The notes below the pieces were generated by a model that had not been told where the DNA came from, ran no database searches, and was given only the letters and a program-made list of their open reading frames with translations. Source: Deltaproteobacteria bacterium (GTDB lineage: Bacteria; Bdellovibrionota; JACOXK01). Taken from it: DNA of 38,275 nucleotides. Each line of letters opens with the position of its first letter. Within the stretch, counting starts at the first letter, position 1. Location of the stretch: NCBI GenBank assembly GCA_016186995.1, contig JACPKQ010000010.1:66970-105244 (forward strand). Direction: 5' to 3'. Below are positions 1 through 38,275 of this stretch, one piece after another. The translations under genes were made by a program, and so were the position numbers.

Positions 1-1387
1 TTCCAACAGCATATTGCTCGCTAGCTTCTTGCCATGGATCTTGAGTGAGTTGTTTAACCCCTAATGAAAACTTCTCATGGAACTTATCAACATTAAGAAC
101 AACAGCTTCAACTTCTTGATCTTTTGCGTAAAGATCTTGAGGTACAGCCATTTTTTTTGTCCAAGAAAGATCAGAGACATGGATAAGACCATCAACAGGT
201 GAATCAGGAACCCCCACAAAAATTCCAAAATCAGTTATATTTTTAACTTTGCATTTAACTTTAATACCCGGTGTATATTTTTCTTCTAAAATATCCCATG
301 GGTTAGGTTCTAATTGTTTGAGTCCTAGAGATATACGTCTACTATCCGGATCTATATCAAGAACAATACTTTCAACCTCGTCATCTAGTTTCAAGGTTTG
401 GGATGGATGGGTAATTTTTTTTGTCCAAGACATTTCAGAAACGTGAACAAGTCCTTCAATACCAGGAGAGAGTTCGATAAAGGCACCATAATTAGTGAGA
501 CTGACAACTTTTCCTTTCACTTTTTGGCCTACATTAAATTGGTCTTCTACTTTCTCCCAAGGATCTTCACTGATTTGTTTAAGTCCCAAAGATACTCTTT
601 CTCGATCTGGATCATATTTGAGAACCTTAACGTCAATGGAATCCCCAACCTTGCATATTTCACCTGGATGTTCAACGCGTCCCCATGACATATCAGTGAC
701 GTGGAGTAAACCGTCAATACCACCCAAATCTACAAAAGCACCGTATTCAGTAATATTTTTGACAACCCCTTTAACAACTTGTCCTTCTTCAATGTTTTCA
801 AGAACTTTTTGTTTTATAGAATCTCTTTCATTTTCTAAAAGAGCACGCCTAGAAAGAACAATGTTTCCTCTTTTTTTATTAAATTTTATAATTTTAAACT
901 GAAATTTTTTACCAACATAAGGATCTAAATTTTTTGGTGGGCGTAAATCTACTTGTGAACTGGGTAAAAAGGCTTGTACGCCGATATCAACAGTAAGCCC
1001 ACCCTTTACTTTTTTAATAACTTTTCCTTCTATAATAGAATTTTCTTCACAGACTTTGCTAATATCGTCCCAGGCTTTAAGAGATTTTGCTTTATCTTTT
1101 GATATTTGGACGGTACCTGATTCATCATCAATTCTTGCAATGTAAACTTCAATTTGCTGACCTACTTCTAAATTTTGAGCTTCTTCCCCAAATTCTGTTC
1201 TATCTAGATAACCCTCTGATTTAAATCCGACATCGACGAGAATAGCTTTTGGGGTAATTTCAAGGATGGTGCCTTTAACAACTTGTCCTTCATTAAGTTC
1301 AACTTTTTTAAAACTTTCTTCTAGTAATTGTGCAAATTCCTTGCGTGTGTTGTTTGTGTCACCACTCATATTTAAGTTCTCAGACAT
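1..1387 (-). CDS. rpsA: 30S ribosomal protein S1 (3'-truncated by window edge)
   Basis: S1 binds mRNA on the 30S subunit and helps recruit it for initiation. The visible 462 residues hold about five S1/OB repeats, followed by the start of a further one that leaves the window. Repeats 3-5 are the most typical, with motifs such as YGAFVDLGGIDGLLHV and YGAFIELSPGIEGLVHVSEM. E. coli S1 has 557 residues, so roughly 100 are missing. I chose the ATG at 1387 because AGGGGG lies about 11 bases upstream; the in-frame ATG at 1369 has no ribosome binding site. An S1 with six repeats is usual in proteobacteria. The N-terminus (MSENLNMSGD) is ordinary. The identification is secure; only the C-terminus is unseen. 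Confidence 0.96.
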   Translation of the reverse strand, partial: MSENLNMSGDTNNTRKEFAQLLEESFKKVELNEGQVVKGTILEITPKAILVDVGFKSEGYLDRTEFGEEAQNLEVGQQIEVYIARIDDESGTVQISKDKAKSLKAWDDISKVCEENSIIEGKVIKKVKGGLTVDIGVQAFLPSSQVDLRPPKNLDPYVGKKFQFKIIKFNKKRGNIVLSRRALLENERDSIKQKVLENIEEGQVVKGVVKNITEYGAFVDLGGIDGLLHVTDMSWGRVEHPGEICKVGDSIDVKVLKYDPDRERVSLGLKQISEDPWEKVEDQFNVGQKVKGKVVSLTNYGAFIELSPGIEGLVHVSEMSWTKKITHPSQTLKLDDEVESIVLDIDPDSRRISLGLKQLEPNPWDILEEKYTPGIKVKCKVKNITDFGIFVGVPDSPVDGLIHVSDLSWTKKMAVPQDLYAKDQEVEAVVLNVDKFHEKFSLGVKQLTQDPWQEASEQYAVG

Positions 1388-1422
1388 TCACTGAGGTACC
1401 CCCTTTTGGTTAAGATAGAACA

Positions 1423-1452
1423 CTCTTACTAAAGTAACCTTCTTATTGTCAA
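1423..1452 (-). promoter_or_regulatory. Candidate sigma70 promoter of rpsA
   Basis: Read on the minus strand, a perfect -35 TTGACA (1452-1447) is followed after 18 bases by a weak -10 TAAGAG (1428-1423). It lies between the upstream GGDEF gene and rpsA and would give a leader of about 30 bases containing the AGGGGG ribosome binding site. The -35 is strong and the -10 is poor. Confidence 0.4.
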
Positions 1453-1466
1453 GCTACGGCCGTTCG

Positions 1467-2429
1467 TCAGGCAATGGAAACTCGGTTTCTACTAGAATCT
1501 TTTCCACAATACATAGCATCATCAGCAAGTTTTAAAATTTCTTCTTTTGTTTTTGAGTGTTCTGGGAAACTTGCGATACCAATACACACTGTAATTTTAA
1601 TGTTGGCATTGGTTTTAACTTCAAAAACAGTTTCTTCAATTTTTTTACGAATCCTTTCAGCTATAATGTGTGCTTGTTGTGTGTTACTATGAACAAGAAT
1701 AACAGCAAACTCATCCCCACCATATCTAAAAACTTTGTCTTTAGATCGGCAGCTTCCTCGAATAACAATCCCTGTTTCTTTGAGAAGCGCATCCCCTGCA
1801 AGGTGACCATGAGTATCATTTACTTTTTTAAGGTAATCGATATCGATAAGGAGAACAGAAAAATAATCACCTGATCTTCGAGCTTGCGAATAGGTTTGGT
1901 CTAAAAACATTTTAAAAGCACGAGAATTATAAAGCCCTGTCATGTCATCTATAAAAGCAAGATTTTGAGTGTGCAAAGAACGAAGGGTGATCTTAATTTG
2001 TCTTAAAAAAAGAGAAAGTTTCTTTTTAAAATTTTCAACATGGAAGTCTCTTTTAACGTTCATAATAACAATAGTAGCAACCCTTTCCCCTTGTGTTTCT
2101 ACAGGGATGACAAGCATGGATCCAAGGGTAATTTTAGAATTATCTTCAAATTGTGGTTTTTCTACCCATGCTGTTTCAGAAAAGGAACTTGCAATTTTTT
2201 TGATATTAAGGGTTTCTGTTTTTGAAAACTCGTAGGTACTGTCCTTTTTGAAAAAAAATGTGTCTTTAGCAGGGAGGTGTGAGGTTTTCCAAAAAATTGA
2301 ATTTTCAGCATGGTTAAACCAGTAAGCATATTGCCCTTCAACTTCCTCGATAAGGGTTTCTAAGGCTAAAGAGAAAAACTCTTGTATATTAAAATTAACA
2401 GTGGGAACTTGTGTTATCAAATTCGTCAT
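1467..2429 (-). CDS. GGDEF-domain diguanylate cyclase with N-terminal GAF-like domain
   Basis: Predicted to make cyclic di-GMP from two GTP. Residues 1-150 resemble a GAF-type sensor fold (no transmembrane segment, so cytoplasmic). Residues 155-320 are a complete GGDEF domain: the DDMTGLYNSR entry motif at about 161, GGDEF itself at 237-241, and the allosteric inhibitory-site motif RxxD (RSKD, 228-231) exactly five residues before it. An active, product-inhibited cyclase is therefore expected. The gene starts 9 bases after the pseudo-receiver gene and should share its promoter. The N-terminal ligand is unknown. The domain call is firm; the GAF assignment is by pattern only. Confidence 0.9.
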   Translation of the reverse strand: MTNLITQVPTVNFNIQEFFSLALETLIEEVEGQYAYWFNHAENSIFWKTSHLPAKDTFFFKKDSTYEFSKTETLNIKKIASSFSETAWVEKPQFEDNSKITLGSMLVIPVETQGERVATIVIMNVKRDFHVENFKKKLSLFLRQIKITLRSLHTQNLAFIDDMTGLYNSRAFKMFLDQTYSQARRSGDYFSVLLIDIDYLKKVNDTHGHLAGDALLKETGIVIRGSCRSKDKVFRYGGDEFAVILVHSNTQQAHIIAERIRKKIEETVFEVKTNANIKITVCIGIASFPEHSKTKEEILKLADDAMYCGKDSSRNRVSIA

Positions 2430-2438
2430 TTTAAATAC

Positions 2439-3284
2439 TCAAGCACTTTTTTTTGTTTTGTCGAGGTCTTCTTGGGCACCTTCAAGTTGTGTAATAGCTA
2501 GCTTAAGGGCTTTTAAAGAGCGGGAGGATTTATTTTGCCACTCGTCCATTTTTTCATGAGAGTTTTTGAGTCTTTGAGAGATCTCTGATAACTCAAGCTC
2601 TAAGGCATCAATTTTTCTTTTGAGATCAAGAATTTTTTTATCTTTTGCTTGTAGAAGAACTTGAGAATCTCTTTTTAAAATATCGATTTTGTGTTCAAGT
2701 TCCCGATGGTTGGTTCCCTCTTTCTCTTCTTGTTTTTTCTTAGATTCTTTTTTAAATTTTTCGCTTTCTTGTTTTGCTTTTTCGAGTTGTTCTTCTAAAT
2801 CACTCACAATGCTTTTCAAAGGCACAGATTTTGTATTTATTTTCACTTCTTCTTTTTGTTCTGGCTGTTTTTCTTCACCAAGAAGTTCTTTAAAAACCTC
2901 ATCAAAAATATCCTCTTCTAAGAAAGAGGTTTGGGATTGTTTTTTTTGAAGAAGAAATTGAATTTTCTCTACTTTAAGGGGTGGTTCAAAAGAAAAAAGT
3001 CCCATAGAGATATATTTTTGTGGGTGATTGGTAACCACACAGATAGGAATTTGATGGGTTGTGACTGATGCTTGTAGTTCTTTTGAGAGTTCAGAAATCT
3101 CTTCATCTTCAAATTTATCTGAGAGAATAATAAGGTCAGGAAGGGTTAAATGAGTTTCATCCAAAGCATCCTGAATAGACTTAAAAGCCGAAATAACATG
3201 CCCTAATTGTTCGAAATCTTCTGAGAGTTTTAAAAGCGTGTGAGAATCTGGATCAATGAGGAAAATTTTTTTCATATTAACCAT
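2439..3284 (-). CDS. Degenerate receiver domain with long C-terminal coiled coil
   Basis: Residues 1-115 have the pattern of a CheY-like receiver (MKKIFLIDPDSHT, then PDLIILSDKF), but the key positions are altered. Serine occupies the normal phospho-acceptor Asp position after PDLIIL, with Asp one residue later, and the conserved Lys-Pro near the end is replaced by EPPL. Residues 140-281 are almost entirely charged heptad-like sequence rich in K, E, Q and L, a strong coiled-coil signature. There is no output domain. It is probably a non-phosphorylated scaffold or partner for the GGDEF protein encoded 9 bases downstream; that is inference. The start could be ATG 3284 or ATG 3275 (MKKIF); neither has a ribosome binding site. 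Confidence 0.7.
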   Translation of the reverse strand: MVNMKKIFLIDPDSHTLLKLSEDFEQLGHVISAFKSIQDALDETHLTLPDLIILSDKFEDEEISELSKELQASVTTHQIPICVVTNHPQKYISMGLFSFEPPLKVEKIQFLLQKKQSQTSFLEEDIFDEVFKELLGEEKQPEQKEEVKINTKSVPLKSIVSDLEEQLEKAKQESEKFKKESKKKQEEKEGTNHRELEHKIDILKRDSQVLLQAKDKKILDLKRKIDALELELSEISQRLKNSHEKMDEWQNKSSRSLKALKLAITQLEGAQEDLDKTKKSA

Positions 3285-3307
3285 TAAAAGAGGTGAAACA
3301 CAGCTTA

Positions 3308-3336
3308 AATATAATGCATTTCTGAGGGGTTGTCAA
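3308..3336 (-). promoter_or_regulatory. Sigma70-like promoter of the pseudo-receiver/GGDEF operon
   Basis: On the minus strand TTGACA (3336-3331), a 17-base spacer, then TATATT (3313-3308). Only 23 bases separate the -10 from the ATG at 3284, so the leader would be about 17 bases. This is one of the best consensus promoters in the window. Confidence 0.65.
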
Positions 3337-3437
3337 AAAAATGAATAGTTAATGAATATTCAGCTTCTATACAAAATTAATTTATGTCTGGGCTTTTTTT
3401 AACCGAAAAGAAAATAAGTTATTGATAAGGAGATTTT

Positions 3438-4409
3438 ATGTCTAAGTATTTAAAATTATTTTATTTTTTCTGTTTTGTCCTCACTTCATCTTCTTTTGCC
3501 TCATCGAACAACTTAAGTTGGGAAGCATGGGTTATGGGTAAAAAGCTTATGAATATTGAGGTTGATTCAAAAGGTAATATTCATGTCGTTCTGTATAATG
3601 AGGATAAAGAACTTGAATCCAAATATTACTATACAACACAGGATTATACCTGTGCACAAAGTCTTAAAAAAGATTTTGAAGCGGATTGTCAAAGCACATG
3701 TTTTCCTTCTTATAATCAGAAAGGAATAGATTTCTTTTTAACCCTTCCTGACCAAGCAGAAACAGTATGTACGCAGAAAGTAGAGGACATAAAGTATGAG
3801 GGTTATAAAAGTAAACTTTATGAAATTGAATGTCCTATTGGAAAGGCCTATGTCACTGTTATTCCGGAGTTAGGTGAATACCAAGATCTTATTCATCAAG
3901 GGAGTAATAATTATTTTAAGAATGCTGCGGAAGTTCTAAAAATTAAAGGATTTATTTCTCAAGTAAAAATGCAGGATAAAAATCGTGAAACCACTATGTT
4001 TTTTTATGAAACTAAAAATTTGAAATTAAACTCCAATACATCTCTTATTCATCTTCCCCAAGGGTTTCATATTATAGAAACAGGACCCTTTATGAAAAAA
4101 ATGCAGGAAATAGAAAAAAAAGTTATGATCAGGGGGCAAAAGTACATGAATGAGCTTTTCCAGCAAGAAGATGCCCAAGTAAAATTGGAGCTCCTAGCGG
4201 TTAAAAACGAATGCAAAACAAGATATCCAGCCCATCAGGATGAAATACTACTTATGGAAGTTTGCCGACAAAATCCAGAAATGCGTATGAAAATTGAAAA
4301 CTCTGTAGGGGACTGGAAAAACAAGATTAGAAATAAAGTGAATACTGATATTAAAACAGAATTTACCAAGGAAACAGCACAAGCTCTTGAGGCATTTTGT
4401 AAGAAATAA
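3438..4409 (+). CDS. Secreted cysteine-rich protein of unknown function
   Basis: I do not recognise a family. The 323-residue product starts with a clear signal peptide: Lys in the n-region, a hydrophobic FYFFCFVLTSSSF core and a likely cut after FA at about residue 21. The mature part is hydrophilic and has eight cysteines (about 72, 84, 88, 111, 132, 259, 276 and 321), an even number that suits disulfides in the periplasm or outside. There are no further membrane segments. The C-terminal third is rich in charged helix (MRMKIENS...). The start is supported by AAGGAG seven bases before the ATG. It ends exactly where the convergent ald gene ends, with no base between the stop codons. Confidence 0.75.
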   Translation: MSKYLKLFYFFCFVLTSSSFASSNNLSWEAWVMGKKLMNIEVDSKGNIHVVLYNEDKELESKYYYTTQDYTCAQSLKKDFEADCQSTCFPSYNQKGIDFFLTLPDQAETVCTQKVEDIKYEGYKSKLYEIECPIGKAYVTVIPELGEYQDLIHQGSNNYFKNAAEVLKIKGFISQVKMQDKNRETTMFFYETKNLKLNSNTSLIHLPQGFHIIETGPFMKKMQEIEKKVMIRGQKYMNELFQQEDAQVKLELLAVKNECKTRYPAHQDEILLMEVCRQNPEMRMKIENSVGDWKNKIRNKVNTDIKTEFTKETAQALEAFCKK

Positions 4410-5522
4410 TTAAATCTTGTAGGTTCTGTAAGGTAAATGGAGATCTTCTGCAACTCTTTCACAAGTTACATACCCGTCGCAAATATTAAGTCCTTTATAA
4501 AGGGCTGCATCTTGTTCGAGTGCTTTTTTAAAACCACAATTTGCTATTTTAAGCGCGTAAGGAAAACTTGTGTTTGTTAAAGCATAGGTTGCTGTATGGG
4601 GAACGGCACCTGGAATGTTAGTAACACCATAATGGAGAACCCCTGCATATTTAAAAACAGGTTTGTCATGTGAAGTGGGCTTCATTGTTTCTATACATCC
4701 GCCTTGATCAATGGAAACATCAATGACAACAGAACCTTCTTCCATAGACTCAATCATTTTCTCTGTTACAAGTTTTGGAGCCGTTCCTCCTGTAATAAGA
4801 ACTGTTCCTATAAGAAGATCTGTGTGAGGAATTATTTCCTCAATATTAGTGATGTTACTCATGAGTGTTGTCACTCTGTTTCCAAAAATATCATCTAAAT
4901 AAGCAAGCCTCTTTGTGTTTATATCTAAAATGGTAACCTTGGCTCCTAATCCAACAGCAATTTTGGCAGCATTTGTTCCTGCAACCCCCCCACCCAAAAT
5001 AGTGACCCTTCCATTTTTAACCCCAGGCACTCCACCTAAGAGTAAACCCTTCCCCCCTTCTTCAGGGGCTTTTTGAAGAAGATAGGCTCCAATTTGGGTA
5101 GCCATGCGTCCTGCAATTTCACTCATAGGCATCAGAACCGGAAGTGAATTATCGACGAGCTGAATGGTTTCATAAGCAATAGCCCGCACTTTTTTTTCAA
5201 TTAATTTTTTAGCTAGTTGTGGAACCGCTACAAGGTGAAGAAAAGTATAGAGAATCTGATTTTCTTGGAGAAGAAGAGCTTCTTCTGTGGTGGGTTCTTT
5301 AACTTTCATGATGAGCTCAGCTTCTTTAAAAACTTTTTGGGCAGAGCTAACAATGCGGGCCCCTGCTGCTTCATAGGCTTCGTCCGAAATACCACTTCCT
5401 AGCCCTGCACCCTTTTCAATAAGAACCTCATGCCCGTATTGAGTTAAGGTTCTTACTCCAGCTGTGACAAGAGCAACTCGATTTTCATTGGTTTTAATTT
5501 CTTTAGGAACCCCAATAATCAT
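4410..5522 (-). CDS. ald: Alanine dehydrogenase
   Basis: Catalyses NAD-dependent, reversible conversion of L-alanine to pyruvate and ammonia in the cytoplasm. The 370 residues match the usual family length. The N-terminus [18 protein letters not shown] is diagnostic and contains the substrate Arg15. Lys75 (in MKVKEP) and His96 (in FLHLVA) are the other active-site residues. The Rossmann motif GGGVAG lies at 177-182, and the [10 protein letters not shown] segment near 266-275 holds the conserved Asp. It is monocistronic: its 3' end abuts the convergent secreted-protein gene and its 5' end faces the slt gene. A promoter lies directly before the start codon, without a ribosome binding site. Confidence 0.96.
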
Positions 5523-5529
5523 TGGAAGT

Positions 5530-5558
5530 TATGTACTTTTTGGGGAGTTTCTTGTCAA
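5530..5558 (-). promoter_or_regulatory. ald promoter predicted to give a leaderless mRNA
   Basis: On the minus strand TTGACA (5558-5553), a 17-base spacer, then TACATA (5535-5530). Seven bases follow before the ATG at 5522, which puts the expected first transcribed base one base before the start codon. There is no purine-rich ribosome binding site. Confidence 0.55.
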
Positions 5559-5628
5559 TCACTGTCACCTGCAGACTCCAATTCTTGAAATGGGATAATA
5601 AGAACCTTGGTTCTGAGTAGGGAGGGTG

Positions 5629-5637
5629 TGTTATAAT
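5629..5637 (+). promoter_or_regulatory. Extended -10 promoter of the TPR-SLT transglycosylase gene
   Basis: TGTTATAAT is an extended -10 (TGn plus a perfect TATAAT at 5632-5637). The start codon at 5649 follows 11 bases later, giving a leader of about 5 bases. An inverted repeat AGAACC-tt-GGTTCT (5601-5614) covers the place where a -35 box would be and might be an operator; that part is speculative. Confidence 0.5.
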
Positions 5638-5648
5638 GATGGCTCTGC

Positions 5649-7778
5649 ATGAAAAAAAGATGTTTTGTACATTGGTTTTTGTGCAGTACCTTTTTTTTTC
5701 TTGGTCCCAATTTTCAAGTATTTTCAAGCACAAATCAACTCTCTTCCATAAGGCAACGCATTATTAAAAATGATTATTATGAGATTTTTGAGATTCTAGA
5801 CTCTCTTAAAAAGGATCTTAAAGAAGAGGAAAAAATATTTTTGGAAGGGTTTAGCTTTTTTAAGCTTCATAAATGGAATCAGTCTATTTCACGATTATTA
5901 TTACTTAAAGATAAAAAAGAGTTTTTATTAAGGGATTATGTTCTTTATTTACTGGGACAAAATTATTTTCAGAAAGATGTTTTAAAGCTTTCTATTTTTT
6001 ATTTTGAAAAGCTTTTTAAAGAATACCCTACTTTTTTATTAAAAAAAGAAACACAAGAATATTTAGCTGAGGCTTATTTTTTGAGTTTCAAGTATGAAAA
6101 ATCAGCTCCACTTTATTATAAAATTTATGAAACAAAGAAAAATTTTCAGGATAGGGTTTTGGCTTTATTTTATTCAGCATACTCTTACGAAAAACTAGGA
6201 AGAACTAAAATTGCGAGCTCTCTCTATAAACAATTTTGGATAAAGACCCCTGGTCGCAGGCTCAATTCTTTTGCCAAAGATCATATTTTAAGTTTAGGTG
6301 GAAGGTTAAACATTGAAGATTGGTATCAATATTATATTCATATTGGAGATATTTCTAAAAGACTTGAAAAACTTCTTTTACTTTTAGAAAAAACATCTTT
6401 AAAAGGGTTTCAAAAAATAAAACCAAAAATTTTATTTCAAATAGCACAATGCCATCAAGCCCTTGGAGAATACGAAAAATCTAAAGAGCTTTTTTCTTCT
6501 TATTATAAGGAGTACGGTTCTCCGTTGGCACTTTATAGGTTAGCAAGAATTCACTCTAAGTTAGAAGAAAAAGAAGAGGCAACAAGATATTATTGGTTAC
6601 TAGCAACAAAGTTTAAAAAATCTTCACTTGCTGCAAAAGCTTTATATTTAGCTGCTTTTCTGCAGTTTGAAGAAAAGAATTTTGAAAAAAGTAGGTATTA
6701 TCTTGGCTTACAGCTAAAATGGTTTCCGTATTCAAGTTTTAAGGAATCAACAGCTTGGTATATAGGCTGGAGTTATTACCTAGAAAAAGATTTTGAAAAA
6801 TCAGCACATGTTTTCGAAAGTTTCTTAAAACAATATCGAAAATCAGAGCTTAAAGAACAAGTTACATATTGGTTAGCCCAATCTTATTTTAAAAATGGAA
6901 AAAATGAAAAAGCACACGGGCTTTTAAATGATATTTTTGAAAGCAATCCCCATGGGTATTATGGTTTTTTATCCGAAGAAATTTTTGGGAATCCCCAACT
7001 TGGATCGCGAGGATCTGAGACCGACAAGGAAATCATGTCTGACTTAAACATTCAATCTTTTGAAAATTATCAAAAAGCACAAGTTTTTAAAAAATGTGGA
7101 CTCAGTGAATGGGCTAGTCTTGAATTGGAAAAAGTAAAATCCAAAAATCTCAAAAATAAGAAAGTATTACTTTATTTAGCACAAGAGTTTTTAGAAACAG
7201 AAGATTATTATAATGCCCATGCACTTGTTGAAATTTATCTTCCTCATGTTTTTGGGAATAAAATAACAAAAGAAAATTCAAAAATTTGGGAGATAGGCTT
7301 TCCTCTAGCCTATAAGGAAGATGTTTTTAAAGCTGCAAAAGAATTTAATGTTGATCCATTTTTAATTTTAGCACTTATGAAAGCAGAAAGTAATTTTAGA
7401 CCCCGTGTTGTTTCACATGCAGCTGCTTATGGTCTCATGCAAATTATACCTGAAACAGCCAGGGAAATTGCGAGCGGGCTTCATCAAAAATATGAGTTAG
7501 AAAAACTCTATGAACCTAAGATCAATATTCGTTATGGGGCGTGGTATATTCACCATCTTCTTAATAAATTTAATAATAACAAATACTTAGCAATTCCTAG
7601 TTACAATGCTGGGCCTCATCGAGTAGAAAATTGGAAAGAGATTTTTGATACAAGAGAGATAGATCAATTTGTTGAACAAATTCCCTTCAAAGAAACCCGT
7701 CACTATGTTAAAAAAGTTCTAAGGAATTATTTCATTTACAAGAAGTTGTATGGAGAAGAATTTCCAAGCACTTCTTAA
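5649..7778 (+). CDS. TPR-repeat soluble lytic transglycosylase (Slt-like)
   Basis: Cleaves the MurNAc-GlcNAc bond of peptidoglycan to form 1,6-anhydro ends in the periplasm. The 709-residue protein starts with a signal peptide (MKKRCFVHWFLCSTFFFLG, cut near residue 25-28). Residues about 30-530 are helical repeats of TPR/superhelix type (for example ALGEYEKSKELFSSYYKEY). The C-terminal SLT domain runs from about 565 to 700. It has the catalytic Glu580 in LMKAESNF, followed by AAYGLMQIIPETA and the PSYNAGPHRV motif. This is the usual Slt70 order. No ribosome binding site precedes the only sensible ATG. It ends 37 bases before oppB and may be read with it. Confidence 0.93.
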   Translation: MKKRCFVHWFLCSTFFFLGPNFQVFSSTNQLSSIRQRIIKNDYYEIFEILDSLKKDLKEEEKIFLEGFSFFKLHKWNQSISRLLLLKDKKEFLLRDYVLYLLGQNYFQKDVLKLSIFYFEKLFKEYPTFLLKKETQEYLAEAYFLSFKYEKSAPLYYKIYETKKNFQDRVLALFYSAYSYEKLGRTKIASSLYKQFWIKTPGRRLNSFAKDHILSLGGRLNIEDWYQYYIHIGDISKRLEKLLLLLEKTSLKGFQKIKPKILFQIAQCHQALGEYEKSKELFSSYYKEYGSPLALYRLARIHSKLEEKEEATRYYWLLATKFKKSSLAAKALYLAAFLQFEEKNFEKSRYYLGLQLKWFPYSSFKESTAWYIGWSYYLEKDFEKSAHVFESFLKQYRKSELKEQVTYWLAQSYFKNGKNEKAHGLLNDIFESNPHGYYGFLSEEIFGNPQLGSRGSETDKEIMSDLNIQSFENYQKAQVFKKCGLSEWASLELEKVKSKNLKNKKVLLYLAQEFLETEDYYNAHALVEIYLPHVFGNKITKENSKIWEIGFPLAYKEDVFKAAKEFNVDPFLILALMKAESNFRPRVVSHAAAYGLMQIIPETAREIASGLHQKYELEKLYEPKINIRYGAWYIHHLLNKFNNNKYLAIPSYNAGPHRVENWKEIFDTREIDQFVEQIPFKETRHYVKKVLRNYFIYKKLYGEEFPSTS

Positions 7779-7815
7779 AAAGTAAACCTTTCGTTAAAAT
7801 TCTTTAGAAGGCTTT

Positions 7816-8736
7816 ATGGTGCAGTTTGTTATAAAACGTTTATTTTTGGGTATCGTTGTTCTTTGGGTTCTCATTACACTTACCTTTTTTATTCTTCGAT
7901 TTCTTCCAGGTGGGCCCTTTGATTCTGATAAAAAGCTTCCACCACAAGTGCTTCAAAATTTACAGAAAAAATACAGATTAGATTTATCACTTGAAAAACA
8001 GTATTTTTTTTATTTAAAAGATCTTGTTTTTCATTTCGATTTAGGGCCTTCTTTCAAAAACCCCGATCGTTCTATTAATGAAATGATTGCGGTTTCTTTT
8101 CCTATTTCCTTACAGTTGGGAATGTGTGCATTGTTAATTGCTTTTTTAGTGGGAATTCCTTTAGGTCTTCTTGCTGCTTATCATCACAATACAAAGTGGG
8201 ATCATATTTTTATGATTTGTGCTATCAGTGGGGTGAGTCTTCCTGCTTTTCTTTCAGGAAGTATTCTCATCCTTATTTTTTCAAAATTTTTATCTCTACT
8301 TCCAGCAGCGAGGTGGGATGGACTTTCTTATATGATTCTTCCAGCCCTTACTTTAGGGCTTCGCCCAGCTGCTATTATTGCACGTCTTATGAGAGGTTCT
8401 GCACTAGAAGTGATGGATTCTGATTATATCCGAACTGCCCGAGCTAAGGGGTTAAGTGAATCCCAAGTTGTTTATAAGCATGTTTTAAAAAATTCAGTAT
8501 TGCCTGTGCTTACTTTGGCAGGCCCTTTATCAGCAAGTATTATTACAGGATCTTTTATTGTTGAACTTATCTTTGCGATCCCTGGCATGGCAGATTATTT
8601 TGTTGATGCTGTTTTCAATCGAGATTACACCCTCATTATGGGGGCTACTATTGTTTATGCCTTCTTTTTGATAAGCGCTAATATTTTAGTAGATGTTTTA
8701 TATCGTTTTATTGATTCAAGAATGCAGGTGACTTGA
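7816..8736 (+). CDS. oppB: Oligopeptide/dipeptide ABC transporter permease, OppB/DppB type
   Basis: Inner-membrane permease subunit for peptide uptake. Its 306 residues are normal for the family. It opens with the typical first helix (VIKRLFLGIVVLWVLITLTF) followed by the FLPGGPF periplasmic motif, and about six membrane spans are visible. The cytoplasmic EAA loop that touches the ATPase is present (DYIRTARAKGLSESQV, about residues 204-219). AGAAGG four bases before the ATG serves as a close ribosome binding site. It pairs with oppC downstream, although a composite repeat separates the two. The exact substrate (di- or oligopeptide, or another solute such as nickel) cannot be told from the sequence. 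Confidence 0.93.
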   Translation: MVQFVIKRLFLGIVVLWVLITLTFFILRFLPGGPFDSDKKLPPQVLQNLQKKYRLDLSLEKQYFFYLKDLVFHFDLGPSFKNPDRSINEMIAVSFPISLQLGMCALLIAFLVGIPLGLLAAYHHNTKWDHIFMICAISGVSLPAFLSGSILILIFSKFLSLLPAARWDGLSYMILPALTLGLRPAAIIARLMRGSALEVMDSDYIRTARAKGLSESQVVYKHVLKNSVLPVLTLAGPLSASIITGSFIVELIFAIPGMADYFVDAVFNRDYTLIMGATIVYAFFLISANILVDVLYRFIDSRMQVT

Positions 8737-8743
8737 GAGTATC

Positions 8744-8967
8744 TTTTGATGAGATTGCGAGGCAAAGCTGGCAAGGATGGAAATTTCGTAACTATGTTCG
8801 GAAATGGTCAGTGTCTGGAGCGGAAGTAGAGCGCAGCCCATGTTTGCAAATATTGAGAACTCTCTCATCCCGGACAGTGCTTTAGCATTTACGGGATAAC
8901 GAAAAATCCGGCATGACAAGTGTAGCGAGCCATGAAGCGGAAGATAGTAACCATTTTAAGAACCTAA
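8744..8967 (+). repeat. Composite intergenic repeat between oppB and oppC
   Basis: Non-coding. The first piece, TTTTGATGAGATTGC (8744-8758), is found inverted at 30302-30316. The main unit, 8801-8967, matches the inverse of 19925-20079. Bases 8801-8840 are identical at 36 of 40 positions to the inverse of 20040-20079; 8924-8943 match at 19 of 20; and the end AAGAACCTAA is exact. Within it, ATCCCG (8867-8872) and CGGGAT (8892-8897) form a hairpin. It interrupts an operon without any gene of its own. Confidence 0.8.
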
Positions 8968-8986
8968 GTTTCGAAAAGGAGGGTGA

Positions 8987-9838
8987 GTGAGAGAGGTTTG
9001 GAAAAGGCTTAAAAAAAATAAATTAGCTTTGGCAAGCTTTATTTTTATTTTAGGAGTTCTTGTTCTTGCGATACTGGCTCCTTTGTTGAGCCCCTATTCT
9101 TATGATGTATCCACAGGGGAAAGACTTCTTGCTCCTTTTTCAAAGGGACATTTACTGGGAACTGATTTTCTTGAAAGAGATCTTTTAAGTCGTCTTCTTT
9201 TTGGAGCCAGAATGTCTATGCTTGTAGGTTTTGCAACAGCCTTTTGTGCGCTTTTTTTTGGAACCTCTTATGGTGCTTTATCGGGTTATATAGGAGGACG
9301 AACAGATAACTTTCTCATGCGTATTGTTGATATATTTTATACTTTTCCCTCTATTGTTCTTATTATTTTAGTCACCGTTATTTTTGGGCGTGGGATGTTT
9401 GGTATTCTTTTAGCCCTTACTCTTATTGGTTGGGCTGATGTTTCTCGTCTTGTAAGAGGACAGATTCTTCAAACTAAAGAAGAGGTTTATGTTTTAGCTG
9501 CAAAAAGTGTAGGGCTTTCACATTTTCAGATCGTTCTTAAGCATATACTTCCTAACATTGTGGGCCCACTTGTTGTGACTCTTACTTTTCAGATTCCTAC
9601 AGCTGTGCTTGGGGAAAGCTTTTTGAGTTTTATTGGTTTAGGGTTAAAACCCCCTTATGCAAGTTGGGGTACTTTGGCTCATGATGCTTGGAAAAGCGGG
9701 GCTTTAAGATATGTTGAGTATTCTTATTTGATATTGGTTCCTTCTTTGGCTATATTTTCAAGCATGTTAGCTTTTAATCTTTTTGGTGATGGATTAAGAG
9801 ATGCCCTTGACCCAAAACTTAAACGGAGTCGTTCATGA
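8987..9838 (+). CDS. oppC: Oligopeptide/dipeptide ABC transporter permease, OppC/DppC type
   Basis: Second permease subunit of the peptide importer, 283 residues. It has the family N-terminus (VWKRLKKNKLALASF before the first helix), the LLGTDFLERDLLSRLLFGAR motif typical of DppC/OppC, five to six membrane spans, and the EAA loop (VYVLAAKSVGLSHFQIVLKH, about 165-184). Translation starts at GTG 8987, placed four bases after a strong AAGGAGG. No ATG fits better. The gene overlaps oppA by four bases (ATGA). The strong ribosome binding site may compensate for the long repeat lying between this gene and oppB. Confidence 0.93.
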   Translation: MREVWKRLKKNKLALASFIFILGVLVLAILAPLLSPYSYDVSTGERLLAPFSKGHLLGTDFLERDLLSRLLFGARMSMLVGFATAFCALFFGTSYGALSGYIGGRTDNFLMRIVDIFYTFPSIVLIILVTVIFGRGMFGILLALTLIGWADVSRLVRGQILQTKEEVYVLAAKSVGLSHFQIVLKHILPNIVGPLVVTLTFQIPTAVLGESFLSFIGLGLKPPYASWGTLAHDAWKSGALRYVEYSYLILVPSLAIFSSMLAFNLFGDGLRDALDPKLKRSRS

Positions 9839-11418
9839 AAAAAATATTTAGGGTAGCGTTTGTTGTTTTTATTATTTCTTTTGTATTTCTTATTTTTATC
9901 AATAAAGATAAAAAACCAACACAGCAGAATATTTTTCGTTTTAGTATTACTTCTGATCCACCAACGCTTGATTGGTCTAAGGCAACTGATCATGTTTCTA
10001 TTGATCTTATCGAAAATATTATGGAAGGGCTGGTACAATATGACGAAAAACTTCAACCCATTCCTGCTATCGCCCAAAGTTGGGATGTCTCAAAAGATGG
10101 GAAGAAATATATTTTTTACTTAAGAAAAGATGTTACGTGGACAGATGGTGTAGCTCTTACAGCACATGATTTTGAATATGCCTGGAAAAGGCTTTTAAAC
10201 CCCGAAACAGCGGCTGAGTATGCTTATTTTCTTTTTGATGTCGAGGGCGCTGAAGACTTTAATTTAGGAAACACAAAAGATCCAAACACTGTTGGAGTGC
10301 GTGCACTTAACGACTCTACTTTAGAGGTGAAACTGAGAGCCCCTGCCAGCTATTTTCTCCACATTCCAGCGTTTATGGTAACTTACCCTATGCGTAAAGA
10401 TGTTGTTGAAAAACACGAAGATCATTGGACCCATCCAGAAAATATTATTACATGTGGTCCTTTTAAACTTAAAGAATGGCAGCACAAAAATAAAATTACC
10501 TTAGTAAAAAACGAAAAATATTACGATGTTCAACCCAAGCTAGAAGAAATTCATGCGCTTGTTGTTAAGAACGATCAAACTGCTGTGGATTTATATGAAA
10601 CCGGAAAGATTGATATTTTAAGAAAAATGCCTCCTTTAACGATTGAGCAGTATAAAGATCATCCACAATATATCAATCACCCTTTTCTTCGTGGTTATTA
10701 TTATGGTTTTAACATTGAAAAGAAACCCTTTAACGATGTTCGTGTAAGAAAAGCCTTTGCTCATGCTATTGATCACAAAGTTTTTCCAGAAATTCTTAAA
10801 GGGGGGCAAATCCCTGTAACCTCTTGGGTTCCTCCTGGGATGTTGGGTTATGAGCCAGATGTTGGATTAGGGTTTAATGTTGAACTTGCACAAAATCTTT
10901 TAAAAGAAGCGGGTTATCCCGATGGAAAAGGTTTTCCAAAAACAATAGCTTTTTTTGATAGTCGAGATGATAATAAAGAAATTGCTGAAAAACTCCAACA
11001 AATCTGGAAAGAAAATCTTAATGTTCACATCGATATTGAAAATCAAGAATGGAAGGTCTACTTAAAACAACTTCATGTAGATCCGCCCCCACTTTTCCGT
11101 TTAGGATGGGGAGCTGACTTTCCAGACCCAGATAATTTTTTAAGACTTTTTACATCAAATAGTGGAAATAATAATACACGTTGGAAGAGTTCTTCTTTTG
11201 ACCAACTCATTTTTAAAGCTGCATCTGAAATGAATATACAAAAGAGACTTGAACTTTATAAAAAGGCCCAGAAAATTTTGTTAGAAGAAGATGTAGCTAT
11301 TATGCCGCTTTTTGTTGAAAGTTTGAACTATGTCGTTAAACCACACGTTAAAGGTTTATGGGTTAATTCTATGGAACGTCTCATTCTTAAGAAAATCTGG
11401 ATTGATCAAAAATCTTAA
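9835..11418 (+). CDS. oppA: Peptide-binding protein of the ABC importer (SBP family 5)
   Basis: Periplasmic solute-binding protein that delivers peptides to OppBC. The 527 residues show the family-5 hallmarks: SDPPTLDWSKATDH near the N-terminus, LIENIMEGLVQYD, AQSWDVSKDGKKYIFYLR, VRKAFAHAIDH, and GWGADFPDPDNFL. The N-terminus (residues 5-23) is a long hydrophobic segment with no lipobox cysteine. The protein is therefore either cut by signal peptidase I or stays anchored by its N-terminus, rather than being lipidated. The start overlaps oppC by four bases and the stop overlaps the selB ATG (TAATG). No OppD/OppF ATPase gene follows. Substrate unknown. Confidence 0.92.
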   Translation: MKKIFRVAFVVFIISFVFLIFINKDKKPTQQNIFRFSITSDPPTLDWSKATDHVSIDLIENIMEGLVQYDEKLQPIPAIAQSWDVSKDGKKYIFYLRKDVTWTDGVALTAHDFEYAWKRLLNPETAAEYAYFLFDVEGAEDFNLGNTKDPNTVGVRALNDSTLEVKLRAPASYFLHIPAFMVTYPMRKDVVEKHEDHWTHPENIITCGPFKLKEWQHKNKITLVKNEKYYDVQPKLEEIHALVVKNDQTAVDLYETGKIDILRKMPPLTIEQYKDHPQYINHPFLRGYYYGFNIEKKPFNDVRVRKAFAHAIDHKVFPEILKGGQIPVTSWVPPGMLGYEPDVGLGFNVELAQNLLKEAGYPDGKGFPKTIAFFDSRDDNKEIAEKLQQIWKENLNVHIDIENQEWKVYLKQLHVDPPPLFRLGWGADFPDPDNFLRLFTSNSGNNNTRWKSSSFDQLIFKAASEMNIQKRLELYKKAQKILLEEDVAIMPLFVESLNYVVKPHVKGLWVNSMERLILKKIWIDQKS

Positions 11419-12926
11419 TGAGACCTCTTCTTTTAGCAACTTCTGGCCACGTTGACCATGGTAAAACGAGCCTTATTAAAACACTGACAGGTGTTGACAC
11501 GGATCGGCTTCCAGAAGAAAAAAAAAGAGGGATGACCTTAGATTTAGGTTTTGCTTCTTTCACACTTCCCAGTGGAAGAGTGTGTGGGGTTATTGATGTT
11601 CCCGGCCATGAAAGATTTATTAAGAACATGGTTTCAGGAGCTTTTAGTGTTGATCTTGCTTTATTGGTCATTGCGGCGAACGAAGGTATCAAACCTCAAA
11701 CAAAAGAACATCTTAAAATATTAGAGTTATTCCATATTCCAAACTTAATTGTTGTTGTGAGCAAAGCCGATGTGGCTACTGATCTTGAAAGGGAAGATAG
11801 GAAAAAAGAAATAAAATCTTTTTTAGAAAATTCTTTTTTTAGAGAGGCTCCTCTCGTATTTGTTTCTTCTCTTAACAAAGAAGGTTTTGAAAACTTACTT
11901 GAATGTATTGATCGGGTAAGAGCCCAAACGCGCAGTCTGGAAAAATCTTTTAGAATGTATGTGGATCGTGTTTTTTCACTCAAGGGTTATGGAACTGTTA
12001 TCGCTGGAAGTATTTTAGAAGGAAAAATTAATAAGTGTGATGTTATTTATCTTAATAATAACAAAAGCCCTTGTCGAATACGTTTTTTGCAAAGTTATGG
12101 GGTAGAGAGAAAAGAAGTTTTAGCTGGAGAAAGGGTAGCTATCAATTTACGAGGGATAGAAAGAAAAAGCATGACTCGTGGTACCCTTGTTCTTACAAAA
12201 CCTGAAGCAAAAGAAACCGATGTTATAAATGTTTCTTTGAATATTTTAGATAATAGAAAAAATGAGAAGATGAATACATTTCAATTGCATATTCATTCCA
12301 ACAAAACTGTGTGCCGTATAACTAAAAAAATAGTTGATAAAGACAATGTTTTTTATCGTTTGAAACTCGATGCTCCATTGTATGTGTACAAAGGGGATCG
12401 ATTTATCTTAAGAAATTTTGATTATAGCTCACAAGATGGCTCTGTTGTGGGTGGGGGTGTTGTTTTTGACCCCCACCCAATTTTGCGCGTTCAGAATAAA
12501 ACTGTGCTTAATAAACAGCGCATTCCTCAAGAACATAATGTAGTTTTTAACCATGCGTACCTGCCTCAAGTTGAAAAACATATTTTTGAGTCACAACTGA
12601 AATTTTTAGATAGAGAATCCTTAGAAAAAATAACATCTTTGGATCAAAAGACTCTTAAAGAGGTGCTCTTGAATCTTGAAAAAAATAAAAAAGTTCTTCA
12701 GATAAAAAGTGGGGTTTATATCCATGCAGATTGTTTTAAAAAACTTGGGCATAAAATAATGGATGCATTTCAGAAGCATGACTCACTCAGCATTTCTCAA
12801 CTTAAAGAGATTGTAGGAGAGAGTCGAAAATATACAATTCCACTTGTAGAGTACTGTGATCGAGTGATGCTTACTTTGAGGCGATCTGATAAAAGGATTT
12901 TAAATCCCCGGTTTGTAGATTTATGA
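11418..12926 (+). CDS. selB: Selenocysteine-specific translation elongation factor SelB (short form)
   Basis: Binds GTP, selenocysteyl-tRNA and the SECIS hairpin to recode UGA. The GTPase domain has GHVDHGKT (10-17), the RGMTLDLGF switch I motif, DVPGHE (60-65) and SKAD (115-118). This SelB-type N-terminus separates it from EF-Tu. Beta-barrel domains follow to about residue 340. The C-terminal winged-helix region ends in SRKYTIPLVEYCDRV and RILNPR, typical of SelB. At 502 residues it is shorter than E. coli SelB (614), probably with fewer or smaller winged helices. No frameshift is evident. It sits between oppA and rluD with overlaps on both sides. selA, selD and tRNA-Sec are not in the window. 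Confidence 0.92.
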   Translation: MRPLLLATSGHVDHGKTSLIKTLTGVDTDRLPEEKKRGMTLDLGFASFTLPSGRVCGVIDVPGHERFIKNMVSGAFSVDLALLVIAANEGIKPQTKEHLKILELFHIPNLIVVVSKADVATDLEREDRKKEIKSFLENSFFREAPLVFVSSLNKEGFENLLECIDRVRAQTRSLEKSFRMYVDRVFSLKGYGTVIAGSILEGKINKCDVIYLNNNKSPCRIRFLQSYGVERKEVLAGERVAINLRGIERKSMTRGTLVLTKPEAKETDVINVSLNILDNRKNEKMNTFQLHIHSNKTVCRITKKIVDKDNVFYRLKLDAPLYVYKGDRFILRNFDYSSQDGSVVGGGVVFDPHPILRVQNKTVLNKQRIPQEHNVVFNHAYLPQVEKHIFESQLKFLDRESLEKITSLDQKTLKEVLLNLEKNKKVLQIKSGVYIHADCFKKLGHKIMDAFQKHDSLSISQLKEIVGESRKYTIPLVEYCDRVMLTLRRSDKRILNPRFVDL

Positions 12927-13870
12927 AAATAAAAATAAAAGAAAATGAAGCTGGATTAAGACTTGATGTTTTTTTATCACAAAAATTCAAAGACATAAGT
13001 CGTTCGCAGATTCAAAAAAAGTTAAAAGAATGCATTCGTGTAAATTCAAAAAAAGTTAAACCTTCTTGTGTTTTAAATAAGGGGGATGAAGTTGAAATAT
13101 CTGATACTTTTAATTCGCTGGTTTCTATAAAACCAGAAGAAGGAAAACTTGATAAGCTTTATGAAGACGATGACATACTTCTTATTAATAAACCAGCTGG
13201 GCTTTTAGTTCATCCTACCGCTTCTCAAAAGAGAGATACTTTGGCGCAGCGGCTTTGTTTTCATTATAAAAACCTTCCAACTCTTCAGGGTGAAGATCGT
13301 CCCGGTATTGTACATCGACTTGATCGAGATACTTCTGGAATTATGGTGATTGCAAAAAAAGAACCTATTCAGAGATTTTTCATTCAAGGGTTTAAGGAAA
13401 GGAAAGTTGAAAAAACTTATCTAGCCCTTGTTTTTGGGATTATGGATGAAGAAAAGGGGGAAATTGTTTCTCAGTTAGCACGCTCAAAAAAACATAGAGC
13501 AAAAATTGTTTCTCAAAAAGTGGGACGAGAAGCCATAACACAGTGGAAACTTTTGGAAGAGTTTGAAGAGTTATCTTTACTTGAGATTCATCCTCAAACG
13601 GGAAGAACACATCAAATTAGAACTCAACTTACACAGATTGGGCACCCTATTGTTGGAGATAGACTTTATAAAGTTTATGATTGGAAGCACAATATTAAAA
13701 AACCAAAATCAAAACAAGTTATTGCAAGTTTTGAAAGACATATGCTTCATGCATGGAAACTCCTTTTTATTCACCCCACAACACACAAAAGAATGGAATT
13801 TAAAGCCCCTTTGCCAGAAGATTTTAAAAAAGCACTCTCTTTGTTAGAATCAAATTATGACATTATCTAA
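12923..13870 (+). CDS. rluD: RluD-family 23S rRNA pseudouridine synthase
   Basis: Isomerises uridines in 23S rRNA to pseudouridine. Residues 1-60 are an S4 RNA-binding domain (GLRLDVFLSQ, SRSQIQKKLKE). Residues 75-300 form the catalytic domain, with HRLDRDTSG at 131-139, where Asp134 is the catalytic residue. LLINKPAGLLVHP and the later HPQTGRTHQIRTQL motif confirm the RluA/RluD group. RluD itself acts at the helix 69 loop; paralogues RluC and RluA share these motifs, so the exact target is inferred. It overlaps selB by four bases (ATGA) and pgeF by 14. Confidence 0.92.
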   Translation: MKIKIKENEAGLRLDVFLSQKFKDISRSQIQKKLKECIRVNSKKVKPSCVLNKGDEVEISDTFNSLVSIKPEEGKLDKLYEDDDILLINKPAGLLVHPTASQKRDTLAQRLCFHYKNLPTLQGEDRPGIVHRLDRDTSGIMVIAKKEPIQRFFIQGFKERKVEKTYLALVFGIMDEEKGEIVSQLARSKKHRAKIVSQKVGREAITQWKLLEEFEELSLLEIHPQTGRTHQIRTQLTQIGHPIVGDRLYKVYDWKHNIKKPKSKQVIASFERHMLHAWKLLFIHPTTHKRMEFKAPLPEDFKKALSLLESNYDII

Positions 13871-14591
13871 AAAAATAAGTTTTTATAAATCTTCACTGTT
13901 GGAGACGCACTGGGTCGCCCATGGGTTTTCCCCTTATTTTTCTATAAATAAAAAACCTCTTGATTTAAGTTTTGAAGGGCTTGATCGGAATCTTTTCCTA
14001 GATGAACTTAAAATTTCATCTAAAGAACTTTGTGAGGTTAAACAAGTTCACGGTGGTGAAGTAAGAATTTTAAAATTTAGAAGTGAGATTCAAGGTTTTA
14101 GAAAGATAGAGTGCGATGGAATTATAACCCAAGAACCGGGAGTTATTGTGGCCATTAGAACCGCAGACTGTATCCCTCTTCTTTTGTTTGATGCACCAAC
14201 AAAAACGGTTGCAGCTGTGCATGGTGGTTGGAGAAGTTGCACCCAAAAGATAGTCGTAAGGGCGATTTCCATGATGGAAAAAGAAATGGGGGTGGAGCCT
14301 CAAAACCTCAAGGTTGCTTTAGGCCCGGGTATTTGTCCCCGCTGTTTTGAGGTGGGACCAGATGTGATTGTAAGGTTTGAAAGAGATTTTTACACAAGAA
14401 AAAATGAAGATAAATTTTTAGTGGATTTATATGAGGCTCACAAAGCTCAGCTATTATCAAGTGGAGTTTTAGTAGAAAACATAGAAACATTACGTTATTG
14501 TACTTTTCATCAAGAGAATTCTTTCTTTTCTTATCGAAGAGATAAGACAGAAAAAAGACATTTAAATTTTATTGGAATAAAAGGTATTTAA
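13857..14591 (+). CDS. pgeF: Peptidoglycan editing factor / multi-copper-like laccase-domain protein (YfiH)
   Basis: YfiH-family proteins act on purine nucleosides and prevent misincorporation of L-Ser in peptidoglycan stems in E. coli. The 244 residues are of normal length. The metal-site residues His65 (in KQVHGGEV), Cys105 (in RTADCIPLLLF) and His122 (in AVHGGWRS) are all present, as is LGPGICPRCFEVG at 156-168. It starts inside the end of rluD, a very common rluD-pgeF arrangement in bacteria. Its last 30 bases overlap the 3' end of the convergent hldD gene. Confidence 0.93.
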   Translation: MTLSKKISFYKSSLLETHWVAHGFSPYFSINKKPLDLSFEGLDRNLFLDELKISSKELCEVKQVHGGEVRILKFRSEIQGFRKIECDGIITQEPGVIVAIRTADCIPLLLFDAPTKTVAAVHGGWRSCTQKIVVRAISMMEKEMGVEPQNLKVALGPGICPRCFEVGPDVIVRFERDFYTRKNEDKFLVDLYEAHKAQLLSSGVLVENIETLRYCTFHQENSFFSYRRDKTEKRHLNFIGIKGI

Positions 14592-15557
14592 TTTTTGAAT
14601 ATACTTTTTAATTCCTTCTTCAAGTGATGTGAAGGGTTTTTCATAGCCTTGTTCTCTAAGGCGCGCCATCGAAGCTTGAGTAAAATATTGATACTGATCT
14701 CTAATGTGAAGAGGTGTGTCAATAAAAGTGATATTGTCTTGTTTATTAAGCGCCTTAAAAACAGATTTTGCTAAATCAAGAAAAGTTCGGGCTTCTCCTG
14801 TACCAAGATTGTAGATACCACGGTGAATTGGTTTTTTTATGGCAAAATTGATAACATCAATAACATCTTCAACATAAATAAAATCACGTTTTTGTTCTCC
14901 ATGAGCAATATCAGGTCTATGGCTTTTAAAAAGTTTTACCTGTCCCACTTCCCCAATTTGAACAAACGCGTGCAGTACCGTACTTCGTGACATTTTATTT
15001 TTATGACGTTCTCCAAAACCATATACATTAAAAAATTTAAACCCACACCACGTAGGTGGGTGAGAATCTTTCTGTTCTTGCTTAAGTGCCCATAAGTCAA
15101 ACTCTTGTTTGGACTTACCATATAAACTTAGAGGCTTTAGTTTTGGAATGAGGTCTTCATTATCATCGTAACCTATTTCACCAGAACCATAGGTAGCCCC
15201 CGAACTTGCATAAATAAAAGGAATTTTATGAAGAGTTGCATAATCCCATATGTTTTTTGAATAATCGATATTCATTTTTTTTAAATATGAAGCGTTTTTT
15301 ACAGATTGATCAGAACAAGCTCCCATGTGGATAATGGCAGAGAGAGAAGGTTTTTTTACATTAAGCCACTCAAATAGTTTTTCTCTCTCAATAATGGTTC
15401 CGAAATTTATACCTTTGTGTTCGTTTCTTTCTTGAAAACAGCTCAGTTCATCAACAGAAATAACAGACTGATGAATGCTGTTACAGTAAGAGACATATTG
15501 AGAACCGATAAAGCCAGCAGCGCCTGTAACAAGAATGGGTTTGGAAGAGTTCTTCAT
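14562..15557 (-). CDS. hldD: ADP-L-glycero-D-manno-heptose 6-epimerase
   Basis: Last enzyme of ADP-heptose synthesis for the LPS inner core: it epimerises C6 of ADP-D-glycero-D-manno-heptose using bound NADP. An extended SDR with TGAAGFIG at 11-18, the MGACSDQS segment, the catalytic Tyr146-x3-Lys150 (YGKSK) and the very characteristic KSHRPDIAHGEQKRDFIYVEDV-type stretch around residues 220-240 (typical of HldD). Length (331) is usual. It starts one base after the stop of the heptose-phosphate kinase gene, so the pair is co-transcribed. Its tail overlaps pgeF by 30 bases on the opposite strand. Confidence 0.95.
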   Translation of the reverse strand: MKNSSKPILVTGAAGFIGSQYVSYCNSIHQSVISVDELSCFQERNEHKGINFGTIIEREKLFEWLNVKKPSLSAIIHMGACSDQSVKNASYLKKMNIDYSKNIWDYATLHKIPFIYASSGATYGSGEIGYDDNEDLIPKLKPLSLYGKSKQEFDLWALKQEQKDSHPPTWCGFKFFNVYGFGERHKNKMSRSTVLHAFVQIGEVGQVKLFKSHRPDIAHGEQKRDFIYVEDVIDVINFAIKKPIHRGIYNLGTGEARTFLDLAKSVFKALNKQDNITFIDTPLHIRDQYQYFTQASMARLREQGYEKPFTSLEEGIKKYIQKLNTFYSNKI

Positions 15558-15558
15558 G

Positions 15559-16572
15559 TTAAAGTGAGAGATCTACTTTGGGTTTAAAAGAATGGATGTA
15601 ATTTTTGAGTTCTTCTGAATGAATGGCAGCAGTTCCCATTTTTTGAACTACAATTCCTGCCGCTGCATTAGCTAGAGTCAAAGAGGTTTTAGTAGGAATA
15701 TGGGCACAGAAAGAAAGTGTTAATACAGCTATAGCTGTATCCCCAGCCCCACTAACATCAAAAACCTCTCTTGTGAAAGTTGGAAGTTTAAAATAACCTT
15801 TTTTCTGGTCAAACCACGCCATTCCTTGAGCCCCCAAAGTGATCACAAGATTTTCACATTGGGTAAGATCTAGTATTTTTTCTCCTGCTTTAATAAGTGT
15901 TATTTCATTTTCAATATGAATACCCGAAAAATAAGAGGCTTCTTTTTCATTAGGAGTGAGTAAAGAAATATTTTTATACAAATGAAAATTTCTTTCTTTG
16001 GGGTCGACTGAAATGAATTTATCTTTTTTCCTTTTTAAATCATGAATCTGATTTAAAAGATTTTCATCAATGGTTCCTTTGGCATAATCAGAAATAATAA
16101 CAGCATCATATTCATTCCATGTTTTTCCAAGAAACAATTTTATTTTTTGAAAATCATTTTTTGAAAGTGAAGAAGCATCTTCTTCATCAATACGTACAAT
16201 TTGCTGTCTGTCAGCGATGAGACGTGTTTTTTTGATAGTGGGTTTTTCTGATGTTATAATAATACCTTGTGGGTTGATTTTTGAATTTTTAATATTTTTG
16301 AGAAGAACTTTTGCATTATTGTCTTTTCCAACATAACCACAAAGAGTGACTTGAGCGCCTAAGGTAGAAAGATTGTGGGCAAGGTTGGCTGCCCCACCTA
16401 GAACAAACTCTTCTTTTTGAATGTTAAGAACAGGAACAGGAGCTTCAGGACTAATACGATTAACCTTGCCCCAGATATAAGAATCCAGAATAAGGTCTCC
16501 AACAACAAGGATAGATTTTGATTTGAACTGATCAACATATCTTCCAAGTTGTTTTGACTTAAAATGAGCCAT
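15559..16572 (-). CDS. hldE: D-glycero-beta-D-manno-heptose-7-phosphate kinase (HldE domain I only)
   Basis: Phosphorylates heptose 7-phosphate at C1 in the ADP-heptose pathway. A PfkB/ribokinase-fold protein of 337 residues: LVVGDLILDSYIWGKVNRISPEAP-type start (split here; residues 22-45), VLGGAANLAHNL (58-69), and the catalytic GAGD at 275-278 with Asp278 as base. Domain II (nucleotidyltransferase) of E. coli HldE (477 residues) is absent, so a separate adenylyltransferase gene must exist elsewhere; this split form (RfaE1/HldA) is common. Its neighbour hldD supports the assignment. The ATG has no ribosome binding site but has a promoter immediately upstream. Confidence 0.93.
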   Translation of the reverse strand: MAHFKSKQLGRYVDQFKSKSILVVGDLILDSYIWGKVNRISPEAPVPVLNIQKEEFVLGGAANLAHNLSTLGAQVTLCGYVGKDNNAKVLLKNIKNSKINPQGIIITSEKPTIKKTRLIADRQQIVRIDEEDASSLSKNDFQKIKLFLGKTWNEYDAVIISDYAKGTIDENLLNQIHDLKRKKDKFISVDPKERNFHLYKNISLLTPNEKEASYFSGIHIENEITLIKAGEKILDLTQCENLVITLGAQGMAWFDQKKGYFKLPTFTREVFDVSGAGDTAIAVLTLSFCAHIPTKTSLTLANAAAGIVVQKMGTAAIHSEELKNYIHSFKPKVDLSL

Positions 16573-16579
16573 CTAGCAC

Positions 16580-16608
16580 GTCGTAGCATTTGTAGAAATT
16601 TGAGTCAA
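16580..16608 (-). promoter_or_regulatory. hldE-hldD promoter predicted to give a leaderless mRNA
   Basis: On the minus strand TTGACT (16608-16603), a 17-base spacer and TACGAC (16585-16580), then seven bases to the ATG at 16572. The predicted transcript begins one base before the start codon. The -10 match is moderate. Confidence 0.5.
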
Positions 16609-16730
16609 AAAAATTTAAAAGAGGGCGTTCAAAATATCATCCTTAGGGGTAGGGAAGGCCTGGCCTGGGTAGTTAAGAAAAACCCATTTTTTTACGATAA
16701 GTTGTTGAAAATCTTTAAAAAGAGGGCCTA

Positions 16731-18077
16731 ATGAAAAAATCTAATATATTCGATAAGATAAGCTTATACCTTTCTCATACTATTTGGGATTTAGACCTCC
16801 AAAGCATGTTTTTCCCTAAAAGGGTTATTTTTTATATTTTAAGACTTTTTTACCTTGTTAATGAAGGTCTTATAAAAAATAAATGTGCTGTGTGGACAAC
16901 AAGCCTTGCTTTTACAACTCTGTTACAAATTGTTCCCCTTTTAGCTGTTATGTTTTATGTGTTTCAAATGATAGGTGGCATGGAATCAGTTCCAGCAACA
17001 AAGTTTTTTGAAAATTTTATTCTCAGTAATTTGACAGTAGGTGCTGGAGAACAAGTACGAGAATATTTAAGAAATTTTTCTGGGAGAATTCATTCAGGAG
17101 TACTCGGTGTTGCAGGAGTTGTTTTTCTTATACTTACAGTAGTGACCCTCATGTCTACTATTGAAAAAGCATTTAATAATATTTGGGGTGTACAAAAACA
17201 TCGTAGCTTTTTTGTACGAGTCAGTGTTTATTGGAGTCTTATTACTATAGGCCCCTTACTTGCTGTACTATCATTGAGTCTTACGGCTTCTTTTCAAAGC
17301 GAATTTCTTATTCAGAAAGTTTTAGAAATTAAATGGTTAAGCTCTGGTTTTGTTTTTACATTGCCATACATTTTTTCTTCTTTGGCTTTAACTCTTCTTT
17401 ACATCTTTATGCCCAATACGAAAGTAAAAATAAAATCAGCTTTAACGGGGGGTATTATAGCAGGGATTTTATGGGAGTTTTCGAAAGTTGGTTTTAGCTA
17501 TGCAACCCAGCATGTGTTTACCTATGACAAGGTTTATGGTGCTATGGCTTCTTTCCCTGTCTTTCTTCTTTGGCTGTACATTACATGGCTTATTGTTTTG
17601 CTGGGAGCTGAAATTAGTTTTGCAGATCAACATATGAAAAGTTATGGAAAAGAAAAACAGGTTGAAAATGTTAATTTTGAGTTTAAAGAATATTTAGCTC
17701 TTCATATCATGCGTTATATGGGAAAACGTTTTCATTTAGGGCATGCAGAGGTTTCTGTTTCACAGATGAGTAGTGATATGAATATGCCTGTAAGGCTTGT
17801 AAATGAGATCTGCTACTATTTGTCAGAAGCCCATCTTGTCCAAGAAATTTCTCCAGATGAAGAGACTTATCAAGTGGCTCTTCCCCTTGAAAGAATTTCT
17901 GTCCAAAAAGTTTTAGATGCTCTTCGTAAACGAGGAATAAGGTTAGAAATGGAAAGCACACAAGAAAGTAAATATTTAAGAAGTTTTCTTGAAAGGCTTG
18001 AGTTAGCAACTCACAAGATGACTCAAAATACTACCTTTCTTGATATTATAAAACTCAGTATTCGAAAAAAAAACTAA
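16731..18077 (+). CDS. YihY/BrkB-family inner-membrane protein with soluble C-terminal extension
   Basis: Residues about 50-300 are the YihY (formerly BrkB/ribonuclease BN) membrane domain with six spans, including KNKCAVWTTSLAFTTLLQIVPLLAV near the start of the domain, the family motif around FNNIWGVQKHRS and WLYITWLIVLLGAEISFA near residue 283. The family is a putative transporter or envelope protein; no reaction is established. Residues about 315-448 form a soluble tail with a winged-helix-like pattern (AEVSVSQMSSDMNMPVRLV, then YYLSEAHLVQEI), absent from E. coli YihY (290 residues) but seen in other bacteria. AGAGGG lies four bases before the ATG. It converges with the acyl-CoA dehydrogenase gene, 18 bases away. 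Confidence 0.88.
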   Translation: MKKSNIFDKISLYLSHTIWDLDLQSMFFPKRVIFYILRLFYLVNEGLIKNKCAVWTTSLAFTTLLQIVPLLAVMFYVFQMIGGMESVPATKFFENFILSNLTVGAGEQVREYLRNFSGRIHSGVLGVAGVVFLILTVVTLMSTIEKAFNNIWGVQKHRSFFVRVSVYWSLITIGPLLAVLSLSLTASFQSEFLIQKVLEIKWLSSGFVFTLPYIFSSLALTLLYIFMPNTKVKIKSALTGGIIAGILWEFSKVGFSYATQHVFTYDKVYGAMASFPVFLLWLYITWLIVLLGAEISFADQHMKSYGKEKQVENVNFEFKEYLALHIMRYMGKRFHLGHAEVSVSQMSSDMNMPVRLVNEICYYLSEAHLVQEISPDEETYQVALPLERISVQKVLDALRKRGIRLEMESTQESKYLRSFLERLELATHKMTQNTTFLDIIKLSIRKKN

Positions 18078-18084
18078 GAAAGTG

Positions 18085-18101
18085 GCTTAAGTTTTTTAAG
18101 C
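18085..18101. terminator. Possible weak bidirectional hairpin between convergent genes
   Basis: GCTTAA-gtttt-TTAAGC forms a 6-bp AT-rich stem in the gap between the yihY stop and the acyl-CoA dehydrogenase stop, overlapping the latter. No proper T tract follows on either strand, so it is at best a weak terminator. Confidence 0.25.
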
Positions 18102-19823
18102 GGGAAGAACATCAAGATCATAACCTTGTTTTTCATAGGCATAGCGTGCTATTTCTTTAATTTCTTCATCGTCATTATGATCTGCTCTTTTGAGATTCAT
18201 TTTAATTCTGCGAAGTGAACGTTTACAAATTGCTTTTGTAATAAGGATGTGTGGTTTAGCTTTTTCAATGCCACATTTTTCAATATTAGAAGTAGCCCTC
18301 ATCAGAGTTGCAATCATCATGTAAATTTCAATAGAAATTTCACTAATTCTTTCTAAAGCAAATTGTTTATCCACTACATTTTTACCATGTCTGGCAAGAA
18401 CGCTTTCTGCTTTTTGAGCAAGATCGTGAATGTATTCCTCAAGGTGGGTTGTCATGTTTTTAAAAATAGGGTGTATTTTTGAAAAACGATCAATGGAAAG
18501 AGATTTTTTTACTTTTCGAACCGCAAATTCTGAAATAAGGCCGATAGATTTAATAGGTTCTTTCATAGCTTGACTTACTTCTTTAAGCCTATCTGCTGGA
18601 TCTTTCATTCCAGATAAAGCAATAAATATTCTTAAAATTTCGTTCGTACCTTCAAAAATCATATTAATACGACTGTCTCTTAAAATTTGCTCATAAGGAT
18701 ATTCTTTCATGTAGCCATTGCCTGCACAAATTTGAAGAGCTTCATTGACCGTTCTCCATAAAGCTTCTGAGGCAAAAACTTTTGAAATAGCTGATTCTAG
18801 AGAATAGTCTGTGACCCCTTGATCAATAAGACCTGAGGTAAGATAAGTAAGGCTTTCTGTTGCATAAGCTTCTCTCATCATTTGGGCGATTTTTTTCTGA
18901 ATAAGGCCATATTCACTAATGGATTTACCAAATTGTTTTCTTTCAAGGGCGTATTGGGTGCAAAGTTTAATAAGTTTTTTTTGAGCCCCTAAAATACCAG
19001 CTGCAAGGCCACCCCGGCCCGAATTTAAAACGCTCATGGCGATCTTAAAGCCTTTGCCCTCTTCCATGAGAAGATTTTCTCTAGGAACTTTGCAATTATT
19101 GAAATTCACACTTGCCGTAGAAGTACCTTTAATCCCTAGTTTTTCTTCTTCCCTTCCAGTTGAAAATCCTTCCATATCTCGTGTGACAATAAAAGTAGAA
19201 ATTCTGTCTTTACCATCTTCACATTTAGTTTGAGCAAAAACAGTAAAAAAACTTGCATGATTAGCATTAGTAATCCAAATTTTAGTTCCATTAAGAATAT
19301 AATGTTTACCATCGGGTGTTAGCTCAGCTCTTGTTTTAATACTAGCGGCATCACTTCCTGCAGTGGGTTCGGTAAGAGCGAAGGCTCCGATCATTTCTCC
19401 TGTTGCAAGTTTTGGGAGATATTTCTTTTTTTGTTCTTCGGTTCCAAAAAATAAAAGCCCTTTAATACCTATTGAAGAATGTGCCCCTGCTGTGAGAGCT
19501 ATAGAGGCATCGTAAGCAGCAACTTTTTCAAGTGTTTGTTCATAGGCCGTTTGTGAGAACCCAAACCCACCATATTTTTCTGGAATAATAAGTCCAAAAA
19601 GTCCAAGTTCTTTCATTTTATCGATGGTTGTTTGCGGTATTTTAGCCTCTTTATCAATCTTATGACTATCAACGTGTTCTTCTGCAAACTTATGAATGGA
19701 TTCAAAGAGAAGCTGAAGGCTTTCTTTTTCTTGAGGATTGATTTCAGGATAGGGATAAACCATATCTTCTAAAACATCTCCAAAAAAGAGAGCTTTAGTA
19801 AAGCTAATATGTTCGGATTTCAT
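18096..19823 (-). CDS. Acyl-CoA dehydrogenase, VLCAD/ACAD9-like
   Basis: FAD enzyme that forms the 2-enoyl-CoA in fatty acid beta-oxidation. At 575 residues it is longer than the short/medium-chain type (about 380) and has the extra C-terminal domain (residues about 430-575) of the very-long-chain/ACAD9 group. Landmarks: FALTEPTAGSDAASIKT (148-164), GRGGLAAGILGAQ (269-281), YALERKQFGK (291-300), and the catalytic Glu391 in MIFEGTNEILRIF, located as in VLCAD. Monocistronic, with its own start-proximal promoter and no ribosome binding site. Chain-length preference is inferred from family likeness only. No beta-oxidation partner gene is near. Confidence 0.92.
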   Translation of the reverse strand: MKSEHISFTKALFFGDVLEDMVYPYPEINPQEKESLQLLFESIHKFAEEHVDSHKIDKEAKIPQTTIDKMKELGLFGLIIPEKYGGFGFSQTAYEQTLEKVAAYDASIALTAGAHSSIGIKGLLFFGTEEQKKKYLPKLATGEMIGAFALTEPTAGSDAASIKTRAELTPDGKHYILNGTKIWITNANHASFFTVFAQTKCEDGKDRISTFIVTRDMEGFSTGREEEKLGIKGTSTASVNFNNCKVPRENLLMEEGKGFKIAMSVLNSGRGGLAAGILGAQKKLIKLCTQYALERKQFGKSISEYGLIQKKIAQMMREAYATESLTYLTSGLIDQGVTDYSLESAISKVFASEALWRTVNEALQICAGNGYMKEYPYEQILRDSRINMIFEGTNEILRIFIALSGMKDPADRLKEVSQAMKEPIKSIGLISEFAVRKVKKSLSIDRFSKIHPIFKNMTTHLEEYIHDLAQKAESVLARHGKNVVDKQFALERISEISIEIYMMIATLMRATSNIEKCGIEKAKPHILITKAICKRSLRRIKMNLKRADHNDDEEIKEIARYAYEKQGYDLDVLPA

Positions 19824-19833
19824 AATTTATTTA

Positions 19834-19862
19834 AAGCTATGTTTGACCTCTGTAAAAGTCAA
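19834..19862 (-). promoter_or_regulatory. Acyl-CoA dehydrogenase promoter, near-leaderless
   Basis: On the minus strand TTGACT (19862-19857), 17 bases, TAGCTT (19839-19834), then ten bases to the ATG at 19823. The leader would be about four bases and has no Shine-Dalgarno sequence. The -10 is only a partial match. Confidence 0.45.
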
Positions 19863-19924
19863 GAACGGCTATTAATAGGGAGTTGCGATGAGCATGTGTG
19901 ATGTTATCCACATATTTAAGCAGA

Positions 19925-20079
19925 TTAGGTTCTTGAAATGACAGTGTCTTGCGCTTCATGGCTCGCTGTAGCTGTCCCAACGAACTCTCTGTCATCCCCG
20001 CGAAGGCGGGGATCCAGTATTCTATTTTATTACAAACCTTGGGCTCCGCTTTACTTCCGCTTCAGACACTGATCATTTC
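19925..20079 (-). repeat. Inverted copy of the oppB-oppC composite repeat, carrying a GTCATCCC hairpin
   Basis: Matches the inverse of 8801-8967 in three blocks (36/40, 19/20 and 10/10 bases). In this copy the central part contains a tight hairpin, ATCCCCGC-gaag-GCGGGGAT (19994-20013), inside GTCATCCCCGCG...GATCCAGTATT. The same hairpin unit recurs at 38155. Confidence 0.85.
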
Positions 20080-20133
20080 TTCACATATTATGAAGTGTTT
20101 ATTGAATAAAAAAAACATACTGCATACGCAATA

Positions 20134-20142
20134 GGGGGGGGG
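20134..20142 (+). repeat. Homopolymer run of nine G
   Basis: Nine consecutive G followed by TAAGTGGG, in the non-coding region downstream of the minus-strand transglycosylase operon. A run of eight G followed by CGTAAGT occurs at 27575-27582. Such runs are prone to slippage; no function is visible. Confidence 0.6.
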
Positions 20143-20217
20143 TAAGTGGGAGGTTTTGAATATAAGATATCTGATACAAGCTACCCAGACTTATTTACAG
20201 CTCATCGCAACAACCTT

Positions 20218-21708
20218 TTAAGGTTTGTTGTTGAAATCTTTGATAAAGGCCGATCTTAAAGAAGCCCTTCCATCACGAGTTTCAGAAATGAGAAATTGAA
20301 TTAAATTAGGTTCTTTATTATCTAGCTGTGTTTTAAAGAAATAAACGCTCGCAGCATAATTAACTTTTTCGTAAATATCATGATTGACTTCTTCTATAAG
20401 AGGTAATTGGTCTACGAAACTTTTATTAAAATGATTGGGGCGTTCTGCATCAATCCATCTTTGATAAGTGCCATTATGTCCTAAATTGTAAAAAACAAGA
20501 ACAAACTTCCACATTTCTTCTTGTGAAATACCTGGCATATAGCATTCTGATTCTGCGGTTTTGGTTTTTTCAAAAATAAATCTTAAATAAGCAGCTCCAT
20601 AAAGAAGATTGTTTTGATATTGGATCCATTTTTTTTCTGAGGGTTTGATATTTGCATTAAAGGTGCCATCTGCATTTTGATAGCGTAATTGAAAATCTCT
20701 GGATAGAAATCTACCTTCTTTTATAGCAAAATATTTATTATCGAGCTCTTCTTTGGCTGTGTCTTTTCCCATTTGAGCAATTCCTTGAAACTGACTGTCA
20801 GGTTGGTAAGGAGCTACATTAAAACGACTTTCTTGAAAGAGAAGAGCTACAAAAAGATGAAGTGGAATGTCATAACTACGAGCTGCAAAAATAATGGCTT
20901 GTGCTAATTGTTTATCACTCACGTTTTGAGCAGTATTGGTATCAGCAGCATTTTGTGTTTTAGAAAGAAGAATGACCTCTTCAATTTTTTCTTCTTGGGT
21001 GAGAGGAAGAAAACCTGTGATAGAGCTTACAACCCCTTCGTGACCTAAAAGAGCTACTGTAATATGCCAGTAATTTCTATCGGTTTCAACAAGAACATTA
21101 AACTGATAACCTAGTGGTTTCCAGTGTTCTTGGAAGCGAATAGGCCCTTCGATCATTCTTGAATCATAAATACCGTTATTATTAAAAATAGCATGAGCTA
21201 AAACTTCACTTTCATTTTTTACAAGAAAACCAATGTAACTTGTCTGAAGAAGCCCTTCTCCATCTGGCCAAGGAAGAGTAAATTTTACAGGACGCCACTT
21301 CCATTCAATTTTTGGATTTAATAAAGTGGTGTATACAACATCCGTTTGTTGGAGTTGAACTTTAATTTGAATTTTTTTCTTTTCAATAATTTTTGTTTCA
21401 AGATAACAAGTGACTAGAAGCTCAGGAGAAAGTCTCACGCTAATAGGAAATGCATACTTTCCATTTGTTTCCTCATATTTTTGGGCAGAATGAGGAAGGT
21501 GAATAAAATATTTTTGAATATTGTTTTGATAGTCGAGTGTGTAACCAATATCGATAGAAGAAGTTACATATCCCCCTTTAGGAAGAGGAATGCCGTATTC
21601 GTATCTTTCCCAAAGAACGGTTGTTTCGTTCGGTGTTTCACTAAAAGCTTGGGCTTGTACAAAGTACACAGCTAAAATAATGAGAATAAAACTTTTTAGA
21701 AACTTCAT
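20218..21708 (-). CDS. Exported protein with C-terminal SLT-type lytic transglycosylase domain
   Basis: Likely peptidoglycan lytic transglycosylase. A signal peptide (MKFLKSFILIILAVYFVQAQA) precedes about 235 residues of beta-rich sequence that I do not recognise. Residues 265-470 follow the SLT lysozyme-like pattern: Glu293 in LFQESRF at the catalytic place, FQGIAQMGKDTA (about 312-323) for the GLMQ motif, and VLVFYNLGHNG in place of the AYNAG motif. The divergence of these motifs makes it a distant member. It is the last gene of a four-gene operon and starts 7 bases after the FabL-like reductase. The unknown N-terminal domain could bind the wall or a partner. Confidence 0.75.
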   Translation of the reverse strand: MKFLKSFILIILAVYFVQAQAFSETPNETTVLWERYEYGIPLPKGGYVTSSIDIGYTLDYQNNIQKYFIHLPHSAQKYEETNGKYAFPISVRLSPELLVTCYLETKIIEKKKIQIKVQLQQTDVVYTTLLNPKIEWKWRPVKFTLPWPDGEGLLQTSYIGFLVKNESEVLAHAIFNNNGIYDSRMIEGPIRFQEHWKPLGYQFNVLVETDRNYWHITVALLGHEGVVSSITGFLPLTQEEKIEEVILLSKTQNAADTNTAQNVSDKQLAQAIIFAARSYDIPLHLFVALLFQESRFNVAPYQPDSQFQGIAQMGKDTAKEELDNKYFAIKEGRFLSRDFQLRYQNADGTFNANIKPSEKKWIQYQNNLLYGAAYLRFIFEKTKTAESECYMPGISQEEMWKFVLVFYNLGHNGTYQRWIDAERPNHFNKSFVDQLPLIEEVNHDIYEKVNYAASVYFFKTQLDNKEPNLIQFLISETRDGRASLRSAFIKDFNNKP

Positions 21709-21715
21709 ATTTCAC

Positions 21716-22483
21716 CTACCCTACATTATTTTCGCCACCGTCAATTCCTATGACATTTCCTGTTAACCATGGGTTATCAGGTTCAGAAAGAGCTGCTAAG
21801 TGGCAGGCAATATCTTCGGGGGTTGTGAGTCGCTTCCCAGGATTTCTTTTTTGGCACTCTTCAACTATTTTTTCATGGCCTGGAATTTTTCTCAAGGCTG
21901 GAGTATTTGTGACCCCCGCTCTTAATGCGTTAGCCGCAATACCATAGGGAGCTAGTTCTAAGGCTATTTGTCTTATATGACTTTCAAGCGCGGCCTTGGC
22001 AGAAGAAACAGCCCCATAACTTTCCCATACTCTTTCTCCACCTGCGCTTGTCATAGCAAAAACTTTACTTCCTTTTCCTAGTAGCTTCGCTTGAAAAAGA
22101 TCTTGGGTCCAATAAACAAGGCTGTGTGCCATCACATCTAAAGTCATATTCATTTGTGATGACGTTATAGAGTTTTCGGCAAAAAAAGGTTTTAAACTTC
22201 CAAATGCAAGAGAGTGAAGAAAAATCTTTATGAAACAACCCTGCATGTGAGATATAACTTCTTTACGTTTTTCTGGATCTGAAGCATTAATATTAAAAAA
22301 TCTTACTTCAACTTTTTTATTTTTAAGTTCTTGAACAAGTTTTTCAACCTCTGGCAGTGTTGCTTTTCGATCTAAGTGGACGCCACAAATATTCATGCCT
22401 TGGTTAGCTAGTTCACGTGCACAAGCGTGCCCCATACCGCTCGAAGCCCCAAGAATGAGAGCCCATTTATTTTTAAGTGACAT
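21716..22483 (-). CDS. Enoyl-ACP reductase-like SDR (FabL type)
   Basis: NAD(P)H-dependent reductase that would complete the fatty acid elongation cycle. The 255 residues begin with a GASSGMG cofactor motif (12-18) and carry Tyr156-x6-Lys163 (YGAVSSAK). That spacing marks enoyl-ACP reductases, as opposed to the Tyr-x3-Lys of ordinary SDRs. HSLAFGSLKP (90-99) and the region TPALRKIPG...PGKRLTTPEDIA resemble Bacillus FabL more than FabI. It stands between the glycerophosphodiesterase gene (4 bases) and the transglycosylase gene (7 bases). A role in modifying membrane lipids together with those neighbours is inference. A different SDR reduction cannot be excluded. Confidence 0.78.
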   Translation of the reverse strand: MSLKNKWALILGASSGMGHACARELANQGMNICGVHLDRKATLPEVEKLVQELKNKKVEVRFFNINASDPEKRKEVISHMQGCFIKIFLHSLAFGSLKPFFAENSITSSQMNMTLDVMAHSLVYWTQDLFQAKLLGKGSKVFAMTSAGGERVWESYGAVSSAKAALESHIRQIALELAPYGIAANALRAGVTNTPALRKIPGHEKIVEECQKRNPGKRLTTPEDIACHLAALSEPDNPWLTGNVIGIDGGENNVG

Positions 22484-22487
22484 TATA

Positions 22488-23375
22488 TTAAAACCCCCTC
22501 TCTAATAAACTTTTTAACAAAGTAGGTCTGTCGGTGATAATACCATCAACTCCCATAGAGATCAGCTCTCTCATTTCAGATTCTTCATTAATCGTCCAGA
22601 CCTGAACTACAAAACCTCTTTCTTGCATAGCAGCCACCCACCTGGGTGTCACTATTGTGAGATTTTCATGACGTAGAGGAACTTGCACAGCAGAAGCCCT
22701 TGGTTTGTAAAAAGGGAGTAACCATAAATAATAGAAAGTTATGATATTTTTAATTTCTTTTTCAGCTGCGTTTGTTGCTACACGGGGTTCAAGTATCCTA
22801 ACCCTTTCAACGACATTTTTAAAATTAGAAGAAAAGCATACTTGGTGAAGAAGGTTTCTTTCTTTAACCAGGGTAAGAAGTTGTTCTTGATAATCCGCAT
22901 CTTCGTTTTTAATTTCTAATATCCACTTTATATTTTGGAATTTATCTAAAGCTTCTTTAACTCGAGGAATTTTAATACCCTTTCCTCGGAAAGGGAAAGT
23001 TTTTCCATTGTCTTGTGAAAAATAGAAACCAGCATCAAGTTTTTCTAATTCAGCCCAGGTTTTATCTTTGAGCAGACCTTTTCCGTTTGTGGTTCTTTCT
23101 AGAATATGATCATGAAAAAGTACGAGCACACCGTCTTTTGTTGTATGAATATCTGTTTCAATGGCTTGAACGCCCAGTTTGACCGCATTTTCGAAAGCTA
23201 AAATGGTATTTTCGGGTGCTTCAAAAGAGCCTCCTCTATGAGCTATGATTTCTAGAGGGACTACTTTTTGTACAAACGACTTTTTGTTTTGAATACGAGT
23301 GAAAGGGGCAGCTGCATATCGAGCTAAGAGAAAAACAATAACAATTAAAAACAAAATAAAAAGCATGTGTTTCAT
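22488..23375 (-). CDS. Glycerophosphodiester phosphodiesterase, membrane-anchored
   Basis: Hydrolyses glycerophosphodiesters to glycerol 3-phosphate and an alcohol. A single N-terminal hydrophobic segment (residues 4-22) anchors or exports it. The GDPD domain spans about 41-290, with catalytic His46-Arg47 in IAHRGGSFEAPENT, metal ligands Glu73 and Asp75 in AIETDIHTT, His88 in LFHDH, and ILEIKNE further on. The C-terminal VWTINEESEM and GVDGIITDRP motifs are typical of the GlpQ/UgpQ group. It overlaps the upstream membrane-protein gene by four bases (ATGA). Confidence 0.93.
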   Translation of the reverse strand: MKHMLFILFLIVIVFLLARYAAAPFTRIQNKKSFVQKVVPLEIIAHRGGSFEAPENTILAFENAVKLGVQAIETDIHTTKDGVLVLFHDHILERTTNGKGLLKDKTWAELEKLDAGFYFSQDNGKTFPFRGKGIKIPRVKEALDKFQNIKWILEIKNEDADYQEQLLTLVKERNLLHQVCFSSNFKNVVERVRILEPRVATNAAEKEIKNIITFYYLWLLPFYKPRASAVQVPLRHENLTIVTPRWVAAMQERGFVVQVWTINEESEMRELISMGVDGIITDRPTLLKSLLERGF

Positions 23376-23974
23376 TTATAAGTAAACTTCCAAGCTAGAA
23401 AGAAAAATAATAATGCTACCATTTCTACAATATGAAAAACATCATTATGTCCTAGTGAGCCTAGTCTTACTTTGAAAATTTGTAAAAGTGCCGCAATGGC
23501 AGACACAACAAAACCTATAAAAAATAAAATACTTAATTGTTTGAAGCCTAGAGAAAATAAATGGTAGGCGAGCATGAGGCACAACCCTAGTGAAAAGACC
23601 TCATAAATAAGAAGGTGCAAAAATTGAGAACTTCCTAGAAAAACTGTCCAGAGAGCTAAACATAAGACCCCGACAGCAATGTAGTAACACCAAAAAGGAA
23701 GATAAGGCTCTTTGAAAGAATAAAGGGCTAAAGGCAAAAGTGTGAAAGCTATAACAAGGGTGAAATTAACCCCCTTCCAAATAAGAGGCATGTTATCCCA
23801 TGAAAACCCGTGATAAAGACTTCCTAAAAAAGCCCCTAGTGCTATAAATAGAAAGAAAAAAGCCCACAGATAAATATTAGGTGTTTTAGGGGTGGTTGAA
23901 AAAATAAGATAACAAAAAAAAGAACTTTCAAGAACAATCAAAAAATCAGTTATAGCGGTTAAGGATTCGTTCAT
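23372..23974 (-). CDS. Seven-span membrane protein of unknown function, CREST/ceramidase-like pattern
   Basis: The 200-residue product is nearly all hydrophobic, with about seven membrane spans and no signal peptide. Two conserved-looking polar spots stand out: GSLYHGFSWD at the third span, and LGHNDVFHIVEM before the last span. The layout of a Ser-x2-His early and a His pair late resembles the metal site of CREST-superfamily membrane hydrolases (alkaline ceramidases, PAQR/hemolysin III). This is a pattern-level resemblance, not a family identification. It leads the operon with the glycerophosphodiesterase, FabL-like and transglycosylase genes, which would fit a lipid-active enzyme. Confidence 0.6.
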   Translation of the reverse strand: MNESLTAITDFLIVLESSFFCYLIFSTTPKTPNIYLWAFFFLFIALGAFLGSLYHGFSWDNMPLIWKGVNFTLVIAFTLLPLALYSFKEPYLPFWCYYIAVGVLCLALWTVFLGSSQFLHLLIYEVFSLGLCLMLAYHLFSLGFKQLSILFFIGFVVSAIAALLQIFKVRLGSLGHNDVFHIVEMVALLFFFLAWKFTYK

Positions 23975-23985
23975 AATTTTTTATT

Positions 23986-24014
23986 CTCATACATCAAGGT
24001 GCCTATCAAGACAA
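23986..24014 (-). promoter_or_regulatory. Promoter of the four-gene envelope operon, near-leaderless
   Basis: On the minus strand TTGTCT (24014-24009), 17 bases, TATGAG (23991-23986), then eleven bases to the ATG at 23974. The expected leader is about five bases, without a ribosome binding site. Confidence 0.45.
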
Positions 24015-24091
24015 ATCACTCATGAAGCTATAGTACAGGGTTTACAAAGATTGTGAATCTTGTTAGTAACAAGGATTCAGGTTATTTATTC

Positions 24092-24107
24092 CACAATAAT
24101 TATAATT
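24092..24107 (+). promoter_or_regulatory. Peroxiredoxin -10 box overlapping a PerR/Fur-like inverted repeat
   Basis: TATAAT (24102-24107) is the likely -10, about 33 bases before the ribosome binding site-bearing start. The overlapping 15-mer CCACAATAATTATAA (24092-24106) agrees at 11 of 15 places with the PerR box TTATAATNATTATAA. A second imperfect inverted repeat, AATCTTGTTA-g-TAACAAGGATT, lies just upstream (about 24056-24077). Peroxide-responsive control is plausible but AT-rich DNA makes chance matches easy. Confidence 0.35.
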
Positions 24108-24146
24108 CTGTTTGTTTTTTTGAAACACACAGAGAGGGAGGAAAAA

Positions 24147-24725
24147 ATGAGTCTTGTTCAAAAAAAAGCACCTGATTTTAAAGGTCAGGCGGTTGTTGGA
24201 AAAGCTTTTAAAGAAATCAAATTGGAGGATTATAAAGGAAAATGGTTAGTTCTTTTTTTCTATCCACTTGATTTTACTTTTGTATGCCCAACAGAAATTA
24301 CAGCTTTTAGTGATTCATATGATAGGTTTAAAGAACTGAACACTGAGGTTGTGGGGTGTTCTGTAGATAGCCATTTTACACACCTTGCTTGGATCAATAC
24401 TTCTAGAACTCAAGGTGGACTTGGAGAATTAAAGTATCCTTTGCTTGCAGACCTTTCTAAAAAAATCGGTGCTGATTATGGAGTGCTTCTTCCAAGTGGT
24501 ATTCATTTAAGAGGGCTGTACATTATTAATCCAGAAGGAGTTGTTCAATATCAAGTTGTTCATGATTTAGGTATTGGTCGAAGTGTTAATGAAACCCTTC
24601 GCGTGCTTGAAGCTTTACAACAAGTAAAAAAAACTGGTGAAGTGTGCCCAGCTAATTGGACGCAGGGTGGAAAAACAATTGTTCCTAATCCTGAAAAATC
24701 AAAAAATTACTTTCAATCAGTATGA
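24147..24725 (+). CDS. Typical 2-Cys peroxiredoxin
   Basis: Thiol peroxidase that reduces hydrogen peroxide and organic peroxides. From the ATG at 24147 it has 192 residues. The peroxidatic Cys47 lies in DFTFVCPTE and the resolving Cys167 in GEVCPANW, the AhpC/Prx1 layout. It also has GGLG (90-93) and a C-terminal Tyr-Phe (188-189), the pair of motifs linked to hyperoxidation-sensitive enzymes. I chose this start because GGGAGG lies close upstream and homologues begin here. A reading frame open back to 24060 would add a 29-residue hydrophobic leader, but its start has no ribosome binding site. A strong terminator follows. Confidence 0.94.
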   Translation: MSLVQKKAPDFKGQAVVGKAFKEIKLEDYKGKWLVLFFYPLDFTFVCPTEITAFSDSYDRFKELNTEVVGCSVDSHFTHLAWINTSRTQGGLGELKYPLLADLSKKIGADYGVLLPSGIHLRGLYIINPEGVVQYQVVHDLGIGRSVNETLRVLEALQQVKKTGEVCPANWTQGGKTIVPNPEKSKNYFQSV

Positions 24726-24739
24726 TAATACTGGGTTAA

Positions 24740-24776
24740 AAGGGCTGCTCATAAAAAAAGCAGCCCTTGCTTTTTT
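24740..24776 (+). terminator. Rho-independent terminator after the peroxiredoxin gene
   Basis: A perfect 10-bp GC-rich stem, AAGGGCTGCT / AGCAGCCCTT (24740-24749 and 24759-24768), with a 9-base A-rich loop, is followed by a run of six T. This is the clearest terminator in the window and isolates the gene from the flavoprotein gene. Confidence 0.9.
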
Positions 24777-24832
24777 GCTATCTATTGTTGCACCCTTTTT
24801 AAATTCATGCTTAAGTGTCAGCTGGTATTGTT

Positions 24833-26218
24833 ATGTATGACGTAATATCAATCGGTTCTGGCGCAAGTGGTATTTTCCTTGCTCTCACCTTAATCGAAAA
24901 AGACCCACATCTTAAAATTCTTGTTTTAGATAAAGGTAAAACCCTTTCATCAAGAAACCGTAAAAAAGGCGCTGATGTTGTTGAAGGTTTTGGTGGGGCT
25001 GGTTCTTTTTCTGACGGAAAGCTCGTTATGAGTATCGAGCGTGAATATGGTGGAAATCTTCAAGACTATATTCATGACCTCAATCTTTTTCAAAGACTTA
25101 TGAATCGAGTGGACGAAACCTACATGAGGTTTTCTGACAATAAAGAAATTCGTGTTTACGGTGATGCTGATAAAGATATTGAAAAAATTAAAATGAGAGC
25201 AGGTCGTGCCGGACTTCACCTTTTATCTGCACGTATTCGCCATTTGGGTACAGATAACAATTACGACATTTTAGAAAAGATGTTTGTTTATCTTAAAGAT
25301 AAAGTAGACATCCGATTTGAAACTGAAGCTTGCTGGGTTGTGCCTCAAGAAAAAGGTTTTAAAGTTGGCATTAAAGATCTTGCCAATAATAATGAATATC
25401 AAGAAGAGTCTAAATACTGTGTGATGGCGCCCGGGCGTCGTGGCATGAAGTTTTTTAAGAAAATTGCAAAAGATTTAGATCTTCCACTGATTAACAACCA
25501 AGTTGATATTGGGGTTCGCGTTGAAATGCCAAATTGGGTGATGAAAGATTTGTGTGATGTTGTTTATGAACCCAAACTTGTGGCGCGCACACCTAAAACA
25601 GATCTTCGTGCAAGAACTTTTTGCGTCAATTATGGCGGAGAAGTGGTTCAAGAAGAAGTAGACGGCCTTGTAACTTGTAATGGGCATAGTTATCATGATG
25701 ATACTAAGAAAACGCCCAACACCAATTTTGCACTTCTTGTTTCAACACAATTTACACAGCCTTTTGATGACCCTTTTGGTTATGGGCAGGCGGTTGCAAG
25801 ACAGTGTAATGCTTTAGGAGAAGGGGTTATTGTTCAAAGGCTTAAAGACCTTAAAGAAAACAGAAGATCTACTCCACGCAGAATTGTTGAAATGAATATT
25901 CAACCTACTTTAAAAGAGGCCACCCCTGGCAATTTGGGTTATGCACTGCCTTATACCCAACTTCAGGCTATTCTAGAAATGATCGAGCTTTTGGATAAAC
26001 TTATGCCTGGAATAGATGGGCCAGACACCCTTCTTTATGGCCCTGAAATTAAGTGGTACTCAAGCCGAACAGAATTACATTCCAACCTTGAAACCCTCAA
26101 ATACACAAATTTCTACTGCGCAGGAGATGGCGTGGGTATTACCCGTGGCATTGTTCAAGCTGCTATGTGCGGTATCATCATTGCTGAAGACATTTTAAAT
26201 AAAGAAAATGCTGGTTGA
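24833..26218 (+). CDS. FAD-dependent dehydrogenase, COG2509-like
   Basis: Flavoprotein of unknown substrate. Residues 3-14 are a dinucleotide-binding motif (VISIGSGASGIF), followed by an acidic strand end (LVLDKGK). The sequence then runs through FGGAGSFSDGKL, a signature of the COG2509 dehydrogenases, and ends with a second FAD contact, YCAGDGVGITRGIVQAAMCG (about 437-456). The 461 residues are the normal length. The ATG at 24833 gives the family N-terminus; a GTG at 24815 would only add six residues and falls in the candidate -10 region (TTGCAC at 24788, 17 bases, TTAAGT at 24811). Members are often linked to aromatic or quinone metabolism by guesswork only. Confidence 0.85.
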   Translation: MYDVISIGSGASGIFLALTLIEKDPHLKILVLDKGKTLSSRNRKKGADVVEGFGGAGSFSDGKLVMSIEREYGGNLQDYIHDLNLFQRLMNRVDETYMRFSDNKEIRVYGDADKDIEKIKMRAGRAGLHLLSARIRHLGTDNNYDILEKMFVYLKDKVDIRFETEACWVVPQEKGFKVGIKDLANNNEYQEESKYCVMAPGRRGMKFFKKIAKDLDLPLINNQVDIGVRVEMPNWVMKDLCDVVYEPKLVARTPKTDLRARTFCVNYGGEVVQEEVDGLVTCNGHSYHDDTKKTPNTNFALLVSTQFTQPFDDPFGYGQAVARQCNALGEGVIVQRLKDLKENRRSTPRRIVEMNIQPTLKEATPGNLGYALPYTQLQAILEMIELLDKLMPGIDGPDTLLYGPEIKWYSSRTELHSNLETLKYTNFYCAGDGVGITRGIVQAAMCGIIIAEDILNKENAG

Positions 26219-26268
26219 CCTTTTTTTAAACATTTGTTAAAACACCTCAGTCTTTAAAGCCCCTTAAT

Positions 26269-26297
26269 GTCATTCCACGGTTTAACCGGGGAATCCA
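26269..26297. repeat. GTCATTCC-type hairpin repeat before thiI
   Basis: GTCATTCCACGGTTTAACCG followed by GGGAATCCA: outer arms ATTCC/GGAAT and inner arms GGT/ACC. It is a diverged copy of the hairpin family also seen at 19991, 32164 and 38155, ending ten bases before the thiI start codon. Confidence 0.7.
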
Positions 26298-26306
26298 TTT
26301 TTTATA

Positions 26307-27470
26307 GTGAAAAACATATTTCTTATAAGGTATAGTTCCGAGCTTGCTTTAAAGGGTAAAAATCGAAAAGATTTTGAAACCCTCCTTGTCCAAAATATTA
26401 AAGATAAGTTTCCTAAAAGAACAATTCAATTTAAAAAAGAACATCGGCGTCTTTTTCTAGAGACAGATCTAGATCAAGAAACGGTTAAAGAAAAACTTTT
26501 AAACTTCATAGGAATTGCTTCTTTTAGTCCCGTTACTTTAGCTCCACTTGTACTTGAAGACATTATTGAAACAGCCTTGTGTCTTGTAAAACCACATTTA
26601 AAAACGGCAGATCGAACAAGTTTTAGAGTTGAAACAAAAAGACCTAATAAAAATTTTCCTTTAAGCTCTCCTGACATGAATGGCATTTTGGGTGCTGCTC
26701 TTCATAAACAGTTTCCAGAGATGATGGTTGATTTTGACAATCCAGATATTACTTTAGGGGTCGAAATTAGAGATGATGCAGCCCATCTTTATTTAGAAAA
26801 AATTCAAGGTGGAGGTGGTTTACCTACAGGGTCTTCTGGAAAAATGGTAAGTCTTCTTTCAGGAGGAATTGATTCACCCGTTGCTTCCTGGTTTATGATG
26901 CGCAGAGGGGCAGAAGTTGTTTTTGCAACTTATCATTCACCACCTTTTCTTGAAGAAGAGGCTTATAATAAAATTTTGTCTTTAGCGAAAAAGTTAAGTG
27001 AGTTTCAAACAAGAACGAAAGTTTACCAAGTTTATTTTACGGATGTTCAAAAAGCGATCAAGCTTAATGTCCATGATCGTTATCGAACCCTTATGTATCG
27101 ACGTTTTATGCACCGTATTGCTTCACGCATTGCTGAAAAAGAACAAGCCCAGGCTCTTATTACAGGCGAAGCCTTAGGACAGGTTGCAAGCCAAACCTTA
27201 GAAAATTTGATTTGTATAGGGAGTGCAACAAACTATCTTGTGATGCGGCCTTTGATTGGGTTCGATAAAGAAGAAATTATAAAAACAGCTCGAAAGATTG
27301 GAACCTACGATATTTCAATACAACCTTATGGTGATTGCTGCACCCTTTTTGCACCACAAAACCCTGCTACGAAGGGCAGATTAGAAGATATTTTAGAAAT
27401 CGAAAAAAGTCTTAATGTTGAAGAATTGATCTTGAATGCTCTTGAAAAAACAAAAATCATCACTTTCTAG
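26307..27470 (+). CDS. thiI: tRNA 4-thiouridine synthase ThiI (no rhodanese domain)
   Basis: Adenylates U8 of tRNA and inserts sulfur; in some bacteria also serves thiazole synthesis. N-terminal ferredoxin-like/THUMP region to about residue 165 (RYSSELALKGKNR at 8-20), then the PP-loop domain with SGGIDS at 185-190 and ITGEALGQVASQT at about 285-297. At 387 residues it lacks the C-terminal rhodanese domain of E. coli ThiI (482), as in Bacillus. Cys344-Cys345 (YGDCCTLFAP) lies where E. coli ThiI has its Cys344. Start is GTG 26307, with no ribosome binding site; the N-terminal match to the family is good. A hairpin repeat sits just upstream. Confidence 0.93.
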   Translation: MKNIFLIRYSSELALKGKNRKDFETLLVQNIKDKFPKRTIQFKKEHRRLFLETDLDQETVKEKLLNFIGIASFSPVTLAPLVLEDIIETALCLVKPHLKTADRTSFRVETKRPNKNFPLSSPDMNGILGAALHKQFPEMMVDFDNPDITLGVEIRDDAAHLYLEKIQGGGGLPTGSSGKMVSLLSGGIDSPVASWFMMRRGAEVVFATYHSPPFLEEEAYNKILSLAKKLSEFQTRTKVYQVYFTDVQKAIKLNVHDRYRTLMYRRFMHRIASRIAEKEQAQALITGEALGQVASQTLENLICIGSATNYLVMRPLIGFDKEEIIKTARKIGTYDISIQPYGDCCTLFAPQNPATKGRLEDILEIEKSLNVEELILNALEKTKIITF

Positions 27471-27535
27471 ACGCGAGATCTCTCACTTTTGAATTCATTA
27501 GAAAAGCAGGAAAAGGACACTCTGATTTTTTCATT

Positions 27536-27582
27536 CCCCCCCCTTTCTATGTTTTTCAAAACTATATACTTATCGGGGGGGG
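27536..27582. repeat. C8/G8 inverted homopolymer pair
   Basis: Eight C (27536-27543) and eight G (27575-27582) lie 31 bases apart, downstream of thiI and just before the toxin-antitoxin promoter. They could pair into a GC stem with a long loop. No T tract follows. The G run is followed by CGTAAGT, echoing the run at 20134. Confidence 0.6.
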
Positions 27583-27592
27583 CGTAAGTTTA

Positions 27593-27621
27593 TTGACAAG
27601 TTTCAATTATAAAGGTATTAT
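27593..27621 (+). promoter_or_regulatory. Toxin-antitoxin promoter, leaderless
   Basis: Perfect -35 TTGACA (27593-27598), 17-base spacer, -10 TATTAT (27616-27621), then only six bases to the ATG at 27628. Counting the last -10 base as position -7 puts the first transcribed base on the A of the ATG. No ribosome binding site exists. This is the strongest leaderless candidate in the window. Confidence 0.75.
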
Positions 27622-27641
27622 AAAAGTATGAAATATAATAC
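27615..27641 (+). promoter_or_regulatory. Candidate autoregulatory operator of the toxin-antitoxin operon
   Basis: Perfect 8-bp inverted repeat GTATTATA (27615-27622) and TATAATAC (27634-27641) with an 11-base centre. It covers the -10 box, the transcription start and the first codons. RHH antitoxins usually repress their own promoter through such repeats, so this is the likely binding site. Confidence 0.55.
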
Positions 27642-27882
27642 AAATAAAAAATCTAGTATTACTCTTCCACCCCAAGAGCTTGAAGTTGTCAAAAAACTTA
27701 TGAAATCTTTAAAGGTTAAAAGTAAGGTTGAAATTATTAGAAAAGGGCTTTTTATGCTCAAAGCTCAAACAGATCGTAAAGAACTTAAAAAAGCTTTTGC
27801 AGAGGCCGCAAAAATAACTAGAAAAGAGCTTAAAAAAGAGATTGAAGAGCTAGATCACCTCAGTGGCGAAGGGTTAGATTAA
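27628..27882 (+). CDS. Ribbon-helix-helix antitoxin
   Basis: Small 84-residue protein whose residues 8-48 follow the RHH pattern: a short strand (SSITLPP), then two helices (LEVVKKLMKSLKVK, and SKVEIIRKGLFMLK). The rest is a charged helix (KELKKAFAEAAKITRKELKKE) suited to wrapping the toxin. It would bind DNA as a dimer and neutralise the MazF-like toxin, whose GTG follows the antitoxin stop directly. Promoter and operator overlap the start codon. The antitoxin is not MazE-like in fold, an RHH-MazF pairing that is known elsewhere. Confidence 0.8.
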   Translation: MKYNTNKKSSITLPPQELEVVKKLMKSLKVKSKVEIIRKGLFMLKAQTDRKELKKAFAEAAKITRKELKKEIEELDHLSGEGLD

Positions 27883-28224
27883 GTGGAAATCTCTCATGGC
27901 TATCTCTACCTGGCAGATTTGAGTCCTCGCTTTGGAAGCGAATCTGGTAAAGTTCGACCCGTTCTTGTCATACAAACAGATTTACTTAATGAAGAAATTC
28001 ACCCATCAACATGGATTCTCCCTTGCACTACGAGACTAGCCGGGGAAAATATATTAAGGGTGACGCTGCCAAAGAATATTGCTGGAAACAGTGAAAGCTG
28101 TGAAATTATGATTGATCAGAGTAGGGCTATTGATAATAAGCGTTTTAAGAAAAAACTTAAACCTCTTCCCAAAATTGTTCTTAAAGAAGTTAAAGAAAAA
28201 CTTAAGTTTTTAGGTGAGCTTTAA
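27883..28224 (+). CDS. MazF/PemK-type mRNA interferase toxin
   Basis: Probable sequence-specific, ribosome-independent endoribonuclease. The 113 residues show the family order: GYLYLADLSPRFGSESGKVRPVLVI-type strand region at 5-29 (with the conserved GSE-x-GK-x-RPVLV), the WILPCTTR motif at about 44-51 with Thr/Cys near the active site, and the MIDQSRAID motif at about 81-89. The start is GTG, immediately after the antitoxin TAA with no gap, so translation is coupled. No damage is visible; the toxin should be active. The cut site cannot be predicted. Confidence 0.88.
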   Translation: MEISHGYLYLADLSPRFGSESGKVRPVLVIQTDLLNEEIHPSTWILPCTTRLAGENILRVTLPKNIAGNSESCEIMIDQSRAIDNKRFKKKLKPLPKIVLKEVKEKLKFLGEL

Positions 28225-28296
28225 AGTATCGTTTTTCTTTAACTTGTAACTTTTAACCCTTTCATATAGGTATTTGAGCCACGTAAGAAGGCTTAA

Positions 28297-30141
28297 ATGG
28301 AAACCTATAAAAAACCTCTTCTTAAGGATAGACGTTTTTGGCCTAGCTTTTGGACTCAGTTTGCAGGAGCATTTAATGATAATGTTTTCAAAAATGCCCT
28401 TGTTATTCTTATCACTTATAAATCTTATACTTTATCTTCCTTAACTCCAGAACAAATGGTGGCACTTTGTGGTGGGCTTTTTATTGTACCATTTTTTCTT
28501 TTTTCTGCATTAGCGGGGCAGCTTTCGGACAAGTTTGCAAAACACAAGCTTATGGTTTGGGTGAAGGTGGGTGAAATATGTTGCATGATTGTGGGTGCTT
28601 TTGGATTTTATTGTGAAAGTATTAATCTTTTACTACTCACCCTCTTTTTTATGGGAACACAGTCGGCTTTTTTTGGCCCAGTCAAATATAGTGTATTGCC
28701 CGAGCTTGTTCGCGAAGAAGAATTAGTACAGGGAAATGCTTTAGTAGAGTTAGGAACCTTTTTAGCTATTCTTCTCGGAACTATTACAGGTGGTATTCTC
28801 ATTGGGGTGAAGGTGGGTGCTCTTTGGGTAAGTGTCATTACAATAGTCATTGCGATTCTTGGTACGTGGACTTCTTGGTTTGTAAACCCATTGCCTCCAA
28901 GAAACCCAATGCTTCACATTCGTTATGGTCTTATAAAACCAACATGGGAAATCATTAAAATTGCTAAAGAAGTTAAAAGTATTTGGCATTCTGTTCTAGG
29001 AATTTCGTGGTTTTGGTTTTTAGGAGCTGCCCTTCTTTCTATGTTTCCTATTTATGTCAAAGATGTACTTCATGCAGATGAAAAAGTTGTAACTCTTTTT
29101 CTTGCTATGTTTAGTGTGGGCGTGGGTGTTGGATCTATGCTGTGTGAAAAAATGAGCCGAGAACGATTAGAACTAGGTTTAGTTCCATTGGGTTCTATTG
29201 GAATGAGTTTTTTTGTGATTGATCTTTTCTTCGTAGGAAAACCAAGCTGGGCTTTAAGTGAGGGCCCTCTTTTTACTTTAAGCCAGTTTGTTTTCTTTCC
29301 CTCTGGGTGGAGGATACTTCTCGATTTACTTTTGTTTTCTGTTTTTGCTGGGTTTTTTATTATTCCGCTTTATACTTTTATTCAACAGCGTTCTGAAACA
29401 AAAATTCGTTCTCGAGTCATTGCGGCCAACAATATTATCAATTCACTTTTTATGGTTGGAACAAGTATTGTTTTAGCAGTTCTTTATGGTTTTGGATTTA
29501 ATGCCATAGAACTCTTTTTATTTTTTGGTGTGTTAAATATTCTTGTTGCTATTTATATTTACACAGTTATCCCCGAGTTTTTGCTCCGATTTGCCTGTGT
29601 TATTATGACACGGCTTGTTTATAGGCTTGAAGTAAAAGGAATTCGTAACATTCCACAAGAGGGCCCTGCTGTTATTGTTTCAAATCATGTTACTTTTATT
29701 GATTGGCTTTTTATTGCCGCTGTCGTTAAACGGCCCGTTCGTTTTGTCATGCATTATGAATGTGCTAACATGCCTTTACTTAAATTTCTTTTTCGTAATG
29801 AGAAAGTCATTCCTATTGCAGGACACAAGGAAGACCCACACATTTTAGAAGAAGCATTGAAAAAAATTTCTATAGAATTAAGTTCGGGTGAGCTTGTGTG
29901 CATTTTTCCAGAGGGTATGATTACTCGTATTGAAAAAATTATAGCTCAAAACCCAGTTCCTGTTATTCCACTTACTCTTCATGGACTTTCTAAACCAAGC
30001 GTTGCTTTGAAAAACATATGGCGCAAAGTGGGTATTCACATAAACTCGCCCATTCACCCCCAAAACGTAACGGCAGGTAGTTTAGAAGAAATGGCACGAG
30101 CTTCACTTAAAGAAGTTCAAGAAAGTATACAGGTTTCTTAG
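28297..30141 (+). CDS. Fused MFS lysophospholipid transporter (LplT-like) and PlsC acyltransferase
   Basis: Residues 1-430 are an MFS transporter with about 12 spans; the start (WPSFWTQFAGAFNDNVFKNAL) is typical of LplT. Residues 440-614 are a PlsC/LPLAT acyltransferase with the H-x4-D motif NHVTFID (His464, Asp469) and FPEG (537-540). In E. coli, LplT and Aas are separate and Aas also has an acyl-ACP synthetase domain. Here that third domain is absent. The protein would flip lysophospholipid inward and re-acylate it. AAGAAGG lies about five bases before the ATG. It appears monocistronic. Confidence 0.9.
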   Translation: METYKKPLLKDRRFWPSFWTQFAGAFNDNVFKNALVILITYKSYTLSSLTPEQMVALCGGLFIVPFFLFSALAGQLSDKFAKHKLMVWVKVGEICCMIVGAFGFYCESINLLLLTLFFMGTQSAFFGPVKYSVLPELVREEELVQGNALVELGTFLAILLGTITGGILIGVKVGALWVSVITIVIAILGTWTSWFVNPLPPRNPMLHIRYGLIKPTWEIIKIAKEVKSIWHSVLGISWFWFLGAALLSMFPIYVKDVLHADEKVVTLFLAMFSVGVGVGSMLCEKMSRERLELGLVPLGSIGMSFFVIDLFFVGKPSWALSEGPLFTLSQFVFFPSGWRILLDLLLFSVFAGFFIIPLYTFIQQRSETKIRSRVIAANNIINSLFMVGTSIVLAVLYGFGFNAIELFLFFGVLNILVAIYIYTVIPEFLLRFACVIMTRLVYRLEVKGIRNIPQEGPAVIVSNHVTFIDWLFIAAVVKRPVRFVMHYECANMPLLKFLFRNEKVIPIAGHKEDPHILEEALKKISIELSSGELVCIFPEGMITRIEKIIAQNPVPVIPLTLHGLSKPSVALKNIWRKVGIHINSPIHPQNVTAGSLEEMARASLKEVQESIQVS

Positions 30142-30260
30142 AAAACTCAGAGTAAGTTGCTAAACTAAAAAAATATAATTTAGAACCCTTTCAAGAATAT
30201 AAAAAAAGAATGAACTCTCATTGTTTTTAGTTATCTATTACATGCTGGTATCGACACCTC

Positions 30261-30309
30261 GTCATTGCGATTGTTCTCTCTGTCATTGCGAGCGCAGCGA
30301 AGCAATCTC
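30261..30309. repeat. GTCATTGCGAG-type repeats left of the GIY-YIG gene
   Basis: A short copy GTCATTGCGA (30261-30270) and a fuller copy running from GTCATTGCGAG (30282) to GCAATCTC (30309). The latter is the inverted counterpart of the copy at 30677-30714. The following bases to 30316 are also found inverted between oppB and oppC (8744-8758). Confidence 0.8.
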
Positions 30310-30359
30310 ATCAAAATGAAAGCTGACAAGCTTTTATTTTGATGTAATACAAGGCGCTA

Positions 30360-30644
30360 ATGAAGAATGGGTATGTTTATATTTTAACAAATAAATTCAA
30401 TAGGGTTCTTTATATTGGCGTTACAAGTAACTTGAGTAGAAGAATGGAAGAACACAAATTAAAGTTAGTTGAAGGCTTTACTAAGAAGTATAACCTCTCG
30501 AAATTAGTATATTTTGAAGAGCTTCCAAGTATTATTGAAGCTATAGAAGCTGAAAAGAAAATTAAAGCAGGTTCAAGGAAAAAGAAACTAGAACTGATTA
30601 AAAAAGTGAATCCTCAATGGACTGACTTATCACAATCATTATAA
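30360..30644 (+). CDS. Single-domain GIY-YIG nuclease-like protein
   Basis: The 94 residues form one GIY-YIG domain: GYVYILTN (4-11) and LYIGVTSNLSRRMEEHK (17-33) give the Tyr, the Tyr-Ile-Gly and the catalytic Arg, and Glu62 or Glu65 (EAIEAEKKIK) supplies the acidic metal ligand. This belongs with COG2827/YhbQ-like small proteins, whose role is poorly known. Such genes commonly lie beside short palindromic repeats, as this one does on both sides. AAGG lies five bases before the ATG. Start and length are normal and no damage is seen. Confidence 0.88.
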   Translation: MKNGYVYILTNKFNRVLYIGVTSNLSRRMEEHKLKLVEGFTKKYNLSKLVYFEELPSIIEAIEAEKKIKAGSRKKKLELIKKVNPQWTDLSQSL

Positions 30645-30650
30645 ACAAAT

Positions 30651-30714
30651 CTCCTAGAATCTTTTCAAGATTCTAGGAGATTGCCACGTCGCCCTTTGGG
30701 CTCCTCGCAATGAC
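30651..30714. repeat. Long hairpin and GTCATTGCGAG-type repeat right of the GIY-YIG gene
   Basis: Starts six bases after the GIY-YIG stop codon. First a perfect 13-bp stem CTCCTAGAATCTT / AAGATTCTAGGAG with a 3-base loop (30651-30679). Overlapping it, 30677-30714 (GAGATTGCCACG...CTCCTCGCAATGAC) is the inverted form of the left repeat at 30282-30309. The hairpin may also stop transcription, although no T run follows. Confidence 0.85.
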
Positions 30715-30772
30715 AAACAAAAACACACAATGACGGGAGTGCACACTTCAACTAGAAGCAGAGACGACGAGA

Positions 30773-30815
30773 TCCCCGCTGGAGCCTGTCCTCGACCTGA
30801 TCGGGGACGGGGATG
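30773..30815. repeat. REP-like double hairpin
   Basis: Outer arms ATCCCCG (30773-30779) and CGGGGAT (30809-30815); inner arms TCCTCGA (30790-30796) and TCGGGGA (30802-30808) around a 5-base loop, with one G-T pair. GC-rich against an AT-rich background. The rest of 30645-30910 holds the repeat described just before it and the thioesterase promoter; no gene. Confidence 0.7.
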
Positions 30816-30874
30816 GCATAAAAAATTTCAGCCTGTTGTTCATGCATTTTTAGTAAGGAAAAAACTGCTGCTGA

Positions 30875-30903
30875 TTGATTTATTGTTTTTCCTCGGGTAT
30901 TTA
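30875..30903 (+). promoter_or_regulatory. Thioesterase promoter predicted to give a leaderless mRNA
   Basis: TTGATT (30875-30880), 17-base spacer, TATTTA (30898-30903), then seven bases to the ATG at 30911. The predicted transcript starts one base before the ATG and there is no ribosome binding site. Confidence 0.55.
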
Positions 30904-30910
30904 AAAACAT

Positions 30911-31378
30911 ATGTCTCAAGAAAAAAGCTTACAAGAAAAATATGCACCCAAGTCTATTTGCTTTGGTTGTGGTCCGGCCAATGAGAAAGGTTTAAGAATC
31001 AGAAGTTTTCCAAAGGATGATGTGGTGGTTTGTGATTTTAAACCAGAAGAACACCACAGGGCTTTTCCGGGTATGCTTAATGGTGGCATTGCAGGGGCTC
31101 TTTTAGATTGTCATTCTAATTGGGCGGCTGCGTGGCATTACATGCAAGTAAACAAATTAGAAAAACCAAATAGCACAGTGACAGCTGAGTTTTCTGTAAG
31201 GCTTTTAAAACCCGTTCCTTCCGATAAAGTTCTTCATTTAGAAGCAAGGGTGGTTGAAAATAAAGGGCGAAAAATGAAAGTTGATGCAGAGCTTAAAGCC
31301 GACGGTGAAACATGTGCGACGTGCAAAGGTCTTTTTGTTGCTGTAAAGCCGGGTCACCCAGCTTATGATCGTTGGTAA
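30911..31378 (+). CDS. PaaI-family hotdog thioesterase
   Basis: Predicted acyl-CoA thioesterase, 155 residues. The N-terminus has Cys17-x2-Cys20 in ICFGCGPANEKGLRI, a common prelude in this branch. The hotdog core helix motif is FPGMLNGGIAGALLDCHSN (residues 52-70), with Asn57-Gly-Gly replacing the usual His-Gly-Gly and Asp66 as the catalytic acid. TVTAEFSVRLLKPVP fits the following strands. Substrate is unknown. It converges with the tandem ThyX gene, with ten bases between stop codons. Confidence 0.85.
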   Translation: MSQEKSLQEKYAPKSICFGCGPANEKGLRIRSFPKDDVVVCDFKPEEHHRAFPGMLNGGIAGALLDCHSNWAAAWHYMQVNKLEKPNSTVTAEFSVRLLKPVPSDKVLHLEARVVENKGRKMKVDAELKADGETCATCKGLFVAVKPGHPAYDRW

Positions 31379-31388
31379 TCGGAGAGAT

Positions 31389-32969
31389 TTAAATGAGTCT
31401 CTTATATTCTTTAATTTCTTTTCTCCACACAGGAACCCCGCAGTAACGATCCCCTTCAGGGCAATAGGGTTTTTTCTCTGCCTGTTTTCGAAGATAACAA
31501 GGCGCAAGAATGTGTTTTCCTATAAGAGGAAAAACTTGATTTACTTGAACAAGCTCATCAATGCTTGAATAAAAAATTTCTTCTTGTGCGTTATAACATG
31601 TTCTTAATTTCCACTTATGATGAAAGTTTAAAAGATCTCCTGATTCTTCAAACCGAATAGCATGAGCATTAGGTAAAAGATAATGTGCATTTTCAAAGCT
31701 TTCACCTTTTTCTAAAAGTTGGTTGATGGCTTTATAAGAATTTTCCATTGTTTTTTCATAAACCTCTTCAGCCTGAGGAGTTTGTTTGATAACAAGTGGC
31801 GTAATGTAATCGGGCTTTCCATGATAGTGCGTTTCAAGCACAGGGCGAGAGCCGGGGGTCATTCTATGACGTTGTTCTTGCGAATCGGCTGTGTGGCTTA
31901 GTTTTTTTCTAAAAGTAAAATGAACATGGCACAGTGCACGAGAAAGCTTTGTGTGCATGTTTGGATTTAAAGTATCAGAAAGATAAGGATTGTATTTTGG
32001 GTTTAACACCCTTTCGATGGCCTCATGGTCTGGAAGATTTTTGTGAGGAATACCCAAGATAGTTCTTACAGACCTTGCTAAGGTATGTTCTGCATTTATT
32101 TTATAATCAATGAGTTTCGACCAACGCCCTTCAAGTGTGTGATCAAATTCTTTTGTAAAACTACTGGATTCCAGCTTTCGCTGGAATGACATAGAGGGTG
32201 TTGTTCCAAACTCTTCCATCAGTTTAAATTCTGGAGTTGCTTCAAGTGGATAAGGATCTTGCAATTCTTTTTCAAAAAGTGGGTCGTGTTTTCTAACTTC
32301 ACTAATCATTTGATCGATCACAAGTTTTTGCTCGCAGGGTGTGTCAAAGATGGAAGCCATTTTATAATAACGCATTAAGGTAAGGGCACTAATGGTGTGA
32401 TAAAGATAAGCATGCGTTGCGATGGGTAAACAATAACGGGCGACTTCGTAAGTTTTTTTAAGAACAAGTGGGCCCCACTTTTCTCTATTTTTAAGTCTGT
32501 GTGGAAATATTTTGTAATATTCTTTTTGAATAGTTGGTTTTACAAGTTCAATCAGTTGATTATAATTTTCCATTTGCATGGAAAGTGCATCTTCATAAAT
32601 TTTTAGGTTTTCACTTTTAAGATCTGGAATATGAAAGTTATCAGGTTGCACCCTTACATATCTTTGAGAAACCTGTTCTGAATTATAAAATGGGTGAGAG
32701 TGCAAAAAACTCCAAATAAAACTTCGTGACACGGCATCCATACTAAAAACAAAGTGGGCATGCTGGCGTGTTGTGAGGTGCCCTGCTTCAAGTGTGCTTT
32801 GCGCAATGCGGTCTCTTAAGGCACGTGATTTTTCATCTTTATCAACTTCTTCTGGAGTAATAATACCCTTTGATGAATAGCAGGTTCTTGCTGTAGCTAT
32901 GGAAAGATTGTAGGGTTTTGGAATGATCTCGATCAACTTGATTTTGGGAGATTTACGATTGAATTCCAT
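31389..32969 (-). CDS. Tandem ThyX-like protein (FAD-dependent thymidylate synthase family, two domains)
   Basis: ThyX makes dTMP from dUMP with flavin; a standard chain has 220-250 residues and works as a tetramer. This one has 526 residues, with two ThyX-like halves. The N-half (about 10-245) includes ARTCYSSKG, EAGHLTTRQHAHFVF and the signature region HSHPFYNSEQVSQRYV (90-105). His92, Ser101, Arg103 and Tyr104 are kept there but both Arg of RHR are lost. The C-half (about 275-526) includes EHTLARSVRTILG, RHRMTPGSRP (367-376) and LPNAHAIRF. Residues 260-268 (MSFQRKLES) come from a hairpin repeat inserted between the halves. Whether it makes dTMP is uncertain. Confidence 0.8.
   Translation of the reverse strand: MEFNRKSPKIKLIEIIPKPYNLSIATARTCYSSKGIITPEEVDKDEKSRALRDRIAQSTLEAGHLTTRQHAHFVFSMDAVSRSFIWSFLHSHPFYNSEQVSQRYVRVQPDNFHIPDLKSENLKIYEDALSMQMENYNQLIELVKPTIQKEYYKIFPHRLKNREKWGPLVLKKTYEVARYCLPIATHAYLYHTISALTLMRYYKMASIFDTPCEQKLVIDQMISEVRKHDPLFEKELQDPYPLEATPEFKLMEEFGTTPSMSFQRKLESSSFTKEFDHTLEGRWSKLIDYKINAEHTLARSVRTILGIPHKNLPDHEAIERVLNPKYNPYLSDTLNPNMHTKLSRALCHVHFTFRKKLSHTADSQEQRHRMTPGSRPVLETHYHGKPDYITPLVIKQTPQAEEVYEKTMENSYKAINQLLEKGESFENAHYLLPNAHAIRFEESGDLLNFHHKWKLRTCYNAQEEIFYSSIDELVQVNQVFPLIGKHILAPCYLRKQAEKKPYCPEGDRYCGVPVWRKEIKEYKRLI
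32164..32190 (-). repeat. Hairpin repeat inserted in the ThyX-like coding sequence
   Basis: Perfect 8-bp stem ATTCCAGC-tttc-GCTGGAAT (32168-32187), flanked by CTGG and GAC, the same family as the intergenic copies at 19991 and 38155. It is in frame and is read as MSFQRKLES in the linker between the two ThyX-like halves. Confidence 0.85.
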
Positions 32970-32976
32970 GGCTTAT

Positions 32977-33005
32977 AAAGTAATCAATGAAGATGGGTAC
33001 TGCAA
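32977..33005 (-). promoter_or_regulatory. Candidate leaderless promoter of the tandem thyX gene
   Basis: On the minus strand TTGCAG (33005-33000), 17 bases, TACTTT (32982-32977), seven bases, ATG at 32969. Individually weak (three of six at each box), but the geometry repeats that of the other start-proximal promoters. Confidence 0.35.
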
Positions 33006-33013
33006 GGGCTTAC

Positions 33014-33041
33014 TTGCAATTAACATAGGTTTTGATAATAA
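33014..33041 (+). promoter_or_regulatory. Candidate leaderless promoter of panD-polX-nth
   Basis: TTGCAA (33014-33019), 16 bases, TAATAA (33036-33041) preceded by TGA as an extended -10, then eight bases to the panD ATG at 33050. It lies back to back with the thyX promoter. Confidence 0.4.
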
Positions 33042-33049
33042 AGAAAGCA

Positions 33050-33469
33050 ATGCAAAGAACGATGCTTAAATCCAAAATTCACAAAGCAACCGTGACAGAT
33101 GTTCATCTTCACTATCAAGGAAGTATGTCTATTGATCCTCTCTTAGCGAGAGAGGCCCACATTCTTCCCTTTGAAAAGATTAATATTTATAACATTACAA
33201 ATGGAGAACGCTTTAGCACCTATGCTATTTATGGCGAAGAAGGAAGTGGCGAGATCCATGTAAATGGTGCTGCTGCATGGAAAGCACATAAAGGAGATCT
33301 TGTTATTGTTGCCACTTACGCCAATTACGAACAAAAAGAGCTTCATGATTATGCACCTAAACTTGTTTACGTTGATAATAATAATCATATTATAAATACA
33401 GCTTCTCACATTGATTCACCTATCATGCCTTTAGATGAAAGAATCAAAAATCTTGCCCCACGTGGATAA
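33050..33469 (+). CDS. panD: Aspartate 1-decarboxylase
   Basis: Makes beta-alanine from aspartate for pantothenate and CoA. Starting at ATG 33050 the protein (139 residues) reads [16 protein letters not shown], matching the E. coli start MIRTMLQGKLHRV residue for residue in spacing. The self-cleavage site is then Gly24-Ser25 (HYQGSMSID), where Ser25 becomes the pyruvoyl cofactor. Tyr58 and the [13 protein letters not shown] segment are also as expected. An in-frame TTG at 33032 would add six odd residues and is less likely. polX starts inside its last codons. Confidence 0.93.
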
Positions 33470-35174
33470 AAACGAAATTGCCAATATTTTAGAAGAAATA
33501 GCTATTCTTTTAGAACTTAAAGGTGAAAATCCTTTTAAAGTAAGAGCCTTCCAAAATGCTTCGCGCACAATAGAAACCTTATCCGAAAATATTGAAGTTT
33601 TAGTCAAAGAAAAACGTCTTACCTCATTTAAAGGCATTGGAGAAGGTATCGCAGGGGTTATTACAGATCTTGTTACTAAAGGAAAAAGCAAAGAATATGA
33701 AGCCCTTAAAAAAGGCCTACCCGAAGGGCTTTTTGAAATGCTTAAAATTCCAGGCCTGGGGCCAAAAAAAGTTAAAAAACTTTATGATGTTTTGCACATT
33801 AAATCAGTTGGAGAACTTGAATATGCTTGCAAAGAAAACAGACTTTTAAAGCTTGAAGGTTTTGGAGAAAAAACGCAGAGTAAGATTTTAGAAGGTATCG
33901 GGCATTTTAAAAAATTTCAAGGTCAGTTTCTTTTTCCTCATGCTTACTTTGAAGCCCTTCAAGTGGTAGATATTCTTAAAAAAAATAAAAATGTTAAGCG
34001 CATTGAAATAGCTGGAAGTTTGCGTCGTAAAAAAGAACTTGTGAAAGATATTGATATTCTTATAAGTTCTCCACGTTGTGGAGATGTGATGGATGCTTTT
34101 GTAAAAATGAAGATGGTTAAAAATGTGGTTGCTCAAGGTGAAACAAAATCAAGTATTCATTTAACATCAGGTATTCAAGTTGATGTACGTTGTGTGAAAG
34201 ACGAAGAATTTCCTTATGCACTCCAACATTTTTCAGGAAGTAAAGAGCACAATACAGCTTTACGTTCCTTAGCTAAGAAAAAAGGTTTTAAAATGAATGA
34301 ATACGGTTTGTTTAAGGGAAATAAAAACACACCCTGTACATCGGAAGAGGACATTTATAAAAAATTAGGACTTTCTTTTATTCCACCCGAGCTTCGTGAA
34401 AATATGGGTGAAATTGAAGCGGCTCTTAAGGGCACTTTACCAGAGCTTGTTTCATTTAAAGATATCAAAGGTGTTTTTCATGTGCACACCGATATGAGTG
34501 ATGGAAATGCCTCTTTAGAAGAAATGATTAAAGCCTGCGAGGAATTAGGCTTTGAATATGTAGGTATTTCTGATCACTCTCAATCTGCTGTTTATGCACA
34601 TGGGTTAAAACCGAAGGATGTTAAAGAGCAACACAAACTCATTGATAAACTTAATAAAAAATTAAAAAACATGACTATTTTAAAAGGCATTGAGTCTGAC
34701 ATTTTAAAAGATGGGTCACTTGATTATAAAAACGATGTACTTTCTTCTTTTGATTTTGTGATTGGTTCTATTCACTCGCAATTTAATATGCCCGAAAAAG
34801 ATATGACCAAGCGCCTTACAAAAGCACTGCAAAACAAATATTTAACGATGATCGGGCATCCTACAGGAAGGCTTATTTTAGGTCGTAAGGGTTATCAAGT
34901 AAATGTGAAAGAACTTATTAATACAGCCTCTCAAGAGGGTAAAATTTTAGAAACAAATGCAAATCCACATCGTTTTGATTTAGATTGGCGATGGGGACAG
35001 TATCTTAAAGAAAAAAAGGTGCTTACAAGCATTAATCCAGATGCACATAGTAAAGAGGGTTTAAAAGATTACGTTTTAGGAGTGGGAATTGCGCGCAAAG
35101 CATGGCTTGAAAAGAAAGATATATTAAATACAAAAAGTTTAAAAGAAGTCATGAAGTATTTAGATGTTAAATAA
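33462..35174 (+). CDS. polX: Family X DNA polymerase with PHP domain
   Basis: Repair polymerase that fills short gaps; the PHP domain often adds 3'-5' exonuclease or phosphatase activity. Helix-hairpin-helix motifs ([33 protein letters not shown]) cover the first 150 residues. The nucleotidyl-transfer site is [20 protein letters not shown] (about 185-205) with its Asp pair, and the third Asp lies in QVDVRCV. The PHP domain starts at [10 protein letters not shown] (about 340) and includes ISDHSQS and later [10 protein letters not shown] prefer GTG 33462 ([14 protein letters not shown]), where homologues begin; ATG 33435 would add nine residues. It overlaps panD and nth. Confidence 0.92.
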
Positions 35175-35793
35175 AAATACGAGGGCGAAAAAAATCATTC
35201 AACTTTTAAAAAAGGAATATCCAGAGGCAAAGTGTGCTTTAAGGCATAAAAACCCTTTAGAACTTCTTATAGCAACCATTCTTTCAGCACAATGCACAGA
35301 TGAAAGGGTTAATATCGTTACAGAAAAACTTTTTAAAAAATATAAGAAGGCAGAAGACTATGCACGTGTTTCTCAAAAAGAATTAGAAGAAGATATCCAC
35401 TCTACTGGATTTTATAGAAACAAAGCCAAAAATATTAGAGCCTGTACCAAAGATATTGTAGAAAAACATAAGAACAAAGTTCCTAACACTATGGAAGAGC
35501 TTGTTTCACTTTCTGGAGTTGGAAGAAAAACTGCTAATGTTATTTTAGGAAATGCCTATGAAACACCAGGGTTAGTGGTAGATACCCATGTTAAAAGGCT
35601 TTCCAATCGAATGGGGCTTACGAAACAAAAAGATCCTGTCAAAATAGAATTCGATCTTCACAAAGTGATACCTCAGAAAGATTGGACGATGTATTCACAT
35701 CTTCTCATTTGGCATGGAAGAAAAGTGTGCACAGCCCGCAAAGCTAAGTGCGATGAGTGTTGTATTAACAAACATTGTCCAAAGATTATTTAA
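35164..35793 (+). CDS. nth: Endonuclease III (DNA glycosylase/AP lyase)
   Basis: Removes oxidised pyrimidines and cuts at the abasic site. The 209 residues match the family. The helix-hairpin-helix motif LSGVGRKTANVIL carries the catalytic Lys122, and VVDTHVKRL the catalytic Asp140. The [4Fe-4S] loop is complete, with Cys189-x6-Cys196-x2-Cys199-x5-Cys205. The ATG overlaps the end of polX by 11 bases, so repair polymerase and glycosylase are translated together. Its 3' end overlaps the convergent PTPS gene by 8 bases. Confidence 0.96.
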   Translation: MLNKNTRAKKIIQLLKKEYPEAKCALRHKNPLELLIATILSAQCTDERVNIVTEKLFKKYKKAEDYARVSQKELEEDIHSTGFYRNKAKNIRACTKDIVEKHKNKVPNTMEELVSLSGVGRKTANVILGNAYETPGLVVDTHVKRLSNRMGLTKQKDPVKIEFDLHKVIPQKDWTMYSHLLIWHGRKVCTARKAKCDECCINKHCPKII

Positions 35794-36178
35794 TTTTTTC
35801 ACACACTGTGTAGTATTCGGGGCCTTCCCAAAGAATCACTTTTTCAACCCACGCTCTTTTGCTATCGATGACCTCGGCCATCTTATCAAAAATGTAAGTA
35901 CAAATATGTTCTGTTGTGGGGTTAGTTTTATCAAAAGGGGGAATGTTATTAATATACCTGTGATCCCAAGGGGCAATAATCTCATCCAGAGCTTTTTTTA
36001 CAGGAATGTAATCGAGTGCCATACCTTCATGATCTAGCTTTGGAGCCCTTACAAAAACCTCTGCTTTCCACGTGTGTCCATGAAGAGGTTCTTCAACACC
36101 GTGATATTCACGAAGATTATGAGCCGCCTCAAAACGACGTTCTACTCGGATAAGAAATGTTTTATTTTCTATGTTCAT
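35786..36178 (-). CDS. 6-pyruvoyltetrahydropterin synthase homologue (PTPS-III-like; QueD relative)
   Basis: A single T-fold domain of 130 residues. The zinc ligands His20 (in FEAAHNL), His33 and His35 (in LHGHTW) are present, as are Asp72-His73 (PWDHRY) and Glu118 (LWEGPE). True QueD has a catalytic Cys four residues before the HGH; here that position is Glu29, followed by Glu30, giving the ExxHGH motif reported for PTPS-III, which replaces FolB in folate synthesis. The neighbour queG (17-base overlap) points instead to queuosine. The fold is certain; which pathway it serves is open. Confidence 0.85.
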   Translation of the reverse strand: MNIENKTFLIRVERRFEAAHNLREYHGVEEPLHGHTWKAEVFVRAPKLDHEGMALDYIPVKKALDEIIAPWDHRYINNIPPFDKTNPTTEHICTYIFDKMAEVIDSKRAWVEKVILWEGPEYYTVCEKIK

Positions 36179-37088
36179 GTTGGTTCCTTAAAGCATTTTT
36201 TATGTTTCTCATCAAGCCTTTGAGTTTAAGACGTTTAAGTGGGCTTTTTCTAAAGTTTTCTCTAAAATCACTTTCTGTCATGTACTGCCATGTTTCTAAA
36301 GGAGGGTTGTTAAAATCTTTTCGTGGGTAGAAAGATGTTTCTTTTGATACTTTCACTTTACTGTTCCAGGGGCACACATCTTGGCAAATATCACAGCCTA
36401 CAATGTGGTTTCCTATTTTTTTTTCCACTTCTTTTGGAAAGTTTTCTCCTTTGTATTCTAATGTCCAATAAGAAATACATTTTGTTGAATCTAAAACACC
36501 AGGACGAGGAAAGGCTTGTGTTGGGCACGCATCAAGACACGCTGTACAAGTACCACAATGGTCTAAAACAGGTTTATCATAATCAAGCGTTAGATCTGTA
36601 AGAATTTCACCTAAAAATAAGTAAGACCCCTTTTCTTTGTTGATAAGACAGGTATTTTTTCCAATCCAACCCAGCCCTGCTTGTGCGGCATAGCTTCTTT
36701 CCAAAATGGCACCTGTATCAACATATTCTTTTGTCTGAATATTCAAACTTAATTCTTCTTTCATAAAGTTTGAAAGTTGTTTTAATTTTTCTAAAAGAAT
36801 ATCATGATAATCATCCCCCCAAGCATAGTTTGAAATTTTTTGTTGAGAAGGTTTTGTATAATAATTCATGCCACAGCAGATAATAGATTGAACTTCTTCT
36901 AAAATATGATGAGGGTTTTCTCGTCGTTCTTGTTTTTTGTACATATATTGAATGTCTGCTGCATAGCCTTTATCAAGCCACCATTTAAAAAAATGAAAAT
37001 CTTTTTCTAGAGGACGAGCAGACGTGATACCTACAACATCAAAGCCTAAACTTAAAGCTTTGGTTTTTATTTTTTGGGTGATTGTCAC
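36162..37088 (-). CDS. queG: Epoxyqueuosine reductase
   Basis: Cobalamin-dependent iron-sulfur enzyme that reduces epoxyqueuosine to queuosine in tRNA. The 308 residues carry the conserved Asp124 in EYVDTGAILERS and LGWIGKNT (139-146). The two [4Fe-4S] clusters are formed by Cys178, 181, 184 and 188 (CGTCTACLDACP) and by Cys204, 232, 235 and 239 (CDICQDVCPW). The HEAT-repeat C-terminal extension of longer QueG proteins is mostly missing. It starts two bases after the icd stop and overlaps the PTPS gene by 17 bases. Confidence 0.94.
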   Translation of the reverse strand: MTITQKIKTKALSLGFDVVGITSARPLEKDFHFFKWWLDKGYAADIQYMYKKQERRENPHHILEEVQSIICCGMNYYTKPSQQKISNYAWGDDYHDILLEKLKQLSNFMKEELSLNIQTKEYVDTGAILERSYAAQAGLGWIGKNTCLINKEKGSYLFLGEILTDLTLDYDKPVLDHCGTCTACLDACPTQAFPRPGVLDSTKCISYWTLEYKGENFPKEVEKKIGNHIVGCDICQDVCPWNSKVKVSKETSFYPRKDFNNPPLETWQYMTESDFRENFRKSPLKRLKLKGLMRNIKNALRNQHEHRK

Positions 37089-37090
37089 GA

Positions 37091-38095
37091 CTAGAGATTT
37101 TTTATCACAGCATCAGTAAATTGGAGGGTTGAAGCGTTACCTTTTAAATCAGGAGTGAGAACTTTACCTTCTTTAAAAGTTTTTAAAAGGGCTGTTTTAA
37201 TTTTTTGAGCTGCCTTTTCCATTTGAAGATAATTAAGCATTAAACAGGCAGAAAGTAAAAGTGCTGAGGGATTTGCAATGCCACGCCCGGCAATATCAGG
37301 AGCAATGCCGTGGACAGATTCAAAAATAGCAACTTTATGCCCCATATTAGCTGAGGGGGCTAAACCCAAACCACCCACAAGGCCTGAAGTAAGATCTGAT
37401 AAAATATCTCCAAAAAGATTGGTAGAAACAATCACATCAAATTGATGAGGGTTGATCACAAGCTGCATACACATATTATCAATGATTTTTTCATCAAACT
37501 CTATGTTTGGGTATTCTGGTGCAATTCTTCGCCCCGCTTCTAAAAAAAGACCGCTTGTAGCCTTTAAAATATTTGCTTTGTGTACAAGAGTTACTTTTTT
37601 TCTTTTATTCCTTATTGCGTAATCAAAAGCCCAACGAATGATTCTTTCACTTCCTTTTTTTGTAACAACAGAAACAGTTTCAGCAGATTCTTTATTGGGA
37701 GAAGTGTAACGTTCAATACCTGAATACAATTCTTCAGTATTTTCTCGAACGACCACAAGATCAATATTGTTATAGCGTGTTGGCACACCCTCAAAAGATT
37801 TTGTAGGTCTTAAATTAACATAAAGATCAAAGTGTTTTCTAAAAGCAAGATTAATACTTTTAAATCCTTCAATGGTGGGTGTTTTGAGAGGCCCTTTAAG
37901 AGCAATTTTATTTTTTTGGATGGATTCAAGTGTTTTTTCTGGCAGCGGGTTTCCGATTTTATCAAAAGCTGTTTGCCCAGCAATGTGAGTTTCCCAATCA
38001 ATAGGTACTTTGGCCGCTTCTAAAACTTTGCATGCAGCCTCTGAAATTTCAGGACCAATACCATCCCCTGGTATAAGAGTTATTTTTATTGTCAT
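37091..38095 (-). CDS. icd: Isocitrate dehydrogenase, NAD+-type
   Basis: Oxidative decarboxylation of isocitrate to 2-oxoglutarate in the TCA cycle. The 334 residues match the short (IDH3-like) form. Substrate residues Ser80, Asn82, Arg86 and Arg96 lie in SINLAFRKHFDLYVNLRP. VVVRENTEELYSGIE (114-128) separates it from isopropylmalate dehydrogenase. STNLFGDILSDL gives the metal ligands Asp230 and Asp234. The cofactor site reads APDIAG (265-270): Asp267-Ile268 replace the Lys-Tyr pair of NADP enzymes such as E. coli Icd, so NAD is predicted. It leads an operon with queG and the PTPS gene. A homoisocitrate or tartrate dehydrogenase role is less likely. Confidence 0.88.
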   Translation of the reverse strand: MTIKITLIPGDGIGPEISEAACKVLEAAKVPIDWETHIAGQTAFDKIGNPLPEKTLESIQKNKIALKGPLKTPTIEGFKSINLAFRKHFDLYVNLRPTKSFEGVPTRYNNIDLVVVRENTEELYSGIERYTSPNKESAETVSVVTKKGSERIIRWAFDYAIRNKRKKVTLVHKANILKATSGLFLEAGRRIAPEYPNIEFDEKIIDNMCMQLVINPHQFDVIVSTNLFGDILSDLTSGLVGGLGLAPSANMGHKVAIFESVHGIAPDIAGRGIANPSALLLSACLMLNYLQMEKAAQKIKTALLKTFKEGKVLTPDLKGNASTLQFTDAVIKNL

Positions 38096-38154
38096 AGAGG
38101 TTCCACATCCTCAGTTTAGCACTTTTTTGCATGATAGTGTTCAAAAAGCCCTCT

Positions 38155-38180
38155 GTCATCCCTGCGCAGGCAGGGATCCA
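38155..38180. repeat. GTCATCCC-type hairpin repeat upstream of icd
   Basis: ATCCCTGC-gcag-GCAGGGAT (38158-38177) in the frame GTCATCCC...GATCCAGTATT, shared with 19991-20020. The bases after it (ACAACCTTGG) also recall the other copy. The remaining part of 38096-38275 shows no gene that I can support; an icd promoter was not clear. Confidence 0.8.
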
Positions 38181-38275
38181 GTATTGAGAATACAACCTTG
38201 GTTCTTGGTGGTCACCTCATATAAAGTTCCCTAGTATATTTTTCAGGCACAGCGGTTGTTTTCCCCTGCGAGAAA

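Follow-up and report, generated by a model that had tools for sequence, protein, structure and literature searches.

An in-frame palindromic repeat of putative CGTC-1 type in the linker of a two-domain ThyX-like gene

The in-frame capture of repeats by bacterial genes is a known phenomenon, and hairpins of the kind described here are known from many bacteria. In the available text of Di Nocera et al. 2013 (PMC3733652), CGTC REPs are defined by just such an anatomy of head, stem, loop and tail. Members of the CGTC-1 class carry an unpaired CGTC head at one end, often found as TGTC or CCTC, and R. conorii RPE-6 and Neisseria dRS3 are assigned to this class. The same text describes CGTC REPs as having no dedicated transposase and reports copies in frame within many genes, often repair genes and also tRNA synthetases. 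According to the accessible part of the R. japonica paper (PMC3767692), RPE-4, RPE-6 and RPE-7 have the word ATGAC in common, and different RPEs occupy the same sites in orthologues.

Here we describe a 38,275-nucleotide stretch of DNA (the window) in which a repeat of this kind is read in frame within a ThyX-like gene. A lineage outside the alphaproteobacteria thereby joins a phenomenon best known from Rickettsia, with a dense in-frame set. New here are the lineage itself, how densely its conserved enzymes carry in-frame copies, the clean empty sites and the repeated occurrence of copies in CarB.

A palindromic repeat in the ThyX linker

The features of the window discussed below are the following.

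31389..32969, minus strand: two-domain ThyX-like gene (Thy1, PF02511), 526 aa, intact (Pfam, PDB and homologues)
32148..32279, minus strand: hypervariable linker between the Thy1 halves, residues 231-274, holding the repeat (homologue alignment)
32164..32191, minus strand: candidate CGTC-1-type REP, a perfect hairpin (sequence and RNA fold)
32191-32188, minus strand: TGTC head
32187-32180 and 32175-32168, minus strand: stem arms
32179-32176, minus strand: GAAA loop
32167-32164, minus strand: CCAG tail
19991..20016, plus strand: further copy of the thyX-type repeat (pattern match; no long gene there in the list of open reading frames)
38155..38180, plus strand: further copy of the thyX-type repeat (pattern match; no long gene there in the list of open reading frames)

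The 526-residue protein matched the Pfam Thy1 family in two stretches (E 3.5e-52). Both halves matched solved ThyX chains by sequence, and the structural model matched them by fold. The minus-strand sequence of the repeat, TGTCATTCCAGCGAAAGCTGGAATCCAG, reads TGTC ATTCCAGC GAAA GCTGGAAT CCAG, with the TGTC unpaired, and its predicted RNA fold has 8 pairs and the GAAA loop. The codons at this place, ATG TCA TTC CAG CGA AAG CTG GAA TCC AGT, read MSFQRKLESS, and the repeat encodes ThyX residues 261-268 (SFQRKLES). The original prediction of a hairpin translated in frame as MSFQRKLES was correct in both coordinates and translation, and the reading frame around it is uninterrupted.

The 28 bases of the thyX copy were found unchanged on two other contigs of the same genome (G000:C26:36642 and C8:3499). 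A hairpin pattern with eight positions left free and up to 3 mismatches allowed had 3 matches in the window and 0 in 100 shuffles; in the 1.68 Mb genome it had 88 matches, and the reversed pattern had 0. Chance resemblance was ruled out by the 28-base identity and these two controls. The segment could also be viewed as an ordinary ThyX linker that resembles the repeat by accident, since the site is hypervariable and relatives have linkers of similar length. This view is refuted by the identity over 28 bases, the perfect hairpin, the 88 family members against none in the control and the lack of the peptide in all 94 homologue rows, and we give it virtually no credence.

The sequence anatomy of the repeat would place it in the published CGTC-1 class. 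In the head, GTC is invariant or nearly so, and a T precedes it in 81% of 77 copies. The predicted stem has 8 bp with complementary AT in its first two positions; pairs 4-23 and 5-22 are A-T or T-A in 85/87 and 87/87 copies, at positions that the search pattern fixes. The loop has 4 bases (positions 12-15), which are GAAA in the ThyX copy. The CCA tail, C-C/T-A at positions 24-26, is conserved at 100/64/94%, values partly set by the search pattern. A GTAG REP mobilised by a RAYT was rejected as a candidate, because the head is TGTC and not GTAG and because no Y1_Tnp was found in the window's genome (93% complete). The likeness to Rickettsia in the original prediction turned out to be closer than claimed, RPE-6 being itself a CGTC-1 member in the published classification as far as the available text goes.

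Two other hairpins or repeats were noted in the window. The original prediction had listed intergenic copies of the family at 19991, 26269 and 38155; the first and last belong to the family and are not covered by any long gene, and the copy at 26269 (gtcattccacggtttaaccggggaatcc), just upstream of an open reading frame, falls outside the family at up to 3 mismatches and is at best a diverged or different hairpin. The stretch 26269-26296 has an outer stem ATTCC..GGAAT with CGGTTTAACCG inside and lies directly upstream of a ThiI-like frame (named by eye). A second repeat family, TCATTGCGAGCNNAGCGAAGCAATC, occurs at window 30283-30307 and has 39 genome matches (up to 2 mismatches) against 0 for the reversed control. 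In-frame copies of this second family seem to account for the VIAS..KQSH stretches of MutS and UvrC.

Homologues of ThyX were compared at the linker. A single-sequence protein scan of the genome contigs returned no match, and an alignment-based query returned 80 loci. In a comparison of 94 homologue rows, in which some genomes count twice (e.g. L011 and L110), neither QRKLES nor the hairpin was found within the coding part. The outcome named with the original prediction as refuting it, a segment shared by every homologue, was thus not observed (0/94 rows). The nearest relative, from the single additional genome available for the host's family, was 65-66% identical, and the phylum set was more distant. 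The linker of the window protein, bounded by the anchors P230 and F275, is 44 residues long, 4 more than the 40 of the nearest relative. Linker lengths were 30-42 in 92 rows, with one row at 44 and one at 48; the window's linker is about 5-6 residues above the usual length. The sequence of the linker was unalignable even among relatives. Homologues joining TTP directly to the SSF/TKEF region, as had been expected, were not seen: the hypervariable linker is present in all 94 rows, and no clean empty site was found among them. The insertion of nine residues into a linker of 35 would fit the observed lengths, and a replacement would fit them equally.

An AlphaFold model (pLDDT 86) was built from 41 of the 81 available rows, L118 and, for reasons of size, the remaining rows being left out. 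In it a helix (262-279) opens with the residues that the repeat encodes, after a low-confidence stretch (251-260). Judging from this model, the repeat appears to lie at a tolerant site. Copies also flank thyX in other genomes, just upstream in G004 and just downstream in G010 (L011, L013), and the repeat thus recurs around thyX.

In-frame copies across the genome

The 87 distinct copies read here include a self-palindromic place entered once per strand and a match at window 11667 that resembles a chance one. Flank profiles indicated a unit of 28 bases, with a T preceding GTC, a G following CCA and weak conservation outside. Stem pairs left free by the pattern co-vary: pair 6-21 is Watson-Crick in 78/87 copies and pair 9-18 in 79/87, and the best of 500 shuffles, which ignore the relatedness of copies, gave 58 and 48, respectively. 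Twenty-two copies sit between frames on the same strand, which by eye look like different adjacent genes.

The genome-wide count of in-frame copies, suggested along with the original prediction, is high: 28/87 lie 20 or more codons within a stop-free frame of 110 aa or longer, one further chance-like match in a long frame having been dropped. A Pfam scan covered 22 of these 28 (all except L004, L041, L043, L058, L097 and L101) and found 17 either within a Pfam domain or flanked by two Pfam matches to a single protein. Named from Pfam and PDB matches, the genes with a supported copy are ThyX, UvrC, riboflavin synthase (RibE), RibD, a DsbD-type membrane protein, a histidine kinase, MutS, CtaA, prolyl oligopeptidase, a cytochrome c assembly protein, PurN, a spore-photoproduct-lyase-like protein, CarB, Lpd, ValS, a methyltransferase and NadE, the last with a degenerate copy (3 mismatches). 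The other 5 scanned copies lie before a domain (2), just after one (1) or in frames without a family (2).

Five of the six reading frames of the unit are free of stops. Among the 17 supported copies, DSR(F/L)RGND-type readings were the most frequent (9), followed by HSREGGN-type (3), VIPAKAGI (3), SFQRKLES (1, in ThyX) and SIPA (1). The use of the DSR(F/L)RGND frame, 9/17 against an expected 1/5, gives a binomial p of 0.0026 for a frame picked post hoc. The favoured frames are hydrophilic, with a mean Kyte-Doolittle value of about -2.2 compared with +0.8 and +1.0 for the others. Purging of harmful (hydrophobic) inserts would alone suffice to explain this bias.

Stretches resembling MSFQRKLES, VIPAKAGIQ or DSRLRGND in predicted proteins should be read as repeat DNA and not as conserved domains, a warning for annotation. 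The original prediction that the repeat can create protein sequence is supported only as far as the open reading frame is concerned.

Empty sites and the arrival of the repeat

Comparison with relatives revealed clean empty sites for the copies in three further genes. In RibE, exactly 14 additional residues are missing from 14/14 relatives; ValS has 8 (DSRFRGND), missing from 15/15 relatives covering the site; and in Lpd the extra stretch spans about 31 residues, missing from 7/7 relatives covering the site. This Lpd stretch is made up of a single unit and, after it, short tandem repeats; in this gene (L078:763-2232) the distal part of the unit recurs as DKGDRGN x3, as if expanded by slippage. 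These empty sites show that the copies in RibE, ValS and Lpd arrived as insertions. Against solved structures, gaps for extra residues were likewise seen in ValS, RibE, RibD (11 residues) and PurN (about 6), and MutS has about 50 residues with the second repeat family in them. The CarB and NadE copies add only about 2 residues each relative to the solved structure; not every copy is therefore a clean addition, and some copies seem to replace sequence rather than add it. The claim that the family is or was mobile is borne out by RibE, ValS and Lpd and not by ThyX by itself, because a hypervariable linker only 4 residues longer than that of the nearest relative is no proof of mobility.

We consider it very probable that a CGTC-1-type palindrome of 28 nt was inserted in, or otherwise gained by, the flexible linker of a fused ThyX. 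The unit would have entered the linker between the ThyX halves, or been acquired there in some other way. It may have stayed because five of six frames are open, because its arrival preserved the frame and because the site would accept almost any sequence. The ThyX copy is one of many, with at least 17 recognised genes of this genome holding in-frame copies in mostly hydrophilic readings. From the behaviour of the family, and not from an empty site at ThyX, we infer that this copy came by insertion rather than by a rearrangement with loss of linker. Its retention would reflect tolerance rather than benefit, and the encoded peptide would be made.

Spread in the phylum and relation to described repeats

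At up to 1 mismatch the repeat was found in 11/290 genomes sampled from the phylum. G010 had 139 matches, the window's genome 55, and others 31, 26, 16, 14 and 9; four further genomes had 1-3 each. The single other genome of the same family (G001) has one copy, in frame in a DNA polymerase X-like gene (L010; named by eye) near its thyX. This patchy distribution fits a family that spreads and gets lost.

In CarB, in-frame copies were found in three genera at two linkers. The copy in G005 (L217), read DPRFRGDD, sits in the linker that also holds the copy of the window's genome (L077), and that in G004 (L213), read HSREGGNL, lies at another. A further in-frame copy was found in a CarA-like frame of G010 (named by eye). 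In G001, too, the copy-bearing CarB linker is enlarged, by about 40 residues.

These copies bear on two other explanations. The window's genome is a metagenome-derived draft in 30 contigs, and unrelated reads joined at the repeat could have produced an assembly artefact. The repeat is just 28 bases long, though, both ThyX halves stand in the correct order and frame, 16 further genes show the same intact order and frame, and in-frame copies occur in the CarB, PolX-like and CarA-like frames of other genomes, which makes an artefact extremely improbable. The in-frame copies could alternatively have been selected for a function, either as a hydrophilic linker or tag peptide or as an RNA hairpin acting in the mRNA. 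Both the uneven use of frames (9/17 in the DSR(F/L)RGND frame) and the recurrence in CarB speak for such selection; against it, the targets are unrelated enzymes, the copies lie in loops or linkers, relatives do without them, and the loss of hydrophobic insertions would produce the same bias. We regard selection for function as improbable, and insertion or acquisition followed by tolerance remains our preferred reading.

The Y1 (IS200/IS605-type) transposase was searched for in the window's genome (93% complete) and none was found, which agrees with CGTC REPs without a dedicated transposase as described in the available text of PMC3733652. Y1_Tnp was present in 3/7 repeat-bearing genomes, and 0/5 of those loci hold the hairpin. 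On these grounds mobilisation by a RAYT was rejected: no Y1_Tnp was found in the window's genome, and in the genomes that have it the hairpin does not flank it.

Tentatively, and with more doubt than confidence, we suggest that CGTC-1 repeats are an ongoing source of short hydrophilic inserts in this deep-branching lineage. They might be dispersed by a non-Y1 enzyme, with selection on the peptide sorting strand and frame, and DSRxRGND might thus have spread through unrelated essential enzymes and been captured repeatedly by CarB in three genera. The sets differ between genera and the repeat is the same, so both the mover and the tolerated inserts are testable by strain comparison.

The available main text of PMC3733652 has 0 occurrences of Bdellovibrio, thymidylate synthase or valyl. 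A literature search for the encoded peptides found no match, and the matches listed for GTCATTCC were only unrelated papers. As described in the consulted parts of the sources, CGTC-1 REPs resemble the thyX-type repeat in an 8-bp stem starting from AT, a 4-base loop, a CCA tail and the TGTC variant of the head; they also share the lack of a dedicated transposase and the presence of some copies in frame in genes. Similarly, the RPE-6 and RPE-4 elements of Rickettsia (R. conorii, R. japonica) lie in frame within conserved genes in the published excerpts, which also show different elements returning to identical positions in orthologous genes, a pattern matched by CarB in the present set; the word ATGAC typical of RPE-4, RPE-6 and RPE-7 is part of the thyX-type repeat too. 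The Rickettsia inserts are longer, 84-192 bp among the rows listed, whereas those described here are mostly single 28-base units. Rickettsia is alphaproteobacterial, unlike the present host as judged from its nearest named relatives ('Deltaproteobacteria' metagenome assemblies and a Bdellovibrio), which would put the window in Bdellovibrionota or close to it. RPE-1 works alike as a palindrome in frame in genes, but is longer and of another sequence, a distinction drawn from the published description in the part available. Neisseria dRS3, a CGTC-1 member in the same partial source, occurs mostly in large clusters, whereas the copies described here are mostly dispersed.
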